DNA of 39,203 bases from a virus. The notes beneath the pieces are model-generated. The model was not told where the DNA came from. It saw only the letters and a program-made list of their open reading frames with translations, and ran no database searches. Made by a program: the position numbers and the translations under genes. Location of the stretch: IMG/VR virus record IMGVR_UViG_3300017917_003651, positions 1 through 39,203 of that record; one strand, given 5' to 3'. Numbering within the stretch: position 1 is the stretch's first letter; every line of letters starts with the position of its first letter. Below are positions 1 through 39,203 of the stretch, in pieces.

Positions 1-51
1 TGGACAGGTAGAGATCATATCATAAGCTATGATCAAAGGCGTGCAGTCTGA
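1..51 (+). CDS. 3' end of an unidentified gene (partial)
   Basis: Frame 1 is open from the window edge to a TGA at 49-51 and encodes a 16-residue tail ending in DQRRAV. No start is in view and the stretch is too short to identify. It could be the C-terminus of an upstream phage gene or simply chance. Positions 52-96 to the next gene hold an AT-rich stretch (ATATATTTATTA, 81-92) but no clear -35 element. Confidence 0.3.
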   Translation, partial: WTGRDHIISYDQRRAV

Positions 52-96
52 TTACAACACATAAAGAAGGGTTTATTCTCATATATTTATTAATGT

Positions 97-738
97 ATGA
101 GTAGATATAAACAAATATGTAGTGAATGTAAAATACATTACAAATCAAACGGACAAGGGAGTAAATATTGTTCTGCTAATTGTAGACAAATAGCAAGAGC
201 TAGAGATAGACAATTTACTCCCTGTTCTTATTGCTTTAAAGATGTTAGATATTTTCCTAATAGTGAACATAAAAATAAGAAAAATATTTTTTGTTCTAAT
301 AAATGTCAAGGAGAATGGATGAAAACCAACTCCCAAACCCTTCAATTAGCTAAAAGAGCCAATAAAGCAAGAGAATCTAGAGATGAAAACTCAATAAAAA
401 AAGGATTAGAAACTAGAAAAAAGAATGGAAATGTTATTGATTGGGATAAAGCAGGATGGAAACAATATTGGAAAAGATGTGATTGGTTGACTAGAAAAAT
501 TAGAAAACAGATGTTAGAAAATTGGGATGGTTATGATTATATTAGTGGAGATTATATTAAAAATAATTTAAATCTACATTATAGCCATGGTGACTATCCT
601 ACATTAGATCATATCAAACCTAGATCTCAATGTTTTAGAGAAGGTTTATCCCCATATGAAGCAACAAAACCAGAAAATCTAGCATGGACTACAAGAAAAA
701 ACAACAGTAAAAAACATAATAAAAATTTGGAAAATTAA
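97..738 (+). CDS. HNH endonuclease with N-terminal zinc-binding cysteines
   Basis: This 213-residue protein is probably a free-standing HNH homing-type endonuclease that cuts DNA. The N-terminal 75 residues carry two Cys-rich zinc-binding units: CSECKIHY followed by KYCSANCR, then CSYCFK followed by FCSNKCQ. The C-terminal part has the HNH core: TLDHIKPRS near residue 171, an Asn in ENLAWTT, then NNSKKHNKN at the end. Lys/Arg-rich segments join the two halves. The start is ATG 97, seven bases after an AT-rich stretch. It lies immediately upstream of the tRNA-like gene, a common place for phage homing endonucleases, but nothing shows that it interrupts a gene. The family call is fairly sure; target and mobility are inference. 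Confidence 0.8.
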   Translation: MSRYKQICSECKIHYKSNGQGSKYCSANCRQIARARDRQFTPCSYCFKDVRYFPNSEHKNKKNIFCSNKCQGEWMKTNSQTLQLAKRANKARESRDENSIKKGLETRKKNGNVIDWDKAGWKQYWKRCDWLTRKIRKQMLENWDGYDYISGDYIKNNLNLHYSHGDYPTLDHIKPRSQCFREGLSPYEATKPENLAWTTRKNNSKKHNKNLEN

Positions 739-755
739 ATAAAATTTATTATATT
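727..755 (+). promoter_or_regulatory. Promoter of the tRNA-like gene
   Basis: TTGGAA (727-732), 17 bases, then TATATT (750-755). This is the same arrangement as the other promoters in the window. Transcription would start about seven bases downstream, near 762, which is the first base of the tRNA-like structure. The -35 overlaps the end of the HNH gene. Confidence 0.65.
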
Positions 756-761
756 ATAAAT

Positions 762-889
762 AACCAGGTGGCGGAATGATAGACGCTAAGTAGGAATGGA
801 TGTAAGGTCACGCAGCATGAGTAGGAGTCGGAGCCTACACTACGAGTTCGAAGTACAAGAACATATAGGTTCAAATCCTATCCTGGTTA
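762..889 (+). tRNA. tRNA-like gene, leucine-type D arm, abnormally long (128 nt)
   Basis: The two ends form a seven-pair acceptor stem: AACCAGG (762-768) with CCTGGTT (882-888). The T arm is ATAGG-TTCAAAT-CCTAT (865-881), with a canonical TTCAAAT loop. The D arm (GCG at 771-773, CGC at 784-786) resembles class II leucine tRNAs. Between the D and T arms lie 78 bases instead of the usual 30 or so. That segment holds a GTAGGA direct repeat (790-795 and 821-826), a GTAGG/CCTAC hairpin (821-838) and a possible variable arm GTTC/GAAC (846-862). No clean 5-bp stem with a 7-base anticodon loop is visible, so the anticodon cannot be assigned. CCA is not encoded. It may be a tRNA with an insertion, a degenerate tRNA, or a tRNA-shaped RNA with another role. 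Confidence 0.6.
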
Positions 890-912
890 CAAAAAAAAAT
901 AAGAGAATAAAA

Positions 913-1125
913 ATGGATATTTTTAGTAAAAAATTTGAATTAATGTGCTATGTAAAAGACCAAAGAGCTTTAAAGGGTGTTTGTAAGTACGAAGATGTTT
1001 GTGAAAAATTTGATAAAAACTTACTTACAGAAGTAATGGTACAAGAAAATTTAATAGGGTATGATTTAAATAACCCCGAAGGACTAGATTGGACTGAGAT
1101 AGGTTGGAAGGAAATGGACATCTAA
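913..1125 (+). CDS. Small acidic protein of unknown function
   Basis: A 70-residue protein beginning MDIFSKKFELM, rich in Asp and Glu, with Trp residues near the C-terminus. An upstream in-frame ATG at 796 lies inside the tRNA-like gene, so ATG 913 is the likelier start. AAGAGAATAAAA precedes it. It ends 11 bases before the thioesterase start and shares its transcription unit. I do not recognise a family. Confidence 0.6.
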   Translation: MDIFSKKFELMCYVKDQRALKGVCKYEDVCEKFDKNLLTEVMVQENLIGYDLNNPEGLDWTEIGWKEMDI

Positions 1126-1136
1126 AAGAGAATTAT

Positions 1137-1538
1137 ATGGATCTATTATCAACACACCCAGTTAAAAAATTAGATTTAGGTTTCCATGGTAATTTATTTG
1201 GTGGAAAACTTTTAAGTTGGATAGACGCAGCTGTAGCCGCTTATGCAATGGAAAAATGTAGATCCCAAAATATGATCACAATCGCTATAGATGAATGTGT
1301 ATTTAAAAAACCAGCACGCGAAAAAAATCTAGTTAAGATTTATGCTGAAGTAGCTAAAATAGGAAATACTTCCGCTACTTTTAGAGTAGAAGCTAGAGCA
1401 TATAATGTTTTTAGAGGAGATGAAGTAATTTTATTAGCAACCAACATGACTTTTGTAAGAGTTGATGATGAAGGTATGCCTATATCAATTTCAAAACAAG
1501 TAAAAGATCAATATAACCCTCCTCCAGCTAAACTTTAA
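1137..1538 (+). CDS. Hotdog-fold acyl-CoA thioesterase (YciA-like)
   Basis: This 133-residue protein belongs to the acyl-CoA thioesterase hotdog family, which hydrolyses acyl-CoA thioesters. The signature HGNLFGGKLLSWIDAAVAA near residues 17-35 corresponds to the conserved NxFGGxLLxWxD block, including the catalytic Asp. The central strands (ITIAIDECVFKKP, VKIYAEVAKIGNTS) also fit the fold, and the length is normal. The start is ATG 1137, with AAGAG eight bases upstream; an in-frame TTG at 1104 would overlap the previous gene. A thioesterase is unusual in a phage replication neighbourhood. It might remodel host lipid or CoA metabolism, but that is speculation. Confidence 0.85.
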   Translation: MDLLSTHPVKKLDLGFHGNLFGGKLLSWIDAAVAAYAMEKCRSQNMITIAIDECVFKKPAREKNLVKIYAEVAKIGNTSATFRVEARAYNVFRGDEVILLATNMTFVRVDDEGMPISISKQVKDQYNPPPAKL

Positions 1539-1549
1539 TATTTATAAGA

Positions 1550-1789
1550 ATGAATATAACATTTTTTTATACAAACGAATGTGGTAAATGTGCTGAATTA
1601 AAACCTATAGTTTCTGAATTTAGTGAGGCTTTAGGAATTAAAATGGTTAACACATATGAAGAAGAGTTAATTACTGAAAATTATGATGTGCAATGGGTAC
1701 CAACTTTAGTAATTGAAGATCAAAATGGTCAACATAAATTTGAAGGACCAGAAGAAATTAAAGAAGTTTTGAGAAAATTAGTTTTATGA
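1550..1789 (+). CDS. Thioredoxin/glutaredoxin-like protein
   Basis: A compact 79-residue thioredoxin-fold protein. The redox motif is CGKC at residues 11-14 after a hydrophobic first strand (ITFFYTNE). The cis-proline motif VPTL follows at about residue 50. Proteins of this size act as small dithiol reductants, and phage versions often reduce ribonucleotide reductase, although no reductase is in the window. Its stop overlaps the next gene's ATG (ATGA at 1786-1789), so the two are translationally coupled. The fold is well supported; the partner is unknown. Confidence 0.8.
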   Translation: MNITFFYTNECGKCAELKPIVSEFSEALGIKMVNTYEEELITENYDVQWVPTLVIEDQNGQHKFEGPEEIKEVLRKLVL

Positions 1790-2289
1790 TAACATTATTT
1801 ACAGAAAGAGAAATTAAAAACAAAGTAGGCGAAATTGCTTACAACATTAAAAAGAATAACCACAGTGAACCTCCCGTGTTTATATGCGTTTTAAACGGCG
1901 CATTCATGTTTTTTACGGATTTGGTAAAACAAGTAGGTGATTGCGAAATAGATTTTATAAGTGCGAAATCTTACCAAGGAACTAAACAGGGTGAAGTACT
2001 TATTGTAGATGCACTTAAAGTAGATATTGAAGGGAAAGATGTTTATTTAGTAGATGACATTTATGATTCTGGAAATACTATGAATAAATTAATCCACCAC
2101 CTTAAAGCTTATAATCCTAAATCAATAACTCCAATCACATTGTTCAAAAAACATTATTCAAATACAGATAATTTGATTTATGGTTTTGAATTAACTAATG
2201 AGCATTGGTTAGTAGGATATGGTTTAGATGCAGCAGATGGTACTAAAAGGAATCTTCCACATATACTTGGTTATTTACCTGAAGATTAA
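1786..2289 (+). CDS. Hypoxanthine-type phosphoribosyltransferase
   Basis: This 167-residue protein fits the type I phosphoribosyltransferases that join a purine base to PRPP to make a nucleotide (hypoxanthine/guanine salvage). The PRPP-binding motif VDDIYDSGNT is at residues 89-98. Upstream are the expected ICVLNGAFMF and SAKSYQG segments, and the C-terminal LVGYGLD matches the purine-binding region of HPRT. It overlaps the thioredoxin-like gene by four bases. A promoter for folE sits in its last codons. The purine specificity is inferred from the HPRT-like C-terminus. Confidence 0.85.
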   Translation: MITLFTEREIKNKVGEIAYNIKKNNHSEPPVFICVLNGAFMFFTDLVKQVGDCEIDFISAKSYQGTKQGEVLIVDALKVDIEGKDVYLVDDIYDSGNTMNKLIHHLKAYNPKSITPITLFKKHYSNTDNLIYGFELTNEHWLVGYGLDAADGTKRNLPHILGYLPED

Positions 2290-2295
2290 TATATT
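2267..2295 (+). promoter_or_regulatory. Promoter upstream of folE
   Basis: TTGGTT (2267-2272), 17 bases, TATATT (2290-2295). The -35 lies inside the end of the phosphoribosyltransferase gene and the -10 just after its stop. The folE ATG is 11 bases beyond the -10, giving a leader of only a few bases. Confidence 0.6.
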
Positions 2296-2306
2296 GAAAA
2301 TAAGTT

Positions 2307-2996
2307 ATGAATAATAAGACATTTAAATTAGATTTAGAAGTAGTTAAACAAGGATATGCAAACGGAGTTGCTCCTGGTTTTCCATTAACCGACGAGGAAA
2401 AATGGGCAATGGTTGATAAAGCAACAGAAGCATATGGTCAGTTTTTAGATGCTTTAGGATGCGATTGGAGAAATGATCCTAATTCATCCGATACTCCTCG
2501 TAGAGTAGCTAAAGCGTATGTATTTGATTTATGGAAAGGTAGATATGATTCTTTATCAGATGTTACCTCATTCCCTTCAGATGGTTATGATGGTATTGTA
2601 ATTGAAAGAAACATCCCATTAACTAGTATGTGTTCACATCACCACCAAACTATTGGAGGTGTAGTTCATATTGGTTATGTAGTAGGTGAAGGTGGTTCTG
2701 TAATTGGTTTAAGTAAATTAAATCGTATTGTTGAGCATTTTGGACGTAGAGGAGCTATTCAAGAACAATTAACATCAGCAATTCATCAAGCAGTAGATAA
2801 AATTACTGAAGGTAATAAAGGTGTTATTGTAACTGTAGTTGCAACACACAATTGTGTAAGTTGTAGAGGTGTTAAACACCAAGGTGCTTCAATGGTTACT
2901 ACCAAAGCATCAGGAGTGTTTATTGATAACAATAATTTAGCTCGTCAAGAATTTTTTGATAGTATCAAAATAAATAACGGAGGACACCAAATCTAA
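2307..2996 (+). CDS. folE: GTP cyclohydrolase I
   Basis: Converts GTP to 7,8-dihydroneopterin triphosphate, the first step of folate and of 7-deazaguanine synthesis. The 229-residue sequence has the zinc and catalytic motif MCSHHHQ near residues 108-114, the substrate block GLSKLNRIVEHF near 134-145, and the second zinc cysteine in HNCVSCRGVKHQGASMVT near 181-198. The length is normal for bacterial FolE. ATG 2307 follows the window's common start context AAATAAGTTATG. With ThyA at the right end it may boost folate for thymidylate synthesis. No queC, queD or queE gene is in the window, so a DNA-modification role is unsupported here. Confidence 0.93.
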   Translation: MNNKTFKLDLEVVKQGYANGVAPGFPLTDEEKWAMVDKATEAYGQFLDALGCDWRNDPNSSDTPRRVAKAYVFDLWKGRYDSLSDVTSFPSDGYDGIVIERNIPLTSMCSHHHQTIGGVVHIGYVVGEGGSVIGLSKLNRIVEHFGRRGAIQEQLTSAIHQAVDKITEGNKGVIVTVVATHNCVSCRGVKHQGASMVTTKASGVFIDNNNLARQEFFDSIKINNGGHQI

Positions 2997-3166
2997 TGAA
3001 GCTAGGTGGGTTTGTTGAATTAATGATTCGTATTATTACATTTGGACAAGGCCACCGAATTGCTCTTTTTATAGCTAAAAAAATGGGATATGATGATTGT
3101 GGTTGTAAAGCTAGAAAAGACAAATTAGACAAATTTTGGGATAAAGTCCTAAATAAACTAAAATGA
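2996..3166 (+). CDS. Small phage protein with CGC motif
   Basis: A 56-residue basic protein whose ATG overlaps the folE stop (TAATG). It has an N-terminal hydrophobic/basic part and a C-terminal DDCGCKARKDKLDKF segment. I recall similar short CGC/CGGC-plus-KRK segments in small phage proteins, without a known function. GGAGGA lies about 12 bases upstream, inside folE. It ends one base before the dUTPase ATG, which supports it as a real operon member. Confidence 0.65.
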   Translation: MKLGGFVELMIRIITFGQGHRIALFIAKKMGYDDCGCKARKDKLDKFWDKVLNKLK

Positions 3167-3167
3167 T

Positions 3168-3620
3168 ATGGTAAAAATTTTCGCATATAAAGAACATCCA
3201 GATGCAGTTATTCCAACTGTAGCATATGGGTCAACATCAGCTTGTTTTGACATTACTTGTACTGAAACAACAACTATTCCTGCAGGTGAATCAGCAGTAG
3301 TTCCAAATGGATTACGTTTAGTAATAAACGATTCAGAAAAATATTGGATGCAAATTCAATTACGTTCTTCAAAAGGATTTAAGTTCCCTCTTATTCCTCA
3401 CTACGGAACTGTGGATGCTGGTTATACAGGACCATTAGGTGTAAAAATTTACAACGTAGGTAAAGAACCTGTAACTATTGAAAAAGGTGAACGTTATGCT
3501 CAAATAGCAGTTATTCCTAAACCTGATTATGAAATTGTTGAGGTAGATGAAAATCAATTTGAATCTATTAAAGCAAATCAAGGTAGAGGTGATAGTGGAT
3601 TTGGTTCAAGTGGTAAGTAA
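3168..3620 (+). CDS. dut: dUTP diphosphatase (dUTPase)
   Basis: Hydrolyses dUTP to dUMP, keeping uracil out of DNA and supplying substrate for thymidylate synthase. The 150-residue trimeric-type sequence has all five motifs: SACFDIT (1), LRSSKGF (2), GTVDAGYTGPLGV (3), GERYAQIAV (4) and GRGDSGFGSSG at the C-terminus (5). Length is normal. It follows the previous gene by one base and ends before a terminator/promoter element, closing the first operon. It works with ThyA and the MazG-like protein on nucleotide pools. Confidence 0.95.
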   Translation: MVKIFAYKEHPDAVIPTVAYGSTSACFDITCTETTTIPAGESAVVPNGLRLVINDSEKYWMQIQLRSSKGFKFPLIPHYGTVDAGYTGPLGVKIYNVGKEPVTIEKGERYAQIAVIPKPDYEIVEVDENQFESIKANQGRGDSGFGSSGK

Positions 3621-3641
3621 TTTTAAAAACACTTTTAATTT

Positions 3642-3668
3642 AGGGCTTGGGAGACTGAGCCCTTTTTC
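3642..3668 (+). terminator. Rho-independent terminator after dut
   Basis: AGGGCT (3642-3647) pairs with AGCCCT (3658-3663) around a 10-base loop, followed by TTTTT. The 5' stem end and loop hold TTGGGA, the -35 of the next promoter, so one element ends one operon and begins the next. Confidence 0.75.
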
Positions 3669-3675
3669 TTATATT
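3647..3675 (+). promoter_or_regulatory. Promoter of the DNA polymerase operon
   Basis: TTGGGA (3647-3652), 17 bases, TATATT (3670-3675). The -35 is in the terminator hairpin and the -10 directly follows the T tract. The polymerase ATG begins eight bases after the -10, so the transcript would be leaderless or nearly so. Confidence 0.65.
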
Positions 3676-3683
3676 CACATTGC

Positions 3684-6350
3684 ATGTATCAAGCAGTATT
3701 TTACGATAAAGAAGAAAGACAATATTACTTACGTGATGATAGATGGGATGGATTTAAAACTATTCAACATTATCCTACTTTTTATATAGCCGATCCTGAT
3801 GGTGAATTTGTAACCCTAGAAGGCACAACAGTATCTCCAGTTAAGAAAATGGATAACTGGAAAGACCCTAAATATTATGAAAAAGATGTAGATAAGGATA
3901 CTAGATTATTAGTTGACTATTATTATGAATCAGATGAAACTCCTAAATTCCACAACATTGTATTTTTAGATATTGAGTGTGAAATTGCAGGAGCATTAAC
4001 ACCTGAAAATATTAGAAATCCTAAAGGTAAAATTACATCTATTGCTCTTTATGACAATAATTCTAAAAAATATTATTGTTTAGTTTTAGATGAAAAACAA
4101 ATAATGAGTCCTAAATCTCATAACTATAAAGAAATTATTCCTTATATTAATGAGAAAGAATTATTAAATGGATTCCTAGAATTATGGATTAAATTAGACC
4201 CTACAATTTCATCAGGATGGAATAGTGCATTTTTCGATATGCCTTATTTGTATTTCCGTATGAAACAAATTTTAGGTGAAGAAACAGCATCTTACCTGTC
4301 TCCAATAAACAAAATTATATACAACGAATATAACAGTGATGATCCGCTAACTATTGGTGGTATTAACCATTTAGATTATATGTTGTTATTTAAAAAGTTT
4401 ATCACAAAACAAGAACCATCTTATCGTTTAGGTGATATTGGTACTAAGTATGTTAAATTAGGTAAAATTGATTATGATGGTTCACTTGATAAATTATTTG
4501 TAGAGGATGTAGATAAGTTTATTGACTATAACTTACGTGACGTAGAAATTATTGTTGAATTAGAAAAAGCACAAAAATATATTGAATTAACAGTTAACAT
4601 TTGTCACTTATGTCATACTCAATATAATACAATTTACTATTCAACTATATTAAATGATGGAGCTATTCTAACTTACCTAAAACGTAAAGGAATAGTTTCA
4701 CCTAACAAACCAACCACATACAATCCAGGATTAAGAGATATTAGTGTTAAAAAAGCTAAGTTTGAATATGAAAGAGGTAATATTTCTAAAGATGAATATG
4801 ACGAAATCGTATTATTAGCTGAATATGCTGGGGGTTATTTAAAAGACCCTGTACCTGGTTTATATGAATGGGTTATTGACTTAGACTTTACTTCATTGTA
4901 CCCTTCAATTATTCGTTCTCTTAATATGGGAATTGAAACATTAGTTGGTAGAGTTGTTCATAGTGGTAAATTTGACAATCAGTGGTCATTAAAAGAATTA
5001 AAACAAATGGACCCTGAAAGAATTGTTGATATTGAAAAAATTAGAAAAGATAGAACAATTGCTGCCTCTAAAATTAAAGTAGGTGAATTAATTGAAATTA
5101 TTGAAAAAAATGATTTGTATATTTCTGCACCTGGGGTAATGTTCCGTAAAGACAAATTAAGTGTTGTTTGTGAGATTTTAGCTGACTGGTTTGCTAAACG
5201 TCAAGAATATAAACGTTTAATGAAACATGCTTATAAGGTTGATAAGGACCCTGTAATGGGAGCGTTTTATGATAAACGTCAACATGCTTATAAAATTAAA
5301 TTGAATGACGTTTATGGTGTGTTTGCTATTAATGGTTGGAGATACACTGATGGTAATAAGTTTATTTCAAAAGCAATTACTTTAACAGGCCAAAGATTAA
5401 CTCAAGAATCAATTAAATTTGTAAATGAATGGATGAATAAGGAATTAGGTACAGATAATAAAGATTATATTGTTACCTCAGATACTGACTCATTGTTTAT
5501 TCAAGTTAAAGACTTGATTTTATCTCGTAAACCAGAATTAGCTACTGCAGATCAAGAAACAATTGTACAAGAGGTACTTAAAGTTGCTACTGAGGTACAA
5601 AAATTAGCAAATGATAATTTACATATTTTAGTACAAGAATTGTTTAATGTAAAATATCCTAATGAACCTCATTATTTTGAATTAAAACAAGAGGTTGTAC
5701 TTGACAGAGGTTACTTTGCAGGTAAGAGAAGATACGCCCAACATATTGTTAATAAAGAAGGTGTTCCAACAGATGAATTAGATGTTAAAGGATTAGATTT
5801 GATGAAATCAAATTTCCCTCCATTATTCAGAAAATTTGGTGAACATATTATTAATGAAATTATGTTTGGTAAACCTAAAGTAGACATTGATAAACAAGTA
5901 CTTGATTTTAGAACATCATTAAGAACAATTGATTGGAAACAAATTTTGAAACCAACAGGTCTTAAAAAATTAAAAGAATATATTGCATCACCTCCAAGAG
6001 CTGGTGAAGTGTTTTCTAGATTAGGTAACAAATGTCCAATTAATACTAAAGCAGCTATTTACTATAATGATATCTTGAAATTTAAGGGATTAGATAAAAA
6101 ATTCCCAACATTTCAAATAGGTGATAAAATGTATATTGCTTATTTAAAAGATAATCCTTATAGAATTGATGTTGTCGGTTTCAATGGTTATAATGACCCT
6201 CCAGAATTAATGGAATTTATAGAAAAATACATAGATCGAGACGGTCTTTTTGATGGAGTTATGAAAAACAAATTAGAGTCATTATATTCCGATTTAGGAT
6301 GGGGAGCTGTAGTATTAAACCAAAACATAAACAAATTTTTTAAATTTTAA
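3684..6350 (+). CDS. Family B DNA polymerase (T4 gp43-like)
   Basis: The replicative DNA polymerase, 888 residues, with 3'-5' exonuclease and polymerase domains. Exonuclease motifs: FLDIECE (D96, E98), NSAFFD (N180-D185) and YNLRD (Y282-D286). Polymerase motifs: A, DFTSLYPSI at 401-409; B, K537 with NDVYG at 541-545; C, SDTDS at 599-603. All catalytic acids are present. The length matches T4 gp43 and no intein is apparent. ATG 3684 lies just downstream of a promoter. The sliding clamp follows after two bases, so polymerase and clamp are made together. Confidence 0.96.
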   Translation: MYQAVFYDKEERQYYLRDDRWDGFKTIQHYPTFYIADPDGEFVTLEGTTVSPVKKMDNWKDPKYYEKDVDKDTRLLVDYYYESDETPKFHNIVFLDIECEIAGALTPENIRNPKGKITSIALYDNNSKKYYCLVLDEKQIMSPKSHNYKEIIPYINEKELLNGFLELWIKLDPTISSGWNSAFFDMPYLYFRMKQILGEETASYLSPINKIIYNEYNSDDPLTIGGINHLDYMLLFKKFITKQEPSYRLGDIGTKYVKLGKIDYDGSLDKLFVEDVDKFIDYNLRDVEIIVELEKAQKYIELTVNICHLCHTQYNTIYYSTILNDGAILTYLKRKGIVSPNKPTTYNPGLRDISVKKAKFEYERGNISKDEYDEIVLLAEYAGGYLKDPVPGLYEWVIDLDFTSLYPSIIRSLNMGIETLVGRVVHSGKFDNQWSLKELKQMDPERIVDIEKIRKDRTIAASKIKVGELIEIIEKNDLYISAPGVMFRKDKLSVVCEILADWFAKRQEYKRLMKHAYKVDKDPVMGAFYDKRQHAYKIKLNDVYGVFAINGWRYTDGNKFISKAITLTGQRLTQESIKFVNEWMNKELGTDNKDYIVTSDTDSLFIQVKDLILSRKPELATADQETIVQEVLKVATEVQKLANDNLHILVQELFNVKYPNEPHYFELKQEVVLDRGYFAGKRRYAQHIVNKEGVPTDELDVKGLDLMKSNFPPLFRKFGEHIINEIMFGKPKVDIDKQVLDFRTSLRTIDWKQILKPTGLKKLKEYIASPPRAGEVFSRLGNKCPINTKAAIYYNDILKFKGLDKKFPTFQIGDKMYIAYLKDNPYRIDVVGFNGYNDPPELMEFIEKYIDRDGLFDGVMKNKLESLYSDLGWGAVVLNQNINKFFKF

Positions 6351-6352
6351 AT

Positions 6353-7096
6353 ATGATAAATAAATTAGATTTAGTAAGTATTATTTCAAAGTATTACTTA
6401 AACGGAATGAATGAGGCCGTTAAGTGGGATATTCAAGACAATAAATTAACCATCAAATTTACAGCCCCAGACAAAACAATGATTGGAGTTGTAACTTGTG
6501 ATAATTTTGAATTAGAGGATTCATCAATTGGTATTAGTAATACTTCTCAATTAAATAAGTTACTTGCTATTACAAATGGTTATTTAGAGTTGAGTTATGT
6601 TAAACAACATAAGTTAATTACTAAACTCATTATAGCAGATAATCAATTTACTTTAAATTATTCTTTAGCAGACTTAATGATTATCCCCAAATCAGGTGAA
6701 TATGTTGGTGATGAGCAATACAACATTGAAGCTACGTTAGATAATGAAAGTATAAATGCTATAGTGCGAGCAAAATCAGCTCTTGCGGAAACCGATACAG
6801 TTGTATTTCAACCTGTTATAAACGCTGCTACTTTAGAAACACAATTGGAAATGTTATTTGGTGGTAATATTGAACATTCAAATAAAGTATCATTTTATTT
6901 ACCTAATATTGAAACAAATGATTTACCTCCAATGTTTAAAGTTCATTATAATTCTAATTTAATTAAAGAAATTATGTACTGTAATAAGGATGTAGCTAAT
7001 TGTATTATGGGAATTAATTTGGATGGAGTAATGAAACTTGCATTTGATAACGGAAGTATTAAAAGTGAGTATTACCTGGTTGCAAAAGAAATATAA
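6353..7096 (+). CDS. Sliding clamp (T4 gp45-like)
   Basis: A 247-residue protein immediately after the polymerase, fitting the trimeric processivity clamp that encircles DNA and tethers the polymerase. It is recognised by its position, length (T4 gp45 is 228 residues), acidic strand-rich sequence, and a C-terminal strand pattern (GVMKLAFDN, then SEYYLVAKEI) typical of clamp domain ends. Clamp-loader subunits lie about 3 kb downstream in the same direction. There is no catalytic motif to check, so the call depends on this combination. Confidence 0.8.
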   Translation: MINKLDLVSIISKYYLNGMNEAVKWDIQDNKLTIKFTAPDKTMIGVVTCDNFELEDSSIGISNTSQLNKLLAITNGYLELSYVKQHKLITKLIIADNQFTLNYSLADLMIIPKSGEYVGDEQYNIEATLDNESINAIVRAKSALAETDTVVFQPVINAATLETQLEMLFGGNIEHSNKVSFYLPNIETNDLPPMFKVHYNSNLIKEIMYCNKDVANCIMGINLDGVMKLAFDNGSIKSEYYLVAKEI

Positions 7097-7117
7097 ATAA
7101 TATATTTATTATAAAGT

Positions 7118-7348
7118 ATGGGTTTTGAATTAATCAAGGTTGGAGACGACTTATATTCAGTCGAACGTAAAATTCCTGAACACACAGGAATAGATACAAA
7201 TTTATTTAAAGGATACACAAATACAACAAATGTTTTTAGAAAAGACGGTTTGTATTGGTTTTGTCGTTTAATTGAAGAGGCTCAAATTATTGAAGATGAG
7301 CCAATAAATGAATTACCTCCTGTTGAAACAAATTTGGAGGAGCAATAA
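7118..7348 (+). CDS. Small protein of unknown function
   Basis: A 76-residue acidic protein beginning MGFELIKVGDDL, with an aromatic centre (DGLYWFCRLIEEA) and a Glu-rich tail. It is preceded by an AT-rich stretch with TATATTTATTATAAAG before ATG 7118, a possible weak promoter. The next promoter's -35 lies within its last codons. No family recognised. Confidence 0.6.
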   Translation: MGFELIKVGDDLYSVERKIPEHTGIDTNLFKGYTNTTNVFRKDGLYWFCRLIEEAQIIEDEPINELPPVETNLEEQ

Positions 7349-7362
7349 AGATTTATTATATT
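7334..7362 (+). promoter_or_regulatory. Promoter of the groES-groEL group
   Basis: TTGGAG (7334-7339), 17 bases, TATATT (7357-7362). ATG 7369 begins six bases after the -10, so its transcript would be essentially leaderless. Downstream genes 7369, groES and groEL are one to two bases apart. Confidence 0.65.
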
Positions 7363-7368
7363 CCGGTT

Positions 7369-7662
7369 ATGAGTACTGAAAAAGAATACACCCGATTTAT
7401 TACTGATCCTATTATGGAACCCTATTTCATTTCAATGGATGACAACTGTATGACTGTTAACATTAGAGTAACACCTGATGCCCGTTATAGTGATTCTGGT
7501 AAAGAATACACCAAAATTGTAGGTCATTACAGTAATTTATCATCTGCTTTGAAATCTATTACTAAAGATAAAATCAATAGTAAATCTTATGAGTCAATAA
7601 AAGAATATATTGACGAATACAAATCACTTATCGAAACTTTAAATAACACAATAAATATTTAA
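7369..7662 (+). CDS. Unknown protein preceding groES
   Basis: A 97-residue soluble protein starting MSTEKEYTRFI, with a Lys-rich C-terminal helix region (SKSYESIKEYIDEYK). It opens the operon that contains groES and groEL, one base upstream of groES. The predicted transcription start falls at its ATG. I recognise no domain. Confidence 0.65.
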   Translation: MSTEKEYTRFITDPIMEPYFISMDDNCMTVNIRVTPDARYSDSGKEYTKIVGHYSNLSSALKSITKDKINSKSYESIKEYIDEYKSLIETLNNTINI

Positions 7663-7663
7663 C

Positions 7664-7951
7664 ATGTCATTAGAAGCACTTTTTAACGCAGTTATCGTAA
7701 AACCAGTAGAAGTAGAAGAAACTTCATATGGTGGAATTATCGTTCCAGATTTAGGAAATGAAAAAAATAAAACAGGTAAAGTTGTATCCGTAGGTAATGG
7801 TTACTATTCAGTTACTGGAACTTGGATGGATACTATTTTACAAGAAGGAGATGTTGTTGTATTACCTACAATGGGATTCACTAAATTTGATTATGAAGGT
7901 GAAGAATATTGGATTGGTAGAGAAAATGATATTTTAGCAAAAATTAATTAA
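7664..7951 (+). CDS. groES: Co-chaperonin GroES
   Basis: The lid of the GroEL chamber, a heptamer of about 10-kDa subunits. The 95-residue sequence matches GroES throughout: LFNAVIVKPVE at the N-terminus, the mobile loop with GGIIVPD near residues 23-29 that docks on GroEL, GKVVSVGNG, and GDVVVLP with a C-terminal DILAKI strand. Length is normal. It differs from T4 gp31 in being a plain GroES of bacterial length. It precedes groEL by one base, as in bacterial groESL operons. Confidence 0.92.
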   Translation: MSLEALFNAVIVKPVEVEETSYGGIIVPDLGNEKNKTGKVVSVGNGYYSVTGTWMDTILQEGDVVVLPTMGFTKFDYEGEEYWIGRENDILAKIN

Positions 7952-7952
7952 C

Positions 7953-9563
7953 ATGAGCAAAATTATAGAATTCGGTCCAGATGGACGTAAAAAATTAGCA
8001 GAAGGTATTGAAAAATTATCTAATGCTGTGACTGCTACTTTAGGTCCTAATGGACGTAATGTAGTGATAGCAAATGGAGGTATTCCTCAATCTACAAAAG
8101 ATGGTGTTACTGTAGCAAAATCTATTACTTTAGAAGATCCAATGGAAGAAGTTGGTGTTCAATTAGTTAAACAAGCAGCTATTAAAACAGCAGAATTAGC
8201 TGGTGATGGTACTACTACTTCTACTTTACTAGCATCAGAAATGATTAAAGCTGGTTTAACAGAATTAAGTAATGACCGTAATGCAGTTGAAATTAAAAGA
8301 CAAATGGATACTGCTGTAAAACAAGTAATTGGAGCTTTACATGATGAAATTAAACAAGATATTTCATCTGAAGAACAATTAAAACAAATCGCTACTATCT
8401 CAGCTAACAATGATCCTGAAGTAGGTGAATTGATTGCTACTGCAATGCAGAAAGTAGGTCGTGAAGGTGTTGTGTTTATTGAAGAATCTAAAAACGGAGA
8501 AACATATCTTGAAACAGTAGAAGGTATGCAGTTTGATAGAGGTTATAAATCACCTTATTTTGTAACTGATAATAATTCAATGAGTACTACTATCAATGAT
8601 CCTTACATTTTGATTGCTGATAAGAAATTTACTACTGTAAAAGAATTATTACCTATTTTAGAGGCAGTTTCAAATCAAAATAAACCTTTAGTTTTAATTG
8701 CTGAAGATATTGATGGTGAGGCTTTAGCTACTTTGATTGTAAATAAGGCTCGTGGTATTTTGAAAACAGTTGCTGTTAAAGCCCCTGATTTTGGAGATCG
8801 TAGAAAATTATTACTTGAAGATATTGCTATCATGACTGGTGGACAAGTATTCAGTACTGAAAAAGGTATGAAACTTGATAAATTCAGTTGGGATTGGTTT
8901 GGTCAAGCACGTGTTGTTACTGTAGGTAAGGATGAAACCACTATTGTTGATGGTAAGGGTGATGCTAATAAAATTACTGCTCGAATCGAAGAATTACAAA
9001 CTCAAATTGATAATGCAACTTCACCATATGAAAAAGAAAAATTACAAGAACGTTTAGCTAAATTTGTAGGTGGAGTAGCTATTGTACACGTAGGTGGATT
9101 TACAGAATCTGAAATGCGTGAGAAAAAAGACCGTGTAGATGATGCTTTACAAGCAACTAAAGCTGCTCTTGAAGAAGGTATTGTACCAGGTGGTGGAGCT
9201 GCTTTATTACATGCTCGTGAACATATTGAAAGAGATTCTATTGGAGCAGATATTGTTTATAAAGCTTGTGGTGCCCCATTTAAGAAAATTTTAACTAATG
9301 CTGGTATTGATCAAGAATATATTTTTCATGCTATGAATGAAATTAGAATGGCTGAATATTGGATTGGTTATAATCTAAAATCAGATGAATTTGTAAACAT
9401 GAAAGAAGAAGGTATTATTGATCCAGCTAAAGTAACTCGTACAGCACTTGAAAATGCAGTATCAGTAGCAGGAACAGTATTATTAACAGAAGCTGTTGTA
9501 GTTGACAAACCCGAAGATAAGAAAGATGACGGAGGGTTTGGAGATATGATGGGAATGATGTAA
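7953..9563 (+). CDS. groEL: Chaperonin GroEL
   Basis: A full-length 536-residue chaperonin that folds proteins in an ATP-driven double ring. It carries ATP-site motifs TLGPNGRNV, TKDGVTVAK (D50) and GDGTTTS (D85), the conserved VDDALQATKAA with the hydrolysis Asp, IVPGGGAALL, and apical-domain blocks EGMQFDRGYKSPYF and KAPDFGDRRK. The C-terminus ends GGFGDMMGMM like cellular GroEL. All key residues seen are intact, so it should be active. The groES-groEL pair is complete, unlike the phages that borrow host GroEL and supply only a cochaperonin. Codon use looks like neighbouring phage genes, suggesting long residence. Confidence 0.97.
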   Translation: MSKIIEFGPDGRKKLAEGIEKLSNAVTATLGPNGRNVVIANGGIPQSTKDGVTVAKSITLEDPMEEVGVQLVKQAAIKTAELAGDGTTTSTLLASEMIKAGLTELSNDRNAVEIKRQMDTAVKQVIGALHDEIKQDISSEEQLKQIATISANNDPEVGELIATAMQKVGREGVVFIEESKNGETYLETVEGMQFDRGYKSPYFVTDNNSMSTTINDPYILIADKKFTTVKELLPILEAVSNQNKPLVLIAEDIDGEALATLIVNKARGILKTVAVKAPDFGDRRKLLLEDIAIMTGGQVFSTEKGMKLDKFSWDWFGQARVVTVGKDETTIVDGKGDANKITARIEELQTQIDNATSPYEKEKLQERLAKFVGGVAIVHVGGFTESEMREKKDRVDDALQATKAALEEGIVPGGGAALLHAREHIERDSIGADIVYKACGAPFKKILTNAGIDQEYIFHAMNEIRMAEYWIGYNLKSDEFVNMKEEGIIDPAKVTRTALENAVSVAGTVLLTEAVVVDKPEDKKDDGGFGDMMGMM

Positions 9564-9574
9564 ATTTAAATATT

Positions 9575-9763
9575 ATGAGAGATGCAGTAGGTCTTATAGG
9601 CAAAACAATTCAAATTAAAGAGATCAATTATGTTATTAAAGATTTCTATTTTGTGCCTGGAACTAACTATTTGTATGTTGGTTTGATGAAATCTGATTAT
9701 GTAACAGTAAATTGGAGATATGAAGACCTACTGCCTTATCTTATAGAACAAATAAAGTTATGA
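9575..9763 (+). CDS. Small protein of unknown function
   Basis: A 62-residue protein starting MRDAVGLIGKTI, with alternating hydrophobic residues suggesting a small beta barrel (IKEINYVIKDFYF, YLYVGLM). It lies 11 bases after groEL; a weak promoter-like TTGGAG-N17-TAAATT (9538-9566) precedes it. Its stop overlaps the next gene by four bases. Confidence 0.55.
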   Translation: MRDAVGLIGKTIQIKEINYVIKDFYFVPGTNYLYVGLMKSDYVTVNWRYEDLLPYLIEQIKL

Positions 9764-10020
9764 GCAAAACAGAAATCCAAGAAAAATTAATTGAAATCGC
9801 TTATCGTATGCCTCCAGGAGATAATTGGAAGGTAAGTAATGTTAACGAAGTTCAAAAATCTATAACAGATGCTTTAGAAGCATGGTTTCAAATAGCTACA
9901 GTTAAACCAAAAGCCTTTCGATTAAATTTGGAAGAAGGTAAATTGTATGCTATATTACCACAAGAAGTAGAAATTAAAGAACCAGAACCAAAACGTTACA
10001 ATATCTATGGCGACTATTAA
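9760..10020 (+). CDS. Small protein of unknown function
   Basis: An 86-residue protein beginning MSKTEIQEKLIE, helical at first and Pro/Glu-rich at the end. ATG 9760 has the AAATAAAGTTATG context seen across the window. Its end overlaps the clamp-loader gene by 14 bases. Nothing suggests a specific function beyond its place among replication genes. Confidence 0.6.
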   Translation: MSKTEIQEKLIEIAYRMPPGDNWKVSNVNEVQKSITDALEAWFQIATVKPKAFRLNLEEGKLYAILPQEVEIKEPEPKRYNIYGDY

Positions 10021-10945
10021 AGAACATACTATATTTGTAGAAAAATATAGACCCAAAACACTTGACACTTATATCTGTGATGATCAAATTCGTGAAAAGA
10101 TTCAAGAATTTATTACTAATCAAGACATCCCTCATTTAGGTTTCTTTGGATTACAAGGTTCAGGTAAATCTACTTTGGCTAAAATATTGGTTAACAGTAT
10201 TGATTGTGATTTTATTTATTTGAATGCCACTGAAAACAGAGGTATGGATGATATTAAAGAAAAAGTAGGTTCATTTGCTTCTGCTCGTGGTTTTAAACCT
10301 TTAAAAATTGTTATTTTAGATGAATCAACTCATATTTTACAAGCATCACAAGTATTGCTTTTAAATATGATTGAAACATATAGCTTAACAACCCGTTTTA
10401 TCTTAACAGGTAACTATCCAGAACGATTAATTCCACCGTTAAGAAGTAGATTACAAGAGTTTAAATTAACTCCTCCATCAAAAAAGGTAGTTGCAAAACA
10501 TGTTTATGAAATTCTAAATCAAGAAAATATTGAATTTAAATTAGAAGATTTAGCCTCAGTAGTAAATAGTTCATATCCTGATTTTAGAAAAATTATTAAT
10601 GATTGTCAAAAATATATTGTTGATAATAAACTTACATTACCTGCTACTTTAGGTAAAAATGAGGATGTTCAAAGTAAAATATTAAATGAATTAAAGAAAC
10701 CGTCTAATAAAACATTTAATACTATTAGACAGATTATCGCGGACAATGATATGTCCTCGTTTGAAGACGTTTTTAAACACCTATATGAAAATACAAATGA
10801 GTATGCTGTGGGGTGTGAAGGACAAATAGCAGTTATCATTAATGAATGCCTTTATCAATCTAATTTTAGAGTAGATTTAGAAATTAATTTCATGTCAGCT
10901 ATTTCCAGAATTATTGAAACATTAAAACTAAATAAAAGAATATGA
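10007..10945 (+). CDS. Clamp loader AAA+ subunit (T4 gp44-like)
   Basis: The ATPase that opens the sliding clamp and loads it on DNA. The 312-residue protein starts with the RFC-type box FVEKYRPKTLD at residues 10-20, followed by Walker A GLQGSGKST (48-56), Walker B VILDES (102-107), sensor TGNYPER, and an arginine-finger SR in PPLRSRLQEF (S147-R148). It matches T4 gp44 in size and order. The partner gp62-like subunit is two genes downstream. Its ATG overlaps the preceding gene by 14 bases. Confidence 0.93.
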   Translation: MATIKEHTIFVEKYRPKTLDTYICDDQIREKIQEFITNQDIPHLGFFGLQGSGKSTLAKILVNSIDCDFIYLNATENRGMDDIKEKVGSFASARGFKPLKIVILDESTHILQASQVLLLNMIETYSLTTRFILTGNYPERLIPPLRSRLQEFKLTPPSKKVVAKHVYEILNQENIEFKLEDLASVVNSSYPDFRKIINDCQKYIVDNKLTLPATLGKNEDVQSKILNELKKPSNKTFNTIRQIIADNDMSSFEDVFKHLYENTNEYAVGCEGQIAVIINECLYQSNFRVDLEINFMSAISRIIETLKLNKRI

Positions 10946-11184
10946 AAAACAATCAGCTAAATTTAAACATCGATTTATCTAAAACCACTTCAGTAGAAAC
11001 TCCATCAGGTGGTAAAATTTGGAGTCAAGGAGTTATCTTACGTAAAGTATCTAGATTCGTAGTCGGATCAGATGAGGATGCACTTATTCCAATTCCAGTA
11101 TTTTATGATGTAGAAAGTGGAGAAATCTTACTTGAAACATTACCTAAGGAATTAAGAAAAGAATACGGCGGTGACAATATTTGA
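10942..11184 (+). CDS. Unknown protein between clamp-loader genes
   Basis: An 80-residue protein overlapping the gp44-like gene by four bases. It has a basic segment (GVILRKVSRFVVG) followed by an acidic, Pro-containing strand region (DALIPIPVFYD). Being lodged between the two loader subunits suggests replication or a structural helper, but no domain is recognised. Confidence 0.6.
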   Translation: MKNNQLNLNIDLSKTTSVETPSGGKIWSQGVILRKVSRFVVGSDEDALIPIPVFYDVESGEILLETLPKELRKEYGGDNI

Positions 11185-11590
11185 TTGGCTTAAAGAAATT
11201 ACTGGAACAAAAAAACAATGGTCTTCATTTAATGAGGATGACCAAAAGCAATTTAACCCTTATATGGTTCATAGATACATTAGTATGTATGAACCTTATA
11301 TTGAGGTAGCCAATTTTGCTCAAACCTTACCTCAAAATGATAAAGAAAAAATATATCAATTTTACTGCAGTATGATACCTAAAAACAACGTTTGGTTAAA
11401 ATATATAAAAGGTTCTAAAAAGAAACCTAATGAAAAAATACTTAAATATATTGCTGATTATTATACCATTTCTTTAGGTGAAGCAGAAGATTATCTTTAT
11501 ATTTTGAAAAAAGAGGGAGTAGGATATATTTTAGAGAAATCAGGAGTAGAAGAAAAAGAAATTAAAAAATTATTAAAAGAAATTCAATGA
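11171..11590 (+). CDS. Clamp loader small subunit (T4 gp62-like)
   Basis: A 139-residue protein of the gp62 kind, which forms the loader complex with gp44. Family features are TIFDWLKEITGTKKQWSSF at the start, FNPYMVHRYISM, and a C-terminal KKxIKKLLKE-type helix; its position directly after gp44 and the small gene also fits. T4 gp62 is longer (187 residues). The start is GTG 11171, inside the previous gene by 14 bases; no ATG fits as well. It ends overlapping the MazG-like gene. Confidence 0.8.
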   Translation: MTIFDWLKEITGTKKQWSSFNEDDQKQFNPYMVHRYISMYEPYIEVANFAQTLPQNDKEKIYQFYCSMIPKNNVWLKYIKGSKKKPNEKILKYIADYYTISLGEAEDYLYILKKEGVGYILEKSGVEEKEIKKLLKEIQ

Positions 11591-11844
11591 CAAAAAATAG
11601 TGAATTGTATGGGGATCGATTTAATCACCCCGAAACTAGAACAATAATCAAAACCGATTCCATAGTTGATTCAGTTATTGATGAGCATATTACTCGAGCT
11701 AAAATGGGTAAAGAAAAATACAATAATACTATGGATAGAACAGATTTATCTGTAATTGATTATTTACAACACGCAAAAGAAGAGGCAATGGATTTAGCTT
11801 TGTATTTGGAAAAAACAATCCAAATGCTTAAAGGAAAAAAATAG
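11587..11844 (+). CDS. MazG-like nucleotide pyrophosphohydrolase-related protein
   Basis: An 85-residue helical protein with the pattern RAKMGKEKYNNTMDRTDLS, then LQHAKEEAMDLALYLEKTI. The EEAxDLAxYLEK helix is typical of the phage dATP/dGTP pyrophosphohydrolase-like MazG relatives, whose acidic residues bind Mg2+. It is short and may be a minimal version that dimerises. It would fit nucleotide-pool cleaning beside the replisome. Activity is not certain because only part of the metal site can be judged. ATGA overlap with gp62. Confidence 0.65.
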   Translation: MTKNSELYGDRFNHPETRTIIKTDSIVDSVIDEHITRAKMGKEKYNNTMDRTDLSVIDYLQHAKEEAMDLALYLEKTIQMLKGKK

Positions 11845-11846
11845 TT

Positions 11847-12803
11847 TTGGGTAAAAAGAAAAAAATACCACAAATAGTAAAACAGATTCAAAAACATAAA
11901 CAAAAAGAAATCAATTACGCTTTTGAAAAAACCATTTCATATAGCCAGATTTCTATGTTTTTGGGTTGTCCTCATAAATGGGCTTTACAATATAGAGACG
12001 GTCATTACACGTATGAACCTTCTATACATACATTGTTTGGAACTTCATTACATGAGGTATTACAACATTATATAACAACTATATACGAGGAAAGTGGTGC
12101 TGCTGCTGACCGAATTGATATAGAAACATATTTTGAAGACCGAATTAGGGAAAATTACCAATCTGAATATAAAAAGAATGGTAAAGTTCACTTTACAGAC
12201 CCTGCTGAATTAAGAGAATATTTTGAAGATGGAATGAAAATTCTAAACTTCATCAAGAAAAAACGAGGTGGTTATTTCGGTAAAAAAGGATGGTTTTTAG
12301 TAGGATGTGAATTACCTATTGTTTTAAATCCACATCCAGAATTTAAAAATATTGTTTATAAAGGTTATTTAGACGTGGTATTATATCATGAACCAACTAA
12401 TAAATTCAAAATTGTAGATATTAAAACATCTACTAAGGGTTGGGATGATAAAACTAAAAAAGATGAAACAAAACAACTTCAATTAGTTTTATATAAGAAA
12501 TTTTTCTCTCAACAATATGGAATACCTGAAGATGATATTTCCATAGAATTTTTTATAGTTAAGAGAAAAATATGGGAAGAATCTCCTTATCCAATATCAA
12601 GAGTACAAGAATTCATTCCAGCAAGTGGTAAAGTAAAAATAAATAAAGCAATTAAAACCATAGATTCATTTATCGAAGATATTTTTAACAAAGATAGTTC
12701 ATTTAAAGAAACTAAATTCAATCCAAATCCAGATAAATGGAATTGTACTTTTTGTCCATTTAAAAATAATAAAGAACTTTGTCCAGTAGGTATATCTTCA
12801 TAG
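11847..12803 (+). CDS. RecB/Cas4-like PD-(D/E)XK nuclease with Fe-S cysteines
   Basis: A 318-residue exonuclease-type protein. The nuclease core shows FGTSLHE (H69, E70), GYLDVV (D176), the VDIKTS catalytic motif (D191, K193) and a Q-L-Q-L-V-L-Y motif (Q212, Y216). Cysteines at 41 (GCPHKW), 300, 303 and 312 (CTFC...LC) match the Fe-S cluster pattern of AddB, Dna2 and Cas4. It probably processes DNA ends in recombination or replication. The likely start is TTG 11847, two bases after the previous stop; no ATG lies before the YSQISMF core. No cas genes are near, so a CRISPR role is not suggested. Confidence 0.85.
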   Translation: MGKKKKIPQIVKQIQKHKQKEINYAFEKTISYSQISMFLGCPHKWALQYRDGHYTYEPSIHTLFGTSLHEVLQHYITTIYEESGAAADRIDIETYFEDRIRENYQSEYKKNGKVHFTDPAELREYFEDGMKILNFIKKKRGGYFGKKGWFLVGCELPIVLNPHPEFKNIVYKGYLDVVLYHEPTNKFKIVDIKTSTKGWDDKTKKDETKQLQLVLYKKFFSQQYGIPEDDISIEFFIVKRKIWEESPYPISRVQEFIPASGKVKINKAIKTIDSFIEDIFNKDSSFKETKFNPNPDKWNCTFCPFKNNKELCPVGISS

Positions 12804-12844
12804 ATCCTAATATATTTATATACGATATTAAATTAATAAAAGCT

Positions 12845-13039
12845 ATGACAAATAAAAAGGATATGACATTAACCTCTGTGAAAGTACAGAGCGAGTTATT
12901 TGAACAGTTCAAAATTAATTGTGTTAAGTACAAATTTTCTTTACAAAAGCTTGCTGATCGAGCTATTCATTTGTATATTACTGATGAAGATTTTAGAAAA
13001 AAAATGCACAGCCACAACAATTTAGACATTAAAGATTAA
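12845..13039 (+). CDS. Ribbon-helix-helix-like DNA-binding protein
   Basis: A 64-residue protein with a short first strand (TLTSVKVQS), a helix (ELFEQFKINCVKYK) and a second helix (LQKLADRAIHLYI), the order seen in Arc/CopG-type repressors. A longer reading from TTG 12779 would overlap the nuclease gene and cross an AT-rich gap, so ATG 12845 is preferred. It sits just before the carbohydrate block and could regulate it; that is inference. No matching operator was identified. Confidence 0.6.
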   Translation: MTNKKDMTLTSVKVQSELFEQFKINCVKYKFSLQKLADRAIHLYITDEDFRKKMHSHNNLDIKD

Positions 13040-13049
13040 AATTAGTTAC

Positions 13050-14486
13050 ATGAAAGATAAATTAGGTTATTTACCTCCTGAACAGAGGAAAAAGATTTTG
13101 CTTATCTGTGATGACATTAGAGTTCATTCAGGTATTGCAACAGTTGCTAGAGAAATAGTTATTCATACAGCGCATCATTTTAATTGGGTAAACGTGGCAG
13201 GAGCTATTCAACACCCAGAAAAAGGACAACGATTTGATTTAAGTGTGGATACTAATACAAATGCTGGTATTAATGATTCATCTGTATTTTTATATCCTGT
13301 TGATGGATATGGAGATGCTGAATTTATTAGACAACTTATTAAATTCGAAAAACCAGATGCTATTATGTTGATTACTGATCCTCGTTATTTTGTATGGTTA
13401 TTTCAAATCGAAAATGAAATCAGAAAACATATTCCAATTACATATTTAAACATTTGGGATGATTATCCAGCACCACTTTATAATAAACCATACTATGAAG
13501 CTTGTGATTTGTTAATGGGTATTTCAAAACAAACTGTTAATATTAATAAATTAGTATTAGGTACTAAAGCTGATAATAAAATTATTACTTATGTTCCTCA
13601 TGGTTTAAATAATAAAATTTTCAAACCATTAGATAAAAATGATTCCGCATTAAAAGAATTTAAGAAAAATTTGTTTAAAGGTAAAGAATATAATTTTGCT
13701 TTATTATTTAATTCTAGAAACATTAGACGTAAACAAATTCCTGATACAATTTTAGCTTATAAGTATTTTATTGATCAATTACCTGAATCTGAAGCTAAAA
13801 AATGTGCTTTAGTATTACATACAGAACGTATTAGTGAACATGGTACTGATTTAGATGCTGTTTTAGAATTATTATGTAGCGAGCCAAAATATAATGTTAT
13901 ATTTACGGATGCTAAATTTGATGCTAATCAAATGAATATGTTATATAATAGTACAGATGCTCAAATTTTATTAACATCTAATGAAGGATGGGGATTAAGT
14001 TTAACAGAAGCTATTTTAGCAGGTAGACCTATTATTGCTAACGTAACCGGAGGTATGCAAGATCAAATGAGATTTGAAGATGAAGATGGAAATTGGTTTA
14101 CACCTACTCCTGAAATACCTTCAAATCATAATGGTACTTTTAAAAAGCATGGTGAGTGGGCATTTCCCGTATTTCCAAGTTCAAGAACACTAGTTGGTTC
14201 TCCTCCAACTCCTTATATTTGGGATGATACTTGTAATCCAGAAGATGCTGCTAAACAAATTATGGCTGTTTATAATTTAACTCCTGAACAACGCGAAGAA
14301 AAAGGATTAAAAGGTAGAGAATGGGCTTTAAGTGATGAAGCAGGATTCACCTCAGAACACCAAGCTGAAAGAGTTATTAATGCTATGGATAAATTATTTA
14401 ACACTTGGAAACCAAGAGAAAAATATGAACTAATTAATGTTAATGAATATCCAGACAGAACTTTAAATCATAAATTATTATATTAA
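13050..14486 (+). CDS. GT4-type glycosyltransferase
   Basis: A 478-residue GT-B glycosyltransferase that would transfer a sugar from a nucleotide donor. The N-terminal Rossmann start KKILLICDDIRVHSGIATVA has the acceptor-side Gly-rich turn. The C-terminal donor site shows SNEGWGLSLTEAILAGRPI near residue 312, the E-x7-E motif of GT4 enzymes. The acceptor is unknown. It opens the sugar region and is followed one base later by a second GT4-like gene, suggesting sequential action on one glycan. Confidence 0.85.
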   Translation: MKDKLGYLPPEQRKKILLICDDIRVHSGIATVAREIVIHTAHHFNWVNVAGAIQHPEKGQRFDLSVDTNTNAGINDSSVFLYPVDGYGDAEFIRQLIKFEKPDAIMLITDPRYFVWLFQIENEIRKHIPITYLNIWDDYPAPLYNKPYYEACDLLMGISKQTVNINKLVLGTKADNKIITYVPHGLNNKIFKPLDKNDSALKEFKKNLFKGKEYNFALLFNSRNIRRKQIPDTILAYKYFIDQLPESEAKKCALVLHTERISEHGTDLDAVLELLCSEPKYNVIFTDAKFDANQMNMLYNSTDAQILLTSNEGWGLSLTEAILAGRPIIANVTGGMQDQMRFEDEDGNWFTPTPEIPSNHNGTFKKHGEWAFPVFPSSRTLVGSPPTPYIWDDTCNPEDAAKQIMAVYNLTPEQREEKGLKGREWALSDEAGFTSEHQAERVINAMDKLFNTWKPREKYELINVNEYPDRTLNHKLLY

Positions 14487-14487
14487 A

Positions 14488-15795
14488 ATGAAACCGTTAT
14501 TTATAATTAGTTGTCCTATTGATACCTATAGTGGGTATGGAGCTCGTTCTAGAGATTTAGTTAAAGCTATTATTGAGCTTGATAAATACAATGTACAAAT
14601 TTTACCTCAACGTTGGGGAGGTACACCTTGGAATTTTATAGAAGATCATTTTGAGGAATGGGGTTTCTTACAAAAACATTTATTGACTACTCCTCAATTA
14701 CCTAAACAACCTGAAATTTGGGCTCAAGTAACAATTCCAAATGAATTCCAACCAATTGGAAAATATAATATTGGTTTTACAGCTGGTATTGAAACCACAA
14801 TTTGTGCTCCAGACTGGATTGAAGGTGTAAATAGAATGGATGTTACATTTGTTTCTTCTCAACATTCTAAAAAAGTATTTGAAGAATCTAGTTTTGAACA
14901 AAGAGATCAAAACACAAACCAAATGGTTAAACTTATTAAATTAGAAAAACCAGTTGAAGTATTACTTGAAGGAGCAAATTTAAATACTTATTTACCTATT
15001 GATTCTAAAGAGATTACAGATATTGATTTAAATAATGTTAAAGAATCTTTTGCTTACTTATTTGTAGGTCATTGGATGCAAGGAGATTTAGGTGAAGATA
15101 GAAAAAATGTAGGTTTATTAATTAAAGCGTTTTTTGAAACCTTTAAAAACAAATCCAAAAAACCAGCATTGATTTTAAAAACATCACAAGTTGGTGCTTC
15201 TTATATGGATAGAGAAGACATTATTAAAAAAATCAAATTAATTAAAAAAACAGTTAATTCTGAAAATTTACCTAATGTTTATCTATTACATGGAGAATTT
15301 TCAGACCAAGAAATGAATCAACTTTATAATCATCCAAAAGTAAAAGCAATGGTTAATTTAACTAAAGGAGAAGGTTTTGGTCGTCCATTACTTGAATTTA
15401 GTTTAGTTAAAAAACCTATTATTACTACAAATTGGTCAGGTCAAGTAGATTTCTTAAATCCTGAATTTGTTCCAATGGTATCAGGACAATTAACTAATGT
15501 TCATCCAAGTGCTGCTAATCAATGGTTAATTAAAGAATCACAATGGTTTACTCCTGATCATGGTCAAATTGGTTTTTATTTAAGAGATATATTTGAAAAT
15601 TATAAAAAATATCAAGAAGGTGCTAATCGTCAAGCTTATAGAAGCAAAACAATGTTTAGCTTTGAAAAAATGAAAGAAACAATTGACAATTATTTAACTC
15701 AATTTGTTCCTGAATTTCCAAAACAAGTAGAAATTAAACTTCCTACTTTGAAAAAAATTGAATTACCTAAAAAAATTGAAATAAAAAATGGATAA
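14488..15795 (+). CDS. GT4-type glycosyltransferase
   Basis: A 435-residue GT-B glycosyltransferase. The N-terminus CPIDTYSGYGARSRDLVKA resembles the acceptor domain loop, and GEGFGRPLLEFSLVKKPII near residue 293 is the E-x7-E donor motif. The last 25 residues are a Lys/Pro/Glu-rich low-complexity tail with repeated KIEL/PKKIE units. It is related in architecture to the preceding gene but not a close copy. Donor and acceptor cannot be told from sequence. Confidence 0.85.
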   Translation: MKPLFIISCPIDTYSGYGARSRDLVKAIIELDKYNVQILPQRWGGTPWNFIEDHFEEWGFLQKHLLTTPQLPKQPEIWAQVTIPNEFQPIGKYNIGFTAGIETTICAPDWIEGVNRMDVTFVSSQHSKKVFEESSFEQRDQNTNQMVKLIKLEKPVEVLLEGANLNTYLPIDSKEITDIDLNNVKESFAYLFVGHWMQGDLGEDRKNVGLLIKAFFETFKNKSKKPALILKTSQVGASYMDREDIIKKIKLIKKTVNSENLPNVYLLHGEFSDQEMNQLYNHPKVKAMVNLTKGEGFGRPLLEFSLVKKPIITTNWSGQVDFLNPEFVPMVSGQLTNVHPSAANQWLIKESQWFTPDHGQIGFYLRDIFENYKKYQEGANRQAYRSKTMFSFEKMKETIDNYLTQFVPEFPKQVEIKLPTLKKIELPKKIEIKNG

Positions 15796-16243
15796 TCTAA
15801 TTATTTGTGATCATTGCGGAAGTGATGCTTGTTATGTTGAAGAAGTAAATGCTGATATTAAAACTTACTTTTGTTATGGGTGTGGTTTTCAAACTAACTC
15901 ATTAATGAAAGAAGGTGAAGGTTTTTATGAAGCTCAAATTGAAACATTACCTGAATTGTATAAAGATTTAATGTCTAAAGATGAAGAAGGTAAAATATGG
16001 ATGCCATCAGCAATAAATCTTCCTCAACAAGGTATGGTGTTTGCTAATGGTTCAAATGCTGAAAATTGGATGTGGAGTGCAGTTAAAGCTGTTCCTGTCA
16101 ATGAAGAAGAAAAAACCAAATACCCAATACCAGGTAAAAAAGATCAATATTATGAGTGGAGAATGGATATGACTACAATATCTCATTTCACTCAAGGTGA
16201 TTATATGGAAGCCCTTTCATATATTGGAGTACTACCAGAATGA
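15788..16243 (+). CDS. Zinc-ribbon protein of unknown function
   Basis: A 151-residue protein beginning with a zinc ribbon: C7-x2-C10 (ICDHC) and C29-x2-C32 (CYGC), about 18 residues apart. The rest is acidic and Trp-rich with no recognised domain. Zinc ribbons like this often bind nucleic acid or protein. It overlaps the glycosyltransferase upstream by eight bases and the GT2 gene downstream by four, so it is translated with the sugar genes although its link to them is unclear. Confidence 0.65.
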   Translation: MDNLIICDHCGSDACYVEEVNADIKTYFCYGCGFQTNSLMKEGEGFYEAQIETLPELYKDLMSKDEEGKIWMPSAINLPQQGMVFANGSNAENWMWSAVKAVPVNEEEKTKYPIPGKKDQYYEWRMDMTTISHFTQGDYMEALSYIGVLPE

Positions 16244-16848
16244 TTAGTTTAGCAATCACCGTTTGTAATGAAGTAGAGGAATTAAAAGCTCTGTTGGAAC
16301 ATTTAGAAGACAGAGCTTTAGCTCCTGACTACGAAATAATTATCCAGATTGATCAAGATAACTATACTGAAGATGTATTAAGTGTTATTATTGATAAAGG
16401 AATTAAACATTGGTTTTATCCACTTAATAAAGATTTTGCTTCATATAAAAATGAACTTAAAAATCATTGTTCAGGAGAATTTATCTTTCAAATTGATGCT
16501 GATGAATTAGTTGCCCCTGAAATGTTAGAAGCACTTCCTCTAATTATTGAGGCTAACCCTGAAGTAGATTTGTATTATGTTCCTAGAATTAATACCGTAA
16601 GTGGTATCACTCAGGAACATATACAAAAATGGGGTTGGAGATATGAAAATAATAGAGTAAATTGGCCTGATTATCAAACACGAATCTATAGAAATTCTCC
16701 AGATGTAAAATGGAGGAATGCTGTTCATGAAGTGATTGAAGGTTATAAACAATTTACAGTATTACCCGCAGTAGATGAACTAGCTTTAATTCATCATAAA
16801 TCAATAGAAAAACAAGAAAAACAAAATAATTTTTATAATACAATATGA
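16240..16848 (+). CDS. GT2-family glycosyltransferase
   Basis: A 202-residue GT-A glycosyltransferase. It starts with the GT2 strand SLAITVCNEVEELKALLEHL, has a donor-binding acidic region (IIQIDQDNY) and the metal-binding DxD as DAD in FQIDADELV near residue 85. A YQTRIYRN and WRNAVHEVIEGY segment follows, as in WaaE/KdtX-like GT2 enzymes that act on lipopolysaccharide cores. Its length is short but covers the catalytic domain. The precise sugar is unknown. Confidence 0.85.
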   Translation: MISLAITVCNEVEELKALLEHLEDRALAPDYEIIIQIDQDNYTEDVLSVIIDKGIKHWFYPLNKDFASYKNELKNHCSGEFIFQIDADELVAPEMLEALPLIIEANPEVDLYYVPRINTVSGITQEHIQKWGWRYENNRVNWPDYQTRIYRNSPDVKWRNAVHEVIEGYKQFTVLPAVDELALIHHKSIEKQEKQNNFYNTI

Positions 16849-17075
16849 GTCAAAAATATCCAAATATGAAATCAACCGTTAATACTCAAGGTGAAGTAGT
16901 AACTCAAATTATTCATTTTGTAGGTGGTATTAAAAGAACCTATCATGGTATTTTATCTGCTTCTATTAAACAAGGACAATTTACTAAATTTAAATGTACT
17001 GATGGAAGTATGGTTATGATAAATGATAATAATGTTTTATGCATTGAAGTATTTTCAGAAGGAGAAACAAAATGA
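16845..17075 (+). CDS. Small protein of unknown function
   Basis: A 76-residue strand-rich protein starting MSQKYPNMKSTVNT, with VGGIKRTYHGILSASIKQG and SMVMINDNNVLCIEVF. It may be a small beta barrel. It overlaps both neighbours by four bases, so it is surely co-translated. No family recognised. Confidence 0.6.
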   Translation: MSQKYPNMKSTVNTQGEVVTQIIHFVGGIKRTYHGILSASIKQGQFTKFKCTDGSMVMINDNNVLCIEVFSEGETK

Positions 17076-17575
17076 TAATAGGAAATGGTAGTATAGCTAG
17101 TGTGCTTACTGATAGAGATGATTTAATATTTTTTGCTTCTGGAGTTAGTAATAGTGCTTGTACAGATGAAAAAGAATATAAACGTGAATTTGATTTACTA
17201 AAAACAATTCCTACAGACCAACATATTGTTTATTTTTCTAATTTAGGAATTTATTATAAAGAAGATAGATATACTAACCATAAAATAGAAATGGAAGAGT
17301 ATATTAGAGATAATTTTAAAAGTTATACTATTGTTAGAATTGAAGTTTGTGTGTGGGCTAAAACCCCTAATACAATATTAAATTTCTTTAAACGCCAATT
17401 AAAAGAAGGTATTGAACCCACTATCCAGGATACAACAAGATATGTTTTAAGTTTGGATGAGTTTCTTTATTGGGTTAATATGATAAAATCGGGCGTAAGA
17501 AACGAAATGAATATATTTGGTAGAAAAATGACTATTGCTCAAATAGTAGAAGAAATTAAACAAGGAAAATTATGA
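17072..17575 (+). CDS. Reduced SDR/epimerase-like NAD(P)-binding protein
   Basis: A 167-residue protein that looks like a shortened extended-SDR. MIIGNGSIASVL supplies a glycine-rich nucleotide-binding turn, HIVYFSNLGIY the serine strand, and YTNHKIEME the Tyr-x3-Lys dyad; TIVRIEVCVWA follows as in the strand after the catalytic helix. About half of a normal sugar epimerase is missing, chiefly in the N-terminal Rossmann region. It may be a scaffold or a minimal enzyme in the sugar pathway. Confidence 0.6.
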   Translation: MIIGNGSIASVLTDRDDLIFFASGVSNSACTDEKEYKREFDLLKTIPTDQHIVYFSNLGIYYKEDRYTNHKIEMEEYIRDNFKSYTIVRIEVCVWAKTPNTILNFFKRQLKEGIEPTIQDTTRYVLSLDEFLYWVNMIKSGVRNEMNIFGRKMTIAQIVEEIKQGKL

Positions 17576-18492
17576 TAAAAGTTAAATTATTTTATTTAAT
17601 AATGCCTTGGCAAATAGATTATGCTCTATTATCTTACACTCAATTTAAAAAATCTAAATATTATATAAGTAACGATGTTGAAGTTACTATAGATACACAT
17701 TTAAATTTATCTAATTACATAATTGATTGGGATAATAGCCAATTACCAAAAGAATTTTTTATTAAAAAATATAATGATTTAGCTATTTTACTAAAAGACT
17801 ATAAACACAACTCTATAATTTATGATGGAGATGAGAATTATGGTTTATTAGATATGCAAAAAATAGCCTATGGAGAAGAATATGATTACTATATTCCAGT
17901 ATGTCCAGACATGTATTTTAGTGAAACATTATTATCTTCATTAATAGAATCAGCTAGATTAGTACCCAATAAATATCTTGTTGTAACTCCTGAAATACAT
18001 AAAATGTGGGATTGGACCTGGGATGAAATAACTAATCAAAAATACATGGATATACCTTATGAACAATGGAATGGAACTGATATTTTTGATATTAGACATG
18101 ATTTAAAAACATCAAACCAAGATATGTATCTTGAACCTATTAATAAAAGTAAATTTGCTATTTGGTTTGACATTTATAATAAAGCGTTTTATGAAGATTT
18201 ATGTCCTGTACATGATGATTGGACTGGATATGGACCTTGGGATTGGTATTCAATGATATTATCTGATTATGCTAAAAATAAAGGTGTAGATTTTCAAGAG
18301 TATGTTTTGAGAGGTCAAACAATTTTTGAATATTCAGTAGGACCTTTAAAAGACAGAGATTTTACTAATTATTATAAAGATTTCTTAAAAATTAAAATTG
18401 GAGCTAAAGAACAAAGAGATAAATTTGAAGCCAAAATGAGTGAATATCTTTCAAAAGGAGCACAAATGTTACAAGAAAAAAATATATTATGA
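17572..18492 (+). CDS. Probable glycosyltransferase of unclear family
   Basis: A 306-residue soluble protein rich in Trp, Tyr and Asp. It begins IKVKLFYLIMPWQIDYALL, contains IIYDGDENYG and YYIPVCPDMYFSE, which resemble the donor and acidic strands of GT-A enzymes, and later CPVHDDWTGYGPWDWYSM. I cannot place it in a named family. Four-base overlaps on both sides tie it to the glycan-modifying genes, which is the main reason for the call. Confidence 0.5.
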   Translation: MIKVKLFYLIMPWQIDYALLSYTQFKKSKYYISNDVEVTIDTHLNLSNYIIDWDNSQLPKEFFIKKYNDLAILLKDYKHNSIIYDGDENYGLLDMQKIAYGEEYDYYIPVCPDMYFSETLLSSLIESARLVPNKYLVVTPEIHKMWDWTWDEITNQKYMDIPYEQWNGTDIFDIRHDLKTSNQDMYLEPINKSKFAIWFDIYNKAFYEDLCPVHDDWTGYGPWDWYSMILSDYAKNKGVDFQEYVLRGQTIFEYSVGPLKDRDFTNYYKDFLKIKIGAKEQRDKFEAKMSEYLSKGAQMLQEKNIL

Positions 18493-19124
18493 TAAAAGAA
18501 AACTATTCAGGAGAAACAATCGACAGTTTAATTCCTTTCTTTAAATTGAATGTTAAAGGAATACTACATGTTGGTGCTCACAAATGTGAAGAACAAGACG
18601 TATATTTAAAATATACATCAAATGAAAATATATATTGGGTTGAGGCCATAGATTATTTAGTTGAGGAAAACTTAAAATCAAAACCTGAATTAAATTTAAT
18701 TAATGAATGCATAGGTGATGTAGATGGTAAAGAAGTAACTTTTAAAATATCAAATAACACTTTAAGTTCATCTATGTTAGAATTAGGTGAACATAAAAAT
18801 CTTCATCCAAATGTATCTTTTGTTAAGGTTTTAGATAAAAAGACAAAAACATTAAAAACCATTTTAGAGGAAAACAAAATAGAAAATAAATTTAATTTAT
18901 TAGTTTTAGATCTTCAAGGTGCAGAATTGTTAGCTTTGAAAGGTTTAGGTGATTTATTAGATAATTTTGATTTTATTTATACTGAAGTAAATGAAAAAGA
19001 AATTTATTTAGATTGTGTTTTGTTAAAAGATTTAGATATTTATCTAAGTAATTTAGGTTTTGACAGAAAATATTTAAACACACTTAATAGTTATGGAAAC
19101 GCTTTATACATCAAAAAACATTAA
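18489..19124 (+). CDS. FkbM-family methyltransferase
   Basis: A 211-residue SAM-dependent O-methyltransferase of the FkbM type, often used on sugars or polyketides. The SAM motif is GILHVGAHKCEEQDVY near residues 23-38, followed by the acidic WVEAIDYLVEEN loop, CIGDVDGKEVTF, SSSML, and FNLLVLDLQGAELLALKG with the DxQGxE family block. The end IYTEVNEKE and NALYIKK complete the fold. It would methylate a sugar of the glycan made here. The next gene starts 32 bases inside its end. Confidence 0.85.
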   Translation: MIKENYSGETIDSLIPFFKLNVKGILHVGAHKCEEQDVYLKYTSNENIYWVEAIDYLVEENLKSKPELNLINECIGDVDGKEVTFKISNNTLSSSMLELGEHKNLHPNVSFVKVLDKKTKTLKTILEENKIENKFNLLVLDLQGAELLALKGLGDLLDNFDFIYTEVNEKEIYLDCVLLKDLDIYLSNLGFDRKYLNTLNSYGNALYIKKH

Positions 19125-19716
19125 TGAATTAAATACTAAAGGTTTTACTTATTTAGATAATGTTTTACCTTTAGATTTAGCTAATCAATTACATGAGCTT
19201 TATGTTCAAGAACAAGAATGGAATTTACTTGATCAAGTTAGAGAAAACCATTATAGCCATGTTTTTAAATCCCCTAATCCATTTTTACCCCAAGAAGGAG
19301 AAGCTTATTCAGCTAAATTTAATAGATCTACTTCTTTAGAAAATAATGAAGTAATTAAAAACACTTTTAATAATTATTTAGTACCTATTCTTAAAAACAT
19401 TTCCCCATTTGAAATGAGTGAATATGATGTTAGATGCTATAAATTAGATTCAGGTGATTATTATAGAACTCATATTGATGATTATGCTGGTACTATTAAT
19501 ATGATTTATTATGTAAATAAAGAATGGAGATGGGATTGGGGAGGAATATTAAATGTATTATCTCATGATGATTTAGAATTCTGTGAATCGGTATTTCCTA
19601 AATTTAATAGAGTAGTATTATTAAATAATAAAGTATTTAGAGCTCCTCATTTTGTTAGTACAGTAGAAAAATATGCTTTGAACCCTAGATATTCTATTGT
19701 ATCTTTTAATAAATAA
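19093..19716 (+). CDS. 2-oxoglutarate/Fe(II)-dependent oxygenase
   Basis: A 207-residue prolyl-4-hydroxylase-like oxygenase. The iron ligands are H127 and D129 (THIDDYAG) and H186 (APHFVSTVEK), and R199 in NPRYSIV would hold 2-oxoglutarate. WGGILNVL lies between, as expected for the double-stranded beta helix. It hydroxylates an unknown target, perhaps a protein side chain or a sugar. The best start is ATG 19093, overlapping the FkbM gene by 32 bases; no later Met precedes the N-terminal fold. Confidence 0.85.
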   Translation: METLYTSKNINELNTKGFTYLDNVLPLDLANQLHELYVQEQEWNLLDQVRENHYSHVFKSPNPFLPQEGEAYSAKFNRSTSLENNEVIKNTFNNYLVPILKNISPFEMSEYDVRCYKLDSGDYYRTHIDDYAGTINMIYYVNKEWRWDWGGILNVLSHDDLEFCESVFPKFNRVVLLNNKVFRAPHFVSTVEKYALNPRYSIVSFNK

Positions 19717-19727
19717 AAAACAAACTA

Positions 19728-20612
19728 ATGGTTATATTTTCAAACTTCAGAGATTCTGAATCTGATCCTTATTTACTTTTTATTAAGGAAAAATATAAAG
19801 ATAAGCCTTTTACTTTTTGGTACGATAGACTTCCTACATCAATAGAGGAATTAAGAATTAATCCTTATAATTTTTTATTTCTTCATGAACCAAATGAATT
19901 TTTTGGTCTTCACGATAATGCTTTAAAAATAAGAAATTATTTTACAGCTATTTTAACGTGGAATGAAAAATTATTATCTACTTTAGATAATACATTTTGT
20001 TTTACTTATAGTGGACAAACATTAGATAATGATTATATTAATAATCTTAATACTAAAGAGTTTAATGTATCTTTTTTATGTGGAACTAAAAAATTAGTTG
20101 AAGGTCATAATTTAAGACATAAAGTATATGATTTAAAAGACCAAATTACTATACCTAAAAAATGGTATTATGTCTTAGAAGATTATGATTTAGAAACAAA
20201 TACAAGACCTGGTTATACTGAATATTCTAAAGATTTATCTCATATTCCTCAAGGTGTTGATCCTATTAGTTATGGTAGAAGAACATTATTTGATACTTCT
20301 ATGTTCAACGTTGTGATTGAAAATGTAAATTATAAAAATTGGTATAATAAAATAGGAGATAATTTTGCTACTAAAACAATTCCAATCTATTGGGGTTGTT
20401 CCAATATCAGTGATTTTGGATATGATGAAAGAGGTATATTAAGATTTGATACACCAGAACAATTAATTAAATTAATAAATGATTTAACTCCCGAGTTATA
20501 TCAACAAATGTTACCTTATGTAGAATATAATTATGAATTAGTTAAGCAAGATACATTTGAAAATAATATAAGTCAATTTTTTAACAGTTTTATAGAATTA
20601 AATAGTTTATGA
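19728..20612 (+). CDS. GT10-like fucosyltransferase
   Basis: A 294-residue enzyme with the alpha-1,3-fucosyltransferase (GT10) donor-site signature: YGRRTLFDTSMFNVVIEN, then TKTIPIYWGCSNISDF around residues 215-230. These match the conserved VIEN...T-x-x-P-I-Y-W-G block that binds GDP-fucose. A GDP-6-deoxy sugar donor is consistent with the Gmd-like enzyme downstream. The N-terminal half is poorly conserved, as usual for acceptor domains. It ends with an ATGA overlap into the RmlC-like gene. Confidence 0.8.
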   Translation: MVIFSNFRDSESDPYLLFIKEKYKDKPFTFWYDRLPTSIEELRINPYNFLFLHEPNEFFGLHDNALKIRNYFTAILTWNEKLLSTLDNTFCFTYSGQTLDNDYINNLNTKEFNVSFLCGTKKLVEGHNLRHKVYDLKDQITIPKKWYYVLEDYDLETNTRPGYTEYSKDLSHIPQGVDPISYGRRTLFDTSMFNVVIENVNYKNWYNKIGDNFATKTIPIYWGCSNISDFGYDERGILRFDTPEQLIKLINDLTPELYQQMLPYVEYNYELVKQDTFENNISQFFNSFIELNSL

Positions 20613-21103
20613 GAGTACAAGTACTGCCCGATGTAGGGATTTACAAACACAATGTTCATTATGATTTCAGAGGTGAATTATGGACATTATGGAAAGAAGA
20701 TGAGTTTCCAAGAACCGATTTAAAATTTAATCATGACAAAGTATCTACCTCTAGAAAAAATGTTTTAAGAGGTATTCATGGAGACACTAAGTCATGGAAA
20801 CTAATAGAGTGTTTATATGGCGAATTATACTTTGTAGTAGTTGATAACAGACCTGATTCACGGAATTATGGTAACTGGACAAGTATGATGTTATCAGACA
20901 AAACTAGACAATCAGTTTTATTACCTCCTGGTTTTGGGAATGGATTTTGTGTAATGAGTGAACATTCAATCTTCCATTACAAATGGGCTTATCCAGGTAA
21001 ATATCCAGATGTAGAAGATCAATTTACTTTAAAATGGAATGACCCTAATTTAGGAATTGAATGGCCTATTGATAATCCTATTTTACAAGGAAGAGACAGA
21101 TAA
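20609..21103 (+). CDS. RmlC-like dTDP-4-dehydrorhamnose 3,5-epimerase family protein
   Basis: A 164-residue cupin of the RmlC family, whose members epimerise 4-keto-6-deoxy sugars. Seen are YDFRGELW, NVLRGIHGD with the catalytic His, WKLIECLYGELYFVVVD, PPGFGNGFCVMSE and the Tyr region FHYKWAYPGKY. It is a little shorter than typical RmlC (about 180) but has the expected active-site elements. It probably works on the nucleotide-sugar made by neighbours; because the pathway here looks GDP-based, the substrate may not be dTDP-linked. Confidence 0.8.
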   Translation: MRVQVLPDVGIYKHNVHYDFRGELWTLWKEDEFPRTDLKFNHDKVSTSRKNVLRGIHGDTKSWKLIECLYGELYFVVVDNRPDSRNYGNWTSMMLSDKTRQSVLLPPGFGNGFCVMSEHSIFHYKWAYPGKYPDVEDQFTLKWNDPNLGIEWPIDNPILQGRDR

Positions 21104-21104
21104 C

Positions 21105-21133
21105 TTGGATTTACAAAATAAATTTATTATATT
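21105..21133 (+). promoter_or_regulatory. Promoter of the TPP-enzyme and dehydratase genes
   Basis: TTGGAT (21105-21110), 17 bases, TATATT (21128-21133), in the 41-base gap after the RmlC-like gene. ATG 21145 follows 11 bases after the -10. It splits the sugar region into two transcription units. Confidence 0.65.
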
Positions 21134-21144
21134 AATACACGTTT

Positions 21145-21771
21145 ATGAATATTCCCTCACATTATCAAAAAGTTAGAGATGTAAATATTACAGCGGAAGA
21201 ACTTATTGCTTTTGAAGATCGAGTAAAAAATGCTTACGAATCTGCTCAAGTTAAAGGTCCCGTTCATCTCTCTAAAAACAACGAACAACATCTAATAGAA
21301 CTATTCCAATACATCCATCCCGGTGATTGGGTATTTTCAGCTTGGAGAAATCATTATCATGCTTTGTTACATGGAGTTGATCCTGAAAAATTATTTGAAT
21401 GGATTAGTGAAGGTAGAAGTATGGGAACAAATAATATTAATCCTAATTTTTATGCTTCATCAATAGTAGGAGGTATTATACCAATTGCATTAGGAACAGC
21501 AATGGGTCTTAAAAGAAAAAATTCACCACGTCGTGTTTGGTGTTTTATTGGAGACATGACTATGGAAACAGGTTTATTTTGGGAAGCATATAAATACTCT
21601 CAAAACTTTAATATACCTCTTCAATTTGTAGTTGAAGATAATAACTTAAGTGTTCACACACCTACAGATATTGCATGGGGTAAAAGAATGGATGTTCCTG
21701 AGAATGTAATTTATTATTCTTACAAAATGGAATATCCTCATCATGGTACAGGTAAATGGGTTAATTTTTAA
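21145..21771 (+). CDS. TPP-dependent enzyme, diphosphate-binding (alpha) subunit
   Basis: A 208-residue protein like the PP domain of 2-oxoacid dehydrogenase E1 alpha or transketolase. The TPP/Mg motif runs from GDMTMETGLFWEA (G136-D137) to EDNN (residues 164-167). WVFSAWRNHYHALLHG near 62-77 matches the E1 alpha R-x-H active-site loop. It is about 100 residues shorter than E1 alpha. The partner Pyr subunit follows after two bases, so a two-gene enzyme is formed. Within a sugar cluster it may transfer a two-carbon unit to a keto sugar, but that is inference. Confidence 0.85.
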   Translation: MNIPSHYQKVRDVNITAEELIAFEDRVKNAYESAQVKGPVHLSKNNEQHLIELFQYIHPGDWVFSAWRNHYHALLHGVDPEKLFEWISEGRSMGTNNINPNFYASSIVGGIIPIALGTAMGLKRKNSPRRVWCFIGDMTMETGLFWEAYKYSQNFNIPLQFVVEDNNLSVHTPTDIAWGKRMDVPENVIYYSYKMEYPHHGTGKWVNF

Positions 21772-21773
21772 TT

Positions 21774-22304
21774 ATGAGATACAAAGACGAATTAGACGCA
21801 GCAATGGAATGGCTTGGTTCTAAGCCAGATACAGTTTTTATGGGCCAAGCAATTGGTTTTAGTGGACACGCTATTTCAAATACAATGGCTAAAGTTCCTC
21901 AAGACAAACGAGTTGAATTACCTGTATTTGAAGAATTACAATTAGGTATAGCAACAGGAATGGCCCTAGAAGGATGGGTACCAGTAACTTGTTATCCTAG
22001 ATTTGATTTCTTTATTTTAGGTTTAAATCAATTAGTAAATCATTTGGATAAAATGCAAGATATGTCTAAAGGAGATATGAAACCTAAAGTTATTATTCGA
22101 GTAGCAGTTGGTTCAAAAGTACCTTTTAGTGCTGGACCACAACATACTCAAAACCATACTGAAGCTATTAGACAAATGTTAACTGAAGTTAATGTTGTTG
22201 AATTAATAGAACCAGAACAAATTTATTCAGCATTTTATGATGCTTATAATAGTGATAAATCTACTTTAATTATTGAACATAGTGAATTTTATGGAAGCAA
22301 ATAA
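21774..22304 (+). CDS. TPP-dependent enzyme, pyrimidine-binding (beta) subunit
   Basis: A 176-residue protein like the Pyr domain of E1 beta or transketolase. ELPVFEELQLGIATGMALEG carries the cofactor-activating glutamate (E53 or E54), and HTQNHTEA is a likely active-site His region. The C-terminal transketolase domain found in E1 beta is absent, so with the alpha subunit this is a minimal PP/Pyr heteromer, as in split decarboxylases such as ComDE. Its last 14 bases overlap the dehydratase gene. Confidence 0.82.
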   Translation: MRYKDELDAAMEWLGSKPDTVFMGQAIGFSGHAISNTMAKVPQDKRVELPVFEELQLGIATGMALEGWVPVTCYPRFDFFILGLNQLVNHLDKMQDMSKGDMKPKVIIRVAVGSKVPFSAGPQHTQNHTEAIRQMLTEVNVVELIEPEQIYSAFYDAYNSDKSTLIIEHSEFYGSK

Positions 22305-23463
22305 TTTTAATTGGCCTTTAATAAATGATAACGTATCACCAACTGATAGACAAGTACTATCAGATTTTATTTTAAGTGGTGAAAGATTAACTAATGGACC
22401 TAAAGTTAAAGAATTTGAAAAAATTTGGTCAGAATGGTTAGGAGTAAAACACTCAGTAATGGTTAATTCAGGAGCATCAGCAAATTATATTTCAATTGCT
22501 ATGGTTAAAGAATTAAAAGGTGTTGGTGAAGTAATTGTTCCTCCTATTGGATGGGTAAGTGATTTAGCATCTGTAGCTCAATTAGGTATGACCCCAGTTG
22601 TTGTTGATGTTGATATGGGTAGTTTAGCAATTACTGCTGAGAATATTAAACGAGCAATTACTAAAGATACTAAAGCAATTGTTTTAGTTCATACTTTAGG
22701 TTTTAATGGTTTAACAGATGAAATTATAAACATAGCTAAAGAACATGATTTATTATTAATTGAGGATTGTTGTGAGTCTCATGGTGCTACTTTTAAAGAT
22801 AAAAAAGTAGGAAGTTATGGAGACATATCTTTATTTTCATTTTATTTTGGTCATCATATTACTACTGTTGAGGGGGGTGTTGTTTGTGTAAATGATAATA
22901 AACTACATGATTTAGCTAAATTATTCCGTTCTCATGGTATGACACGTGAGGCATCTCAAGAACTACAATCCCATTACCAATCTCATTACCCAGAATTAAA
23001 TCCATTATTTACATTTGCTGTAGCAGGATTTAATATGAGAAGTACAGAAATAAATGCTGTGTTAGGTATTGAGCAAATGAAGCGTTTAGATTATAATATT
23101 GCTAAACGAACTGAAAACTTAAATACTTGGTTAATGAGTTTAAATGCTAGTAAATTCTTTTTAAGTTTTAATGTTAAAGGAAGTAGTAATTTTGCTTTAC
23201 CTTTAGTATTACAATCCTCACATAGAAGTAAATTATCTGATGTTTGTAAAATTTTAGAAGAAGAAAAAGTAGAATATAGATTAGGTACAGCTGGGGGAGG
23301 TAATCAAGCATTACAGCCTTATTTACAAAAATTCCCTCATAAAGTAGAAGGTAATTTACCTGTTGCTAATTACATACACCATAATGCTTTGTATATTGGT
23401 AACCATGTTGATTTAACAGCAAGTCAAATTATTAACCTTTGTTCAAAATTAAATACAATATAA
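22291..23463 (+). CDS. PLP-dependent sugar 3-dehydratase (ColD/DdhC-like), DegT fold
   Basis: A 390-residue DegT/DnrJ/EryC1-fold enzyme. The PLP-lysine site reads SLFSFYFGHHITTVEGG: His188 stands where aminotransferases have Lys. This substitution is known in ColD and DdhC (E1), which remove the 3-hydroxyl of a 4-keto-6-deoxy hexose, rather than transaminate. LLIEDCCESHG supplies the pyridine-binding Asp159, and NSGASANY the phosphate site. ATG 22291 is chosen over an in-frame TTG 18 bases upstream. With a Gmd-like 4,6-dehydratase in the operon, a GDP-4-keto-3,6-dideoxymannose product (colitose route) is the best inference. Confidence 0.85.
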   Translation: MEANNFNWPLINDNVSPTDRQVLSDFILSGERLTNGPKVKEFEKIWSEWLGVKHSVMVNSGASANYISIAMVKELKGVGEVIVPPIGWVSDLASVAQLGMTPVVVDVDMGSLAITAENIKRAITKDTKAIVLVHTLGFNGLTDEIINIAKEHDLLLIEDCCESHGATFKDKKVGSYGDISLFSFYFGHHITTVEGGVVCVNDNKLHDLAKLFRSHGMTREASQELQSHYQSHYPELNPLFTFAVAGFNMRSTEINAVLGIEQMKRLDYNIAKRTENLNTWLMSLNASKFFLSFNVKGSSNFALPLVLQSSHRSKLSDVCKILEEEKVEYRLGTAGGGNQALQPYLQKFPHKVEGNLPVANYIHHNALYIGNHVDLTASQIINLCSKLNTI

Positions 23464-24434
23464 TGTTTAAAAATCAAAAAGTTTTAGTAACAGGTGGTGG
23501 AGGGATGATTGGTCGTTCTTTAGTAAAATTTTTAATAGAAAAAGGAGCTAAAGTAACAATTTCTGATTTAACAATTCCTTCTGATTTACCTGATGGTGTA
23601 GAATATGTCCATGCCGATTTAAGATATTTTGACCAATGTGAAAAAATTTGTCAAGGTATGGATTATGTTTTTAATTTAGTGGGAGTTAAAGGTTCACCTA
23701 AAATGTGTGCTGAACAACCTGCTGATTTTATGGTTCCAATGTTACAGTTTAATACTAATATGATGGAAGCAGCTCGTAGAGCAGATGTTAAATGGTATCT
23801 TTATACAAGTTCTGTTGGTGTTTATGCTCCAGCTGATGTCTTTTTTGAAGATACTGTTTGGTCAACATTTCCATCGCCAAATGATAGATTTGCTGGTTGG
23901 GCTAAAAGAATGGGCGAATTACAAGCTGAAGCCTATTCAATTCAGTATGGTTGGGATAAAGTATCTATTGTAAGACCAGCTAATGTTTATGGTAATTATG
24001 ATAATTTCAATCCAGCAAATGCTATGGTTGTACCTTCATTAATTAGAAAAGCTCAAGAAAATGAAGTACTTGAAGTATGGGGTGATGGTTCTACAATTAG
24101 AGATTTTATCCATGCTGATGATGTTGCTTTAGGAATGTTATTTGCTGTTGAAAATAAAGTTACCCAACCTATTAACTTAGGCTCAGGTAAAGGATACTCA
24201 ATCAAAGAAGTAGTAGATATGGTAGTTAAACATTCAGGTAAACCACTTGAAGTAAAATGGTTAACAGATAAACCAGGTGGAGATGCTATTCGTTTATTTG
24301 ATATGACTAGAGCTAAATCTTATGGCTTTGATATTTCAGTATCATTAGATGAAGGTATTAAAAGAACTACTGAATGGTTCTTGAACAATAAGGAAATTTT
24401 AGATAAACGTTATAACGCTTTTGTAAATCACTAA
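23463..24434 (+). CDS. Extended SDR, nucleotide-sugar epimerase/reductase (WcaG/ColC-like)
   Basis: A 323-residue NAD(P)-dependent sugar enzyme. LVTGGGGMIGRSLV is the cofactor turn, YTSSVGVY the Ser strand, and IVRPANVYGNYDNF with IRDFIHADDVALG the substrate region. The catalytic segment is RFAGWAKRMGE: the Lys is present, but the Tyr expected four residues earlier is Ala, with Phe five before. The enzyme may use another residue or be altered. Its likely role is reducing or epimerising the 4-keto sugar after the dehydratase. ATG overlaps the previous stop (TAATG). Confidence 0.78.
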   Translation: MFKNQKVLVTGGGGMIGRSLVKFLIEKGAKVTISDLTIPSDLPDGVEYVHADLRYFDQCEKICQGMDYVFNLVGVKGSPKMCAEQPADFMVPMLQFNTNMMEAARRADVKWYLYTSSVGVYAPADVFFEDTVWSTFPSPNDRFAGWAKRMGELQAEAYSIQYGWDKVSIVRPANVYGNYDNFNPANAMVVPSLIRKAQENEVLEVWGDGSTIRDFIHADDVALGMLFAVENKVTQPINLGSGKGYSIKEVVDMVVKHSGKPLEVKWLTDKPGGDAIRLFDMTRAKSYGFDISVSLDEGIKRTTEWFLNNKEILDKRYNAFVNH

Positions 24435-25123
24435 TGAAACGTTTTTTAATAACCGGAATTAATAGTGGATTGGGTAAGTATTTATTTAATAACTTACCCG
24501 ATTCACTTGGTTTAGATAGAAATAATTTTAATCTTGTTGGGTATAAAGATTATGATACTATAATCCATTGTGCTTTTAATAAAGAAAATATTATAACTGA
24601 TTATGAAAAATACTTAGAAGATAATATATTTTTAACTCAACGATTAAGATCTCTAAACTATAAAAAATTTGTTTATATTTCAACAGTAGATGTTTATCAA
24701 GAAAATCCAACAATGTATGCTCATTTTAAACGATTTGCTGAAACATTATTAGATAATAATGATTTAATATTGAGATGTTCAATGATGTTAGGAGATACTA
24801 TGAAACCTAATCATACCCATAAATTAAAAAATAATGATGAAAGTATAGGATTATCTGGTGAATCAGTATTTAATTACATTTTAATGAAAGATTTAGTTGA
24901 ATTTTTCATTTCAGAAGATTATAAACAATATAATGGAGTAGTGGATTTTGTTTCAAATGATTTAGTAAAATTAGAAGATGTTAAAAAATATTTTAACTCA
25001 ACCACTAAATTAGGTGAACATGTTTATCAAAATAGCTTGGATTTCGTAAATCCTATATTTACCTTGAACCAAAAATACAACAAATCCTCCCTAGACAATT
25101 TAATAGAATATTATGGAAAATAA
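24434..25123 (+). CDS. Short extended-SDR nucleotide-sugar dehydrogenase/reductase
   Basis: A 229-residue SDR-like protein: FLITGINSGLGKYLFNN for NAD(P), VYISTVDVY for the Ser strand, and YAHFKRFAE for an intact Tyr-x3-Lys. ILRCSMMLG follows as in sugar epimerases. It is about 100 residues shorter than the family norm, with a compressed N-terminal Rossmann part. It resembles RmlD-type reductases in pattern, so it could carry out the final keto reduction. TAATG and 11-base overlaps couple it to both neighbours. Confidence 0.7.
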   Translation: MKRFLITGINSGLGKYLFNNLPDSLGLDRNNFNLVGYKDYDTIIHCAFNKENIITDYEKYLEDNIFLTQRLRSLNYKKFVYISTVDVYQENPTMYAHFKRFAETLLDNNDLILRCSMMLGDTMKPNHTHKLKNNDESIGLSGESVFNYILMKDLVEFFISEDYKQYNGVVDFVSNDLVKLEDVKKYFNSTTKLGEHVYQNSLDFVNPIFTLNQKYNKSSLDNLIEYYGK

Positions 25124-26072
25124 CTTTTATAAAGGAAAGAAAGTAGTAGTGACGGGTGGTTCTGGATTTATTGGAACTCATTATTTAATTGAGTTGCTTG
25201 AAAGAGGAGCCATTGTAAAAACTCATACTCATGAAAAACCACTTCAAATTCAAGATGATAGGCTTGAAGTATTAGAAGGAATTGATTTAACAAATTTAGA
25301 AGATTGTTTTAAATTAATTGAAGGAGCAGATTATGTAATTCATTCTGGAGGGAAAATTGCTCACCCATCAACCGTACCTACTGATATTCAAATCTCAATG
25401 CAGAATATTTTAGTATTAGGTAATGTATTAGAAGCATCTTATAAATCAAATGTCAAAAGATTTTTAGATTTAAACAGCTCAACAGGCTATCCAGATATCA
25501 GAAGACCACTGACTGAAGATGAATTTTGGGAAGGTGAACCATATAAAGCTTATTTTGGTTATGGTTGGATGCGTCGTTACAGAGAAAAATTAATGGAACA
25601 CGTTTCTAAATTCTCAGGCATGGAAATCGCTTTAGCTAGAGGAACAGCTATTTATGGACCTAACGATAATTTTGATCCTAAAACATGTCATGTAGTACCA
25701 GCATTAATTAAAAGAGTATTAGATGGCGAAGATCCATTTGTTGTTTGGGGTACACCAGATGTAGTTAGAGATTTTCTATATGTTAAAGATGTAGTTAAAG
25801 CAGCTTTATTAGTACTTGAAAAAGGAGAATCAATGAGACCTTATAATGTAGGTTCTGGTACTACAGTAACAGTAGGAGATATTGTTAACGCTATTTTAAA
25901 AGCAACAGGTAAAAACCCAGAAGTAATTTATGATGAAACAAAACCAACCACTATTCCGTTTAGAATGGTTAGTACAGAAAGATTAACAAACGAGTTAGGT
26001 TTTACTCCATCTTATACTTTTGAAGAAGGAATTCAGGAAACAGTAAATTGGTATAAAGAAAATTATGTCTAA
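25113..26072 (+). CDS. Extended SDR nucleotide-sugar epimerase/reductase
   Basis: A 319-residue SDR with VVVTGGSGFIGTHYL at the N-terminus, DLNSSTGYPD as the Ser strand, and LARGTAIYGPNDNF and VRDFLYVKDVVKA as substrate blocks. The catalytic segment is YFGYGWMRRYREK, where Arg stands at the usual Lys of Tyr-x3-Lys. It shares layout with the SDR two genes upstream (for instance WGTPDVVRDF against WGDGSTIRDF), suggesting an old duplication. It would act on the same sugar pathway, most likely in epimerisation or reduction at C3-C5. Confidence 0.78.
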   Translation: MENNFYKGKKVVVTGGSGFIGTHYLIELLERGAIVKTHTHEKPLQIQDDRLEVLEGIDLTNLEDCFKLIEGADYVIHSGGKIAHPSTVPTDIQISMQNILVLGNVLEASYKSNVKRFLDLNSSTGYPDIRRPLTEDEFWEGEPYKAYFGYGWMRRYREKLMEHVSKFSGMEIALARGTAIYGPNDNFDPKTCHVVPALIKRVLDGEDPFVVWGTPDVVRDFLYVKDVVKAALLVLEKGESMRPYNVGSGTTVTVGDIVNAILKATGKNPEVIYDETKPTTIPFRMVSTERLTNELGFTPSYTFEEGIQETVNWYKENYV

Positions 26073-27075
26073 TGTTTTAATTACAGGTATAACAGGAATG
26101 GTTGGTTCACATTTAACCGACTTCCTATTAACTAATACAGATTGGAAAATTTATGGTTTGGCTCGTTGGACTGATTCTTTAGATAATTTAGAACATCTAA
26201 CAGAAGAAATCAATAAAAAAGAGCGTATTGAACTTATTTATGGTGATTTAAATGATTTAGCTTCACTAATTACAGCTATTGATAAATCAAAACCTAATTA
26301 TGTATTTCATTTAGCTGCTCAATCTTATCCACAGACTAGTTTTGATGCGCCTATAGAAACGCTTCAAACTAATATATTAGGAACCGCTAATTTATTAGAG
26401 GCATTGCGTAAATCACAATATAAAAACGCTATAACACATGTTTGTGCATCGAGTGAGGTATTTGGTCGTGTACCTAAAGATAAATTACCTATTGATGAGG
26501 AATGTACTTTCCATCCTGCTTCACCTTATGCTATTTCAAAAGTAGGGACTGATTTAGTAGGTAGATATTATGCTGAAGCATATGGAATGACTATTATGAC
26601 AACTCGTATGTTTACTCATACTGGACCAAGACGTGGAGATGTATTTTCAGAATCAACATTCGCTAAACAGATTGCAATGATTGAAGCTGGATTACAAGAA
26701 CCTAAAATTTATGTGGGTAATTTAGATTCACTTAGAACTTATGCTGATGTAAGAGATGCTGTTCGTGCTTATTATATGTTAGTAACTAAAGATCCTCAAG
26801 CAGGTGAATATTATAATATTGGGGGGACATATACTTGTACTATTGGAGATATGTTAAATTTTCTAATAAGTCAATCAACTGTAGATAATATTGAAATTGT
26901 AACTGATCCGGAACGTTTAAGACCAATCGATGCTGACTTACAAATTCCAAATTGTGATAAATTTAAAGCACATACCAATTGGGAACCACAAATTTCATTT
27001 GATACTACAATGAGAGACTTATTAAATTATTGGAGAGACAGAGTAAAATCAGGACGTAAATTTTTAAGACGATGA
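26065..27075 (+). CDS. gmd: GDP-mannose 4,6-dehydratase-like enzyme
   Basis: A 336-residue SDR close to Gmd, which makes GDP-4-keto-6-deoxy-D-mannose from GDP-mannose, the entry to fucose, colitose and rhamnose-type sugars. It has LITGITGMVGSHL, CASSEVFG with the Ser-Glu pair (S130, E131), SPYAISKVG (Y155, K159), and MFTHTGPRRGDVF, which matches the RxxNHxSPRRG block of Gmd. It is slightly shorter than the usual 370 residues. It should supply substrate for the ColD-like dehydratase. A different nucleotide-sugar is possible. Confidence 0.82.
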   Translation: MSNVLITGITGMVGSHLTDFLLTNTDWKIYGLARWTDSLDNLEHLTEEINKKERIELIYGDLNDLASLITAIDKSKPNYVFHLAAQSYPQTSFDAPIETLQTNILGTANLLEALRKSQYKNAITHVCASSEVFGRVPKDKLPIDEECTFHPASPYAISKVGTDLVGRYYAEAYGMTIMTTRMFTHTGPRRGDVFSESTFAKQIAMIEAGLQEPKIYVGNLDSLRTYADVRDAVRAYYMLVTKDPQAGEYYNIGGTYTCTIGDMLNFLISQSTVDNIEIVTDPERLRPIDADLQIPNCDKFKAHTNWEPQISFDTTMRDLLNYWRDRVKSGRKFLRR

Positions 27076-27809
27076 GATTTTTAGTAATTGGAGACAGTTG
27101 TGTTGACATTTTCCGTTATGGAAAAGTCAACCGACTAGCTCCTGAAGCACCCGTACCTATTATTATGCCTGAAAATGAAACCTCAACTCCAGGTATGGCA
27201 GGTAATGTAGTTAGAAATATAGAAGCCTTAGGACATAAAGTAGATTTTATTACTAATGTAGATGAAATTAAAAAAATTAGATATGTTTGTTCTAAATACA
27301 ATCATTTACTTTTAAGAGTAGATGAAAATGATTCATGCCAACCAGTAACTCAAAAAATATTAGATAGAATCAAATGGAGTAACTATGATGCTATTATTAT
27401 TAGTGATTATTGCAAAGGATTTTTATCTGAACAAGATATTGAATGGATATCAGCTCAACATCATTTAGTATTTTTAGATACTAAAAAAATATTAGGGGAT
27501 TGGGCTCACGATGTTGATTTTATTAAAATTAACTATAGTGAATATGAAAATAATTCTTATGTTTTATCTAAAGATAATATTTTAGCAGATAAAACTATTG
27601 TTACTAAAGGTAAACATGGTTGTACATATCAAAAAATCGATTATCCAACTAAAGAAGTATCTGTAAAAGACGTATCAGGAGCTGGAGATACATTTTTAGC
27701 TGGTTTAGTAGTAGAATATGCTCGTTCCAGAGATATAAAATCAGCAATTGATTTTGCTCAAGAATGTACAACAATAGTAGTTCAAAAAACAGGAGTATCA
27801 ACAATATGA
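27072..27809 (+). CDS. PfkB-family sugar kinase (HldE N-domain-like)
   Basis: A 245-residue kinase of the PfkB fold. LVIGDSCVDIFRYG, LAPEAPVPII and GMAGNVVRNIEALG match the N-domain of the heptose-7-phosphate kinase HldE/RfaE. The catalytic motif is DVSGAGDTFLAGL, with KGKHGCT before it. It is about 70 residues shorter than HldE-1, with a gap in the lid region near residue 60. It may phosphorylate a heptose or another sugar for activation. No nucleotidyltransferase partner is in the window. Confidence 0.8.
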   Translation: MRFLVIGDSCVDIFRYGKVNRLAPEAPVPIIMPENETSTPGMAGNVVRNIEALGHKVDFITNVDEIKKIRYVCSKYNHLLLRVDENDSCQPVTQKILDRIKWSNYDAIIISDYCKGFLSEQDIEWISAQHHLVFLDTKKILGDWAHDVDFIKINYSEYENNSYVLSKDNILADKTIVTKGKHGCTYQKIDYPTKEVSVKDVSGAGDTFLAGLVVEYARSRDIKSAIDFAQECTTIVVQKTGVSTI

Positions 27810-28660
27810 AAACAGCAGCAATATTAGTTTGTAGAAATGATGACTACAAAGAAGATGATAGAATTGTAGTTTGTGTTAAAGCAATGTTAGAAACATTTGA
27901 TGAGTTATGGTTTGTAGATTGGAATTCACCAGAAGATAAAGGTCCATTATTGTGGAAATTAGAAGATAGAATCCCAAAACAAAATAAAATAAAACATATT
28001 ATCATCAATCCAGAATCAGTTAAAGCTTTAGTAGGTGATAATGAAAAAATCCAACCTTGTTTAATGCCTTTAGCTTCAAATATGGCTATACAAAGATGTG
28101 ATGCTGATTTTATAGCTGTAACTACAATAGATATTATTCCTCCAAGTAAAGAAGTATTAAATAGTTTTTTATCAACAGCAGATAATAATTCATTCTATAC
28201 TTTTTCAAGACGTGATGTTGAAATTTCAGAATTAGAAAAACTGGGATTTGATAATTGGGAACAATTTAGAGAAGAACAAGATAAAATAAGCCAACCAAGA
28301 TATTTTCCAGCTAGAGTAACACCAAATGATAATTATAGTATATTTAATTGTTGTGGTGATTTTCAACTAGCATCTAAACATGTTTGGAGCACAATTAAAG
28401 GATTTGAAGAACAAATGTTATGCGCTTGTTTCGTAGATACTAATGTTCAGAAAAAAGCGGTATTAAATGGGTTTAATTTAACACCTATTTATGATGTGCC
28501 TTTATATCATTTATCTCATAAAGGAATGGGTAATGATGGTACCTCACCCTCAAAACAATATTATAATGATGCTTGGGATTGGGTAGAATGGTTTGAAACA
28601 TCTCAAAACACAGACAATTGGGGATTTTCAGATATTGAAATTGAATATGAAATAATTTAA
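27806..28660 (+). CDS. Probable GT-A glycosyltransferase
   Basis: A 284-residue protein. The start AAILVCRNDDYKEDDRI and FDELWFVDWNSPEDKG resemble GT2-like donor domains. FIAVTTIDIIPPSKEV may hold the acidic metal site, and the C-terminal ASKHVWSTIKGFEE, then LYHLSHKGMG, is typical of the GT27/GT2 C-terminal segment. ATG 27806 overlaps the kinase stop (ATGA); an in-frame upstream reading starts within the kinase gene. It closes the sugar operon. Confidence 0.72.
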   Translation: MKTAAILVCRNDDYKEDDRIVVCVKAMLETFDELWFVDWNSPEDKGPLLWKLEDRIPKQNKIKHIIINPESVKALVGDNEKIQPCLMPLASNMAIQRCDADFIAVTTIDIIPPSKEVLNSFLSTADNNSFYTFSRRDVEISELEKLGFDNWEQFREEQDKISQPRYFPARVTPNDNYSIFNCCGDFQLASKHVWSTIKGFEEQMLCACFVDTNVQKKAVLNGFNLTPIYDVPLYHLSHKGMGNDGTSPSKQYYNDAWDWVEWFETSQNTDNWGFSDIEIEYEII

Positions 28661-28665
28661 ACAAT

Positions 28666-28824
28666 ATGTTATTTGGATTTTATAATAGAAACGATTGGAA
28701 TCAAGAATTGATTGGTCGTACAATATCAACTTCAAGGTTAAACGCAGCTAAGTATTTTGCTGAACGTAAACAATTACCTTTAAAAGAATTTTTAAAAATA
28801 TTTGGAGTGAAAACACTGATATGA
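28666..28824 (+). CDS. Small protein of unknown function
   Basis: A 52-residue basic protein starting MLFGFYNRNDWN, with SRLNAAKYFAERKQL, which resembles a short DNA-binding helix pair. It fills the gap between the glycosyltransferase and the next gene, with an ATGA overlap at 28821. The compact arrangement supports it as a real gene; no family recognised. Confidence 0.55.
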   Translation: MLFGFYNRNDWNQELIGRTISTSRLNAAKYFAERKQLPLKEFLKIFGVKTLI

Positions 28825-29204
28825 ATTTAAAACATTTTGGAAAAAATTTAAGTTTAAAATTAAAACAACCAGCATCAAGTAATACTAAACAGTTTTTTAT
28901 TGATGTAGTGAATTTGTTTGAAGGTGTACATCAACGTTCACTTGATATGGAACTCTATGGTATTGATATGGAAACATATGATGATGGGTTTTATGTTTTG
29001 ATTGAGAATTTGATATTGAAAATTTACGGTGAATGGAAAACCGAGTTGATATTATGGTTTGTTTATGATCGTTTTGATGATAATGAACAATTATTACCAT
29101 TGTCAATACAAGAAGAAGGTAAAGACGAGGAAGAAACATTTATAGAAACCCCTGAACAATTGTGGGACTTAATTAAAAGAATAGATAAAAAAACAAAAAA
29201 ATAA
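28821..29204 (+). CDS. Unknown phage protein
   Basis: A 127-residue protein with a basic N-terminus (MNLKHFGKNLSLKLK) and an acidic body rich in Tyr, Leu and Trp (ELYGIDMETYDDGFYVLIE, LILWFVYDRFDD). Its tail is Lys-rich. It overlaps the preceding short gene by four bases and is followed by a 19-base gap. No domain recognised. Confidence 0.6.
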   Translation: MNLKHFGKNLSLKLKQPASSNTKQFFIDVVNLFEGVHQRSLDMELYGIDMETYDDGFYVLIENLILKIYGEWKTELILWFVYDRFDDNEQLLPLSIQEEGKDEEETFIETPEQLWDLIKRIDKKTKK

Positions 29205-29223
29205 AAGTTATATATTTAGAGTT

Positions 29224-29526
29224 ATGAATTGTATTAAATGCGGAGAATTAATTCCTGAAGGCAGATTAAAAGCACTTCCAGGAGCTAAAACATGTGTTAG
29301 TTGTTCTGGTGTACAGAAAAAAGGAGCAGTAACATTAATGAAAGGTGAGGGTGACCATACTTGGATAGAAACTATTCATTTAGAACATGATGAATATAAA
29401 GCATATATGGAAGCTGAAAATAAAATGCGCAAGCAAGGAAATGTATTATTTGATAATATAGAACCACCAACAGACCTTCCATATGGTTTTAGTGAGAAAA
29501 AAATAGGTAAAAAAGAGGAGGAATAA
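29224..29526 (+). CDS. DksA/TraR-type zinc-finger protein
   Basis: A 100-residue protein with the DksA/TraR C4 zinc finger at its N-terminus: C3-x2-C6 and C24-x2-C27, with IPEGRLKALPGAKTCVSC between, the family signature. Full DksA has a coiled coil before this finger, which is absent; instead an acidic helical tail follows. TraR-type phage proteins bind the RNA polymerase secondary channel and shift promoter choice. The same role here is plausible but the missing coiled coil makes it uncertain. Confidence 0.75.
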   Translation: MNCIKCGELIPEGRLKALPGAKTCVSCSGVQKKGAVTLMKGEGDHTWIETIHLEHDEYKAYMEAENKMRKQGNVLFDNIEPPTDLPYGFSEKKIGKKEEE

Positions 29527-30173
29527 TGCCTTCAGCAAAACCGTTATCCAAAGAAGTTATAGTTAACGCAATGGACAAAACTAAGTCCGTTCGTGGTGCT
29601 GCTCGTTATTTAAATTGTTCTTATCAACATTTGAAAAAATGGATGAAACTTTATAAAGACGAAGCAAGTGGAAAAACTTTATTTGAATTACATAAAAACC
29701 AATCAGGCAAAGGAGTACCTAAATTTTTAAGTCATGCTCCATTTGGTAGAAAAGAACCTGCTATTTTAGATATTATAAATGGTGTACTTGACCCTTCAAA
29801 TTTTAACCCTGAAAAAATCAAATATAGAATGATTGAAGGTGGTTATTTAAGGGAAGAATGTTACAAATGTGGTTTTAATGAACGTCGAGTATTAGATTAT
29901 AAAATACCTTTATTAATGCATTTCAAAAATGGTAATAAACAAAATTACACACTTGAAAATGTAGAGATGCTATGTTACAACTGTTATTACTTATCAGTTG
30001 GAGACTTGTATACAGGTAAACAAATTGAGGCTATTGAAGATCATAAACCAATTAGTAAAGGTCAAGTGGATTGGGAGGTAGATGAATACACATTAGAACG
30101 TTTTAAGGAATTAGGATTATATGATTCAAAACCTAAAGATGATGACCCTTATGATTTGGTATCTAGACTTTAA
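29526..30173 (+). CDS. Helix-turn-helix plus HNH-like zinc protein
   Basis: A 215-residue protein. The N-terminal part has a helix-turn-helix (SVRGAARYLNCSYQHLKKWM, residues 17-36). The middle has an HNH-type zinc frame: ECYKCGF, then LLMHFKNGNKQNY, an Asn in TLENVEML, and CYNCYYL. Where active HNH enzymes have CxxCH, this has Tyr, so the final catalytic His is lost and it may bind but not cut DNA. A strong GAGGAGG lies just upstream of ATG 29526, within the previous gene's Glu tail. It may be a transcription factor. Confidence 0.7.
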   Translation: MPSAKPLSKEVIVNAMDKTKSVRGAARYLNCSYQHLKKWMKLYKDEASGKTLFELHKNQSGKGVPKFLSHAPFGRKEPAILDIINGVLDPSNFNPEKIKYRMIEGGYLREECYKCGFNERRVLDYKIPLLMHFKNGNKQNYTLENVEMLCYNCYYLSVGDLYTGKQIEAIEDHKPISKGQVDWEVDEYTLERFKELGLYDSKPKDDDPYDLVSRL

Positions 30174-30184
30174 ATATTTATAAT
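30156..30184 (+). promoter_or_regulatory. Possible promoter before 30186/30344
   Basis: TTGGTA (30156-30161), 17 bases, TATAAT (30179-30184), spanning the stop of the HTH/HNH gene. The predicted start site falls just after the GTG of the next small gene, so it would serve 30344 rather than that gene. Confidence 0.4.
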
Positions 30185-30185
30185 A

Positions 30186-30341
30186 GTGAAAAAGAAAAAA
30201 CACGATAAGTTAGTTCGCGATTACGAGAAACAAAAGGAAAAACACCTTGAGAAACTCGCTACTCAAAAACTAAAAGATCAAGATAAAGCAGATCACTTAC
30301 GTACAAAATACATTAACACAGATTTTTTAAATTTATTTTAA
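30186..30341 (+). CDS. Small highly charged protein (GTG start)
   Basis: A 51-residue protein, mostly alternating Lys, Glu, Asp and His, likely one long helix (RDYEKQKEKHLEKLA), ending TDFLNLF. The start is GTG 30186; the frame has no ATG. It ends two bases before the next gene. It fills what would otherwise be a 170-base gap and has a phage-like charge pattern. Confidence 0.5.
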   Translation: MKKKKHDKLVRDYEKQKEKHLEKLATQKLKDQDKADHLRTKYINTDFLNLF

Positions 30342-30343
30342 TT

Positions 30344-30655
30344 ATGGCAGGAGAAATTACAGTCAACAATTCCGATGAATTCCAGGAAATGGTTGACAAT
30401 AAGGATTTTAGAATAGCTAAAGCAATTGTTGAATCTATTTTAGAAAATATAAACACAAAAAAGAAAAACGTACATATATTATCTGTTGCTTGTGTTGAAG
30501 ATCAAGCAATATATGATTTAACTTTAGACAGAAAATTCTTTGTGGATACATTAGAGGAAAACTTAAAATATTTTATCGAGCAAGAACGATATGAGGAATG
30601 TCAAAAAATCGTAGAGGCAATAAATAAACTAAAAGAAAAAACTTCTACAAAATAA
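30344..30655 (+). CDS. Unknown helical protein
   Basis: A 103-residue protein starting MAGEITVNNSDEFQEM, largely helical and acidic, ending with a Glu/Lys-rich segment. It may form a helical bundle (RIAKAIVESILENI, YFIEQERYEECQKIVEAI). No domain recognised; it precedes the promoter of the membrane-protein genes. Confidence 0.6.
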   Translation: MAGEITVNNSDEFQEMVDNKDFRIAKAIVESILENINTKKKNVHILSVACVEDQAIYDLTLDRKFFVDTLEENLKYFIEQERYEECQKIVEAINKLKEKTSTK

Positions 30656-30656
30656 T

Positions 30657-30685
30657 TTGGCATATTAAAAATTTGTCATTATATT
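30657..30685 (+). promoter_or_regulatory. Promoter of the lytic-transglycosylase group
   Basis: TTGGCA (30657-30662), 17 bases, TATATT (30680-30685), directly after the stop of 30344. ATG 30703 is 17 bases past the -10. The two membrane-anchored genes follow in tandem. Confidence 0.65.
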
Positions 30686-30702
30686 TCAAACAAAAATAAG
30701 TT

Positions 30703-31020
30703 ATGAAAAATTTAATCACAGAAGAATTCAAGGGAAAAGTTAAAGTAGCATTTGCTCGCTTTATGAACATTATTATTGTTAGTTCAACTCTGATTGCTGG
30801 TTTTGGTCTAGGTTATTACTTCCAGGAATTAAAAGTAAAACCTAAAGCAGTTAACGAAACCATTTTAAACAAAGAAGTTCGAATCGCTATTGATTCAGAA
30901 GATAAATTAATTATTATGGATAGAAAAACAGGACAATATACTATCTATAGTGATTCAGTAGGTAATACAATTTTTAAAATGTATGCCTCTAAAATTGCAA
31001 GTCCTGTAATTACTAAATAA
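30703..31020 (+). CDS. Single-pass membrane protein
   Basis: A 105-residue protein with a positively charged N-terminus and one transmembrane segment (about residues 22-41, IIIVSSTLIAGFGLGYYF), then a periplasmic-type domain of about 60 residues. It lies one base before the transglycosylase gene and shares its promoter, so a part in lysis or envelope passage (for example a spanin- or holin-like role) is possible but not shown. Confidence 0.65.
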   Translation: MKNLITEEFKGKVKVAFARFMNIIIVSSTLIAGFGLGYYFQELKVKPKAVNETILNKEVRIAIDSEDKLIIMDRKTGQYTIYSDSVGNTIFKMYASKIASPVITK

Positions 31021-31021
31021 A

Positions 31022-31555
31022 ATGAATAATTTCGCTAAATTAAAAAATTGGTATCTAATAATCACTTTGAGTATTATAGGATTAATGTTCTATAGTATTA
31101 ATCAAAGATTAGATTATTTTGAAGAACGTTTAGATTTAGCTGCGGGAACTACCTCACTCCAAATGTATGAATCAATTGAACATTGGAGTGATAGTTTCCA
31201 AGTACCTAAACATATTGCTTATAATGTTGCTTGGTTAGAAACTCGTTATAAAGGCCCATTTGATTTTGATTATGAACATCGATTAACCTCATCAGCAGGT
31301 GCTGTAGGTCCAATGCAAATTATCACTAGATGGGCTCATAAATACGCTGGTAGACATGTTACTGAAAAGGAATTACGTACTAATATAGATCTAAATGTAA
31401 TGGTTAGTATGAAAATGTTAAGAGCAAGATATAATTCAACTGGCAATTGGGCTACTGCTTGTGGTGGATATAATACAGGAAAACCTATTGTAAATAGTTA
31501 TGCTCAATATGCTGTTTCAAATAAAAATTACAAAGATAATTGGATTAAACCTTAA
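31022..31555 (+). CDS. Membrane-anchored lytic transglycosylase (SLT-like)
   Basis: A 177-residue peptidoglycan-cleaving enzyme. A transmembrane anchor lies at residues 10-26 (WYLIITLSIIGLMFYSI). The catalytic domain has NVAWLETRYKG with the catalytic Glu73, SSAGAVGPMQI near 90-100, and ACGGYNTG near 147-154, all typical of the SLT lysozyme fold. The anchor would place it in the periplasm facing the cell wall, for host lysis or local wall opening. The membrane protein upstream is a likely partner. Confidence 0.88.
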   Translation: MNNFAKLKNWYLIITLSIIGLMFYSINQRLDYFEERLDLAAGTTSLQMYESIEHWSDSFQVPKHIAYNVAWLETRYKGPFDFDYEHRLTSSAGAVGPMQIITRWAHKYAGRHVTEKELRTNIDLNVMVSMKMLRARYNSTGNWATACGGYNTGKPIVNSYAQYAVSNKNYKDNWIKP

Positions 31556-31579
31556 AAATGAGTTGTCGTATGTATAAGC

Positions 31580-31732
31580 ATGGCAACAAAGAAAAAATCA
31601 ACAGCAATCAGCGCATCATCGCTTTACAAAGAGAAACCAAAAAGAAGAAGACCTGGAATCCATGCTAAAACTAAAACTAGCAAATCTAAAAATGCTACTA
31701 ACTATAAAAAAATAAGTGTAGGACAAGGATAA
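31580..31732 (+). CDS. Small basic phage protein (RRPGIHAKTK type)
   Basis: A 50-residue protein rich in Lys, Ser and Arg, with KRRRPGIHAKTKTSKSKN and a NYKKISVGQG end. I recall this RPG-H-KTK-SKSKN-YKK-GQG pattern from small proteins of other phages; the function is unknown. It could bind nucleic acid. ATG 31580 lies 24 bases after the transglycosylase stop. It begins a run of four tiny genes. Confidence 0.7.
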   Translation: MATKKKSTAISASSLYKEKPKRRRPGIHAKTKTSKSKNATNYKKISVGQG

Positions 31733-31735
31733 GTT

Positions 31736-31867
31736 ATGGACAAAAATTATACAGGTAAACATTCTTTACCCCCACGTTATAAAAAAAGTAGAGTTTCAAG
31801 CAAAAAATTCAACAAACGTATAAAAGAAAATAATGAAGTTTTAAATAAAGCAAAAAGTAATGAGTAA
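31736..31867 (+). CDS. Small basic protein
   Basis: A 43-residue protein starting MDKNYTGKHSLPPRYKK, rich in Lys, Arg and Asn. ATG 31736 sits in the GGATAAGTTATG context three bases after the previous gene. Its end overlaps the next gene by eight bases. Function unknown; the charge suggests binding to nucleic acid. Confidence 0.6.
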   Translation: MDKNYTGKHSLPPRYKKSRVSSKKFNKRIKENNEVLNKAKSNE

Positions 31868-31997
31868 AACAAGTAATCTACAAAAATTGGAAGTTTTGAA
31901 AGTATGGTTAGATGATTTAAAGAAAAATCAGAAAATTAGAAAACAACAACAAAAGAAAGCATCTAAGTGGCTTGAAGAATTAGAAGATGAAGCTTAA
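31860..31997 (+). CDS. Small helical protein
   Basis: A 45-residue protein, probably one amphipathic helix (LQKLEVLKVWLDDLKKNQK) followed by a basic stretch and an acidic end (WLEELEDEA). It overlaps the genes on both sides by 8 and 11 bases. Function unknown. Confidence 0.6.
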   Translation: MSKTSNLQKLEVLKVWLDDLKKNQKIRKQQQKKASKWLEELEDEA

Positions 31998-32163
31998 GGG
32001 TGGAGCTATAGAATTTTTCCAAAATATACCTGATGAAGTACTAGTTAAAATAGCTATGTATGATTGGGAATCATTGGAGCGTTTATGTGCTGCTCTAACT
32101 TTAGATGTACAAATACTTAAAGAAAGTCTTAAAAAGAAAGTAAAGAGAGATTTGGATTCCTGA
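31987..32163 (+). CDS. Small protein of unknown function
   Basis: A 58-residue protein starting MKLKGGAIEFFQNIP, helical, with a Lys-rich end (LKESLKKKVKRDLDS). Its final codons lie within the terminator stem that closes this operon. No family recognised. Confidence 0.6.
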   Translation: MKLKGGAIEFFQNIPDEVLVKIAMYDWESLERLCAALTLDVQILKESLKKKVKRDLDS

Positions 32164-32172
32164 ATCTCTCTT
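32143..32172 (+). terminator. Terminator closing the small-gene run
   Basis: AAGAGAGATT (32143-32152) pairs with AATCTCTCTT (32163-32172) around a 10-base loop. The tract after it is weak (TTCG), so termination may be partial. The loop side carries TTGGAT, the next promoter's -35. Confidence 0.6.
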
Positions 32173-32180
32173 CGTACATT
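32152..32180 (+). promoter_or_regulatory. Promoter overlapping the terminator
   Basis: TTGGAT (32152-32157), 17 bases, TACATT (32175-32180). The -35 lies in the hairpin and the -10 is preceded by TTCG, as in several others. ATG 32199 is 18 bases beyond the -10. Confidence 0.6.
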
Positions 32181-32198
32181 TATGTCATAATAAAGGTT

Positions 32199-32663
32199 AT
32201 GGCATTACACGAAGTAATAGAAAAGCACAAAGTAAGTATTTTAGGTCAAGAAATTACCTACACTAACAAATTTATTACCTATACTAAAGGTACAACTCGT
32301 AGTTATAAACCAACTTCTAGCTTAATTAGTTGTGCAAGTCGTTTATTCAAATATGAGTTTGAACATGCTTATTTGACACCATCATTGTATGTTGATTCAA
32401 AAGGTAATAAATATATTGTTCCAAGTTGGCAAAAAGTTCATCCTGAAACTACTTTGAATGATATAGAAGTAACTAGACCTGTTAAAAAATCAGAAATACC
32501 AGTAGAAAAAAATACTTGGAGATTTCATTCTGAAAGTAATCCTGAACATTATTATACTGTTAGACAATCAGGTTTAAAAATGACTTGTGACTGTCCAGGT
32601 TATTGGAGATCTAAAATTAGAAAGTGCAAACACATTTTACAAGTAGAAAATGATAACAAATAA
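32199..32663 (+). CDS. SWIM zinc-finger protein
   Basis: A 154-residue protein whose C-terminus is a SWIM zinc finger, MTCDCPGYWRSKIRKCKHI: C130-x-C132, ten residues, C143-x-H145, the family's CxC...CxH. The N-terminal region is a basic strand-rich domain I cannot identify. SWIM fingers bind DNA or protein in transposases, plant FAR1 proteins and bacterial SWI/SNF factors. ATG 32199 follows the AATAAAGGTT context. Confidence 0.72.
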   Translation: MALHEVIEKHKVSILGQEITYTNKFITYTKGTTRSYKPTSSLISCASRLFKYEFEHAYLTPSLYVDSKGNKYIVPSWQKVHPETTLNDIEVTRPVKKSEIPVEKNTWRFHSESNPEHYYTVRQSGLKMTCDCPGYWRSKIRKCKHILQVENDNK

Positions 32664-32868
32664 ACGTCCTAAAAAAGATAAAATTGAAATCGATTTAAAT
32701 GGTCCTGATGGTAATGCTTTTGTATTATTAAGTATTGCTAGAGATTTAGCTATTAAATTAGATTTAGATTGGAACTATATTCATACGGAAATGACAAGTG
32801 GTGATTATGAGAATTTAATTCAAGTAATGGACCATTATTTTGGTAATATAATAGTCATGTATAGGTAA
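32650..32868 (+). CDS. Small protein of unknown function
   Basis: A 72-residue protein overlapping the SWIM gene by 14 bases. It is acidic with a basic start (MITNKRPKKDKIEIDL) and helical middle (FVLLSIARDLAIKLDL). No domain recognised. Confidence 0.6.
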   Translation: MITNKRPKKDKIEIDLNGPDGNAFVLLSIARDLAIKLDLDWNYIHTEMTSGDYENLIQVMDHYFGNIIVMYR

Positions 32869-32869
32869 T

Positions 32870-32898
32870 TTGGAATTCTGAAGGATGATTCGTATATT
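32870..32898 (+). promoter_or_regulatory. Promoter before 32920
   Basis: TTGGAA (32870-32875), 17 bases, TATATT (32893-32898), with TTCG before and CATG after the -10. It lies directly after the previous stop. ATG 32920 is 21 bases beyond. Confidence 0.7.
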
Positions 32899-32919
32899 CA
32901 TGTCATAATAATAAAGGTT

Positions 32920-33345
32920 ATGGAAAAAACAGAACACAGAGGCAGACCAAAAGAAACTCCAGCAGTAGTATTGGATAAATGGACTAGAGAATTTTATGAA
33001 GTATCTACTAAACCTGAATTAGGTTGGAAAATGGTTTGGCATTATGATAAAAGTAAAAGCGCAACTGGACCTTATAAAACAGAAATAACTTATCCTAAAG
33101 GTCATAAACATGATAAGGTTAAAGCTGATAAAGGTAGAGCATATAATGGACAACCTGTAGTAATGGTATTCAAAACATCAGACCGCTCTAATGCTAAAAC
33201 CAAAATGAAAGTTTGGAACAACGAAAACATTGATTATATTATTTCAGCACCAACTTTACCAGGTGTACCTGATAATGCTGTTATTTTAGAATGTGGTGTT
33301 GGTGAAAGTTTTATTGATATTTGGAAATTGAAATATTCTTTATAA
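32920..33345 (+). CDS. Unknown protein
   Basis: A 141-residue basic protein starting MEKTEHRGRPKETPAVV, strand-rich in its second half (VVMVFKTSDR, DYIISAPTLPG, VILECGVGESFIDIW). It has the strong start context AATAAAGGTTATG. No family recognised. Confidence 0.6.
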   Translation: MEKTEHRGRPKETPAVVLDKWTREFYEVSTKPELGWKMVWHYDKSKSATGPYKTEITYPKGHKHDKVKADKGRAYNGQPVVMVFKTSDRSNAKTKMKVWNNENIDYIISAPTLPGVPDNAVILECGVGESFIDIWKLKYSL

Positions 33346-33357
33346 TATTTATTACAT

Positions 33358-34044
33358 ATGGCAACTAGAGGACAAATTGCTTATTTAGCAAACCCAAATA
33401 CAATTAATACCATTTATGTACATTATGATGCCTATCCTGAAGCATTAGGTAAAACATTAAACACTATCTTCAATTCAGAAAGTGATGCTGAGAGTTTAGT
33501 AATGGATGGTGAAGATATTAGATTTATAGATGATGATGGAACAGTAGATCGTTTTGATAGAGGCGGAGCAAAACAAATCAAAGGCGAAGACCCAGAAGAA
33601 TTATTTAGTAACTTATATTCACACGCTGATAGTGCCGGTGCTGATTATGTTTATGTTTGGTTAGAAGATAAATGGGTTACTCTTAAAGTAAGTAAAGGTA
33701 GAGAATATTTTGTAGGTACCTTACTTGACTCAATTAGAAAAATGGAACCAACTATGGAAAATAAAGATAAAATTAAAGAAGGTGTATGGTCAGTAGTACC
33801 TGATCGTATCCCTGAATTCATTAAAGCTATAGAAGATATTAAAGAAAAATATCACGGTATAGTAGGCAGTGATGATGTTTATAATGGATTAGATGCAGCT
33901 ATTGATGCTGCTAAAGATTTAATGTCAACAGAAAAAGCACCTGAAATCCCAGGATTTGAAGGTACTAGAGCAGCATTAGATGATTTGTTTGAAGCTGAAC
34001 AAATTAAACGTCAGTGGCAACACAGAGCAGGAATTATTAAATAA
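33358..34044 (+). CDS. Unknown conserved-looking phage protein
   Basis: A 228-residue protein beginning MATRGQIAYLANPNT and IYVHYDAYPEALGKTL, a pattern (Y-V-H-x-D-x-Y-P-x-x-x-G) that I associate with a family of uncharacterised phage proteins. The middle is acidic, and the C-terminal third is helical. Catalytic residues are not evident. It lies 12 bases after the previous gene with AATATTTATTACAT before the ATG. Confidence 0.6.
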   Translation: MATRGQIAYLANPNTINTIYVHYDAYPEALGKTLNTIFNSESDAESLVMDGEDIRFIDDDGTVDRFDRGGAKQIKGEDPEELFSNLYSHADSAGADYVYVWLEDKWVTLKVSKGREYFVGTLLDSIRKMEPTMENKDKIKEGVWSVVPDRIPEFIKAIEDIKEKYHGIVGSDDVYNGLDAAIDAAKDLMSTEKAPEIPGFEGTRAALDDLFEAEQIKRQWQHRAGIIK

Positions 34045-34052
34045 TAAACAAT

Positions 34053-34286
34053 ATGAAACAACCAGATAACTTTGATTTAAAAAAATACCTTGTAGAAAAT
34101 AAATTAAATGAGGATAGATGGACTGATGAGGGATATGTTGAAAAGATGGGTCCTGAATTTTTAGAAGCTACAAAAGTAATAGAAAAAGCTTGGTTTAAAT
34201 GGAAACATGATTCTTTTACTCTTCCAAGTGAAAAAAAGCCTGCTAAACGAGATTTAATGAATTATTTTGATATGATTTTAGATTAA
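34053..34286 (+). CDS. Unknown protein with FDLKKYLVENKL motif
   Basis: A 77-residue protein. The N-terminal FDLKKYLVENKL segment recurs in many phage proteins as an amphipathic helix that may bind a partner. An aromatic basic stretch follows (EKAWFKWKHDSF). Function unknown. Confidence 0.6.
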   Translation: MKQPDNFDLKKYLVENKLNEDRWTDEGYVEKMGPEFLEATKVIEKAWFKWKHDSFTLPSEKKPAKRDLMNYFDMILD

Positions 34287-34290
34287 ATTT

Positions 34291-34309
34291 ATTTAGAATC
34301 ATTCTAAAT
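34291..34309 (+). repeat. 19-bp palindrome
   Basis: ATTTAGAAT, C, ATTCTAAAT: nine perfect pairs around one central base, between two genes and just before a terminator/promoter. A one-base loop is unlikely to form a hairpin, so it looks more like a two-fold protein site. Confidence 0.5.
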
Positions 34310-34318
34310 GAACAACTT

Positions 34319-34349
34319 TTGGGCCTCAAACGAGGCCCTTTCGTATATT
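34319..34349 (+). promoter_or_regulatory. Promoter fused to a terminator, before 34359
   Basis: TTGGGC (34319-34324), 19 bases, TATATT (34344-34349), with TTTCG before and AACG after the -10. The -35 overlaps the 5' stem of the terminator. The spacing is two longer than at the other sites. ATG 34359 is nine bases past the -10. Confidence 0.55.
34321..34341 (+). terminator. Rho-independent terminator
   Basis: GGGCCTC (34321-34327) and GAGGCCC (34332-34338) pair perfectly around AAAC, then TTT. The GC-rich stem stands out sharply in this AT-rich region. Confidence 0.8.
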
Positions 34350-34358
34350 AACGACATA

Positions 34359-34502
34359 ATGAAAGAGCAAGACGAAAATAAATTCAATGGTTTATCAAGA
34401 GGTCAAGTGAAACAAATCATTAGACGTAACATGATTACCCGTGTTAAAACCAGTAAAAAGGTTTATGACAGAAAAAAAGAAAAAAGAAATTTGGAATTTT
34501 AA
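34359..34502 (+). CDS. Small basic protein
   Basis: A 47-residue Lys/Arg-rich protein starting MKEQDENKFNGLSRGQ, ending KKEKRNLEF. An in-frame ATG at 34308 exists, but the reading from there would run through the terminator stem and promoter, so ATG 34359 is preferred. Function unknown; possibly nucleic-acid binding. Confidence 0.6.
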   Translation: MKEQDENKFNGLSRGQVKQIIRRNMITRVKTSKKVYDRKKEKRNLEF

Positions 34503-34519
34503 GAGAAAGTTCGTATATT
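34491..34519 (+). promoter_or_regulatory. Promoter before 34541
   Basis: TTGGAA (34491-34496), 17 bases, TATATT (34514-34519), with TTCG before and CACG after. The -35 lies in the last codons of the previous gene. ATG 34541 is 21 bases beyond the -10. Confidence 0.7.
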
Positions 34520-34540
34520 CACGGTATAGAAATAAAGGTT

Positions 34541-34816
34541 ATGAAAAAAATAGAAATTAATCCCGATTTAAAATTTACATTTGACACTGATAATCAATTA
34601 GTGGATACTCAAATAGCAACTGGTTATATTGAATCATATGACATAGTTCGTATATGTGTTAAAAGATTAGATAATGGAAATCAAATTGATTATCCATTAA
34701 AAACTAGAGAAGATTATATTAATGAAATCGCTCGCTTAAATGAAAGAGCAGGTGAATTTGAATTAGTAGAAATTTACCAAGATACACATACGTTTGATAT
34801 GTACGATTATATTTAA
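34541..34816 (+). CDS. Unknown small protein
   Basis: A 91-residue acidic protein starting MKKIEINPDLKFTFD, strand-rich. AATAAAGGTTATG context. Followed by two similar-sized genes, each with an ATAAARGTT start context, in one unit. Confidence 0.6.
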   Translation: MKKIEINPDLKFTFDTDNQLVDTQIATGYIESYDIVRICVKRLDNGNQIDYPLKTREDYINEIARLNERAGEFELVEIYQDTHTFDMYDYI

Positions 34817-34828
34817 TAAATAAAGGTT

Positions 34829-35014
34829 ATGAAGAAATTTAACAAAATTAGTAGAGAAAAATGGAACCAATTGAAACGTTCTTCTGATATGTTTGAGGTA
34901 GTAGGTTACCAATTTGGTAAAAATGTTACTTATAATGAAGTTAAAGTTTGGAGTAGAGACAAATGGGACAATATTAGATATAGTCACGTTGCAATAAATC
35001 AAAATTGGTATTAA
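34829..35014 (+). CDS. Unknown small protein
   Basis: A 61-residue basic protein starting MKKFNKISREKWNQL, with several Trp and Tyr residues (VKVWSRDKWDNIRYS). AATAAAGGTTATG precedes the start. No family recognised. Confidence 0.6.
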   Translation: MKKFNKISREKWNQLKRSSDMFEVVGYQFGKNVTYNEVKVWSRDKWDNIRYSHVAINQNWY

Positions 35015-35026
35015 TAAATAAAAGTT

Positions 35027-35254
35027 ATGAAGAAAACAAATATAATTACCCCAATGTGGGAAAAATGTCAAGCAATTTTAAAATCTGGTGATTTAGAATT
35101 AGCCGATAACAAATTAATGGAATTAGTATGGAAATTAGCCGACTACACAATGTTGGGTTACAAAGATGCCGACAAGATTGAAGGTGTAAAGCTCGAGGTA
35201 TGGAAAGAGCGTGTTTGGTTTGCTATTGAAAATGCTGGTTTGCTTCCCGAATAA
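35027..35254 (+). CDS. Unknown small helical protein
   Basis: A 75-residue protein starting MKKTNIITPMWEKCQ, helical and leucine-rich in the middle (LELADNKLMELVWKLADY). AATAAAAGTTATG precedes the start. Its last codons hold part of the next promoter. Confidence 0.6.
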   Translation: MKKTNIITPMWEKCQAILKSGDLELADNKLMELVWKLADYTMLGYKDADKIEGVKLEVWKERVWFAIENAGLLPE

Positions 35255-35267
35255 TTTTTCGTATATT
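35239..35267 (+). promoter_or_regulatory. Promoter before 35274
   Basis: TTTGCT (35239-35244), 17 bases, TATATT (35262-35267), with TTCG before and CACA after the -10. The -35 is weaker than the others. ATG 35274 starts six bases past the -10, suggesting a leaderless transcript. Confidence 0.5.
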
Positions 35268-35273
35268 CACACT

Positions 35274-35411
35274 ATGACAAACGAGGAAAGAGAAACGTTG
35301 TACAATAAGCTAATGAGAATATTATTGCTTATGGAAGAGATGGATAACAATACTGCCGCTATGGAATTGGAATATCTAATCGAACAAATTAAATTTGGAC
35401 AAGTAAAATGA
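35274..35411 (+). CDS. Small acidic helical protein
   Basis: A 45-residue protein starting MTNEERETLYNKLM, one amphipathic helix with Leu/Met/Glu. An in-frame ATG at 35211 lies within the previous gene and upstream of the promoter, so ATG 35274 is preferred. ATGA overlap with the next gene. Unknown function. Confidence 0.6.
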   Translation: MTNEERETLYNKLMRILLLMEEMDNNTAAMELEYLIEQIKFGQVK

Positions 35412-35716
35412 GTGAAAAAAGAGGACAAACCGAAAAACTAAGGTATGATTTCAATACCGCACAAGCCGTTTATGTTAAACGTGATAACAAAATGTACCGA
35501 GTAACAGAACGTGATTTTAGATCATATTTTGGAGATAGATACATTTACACCAAACAATCAAATGGTGAATATGAATATGTTTCTTATGATGGTCCAATTT
35601 ATTATCACAACACAAATAAAAAGTGTAAGGAGCCAATTGGTGTAGGTTTGATTCAATATGCTCACAACCAACCATGGGTTACATATGTAAGACCGCATGA
35701 AAAACATTTAGTGTAA
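35408..35716 (+). CDS. Unknown protein
   Basis: A 102-residue basic, Tyr-rich protein starting MSEKRGQTEKLRYDF, with repeated aromatic stretches (RDFRSYFGDRYIY, YEYVSYDGPIYYH). No domain recognised. It is translationally coupled to the preceding small gene by a four-base overlap. Confidence 0.6.
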   Translation: MSEKRGQTEKLRYDFNTAQAVYVKRDNKMYRVTERDFRSYFGDRYIYTKQSNGEYEYVSYDGPIYYHNTNKKCKEPIGVGLIQYAHNQPWVTYVRPHEKHLV

Positions 35717-35723
35717 CATATTT

Positions 35724-35951
35724 ATGTCCATGACTAATGAGGAACTAATTGAAGAATTATATTATAAGGCACACGCTAAGGGGTTTTTTAATGAATTACA
35801 CGATAAAGTAAAAGAACTAACAAAAAATAATAAATACAAATGTAAACATGAAGTAGTTAGAGTAGCGTATAACGAGCTTAAAAAAATAAAGCTTGCATCA
35901 CCTACCTCACATCCTTCATCCATATATACAAATATACAACAACATGGATAA
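35724..35951 (+). CDS. Unknown small protein
   Basis: A 75-residue protein starting MSMTNEELIEELYY, helical, with a Ser/Pro/His-rich tail. A second Met two codons in could also be the start. Its beginning NEELIEELYY echoes the NEERETLYN start of the 35274 protein. Overlaps the next gene by eight bases. Confidence 0.55.
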   Translation: MSMTNEELIEELYYKAHAKGFFNELHDKVKELTKNNKYKCKHEVVRVAYNELKKIKLASPTSHPSSIYTNIQQHG

Positions 35952-36123
35952 TTTATATAACTACGTACTTTGGTATAATTCATATGAACAAATGTGGTAT
36001 GCTGTTCCAAGAGACCAATATACTAACTTCTTTAGCGGCCATTTAGAACATACGGGAGTATTTAAATCCCGAAAAATAGAAACATTAGTATACCTAATAA
36101 CACACCCAAAACAAATTAAATAA
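35944..36123 (+). CDS. Unknown small protein
   Basis: A 59-residue Tyr/Trp-rich protein starting MDNLYNYVLWYNSYE. An upstream in-frame ATG (35893) lies in the preceding gene; ATG 35944 gives a cleaner start. Positions 36124-36185 after it are almost pure A/T with recurring ATTTAAA words and hold no gene. Confidence 0.55.
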   Translation: MDNLYNYVLWYNSYEQMWYAVPRDQYTNFFSGHLEHTGVFKSRKIETLVYLITHPKQIK

Positions 36124-36185
36124 AATTTAAAACAATTTAACTAACAATTTAAATTTATAAAACATTTAAAAAACATTTTAAATTC

Positions 36186-36851
36186 ATGAAACAGTTACTA
36201 CAAGCAACCCTAATAACAACACTAATATTTGGGTTTGGTTTTACAATGAGCTACGCCATATGGTCCAAACCACAACCACAAGACACTACGTATGTGGACA
36301 CACCAATTATATTTTCGGTAAAGGGACAAAAAGCATTATTCATAGGGGACTCACACACTTCCAACAGGCAATCCGGTTGGCAAAAAGTATTGTGCGATCA
36401 AACAGGTCTAATTGGGGACAACCCCTCCGAGATTGGCAAAACCACATATTGGATGTTAAACATGGCCGTTTACAAGCTTAGCAACAAATACGATTATTGT
36501 TTTGTATACGGGGGTGCAAACGATATGTATGCAAGCGGCATACAAATAGAGGAGGCAATCGAAAATATTAAAGGTATAGCCAAAATGTGTTCTAAATTAG
36601 GGGTACAATGTGTTGTACTAACTGGATTTGATCCGGTCAAGTGTACAAGAACTAGTAACGATATGTATGCTTGGAGATATTCAGAGTTTCAGAGAAGGCT
36701 AATGAATACGTATTTAGAGGGTGCACGCGTGATAGATACTAGGGTGGTGGCTCGGACCGATTGTTGGGATGGGTTATGTCATATGAATCCTAAGGGACAT
36801 AAAAAGATTGCGGAAAAAGTTATAAAGGATTTGGCTTTTCAGAAAATCTAA
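36186..36851 (+). CDS. SGNH/GDSL-type hydrolase with membrane anchor
   Basis: A 221-residue esterase-type protein. A hydrophobic N-terminal segment (residues 7-24) would anchor or export it. The SGNH blocks are FIGDSHT (nucleophile Ser56), YGGANDM (Asn112) and DGLCHMNPKGH with Asp195 and His199. Family members remove acyl groups from lipids, polysaccharides or peptidoglycan, so it could deacylate a host surface polymer. Its base composition (GGG runs, CTA/ACA/GGC codons) is clearly richer in C and G than its neighbours, which suggests recent transfer. Confidence 0.82.
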   Translation: MKQLLQATLITTLIFGFGFTMSYAIWSKPQPQDTTYVDTPIIFSVKGQKALFIGDSHTSNRQSGWQKVLCDQTGLIGDNPSEIGKTTYWMLNMAVYKLSNKYDYCFVYGGANDMYASGIQIEEAIENIKGIAKMCSKLGVQCVVLTGFDPVKCTRTSNDMYAWRYSEFQRRLMNTYLEGARVIDTRVVARTDCWDGLCHMNPKGHKKIAEKVIKDLAFQKI

Positions 36852-36859
36852 CGTATATT
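36831..36859 (+). promoter_or_regulatory. Promoter before 36888
   Basis: TTGGCT (36831-36836), 17 bases, TATATT (36854-36859), preceded by AACG and followed by CACG. The -35 is inside the last codons of the SGNH gene. ATG 36888 is 28 bases beyond the -10. Confidence 0.68.
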
Positions 36860-36887
36860 CACGGGGTAATAGAGAAAAATAAAAGTT

Positions 36888-37061
36888 ATGTTAAATAATA
36901 TAGAAAGAAAATCGATTAAAATTGTAGTTACTGTTATGATACTTATTGTATTTGGAGTTACTATGCATCCGGCTTTTAATATGTTAAAAGCATTGGTTGG
37001 TTCTTGTGCTATTGGTTGGTGGACCGGTACCGCGTTGGCTAAAATTTGGATTAAAAAATAA
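36888..37061 (+). CDS. Small membrane protein
   Basis: A 57-residue protein with a basic start (MLNNIERKSIK), a hydrophobic segment (IVVTVMILIVFGVTM) and a second one (ALVGSCAIGWWTGTALA), ending IWIKK. Two short transmembrane helices are likely. It starts a group of membrane-protein genes that share the ATAA(A)GTTATG context. Function unknown. Confidence 0.62.
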   Translation: MLNNIERKSIKIVVTVMILIVFGVTMHPAFNMLKALVGSCAIGWWTGTALAKIWIKK

Positions 37062-37064
37062 GTT

Positions 37065-37340
37065 ATGACGGGATTTATATTAGGATTTTTAGTATTTGTA
37101 GGTGTGTTAATGATGATTATAGCATTTGCAATGAAAGTAATTGGTGGTGATAAAAACATGGAAAGTTTATTTGCCGCAGGAATGACATTAGCATTGATGT
37201 GTGCGTTTACTTTAGGAGGTTATGTGTTTTATAAACAAGATCATAAAGTAAAACACCAAATCAAACCATCAATTGAAATTGTAATCAAAGATGGTAAAGC
37301 AGATACAACATACATTTACAAATTTAAAGAAGAAAAATAA
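37065..37340 (+). CDS. Two-helix membrane protein
   Basis: A 91-residue protein with transmembrane segments at about 3-22 (GFILGFLVFVGVLMMIIAFA) and 34-53, then a basic soluble tail. Its location among three small membrane genes makes an envelope role likely. Holin-like architecture is possible but not demonstrated. Confidence 0.62.
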   Translation: MTGFILGFLVFVGVLMMIIAFAMKVIGGDKNMESLFAAGMTLALMCAFTLGGYVFYKQDHKVKHQIKPSIEIVIKDGKADTTYIYKFKEEK

Positions 37341-37343
37341 GTT

Positions 37344-37553
37344 ATGGTAGCACATTTAAAAACAATAGCAATTTTATCACTTATAGGTAGTTTGGTATGT
37401 CTTATGGTTATGTTTCCTAAAGTATCAATACCTATTTTACTTATTGGAGCAACAATAATTCTCTACTATAGTATCTATAGGTTAGTAAAAGATAAAGATA
37501 ACAACTACGAAGATTTAGGTGCTTACAATAACGGAGGTAGAGATAGAGATTAA
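37344..37553 (+). CDS. Small two-helix membrane protein
   Basis: A 69-residue protein with two hydrophobic segments (about 7-24 and 28-46) and an acidic, Asn/Arg/Gly-rich tail. AAAAATAAGTTATG precedes it. It is similar in design to the two genes before it. Function unknown. Confidence 0.6.
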   Translation: MVAHLKTIAILSLIGSLVCLMVMFPKVSIPILLIGATIILYYSIYRLVKDKDNNYEDLGAYNNGGRDRD

Positions 37554-37563
37554 AAAATAAGTT

Positions 37564-37914
37564 ATGGACGATAAAAAAGTTATATTAAATAAAACAGAGT
37601 TCGACAACATGGAAACCGAACTTAACAATTTAAGAAAAGTTGTTGAAAGTAGAACAGTTGCTAAAATTAAAACACCTCATATAGGTTGGGGTCATGTAGG
37701 CTCTTATGTTGATTACTACTTTGTTGATTATGTTGCTGGGTGTGATGAAAATGAGGTAGTAAAAGAGTTAAGTGATGAGCTTGAGAAAGAAAGAAAGTTT
37801 ATAGATGAATTAAAATCAGAAATAAATACAATGCGACGTGATATGCTTGACTTTCAGAGACGAAAAGATGATTGGAAAAACTTACCTTGGTATAAAAGAT
37901 TATTTGTTAAATAA
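37564..37914 (+). CDS. Unknown coiled-coil protein
   Basis: A 116-residue protein with Glu/Lys-rich coiled-coil segments at both ends (EFDNMETELNNLRKVV and ELSDELEKERKFIDELK) around a Tyr/Val-rich middle. The C-terminus WYKRLFVK may touch a membrane. No family recognised. Confidence 0.6.
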   Translation: MDDKKVILNKTEFDNMETELNNLRKVVESRTVAKIKTPHIGWGHVGSYVDYYFVDYVAGCDENEVVKELSDELEKERKFIDELKSEINTMRRDMLDFQRRKDDWKNLPWYKRLFVK

Positions 37915-37919
37915 AAGTT

Positions 37920-38267
37920 ATGTTTACGTATAATTTAAGTGAGACAGAATATCTAGTGTTTAAAACACAAAGAGATTGTTTTGAATTGTTTTCAGCACAC
38001 GAGGGTGGAGGTGCTGATATGAAGAAAATAGCCACGTATAAAGGTGGTAGATGGTTGTTTGAGAGTTTTGAGCAACAAAAGATGTTTTGGTTTTTATTTG
38101 ATATGTTTAAGTATAAGTTTGGTAAGGCTATGAAAGCGTATTCTAGGTCAACCGAGGAAAAACCACAAACGTATGTTTTTACTTGTGCTAAACGTAGGTT
38201 TGATATTAAAGTACAGAAAATCAAGCGCGGTTGGGATAATTGGTTTTATGGTTTATATAGTAAATAA
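37920..38267 (+). CDS. Unknown basic protein
   Basis: A 115-residue protein rich in Lys, Phe, Tyr and Trp, starting MFTYNLSETEYLV. Aromatic-basic stretches (MFWFLFDMFKYKFGKA) suggest a compact fold. AATAAAAGTTATG context. The possible promoter at 38231 lies in its end. Confidence 0.6.
   Translation: MFTYNLSETEYLVFKTQRDCFELFSAHEGGGADMKKIATYKGGRWLFESFEQQKMFWFLFDMFKYKFGKAMKAYSRSTEEKPQTYVFTCAKRRFDIKVQKIKRGWDNWFYGLYSK
38231..38259 (+). promoter_or_regulatory. Possible promoter of the thyA operon
   Basis: TTGGGA (38231-38236), 17 bases, TATATA (38254-38259). One -10 base differs from the common form. It lies inside the end of the preceding gene. The next ATG (38293) is 33 bases beyond. Confidence 0.45.
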
Positions 38268-38292
38268 TATGAAAAAATAAATTATAAATAAT

Positions 38293-38553
38293 ATGAAACA
38301 GTATTTTAAAGATCAGCTTGAGACAACTCCAAGAGCAACAAAGGAAGTTATTGATACACTCACAAATAAACATTTCCATTCAGGTAGAGAAATTAAGGAA
38401 GGGGATGTTGTTTTATTTGCTTGGATGGATGAAATTTTATCAGAGGAAAACACTATAAATAAACAATTGATTAGTCTACATGAAGATGAGCTAGATCAAT
38501 ATGAATTTTTTGAAGCAACTAAAGGTACAATTCCGACTATAAAAATGAAATAA
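38293..38553 (+). CDS. Unknown acidic protein before thyA
   Basis: An 86-residue acidic protein starting [15 protein letters not shown], with [19 protein letters not shown] and a Glu/Asp-rich end. Its stop overlaps the thyA start (TAATG), so it is co-translated. No domain recognised. Confidence 0.6.
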
Positions 38554-39203
38554 TGAATAAATTAGATAAACAATATCAGGACTTGCTTCAAACTATATTA
38601 GATTATGGTGTTGAAAAAAGTGATAGAACTGGTACTGGTACTAAATCAATATTCGGTTATACTATTAGACATAAAATGTCAGATGGATTTCCTTTGCTTA
38701 CAACCAAGAAAATGGCTTGGAAGACAATGGTGACTGAGTTGCTATGGTTCTTAAGAGGTGATACAAATATTAAGTATTTAGTTGATAACGATTGTCATAT
38801 TTGGGATGGTGACGCTTATAAGAATTACATGAATAAATGGGCGGAGAAACTACCAAGAATAGGTCCATGTACGCAAGAAGAATTCATCAACAAAATTAAA
38901 ACCGATGATGAGTTTGCAAAAGAATGGGGTGAATTAGGACCAATTTATGGTAAGCAATGGAGAAAGTGGAACAATCCTGTAATATTAGAAGATGGAAGTG
39001 GTGAAGGATGGTATGAAGAACCCATAGATCAAATTCAAAACCTAATCAATGACCTTAAAACAAACCCTGATTCAAGACGATTAATGGTTAATGCTTGGAA
39101 TGTTGGTGAATTAGATGAAATGGTACTTCCACCTTGTCACCACAGTTGGCAAATGTATACAAGAGAGTTGAGTTTGGATGAGAGAAATGAATTATTAAAT
39201 AAA
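38553..39203 (+). CDS. thyA: Thymidylate synthase (3' end beyond window)
   Basis: Makes dTMP from dUMP using methylenetetrahydrofolate. The first 217 residues are present. Seen are [24 protein letters not shown], the [12 protein letters not shown] block, [11 protein letters not shown], the second-subunit arginines [12 protein letters not shown], and the catalytic Cys195 in LPPCHHSWQ. The frame is open to the window edge. An insert of roughly 30 residues between LPRIG and the GPIYG block follows the usual small-domain length variation. With dUTPase, HPRT and FolE it forms a nucleotide-synthesis set. Confidence 0.96.

Follow-up and report, generated by a model that had tools for sequence, protein, structure and literature searches.

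Which sugar is made by a virus that carries its own block of nucleotide-sugar genes? This question is raised by the window analysed here, the whole 39,203-nucleotide stretch of IMG/VR record IMGVR_UViG_3300017917_003651, for which a sequence-only reading had proposed a phage-encoded pathway to a 3,6-dideoxy nucleotide sugar, possibly carrying a two-carbon branch. We assign a probability of roughly 0.55 to the reading that the product of the operon is a C2-branched, GDP-linked 3,6-dideoxy sugar.

The genes named in that reading, namely a PP/Pyr pair, a DegT-fold enzyme, a GDP_Man_Dehyd protein, further SDRs and an RmlC-like cupin upstream, were all recovered by domain profile matches (Table 1). 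Two of the three further SDRs it had counted are clear, and the third (24434-25123) is very divergent, with a match to PF01370 (Epimerase, 16.5 bits) below the cut-off. The gene content of the block stood, whereas its downstream end had to be moved, as the operon runs on to a heptose-kinase-like gene. Seven of the eight junctions between the nine genes are at most 2 bases wide or overlapping, and those from 21771 onward range from +2 to -14 bases. The block is not a chance arrangement, since it is carried by 27 other viral contigs and most comparisons gave dN/dS values of about 0.03–0.3, indicating purifying selection. Its carriers form a family of T4-like phages. Genes of nucleotide metabolism are also present in the window.

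Table 1. Genes of the operon and its surroundings, with the basis of each assignment
Positions	Strand	Assignment	Basis
13050..15795	+	Two GT4-like glycosyltransferases, upstream	Glycos_transf_1
19728..20612	+	Conserved gene directly upstream of the cupin	Present in nearly all related contigs
20609..21103	+	RmlC-like cupin epimerase, nearest to C. jejuni GDP-heptose C3/C5 epimerases	PDB matches
21145..21771	+	Minimal E1-alpha-type TPP/PP subunit, 208 aa	E1_dh, 51 bits
21774..22304	+	Minimal E1-beta Pyr-domain subunit, 176 aa, without C-terminal domain	Transket_pyr, 37 bits
22291..23463	+	ColD-type PLP-dependent GDP-4-keto-6-deoxy-sugar 3-dehydratase	Profile, HH motif, ML tree, no DdhC Cys motif
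23463..24434	+	Fcl-like SDR without catalytic Tyr (FAGWAK) and Fcl epimerase Cys/His	GDPFucSynFcl, residue alignment
24434..25123	+	Divergent short SDR, YxxxK intact (YAHFK), candidate ketoreductase	Motif; phrog_540
25113..26072	+	Fcl-like SDR, K140 replaced by Arg (YGWMR), T/H dyad	Residue alignment
26065..27075	+	GDP-sugar 4,6-dehydratase, DmhA (GDP-heptose 4,6-dehydratase) lineage	PDB 7us5 match
27072..27809	+	Short HldA/RfaE-I-like PfkB sugar kinase	TIGR02198, 140 bits (below cut-off of 345); phrog_8133

The two dehydratases and the predicted intermediate

The DegT-fold protein (DegT/DnrJ/EryC1/StrS, 263 bits), whose gene more likely starts at ATG 22291 than at TTG 22273, carries YFGHHITTVEGG, in which His occupies the Lys position, and this HH motif is invariant in the window and eight homologues. 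Its profile scored 273 bits with ColD versus 209 bits with DdhC, and in the ML tree it was placed with ColD (98/92) within the His-type clade (99/99). A grouping with the Lys aminotransferases, named beforehand as the outcome contradicting a ColD-type enzyme, did not occur. The four-Cys [2Fe-2S] motif is a mark of DdhC/E1 and SpnQ, unlike the ColD type (PMC8987622); it is absent from the phage profile, in which the region corresponding to DdhC DCYCAPGCDNTC is devoid of Cys. An Fe-S enzyme of the DdhC/RfbH type is ruled out by the missing motif and the tree, although the best NCBIfam model is nevertheless RfbH. An iron-sulfur-free PLP 3-dehydratase of the ColD type, as the earlier reading had it, is thus strongly supported by sequence comparison, and a GDP-4-keto-3,6-dideoxy sugar is the intermediate predicted from it.

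The 4,6-dehydratase (GDP_Man_Dehyd, 260 bits) had been called Gmd-like. The GDP-sugar type holds, but a canonical Gmd is ruled out by a TIGR01472 score of 185 bits against an equivalog cut-off of 415. Among solved structures it is closest to the Campylobacter GDP-heptose 4,6-dehydratase DmhA (7us5; 363 bits, 51% identity), ahead of RMD (178 bits, 35%) and Gmd (130–150 bits, 29%). The DmhA catalytic set S-S-E/Y-x3-K is kept (SSE, YAISK). Phe is found where the heptose enzymes have Gly in TRM(G)TH, which may be a sign of a hexose substrate.

A minimal TPP enzyme pair beside the 3-dehydratase

In the first subunit of the TPP pair the GD...EDN motif is invariant in 14 homologues, and its AlphaFold model (pLDDT 89) has only E1 alpha chains as best PDB matches; in the second, the likely catalytic Glu (E53) is invariant and the model (pLDDT 90) aligns to the N-terminal domain of E1 beta with TM 0.86–0.88. 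The pair has PP on alpha and Pyr on beta, the TPP-binding GD..N motif, the catalytic Glu and the E1 fold of the alphaKADH2 enzymes, and lacks the C-terminal domain of E1 beta (176 aa versus about 325). Sequence and models thus identify the two subunits as a split E1 (alphaKADH2) pair of minimal size. Transketolase, DXPS and YerE were tried as other classes: the PP chain fitted E1 clearly better than any of them, and the Pyr chain was also best matched by E1, with transketolase second.

Each of the 27 related contigs has a TPP pair immediately upstream of its 3-dehydratase. The small version is present in 17, and an unrelated E1 alpha/beta pair, the only full-length form met, occupies the same slot in the other 10. 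Two cellular genomes also show the order PP-Pyr-3-dehydratase, and their dehydratases form the sister group of the phage enzymes (86/85); a Pelagibacteraceae genome has the order SDR-PP-Pyr-dehydratase. A search of the 28 contigs for an E2 acyltransferase found none, a result that speaks against a dehydrogenase complex and renders a PDH complex unlikely. Given the constant position beside the 3-dehydratase, the unrelated E1 pair in the same slot and the missing E2, addition of a C2 branch appears to be the best reading of the pair.

In the aldgamycin, kibdelomycin, avilamycin and paulomycin pathways, TPP enzymes with this E1/alphaKADH2 fold are known, or have been proposed, to attach C2 branches to keto sugars. 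Like these enzymes (AviB1/B2 and Pau11/12 among them), the phage pair is an E1-like TPP enzyme of two subunits encoded in a deoxysugar cluster that lacks E2; it differs from them by the lost E1-beta C-terminal domain, by a GDP-sugar route with a 3-dehydratase, and by being viral. A point against the branch reading is that every characterised C2-branching enzyme known to us, or covered by the review consulted, has a CDP- or dTDP-type sugar as substrate and none a GDP-sugar. The analogy to yersiniose drawn in the sequence-only reading survives for the type of reaction, a TPP enzyme probably acting beside a 3,6-dideoxy-4-keto sugar, but not for the enzyme family: YerE is a single-chain flavoprotein of the decarboxylase superfamily that works on a CDP-sugar with the Fe-S enzyme DdhC, whereas the phage has two short E1-type chains and a GDP route.

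Elsewhere, members of the phage PP-Pyr family have no 3-dehydratase next to them and adjoin radical SAM enzymes, Zn-alcohol dehydrogenases and heptose kinases instead; the family therefore does not necessarily act on a 3-deoxy ketone, which also counts against the branch reading. Cyanophages share parts of the operon, i.e. a ColD-like gene (S-CAM7), a fused PP-Pyr protein with an HldA-like kinase (S-SM2) and DmhA (Bellamy), and none of the annotated regions compared here, from S-CAM7/ACG-2014f, S-SM2/P-TIM68 and Bellamy/SynMITS9220M01, joins the TPP pair with the 3-dehydratase.

Hexose or heptose, and the final steps

The GDP-3,6-dideoxy-heptose pathway of C. jejuni HS:5/HS:11 uses a GDP-sugar 4,6-dehydratase, a ColD-type 3-dehydratase, an RmlC-like epimerase and an Fcl-like SDR (PMC10440746). 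Since the phage encodes all four enzyme types, an unbranched GDP-3,6-dideoxy-heptose might be formed instead, with the TPP pair either serving another sugar or feeding the route with precursors, for example through a transketolase-like reaction leading to sedoheptulose 7-phosphate. Dehydratase and epimerase are both nearest to C. jejuni heptose enzymes (epimerase: 155–161 bits to 7ang/7m14/8db5, 90 bits to RmlC 1dzr), the nearest phage dehydratases (Bellamy, SynMITS9220M01; 54–55%) are located in HddA-HddC operons, HddA-like or HldA-like kinases adjoin the TPP pair in several genomes, and an HldA-like kinase, from a family annotated as of unknown function, closes the operon of the window. In contrast, the phage differs from C. 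jejuni by its degenerate SDR motifs and additional TPP pair, and GHMP kinases of the HddA type and SIS isomerases of the GmhA type are encoded in none of the 28 contigs, and any NTP_transferase in only two. The epimerase retains equivalents of the catalytic H67, K74, N121, Y134 and D173. Ile56 and His123 of C. jejuni DdahB/MlghB go with the C7 substrate (PMC7949155), whereas all phage copies have Ser at position 56 and the copy in the window has Phe at position 123, as in hexose RmlC. The TPP pair is also E1-like rather than transketolase-like. The epimerase residues, the Phe of the 4,6-dehydratase and the missing heptose-supply genes weaken a pure heptose pathway, which we consider unlikely. 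The pocket residues and the missing supply genes favour a hexose, and the substrate of the 4,6-dehydratase is most likely GDP-mannose, possibly GDP-D,D-heptose.

The ending proposed earlier, a ColC-type SDR, is unsupported, given that C109 is missing from the Fcl-like SDRs together with either Y136 or K140. From the ColC/Fcl (GMER) set Ser107-Tyr136-Lys140 plus Cys109/His179, the first SDR (start at ATG 23463; GDPFucSynFcl 148 bits, below the cut-off of 500) has lost Tyr, Cys and His, and the last has Arg for Lys and Thr for Cys; a ColC role is ruled out on these residues. The T/H dyad of the latter is that of C. jejuni DdahC (PMC7949155). The first SDR evolves with omega of about 0.09 against three relatives. 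Only the short middle SDR (phrog_540, E 5e-8), missing from some relatives, has an intact YxxxK. The incomplete motifs of the two Fcl-like SDRs also count against a branch pathway.

Another alternative is that GDP-mannose is turned into GDP-colitose itself or a different 3,6-dideoxyhexose without a branch, with the TPP pair acting on a second sugar. The operon shares with the ColD/ColC pathway a GDP-sugar and the His-type 3-dehydratase without Fe-S, it has Fcl-like SDRs, and cyanophage S-CAM7, which has no TPP pair, possesses Gmd, Fcl, a ColD-like gene and GT11. However, the dehydratase is not a canonical Gmd, no SDR of the window family has the ColC/Fcl catalytic residues, and the TPP pair, foreign to that pathway, is never missing beside the 3-dehydratase in related contigs. 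We regard this explanation as improbable, even more so than the heptose.

Proposed pathway, destination of the sugar and implications

Strong support from the sequences exists for the ColD-type 3-dehydratase, a dehydratase and epimerase of the GDP-sugar type and an E1-type TPP pair fixed beside the 3-dehydratase; from these we infer substrate, branch, step order and destination. In the branched-sugar pathway, the 4,6-dehydratase would convert a host-supplied GDP-sugar to the GDP-4-keto-6-deoxy sugar, from which the PMP enzyme would remove O3 with glutamate. The TPP pair would decarboxylate an alpha-keto acid, probably pyruvate, and transfer the resulting two carbons to the ketone at C4. Inversion at C5 may be the task of the cupin, and a ketone may be reduced by one of the SDRs, of which only the middle one has an intact YxxxK motif. 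Nearby glycosyltransferases would then move the sugar onto the virion or a host glycan.

Among these, Glycos_transf_1 matched 13050-14486 above and 14488-15795 just below the cut-off. The gene upstream of the cupin gave no Pfam or PHROG match; we presume that it resembles a GT10-type fucosyltransferase. Phages with sugar-modified DNA exist, and the several glycosyltransferases and nucleotide-metabolism genes of the window would be consistent with a sugar that modifies phage DNA rather than a virion protein or host surface glycan. However, the glycosyltransferase, FkbM and 2OG-oxygenase neighbours resemble a surface-glycan cluster, and no gene for DNA-base hypermodification was recognised; we consider this destination very unlikely.

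No report of phage 3,6-dideoxy or branched sugars was found in the open-access literature, within its limited coverage; the predicted route would be one not described in any virus. More tentatively, and with somewhat less than an even chance, the minimal split or fused E1-derived TPP family (phrog_34187) may be a dedicated C-C-forming sugar-branching enzyme in surface-glycan clusters of phages, bacteria and archaea, which here would produce a C-branched 3,6-dideoxy sugar linked to GDP; such a pathway to a branched sugar would be without precedent both in viruses and on GDP. If true, viruses make, and do not merely transfer, rare sugars through carbon-carbon bond formation, and a minimal TPP family so far uncharacterised, which recurs next to heptose kinases, Zn-dehydrogenases and radical SAM enzymes, would gain a function. 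As the enzymes are small and their assays inexpensive, the products of phage-encoded sugar clusters would become directly testable.

The gene block and its 3-dehydratase

Judged from sequence comparisons, the phage encodes a pathway to a GDP-3,6-dideoxy sugar with a probability of about 0.85. Elsewhere the 39,203-base viral window carries clamp-loader subunits, further phage genes and a T4-type DNA polymerase (phrog_262, 513 bits) whose nearest match is that of Microcystis phage Mel-JY01 (34%). The nine genes at 20609-27809 all run in the same direction; 41 bases separate the cupin and PP genes and all following junctions measure +2 to -14 bases, the spacing to be expected in a translationally coupled operon. 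Family-library searches of the window genes bore out the gene families named in the sequence-only reading, and dN/dS was mostly 0.03-0.3 for all nine genes (Nei-Gojobori, window versus relatives). In other contigs of the family, the region matching that of the window 2OG-Fe(II) oxygenase gene holds different dioxygenase-like and methyltransferase-like genes.

Features of the window and of the viral and cellular loci (L numbers) compared with it
Record	Position	Feature
Window	7664-9563	Tandem GroES-like and GroEL genes, phage-encoded (GroEL phrog_5725, 519 bits)
Window	19093-19716	2OG-Fe(II) oxygenase gene alongside glycosyltransferases
Window	20609-21103	Cupin (RmlC-like epimerase)
Window	21145-21771	PP subunit
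Window	21774-22304	Pyr subunit
Window	22291-23463	3-dehydratase
Window	23463-24434	SDR, Fcl-like
Window	24434-25123	SDR, short, divergent
Window	25113-26072	SDR, Fcl-like
Window	26065-27075	4,6-dehydratase
Window	27072-27809	HldA-like kinase
L026/L033 (same contig)	8016-9149	3-dehydratase, seemingly in two frames
L007	12846-13402	HldA-like kinase, seemingly in two frames
L035	12049-13934	Fused PP-Pyr following Zn-alcohol dehydrogenase
L036	12001-14749	Fused PP-Pyr following Zn-alcohol dehydrogenase
L047	9986-11935	Fused PP-Pyr following Zn-alcohol dehydrogenase

The PDB search with the 3-dehydratase ranked ColD (181 bits) above DdhC (154) and perosamine synthase (140), and the phage profile gave 273, 209 and 165 bits, respectively. 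His replaces the catalytic Lys in all nine aligned proteins. By profile comparison, the DdhC cysteines DCYCAPGCDNTC have no equivalent in the phage enzyme; a missing cluster tells ColD apart from E1/SpnQ (PMC8987622). A phylogeny, named as a check when the ColD-like role was first proposed, took in Lys-type aminotransferases, DdhC and ColD, and grouped the window protein with ColD (support 98/92). By analogy with ColD, the enzyme would remove O3 from a GDP-4-keto-6-deoxy sugar, driven by glutamate. The two-frame copies of the 3-dehydratase (L026) and kinase (L007) suggest frameshifts or sequencing errors.

The TPP pair

The TPP pair is best read as adding a C2 branch, a role predicted with moderate confidence. 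Confident AlphaFold models (pLDDT 89 for PP, 90 for Pyr) matched E1 alpha subunits in all of the best 50 PDB matches for PP and E1 beta in the best 15 for Pyr (TM 0.79-0.88), with transketolases ranking after these. The GD and EDN residues of PP and the Glu of Pyr are invariant among aligned homologues, the E1 beta C-terminal domain is absent, and no E2 was found in the 28 family records. Pyruvate-derived C2 branches made by E1-fold alphaKADH2 enzymes have been shown or proposed in aldgamycin, kibdelomycin, avilamycin and paulomycin (PMC12247030, PMC4753412).

Scanning IMG/VR with the 3-dehydratase and PP subunit yielded 27 distinct contigs, a few of them near-duplicates, and gene order was examined in each. 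Short PP and Pyr genes lie immediately 5' of the 3-dehydratase in 17; in the other 10, this slot holds genes for a full-length E1 alpha of 275 aa and E1 beta of 304 aa (in L018 the beta gene is partial at the contig edge). Each 3-dehydratase is thus preceded by a TPP pair, which comes from one of two sources. The substitute E1 alpha shares 25-29% identity with PP. No other genomic evidence ties the TPP and 3-dehydratase steps to one pathway as strongly as this exchange of TPP enzymes at a fixed position.

Ten cellular loci with a minimal PP-Pyr pair were also compared. The pair adjoins a His-type 3-dehydratase and HddA-like kinase in two (L040, L041) and HddA/HddC-like genes in L042, and follows an SDR and precedes a dehydratase in L039 (Pelagibacteraceae). 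Radical SAM/SPASM enzymes adjoin it in L043-L045 and L048, and PP-Pyr is fused and adjoins a Zn-dehydrogenase in L046, L047 and cyanophages S-SM2 and P-TIM68. The shared theme of these neighbours would be one gene making or handling a keto sugar. The radical SAM/SPASM arrangement occurs in bacteria, archaea and a 735-kb huge phage (L038). An HldA-like kinase lies shortly downstream of the fused genes in L035, L036 and L047 (cyanophages, Parcubacteria genome).

Sugar length, SDR proteins and precedents

The 4,6-dehydratase matched 7us5, a Campylobacter GDP-heptose 4,6-dehydratase (363 bits, 51% identity), ahead of RMD (178 bits, 35%) and Gmd enzymes (130-150 bits; S-CAM7 Gmd 29%). The cupin scored about 151-161 bits with its best matches, the GDP-heptose epimerases of C. 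jejuni, and 90 bits with RmlC. Both affinities agree with the C. jejuni GDP-3,6-dideoxy-heptose pathway (PMC10440746). The nearest annotated phage relatives of the dehydratase (53-54%), from cyanophages Bellamy and SynMITS9220M01, share 73-74% with 7us5 and adjoin an HddA-type kinase (3k85, 258 bits) and HddC-like transferase, evidently a GDP-heptose operon. However, the residues that make room for C7 in DdahB/MlghB, Ile56 and His123, are replaced by Ser and Phe in hexose RmlC (PMC7949155) and also in the window cupin; Ser56 is found in all phage copies, while residue 123 varies. The phage-family dehydratases read TRMFTH, with F as in Gmd and RMD, against TRMGTH in 7us5 and Bellamy, which may likewise point to a hexose. 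Among the 28 family records, fragments in which absence is not proof, no GHMP kinase or SIS isomerase was found, and an NTP transferase in just two. A hexose (GDP-mannose) is slightly the more probable substrate. CTP_transf_like matches occur in seven family records, six as short ORFs resembling RfaE domain II (the L024 copy confirmed, 131 bits), and the HldA-like kinase may therefore activate a different sugar.

The SDRs were assessed against the ColC/Fcl requirement for Ser-Tyr-Lys plus a Cys/His dyad, the catalytic residues of Fcl (PMC7949155). The SDR at 23463 reads FAGWAK, lacking the Tyr as well as Cys and His, and that at 25113 reads YGWMR with a Thr/His dyad; among the three, YxxxK is intact only in the short SDR. 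Although conserved under selection, the SDRs do not qualify as ColC enzymes. The Fcl-like SDRs of the window and homologues in L006-L039 have an incomplete YxxxK yet are under purifying selection; Tyr is replaced by A or G, Lys by R and, in other contigs, Tyr by V.

S-CAM7 already has a Gmd/Fcl/ColD-like set, a partial precedent for the window pathway. The sources searched gave no precedent for joining a dideoxy-sugar gene set to a minimal TPP pair.
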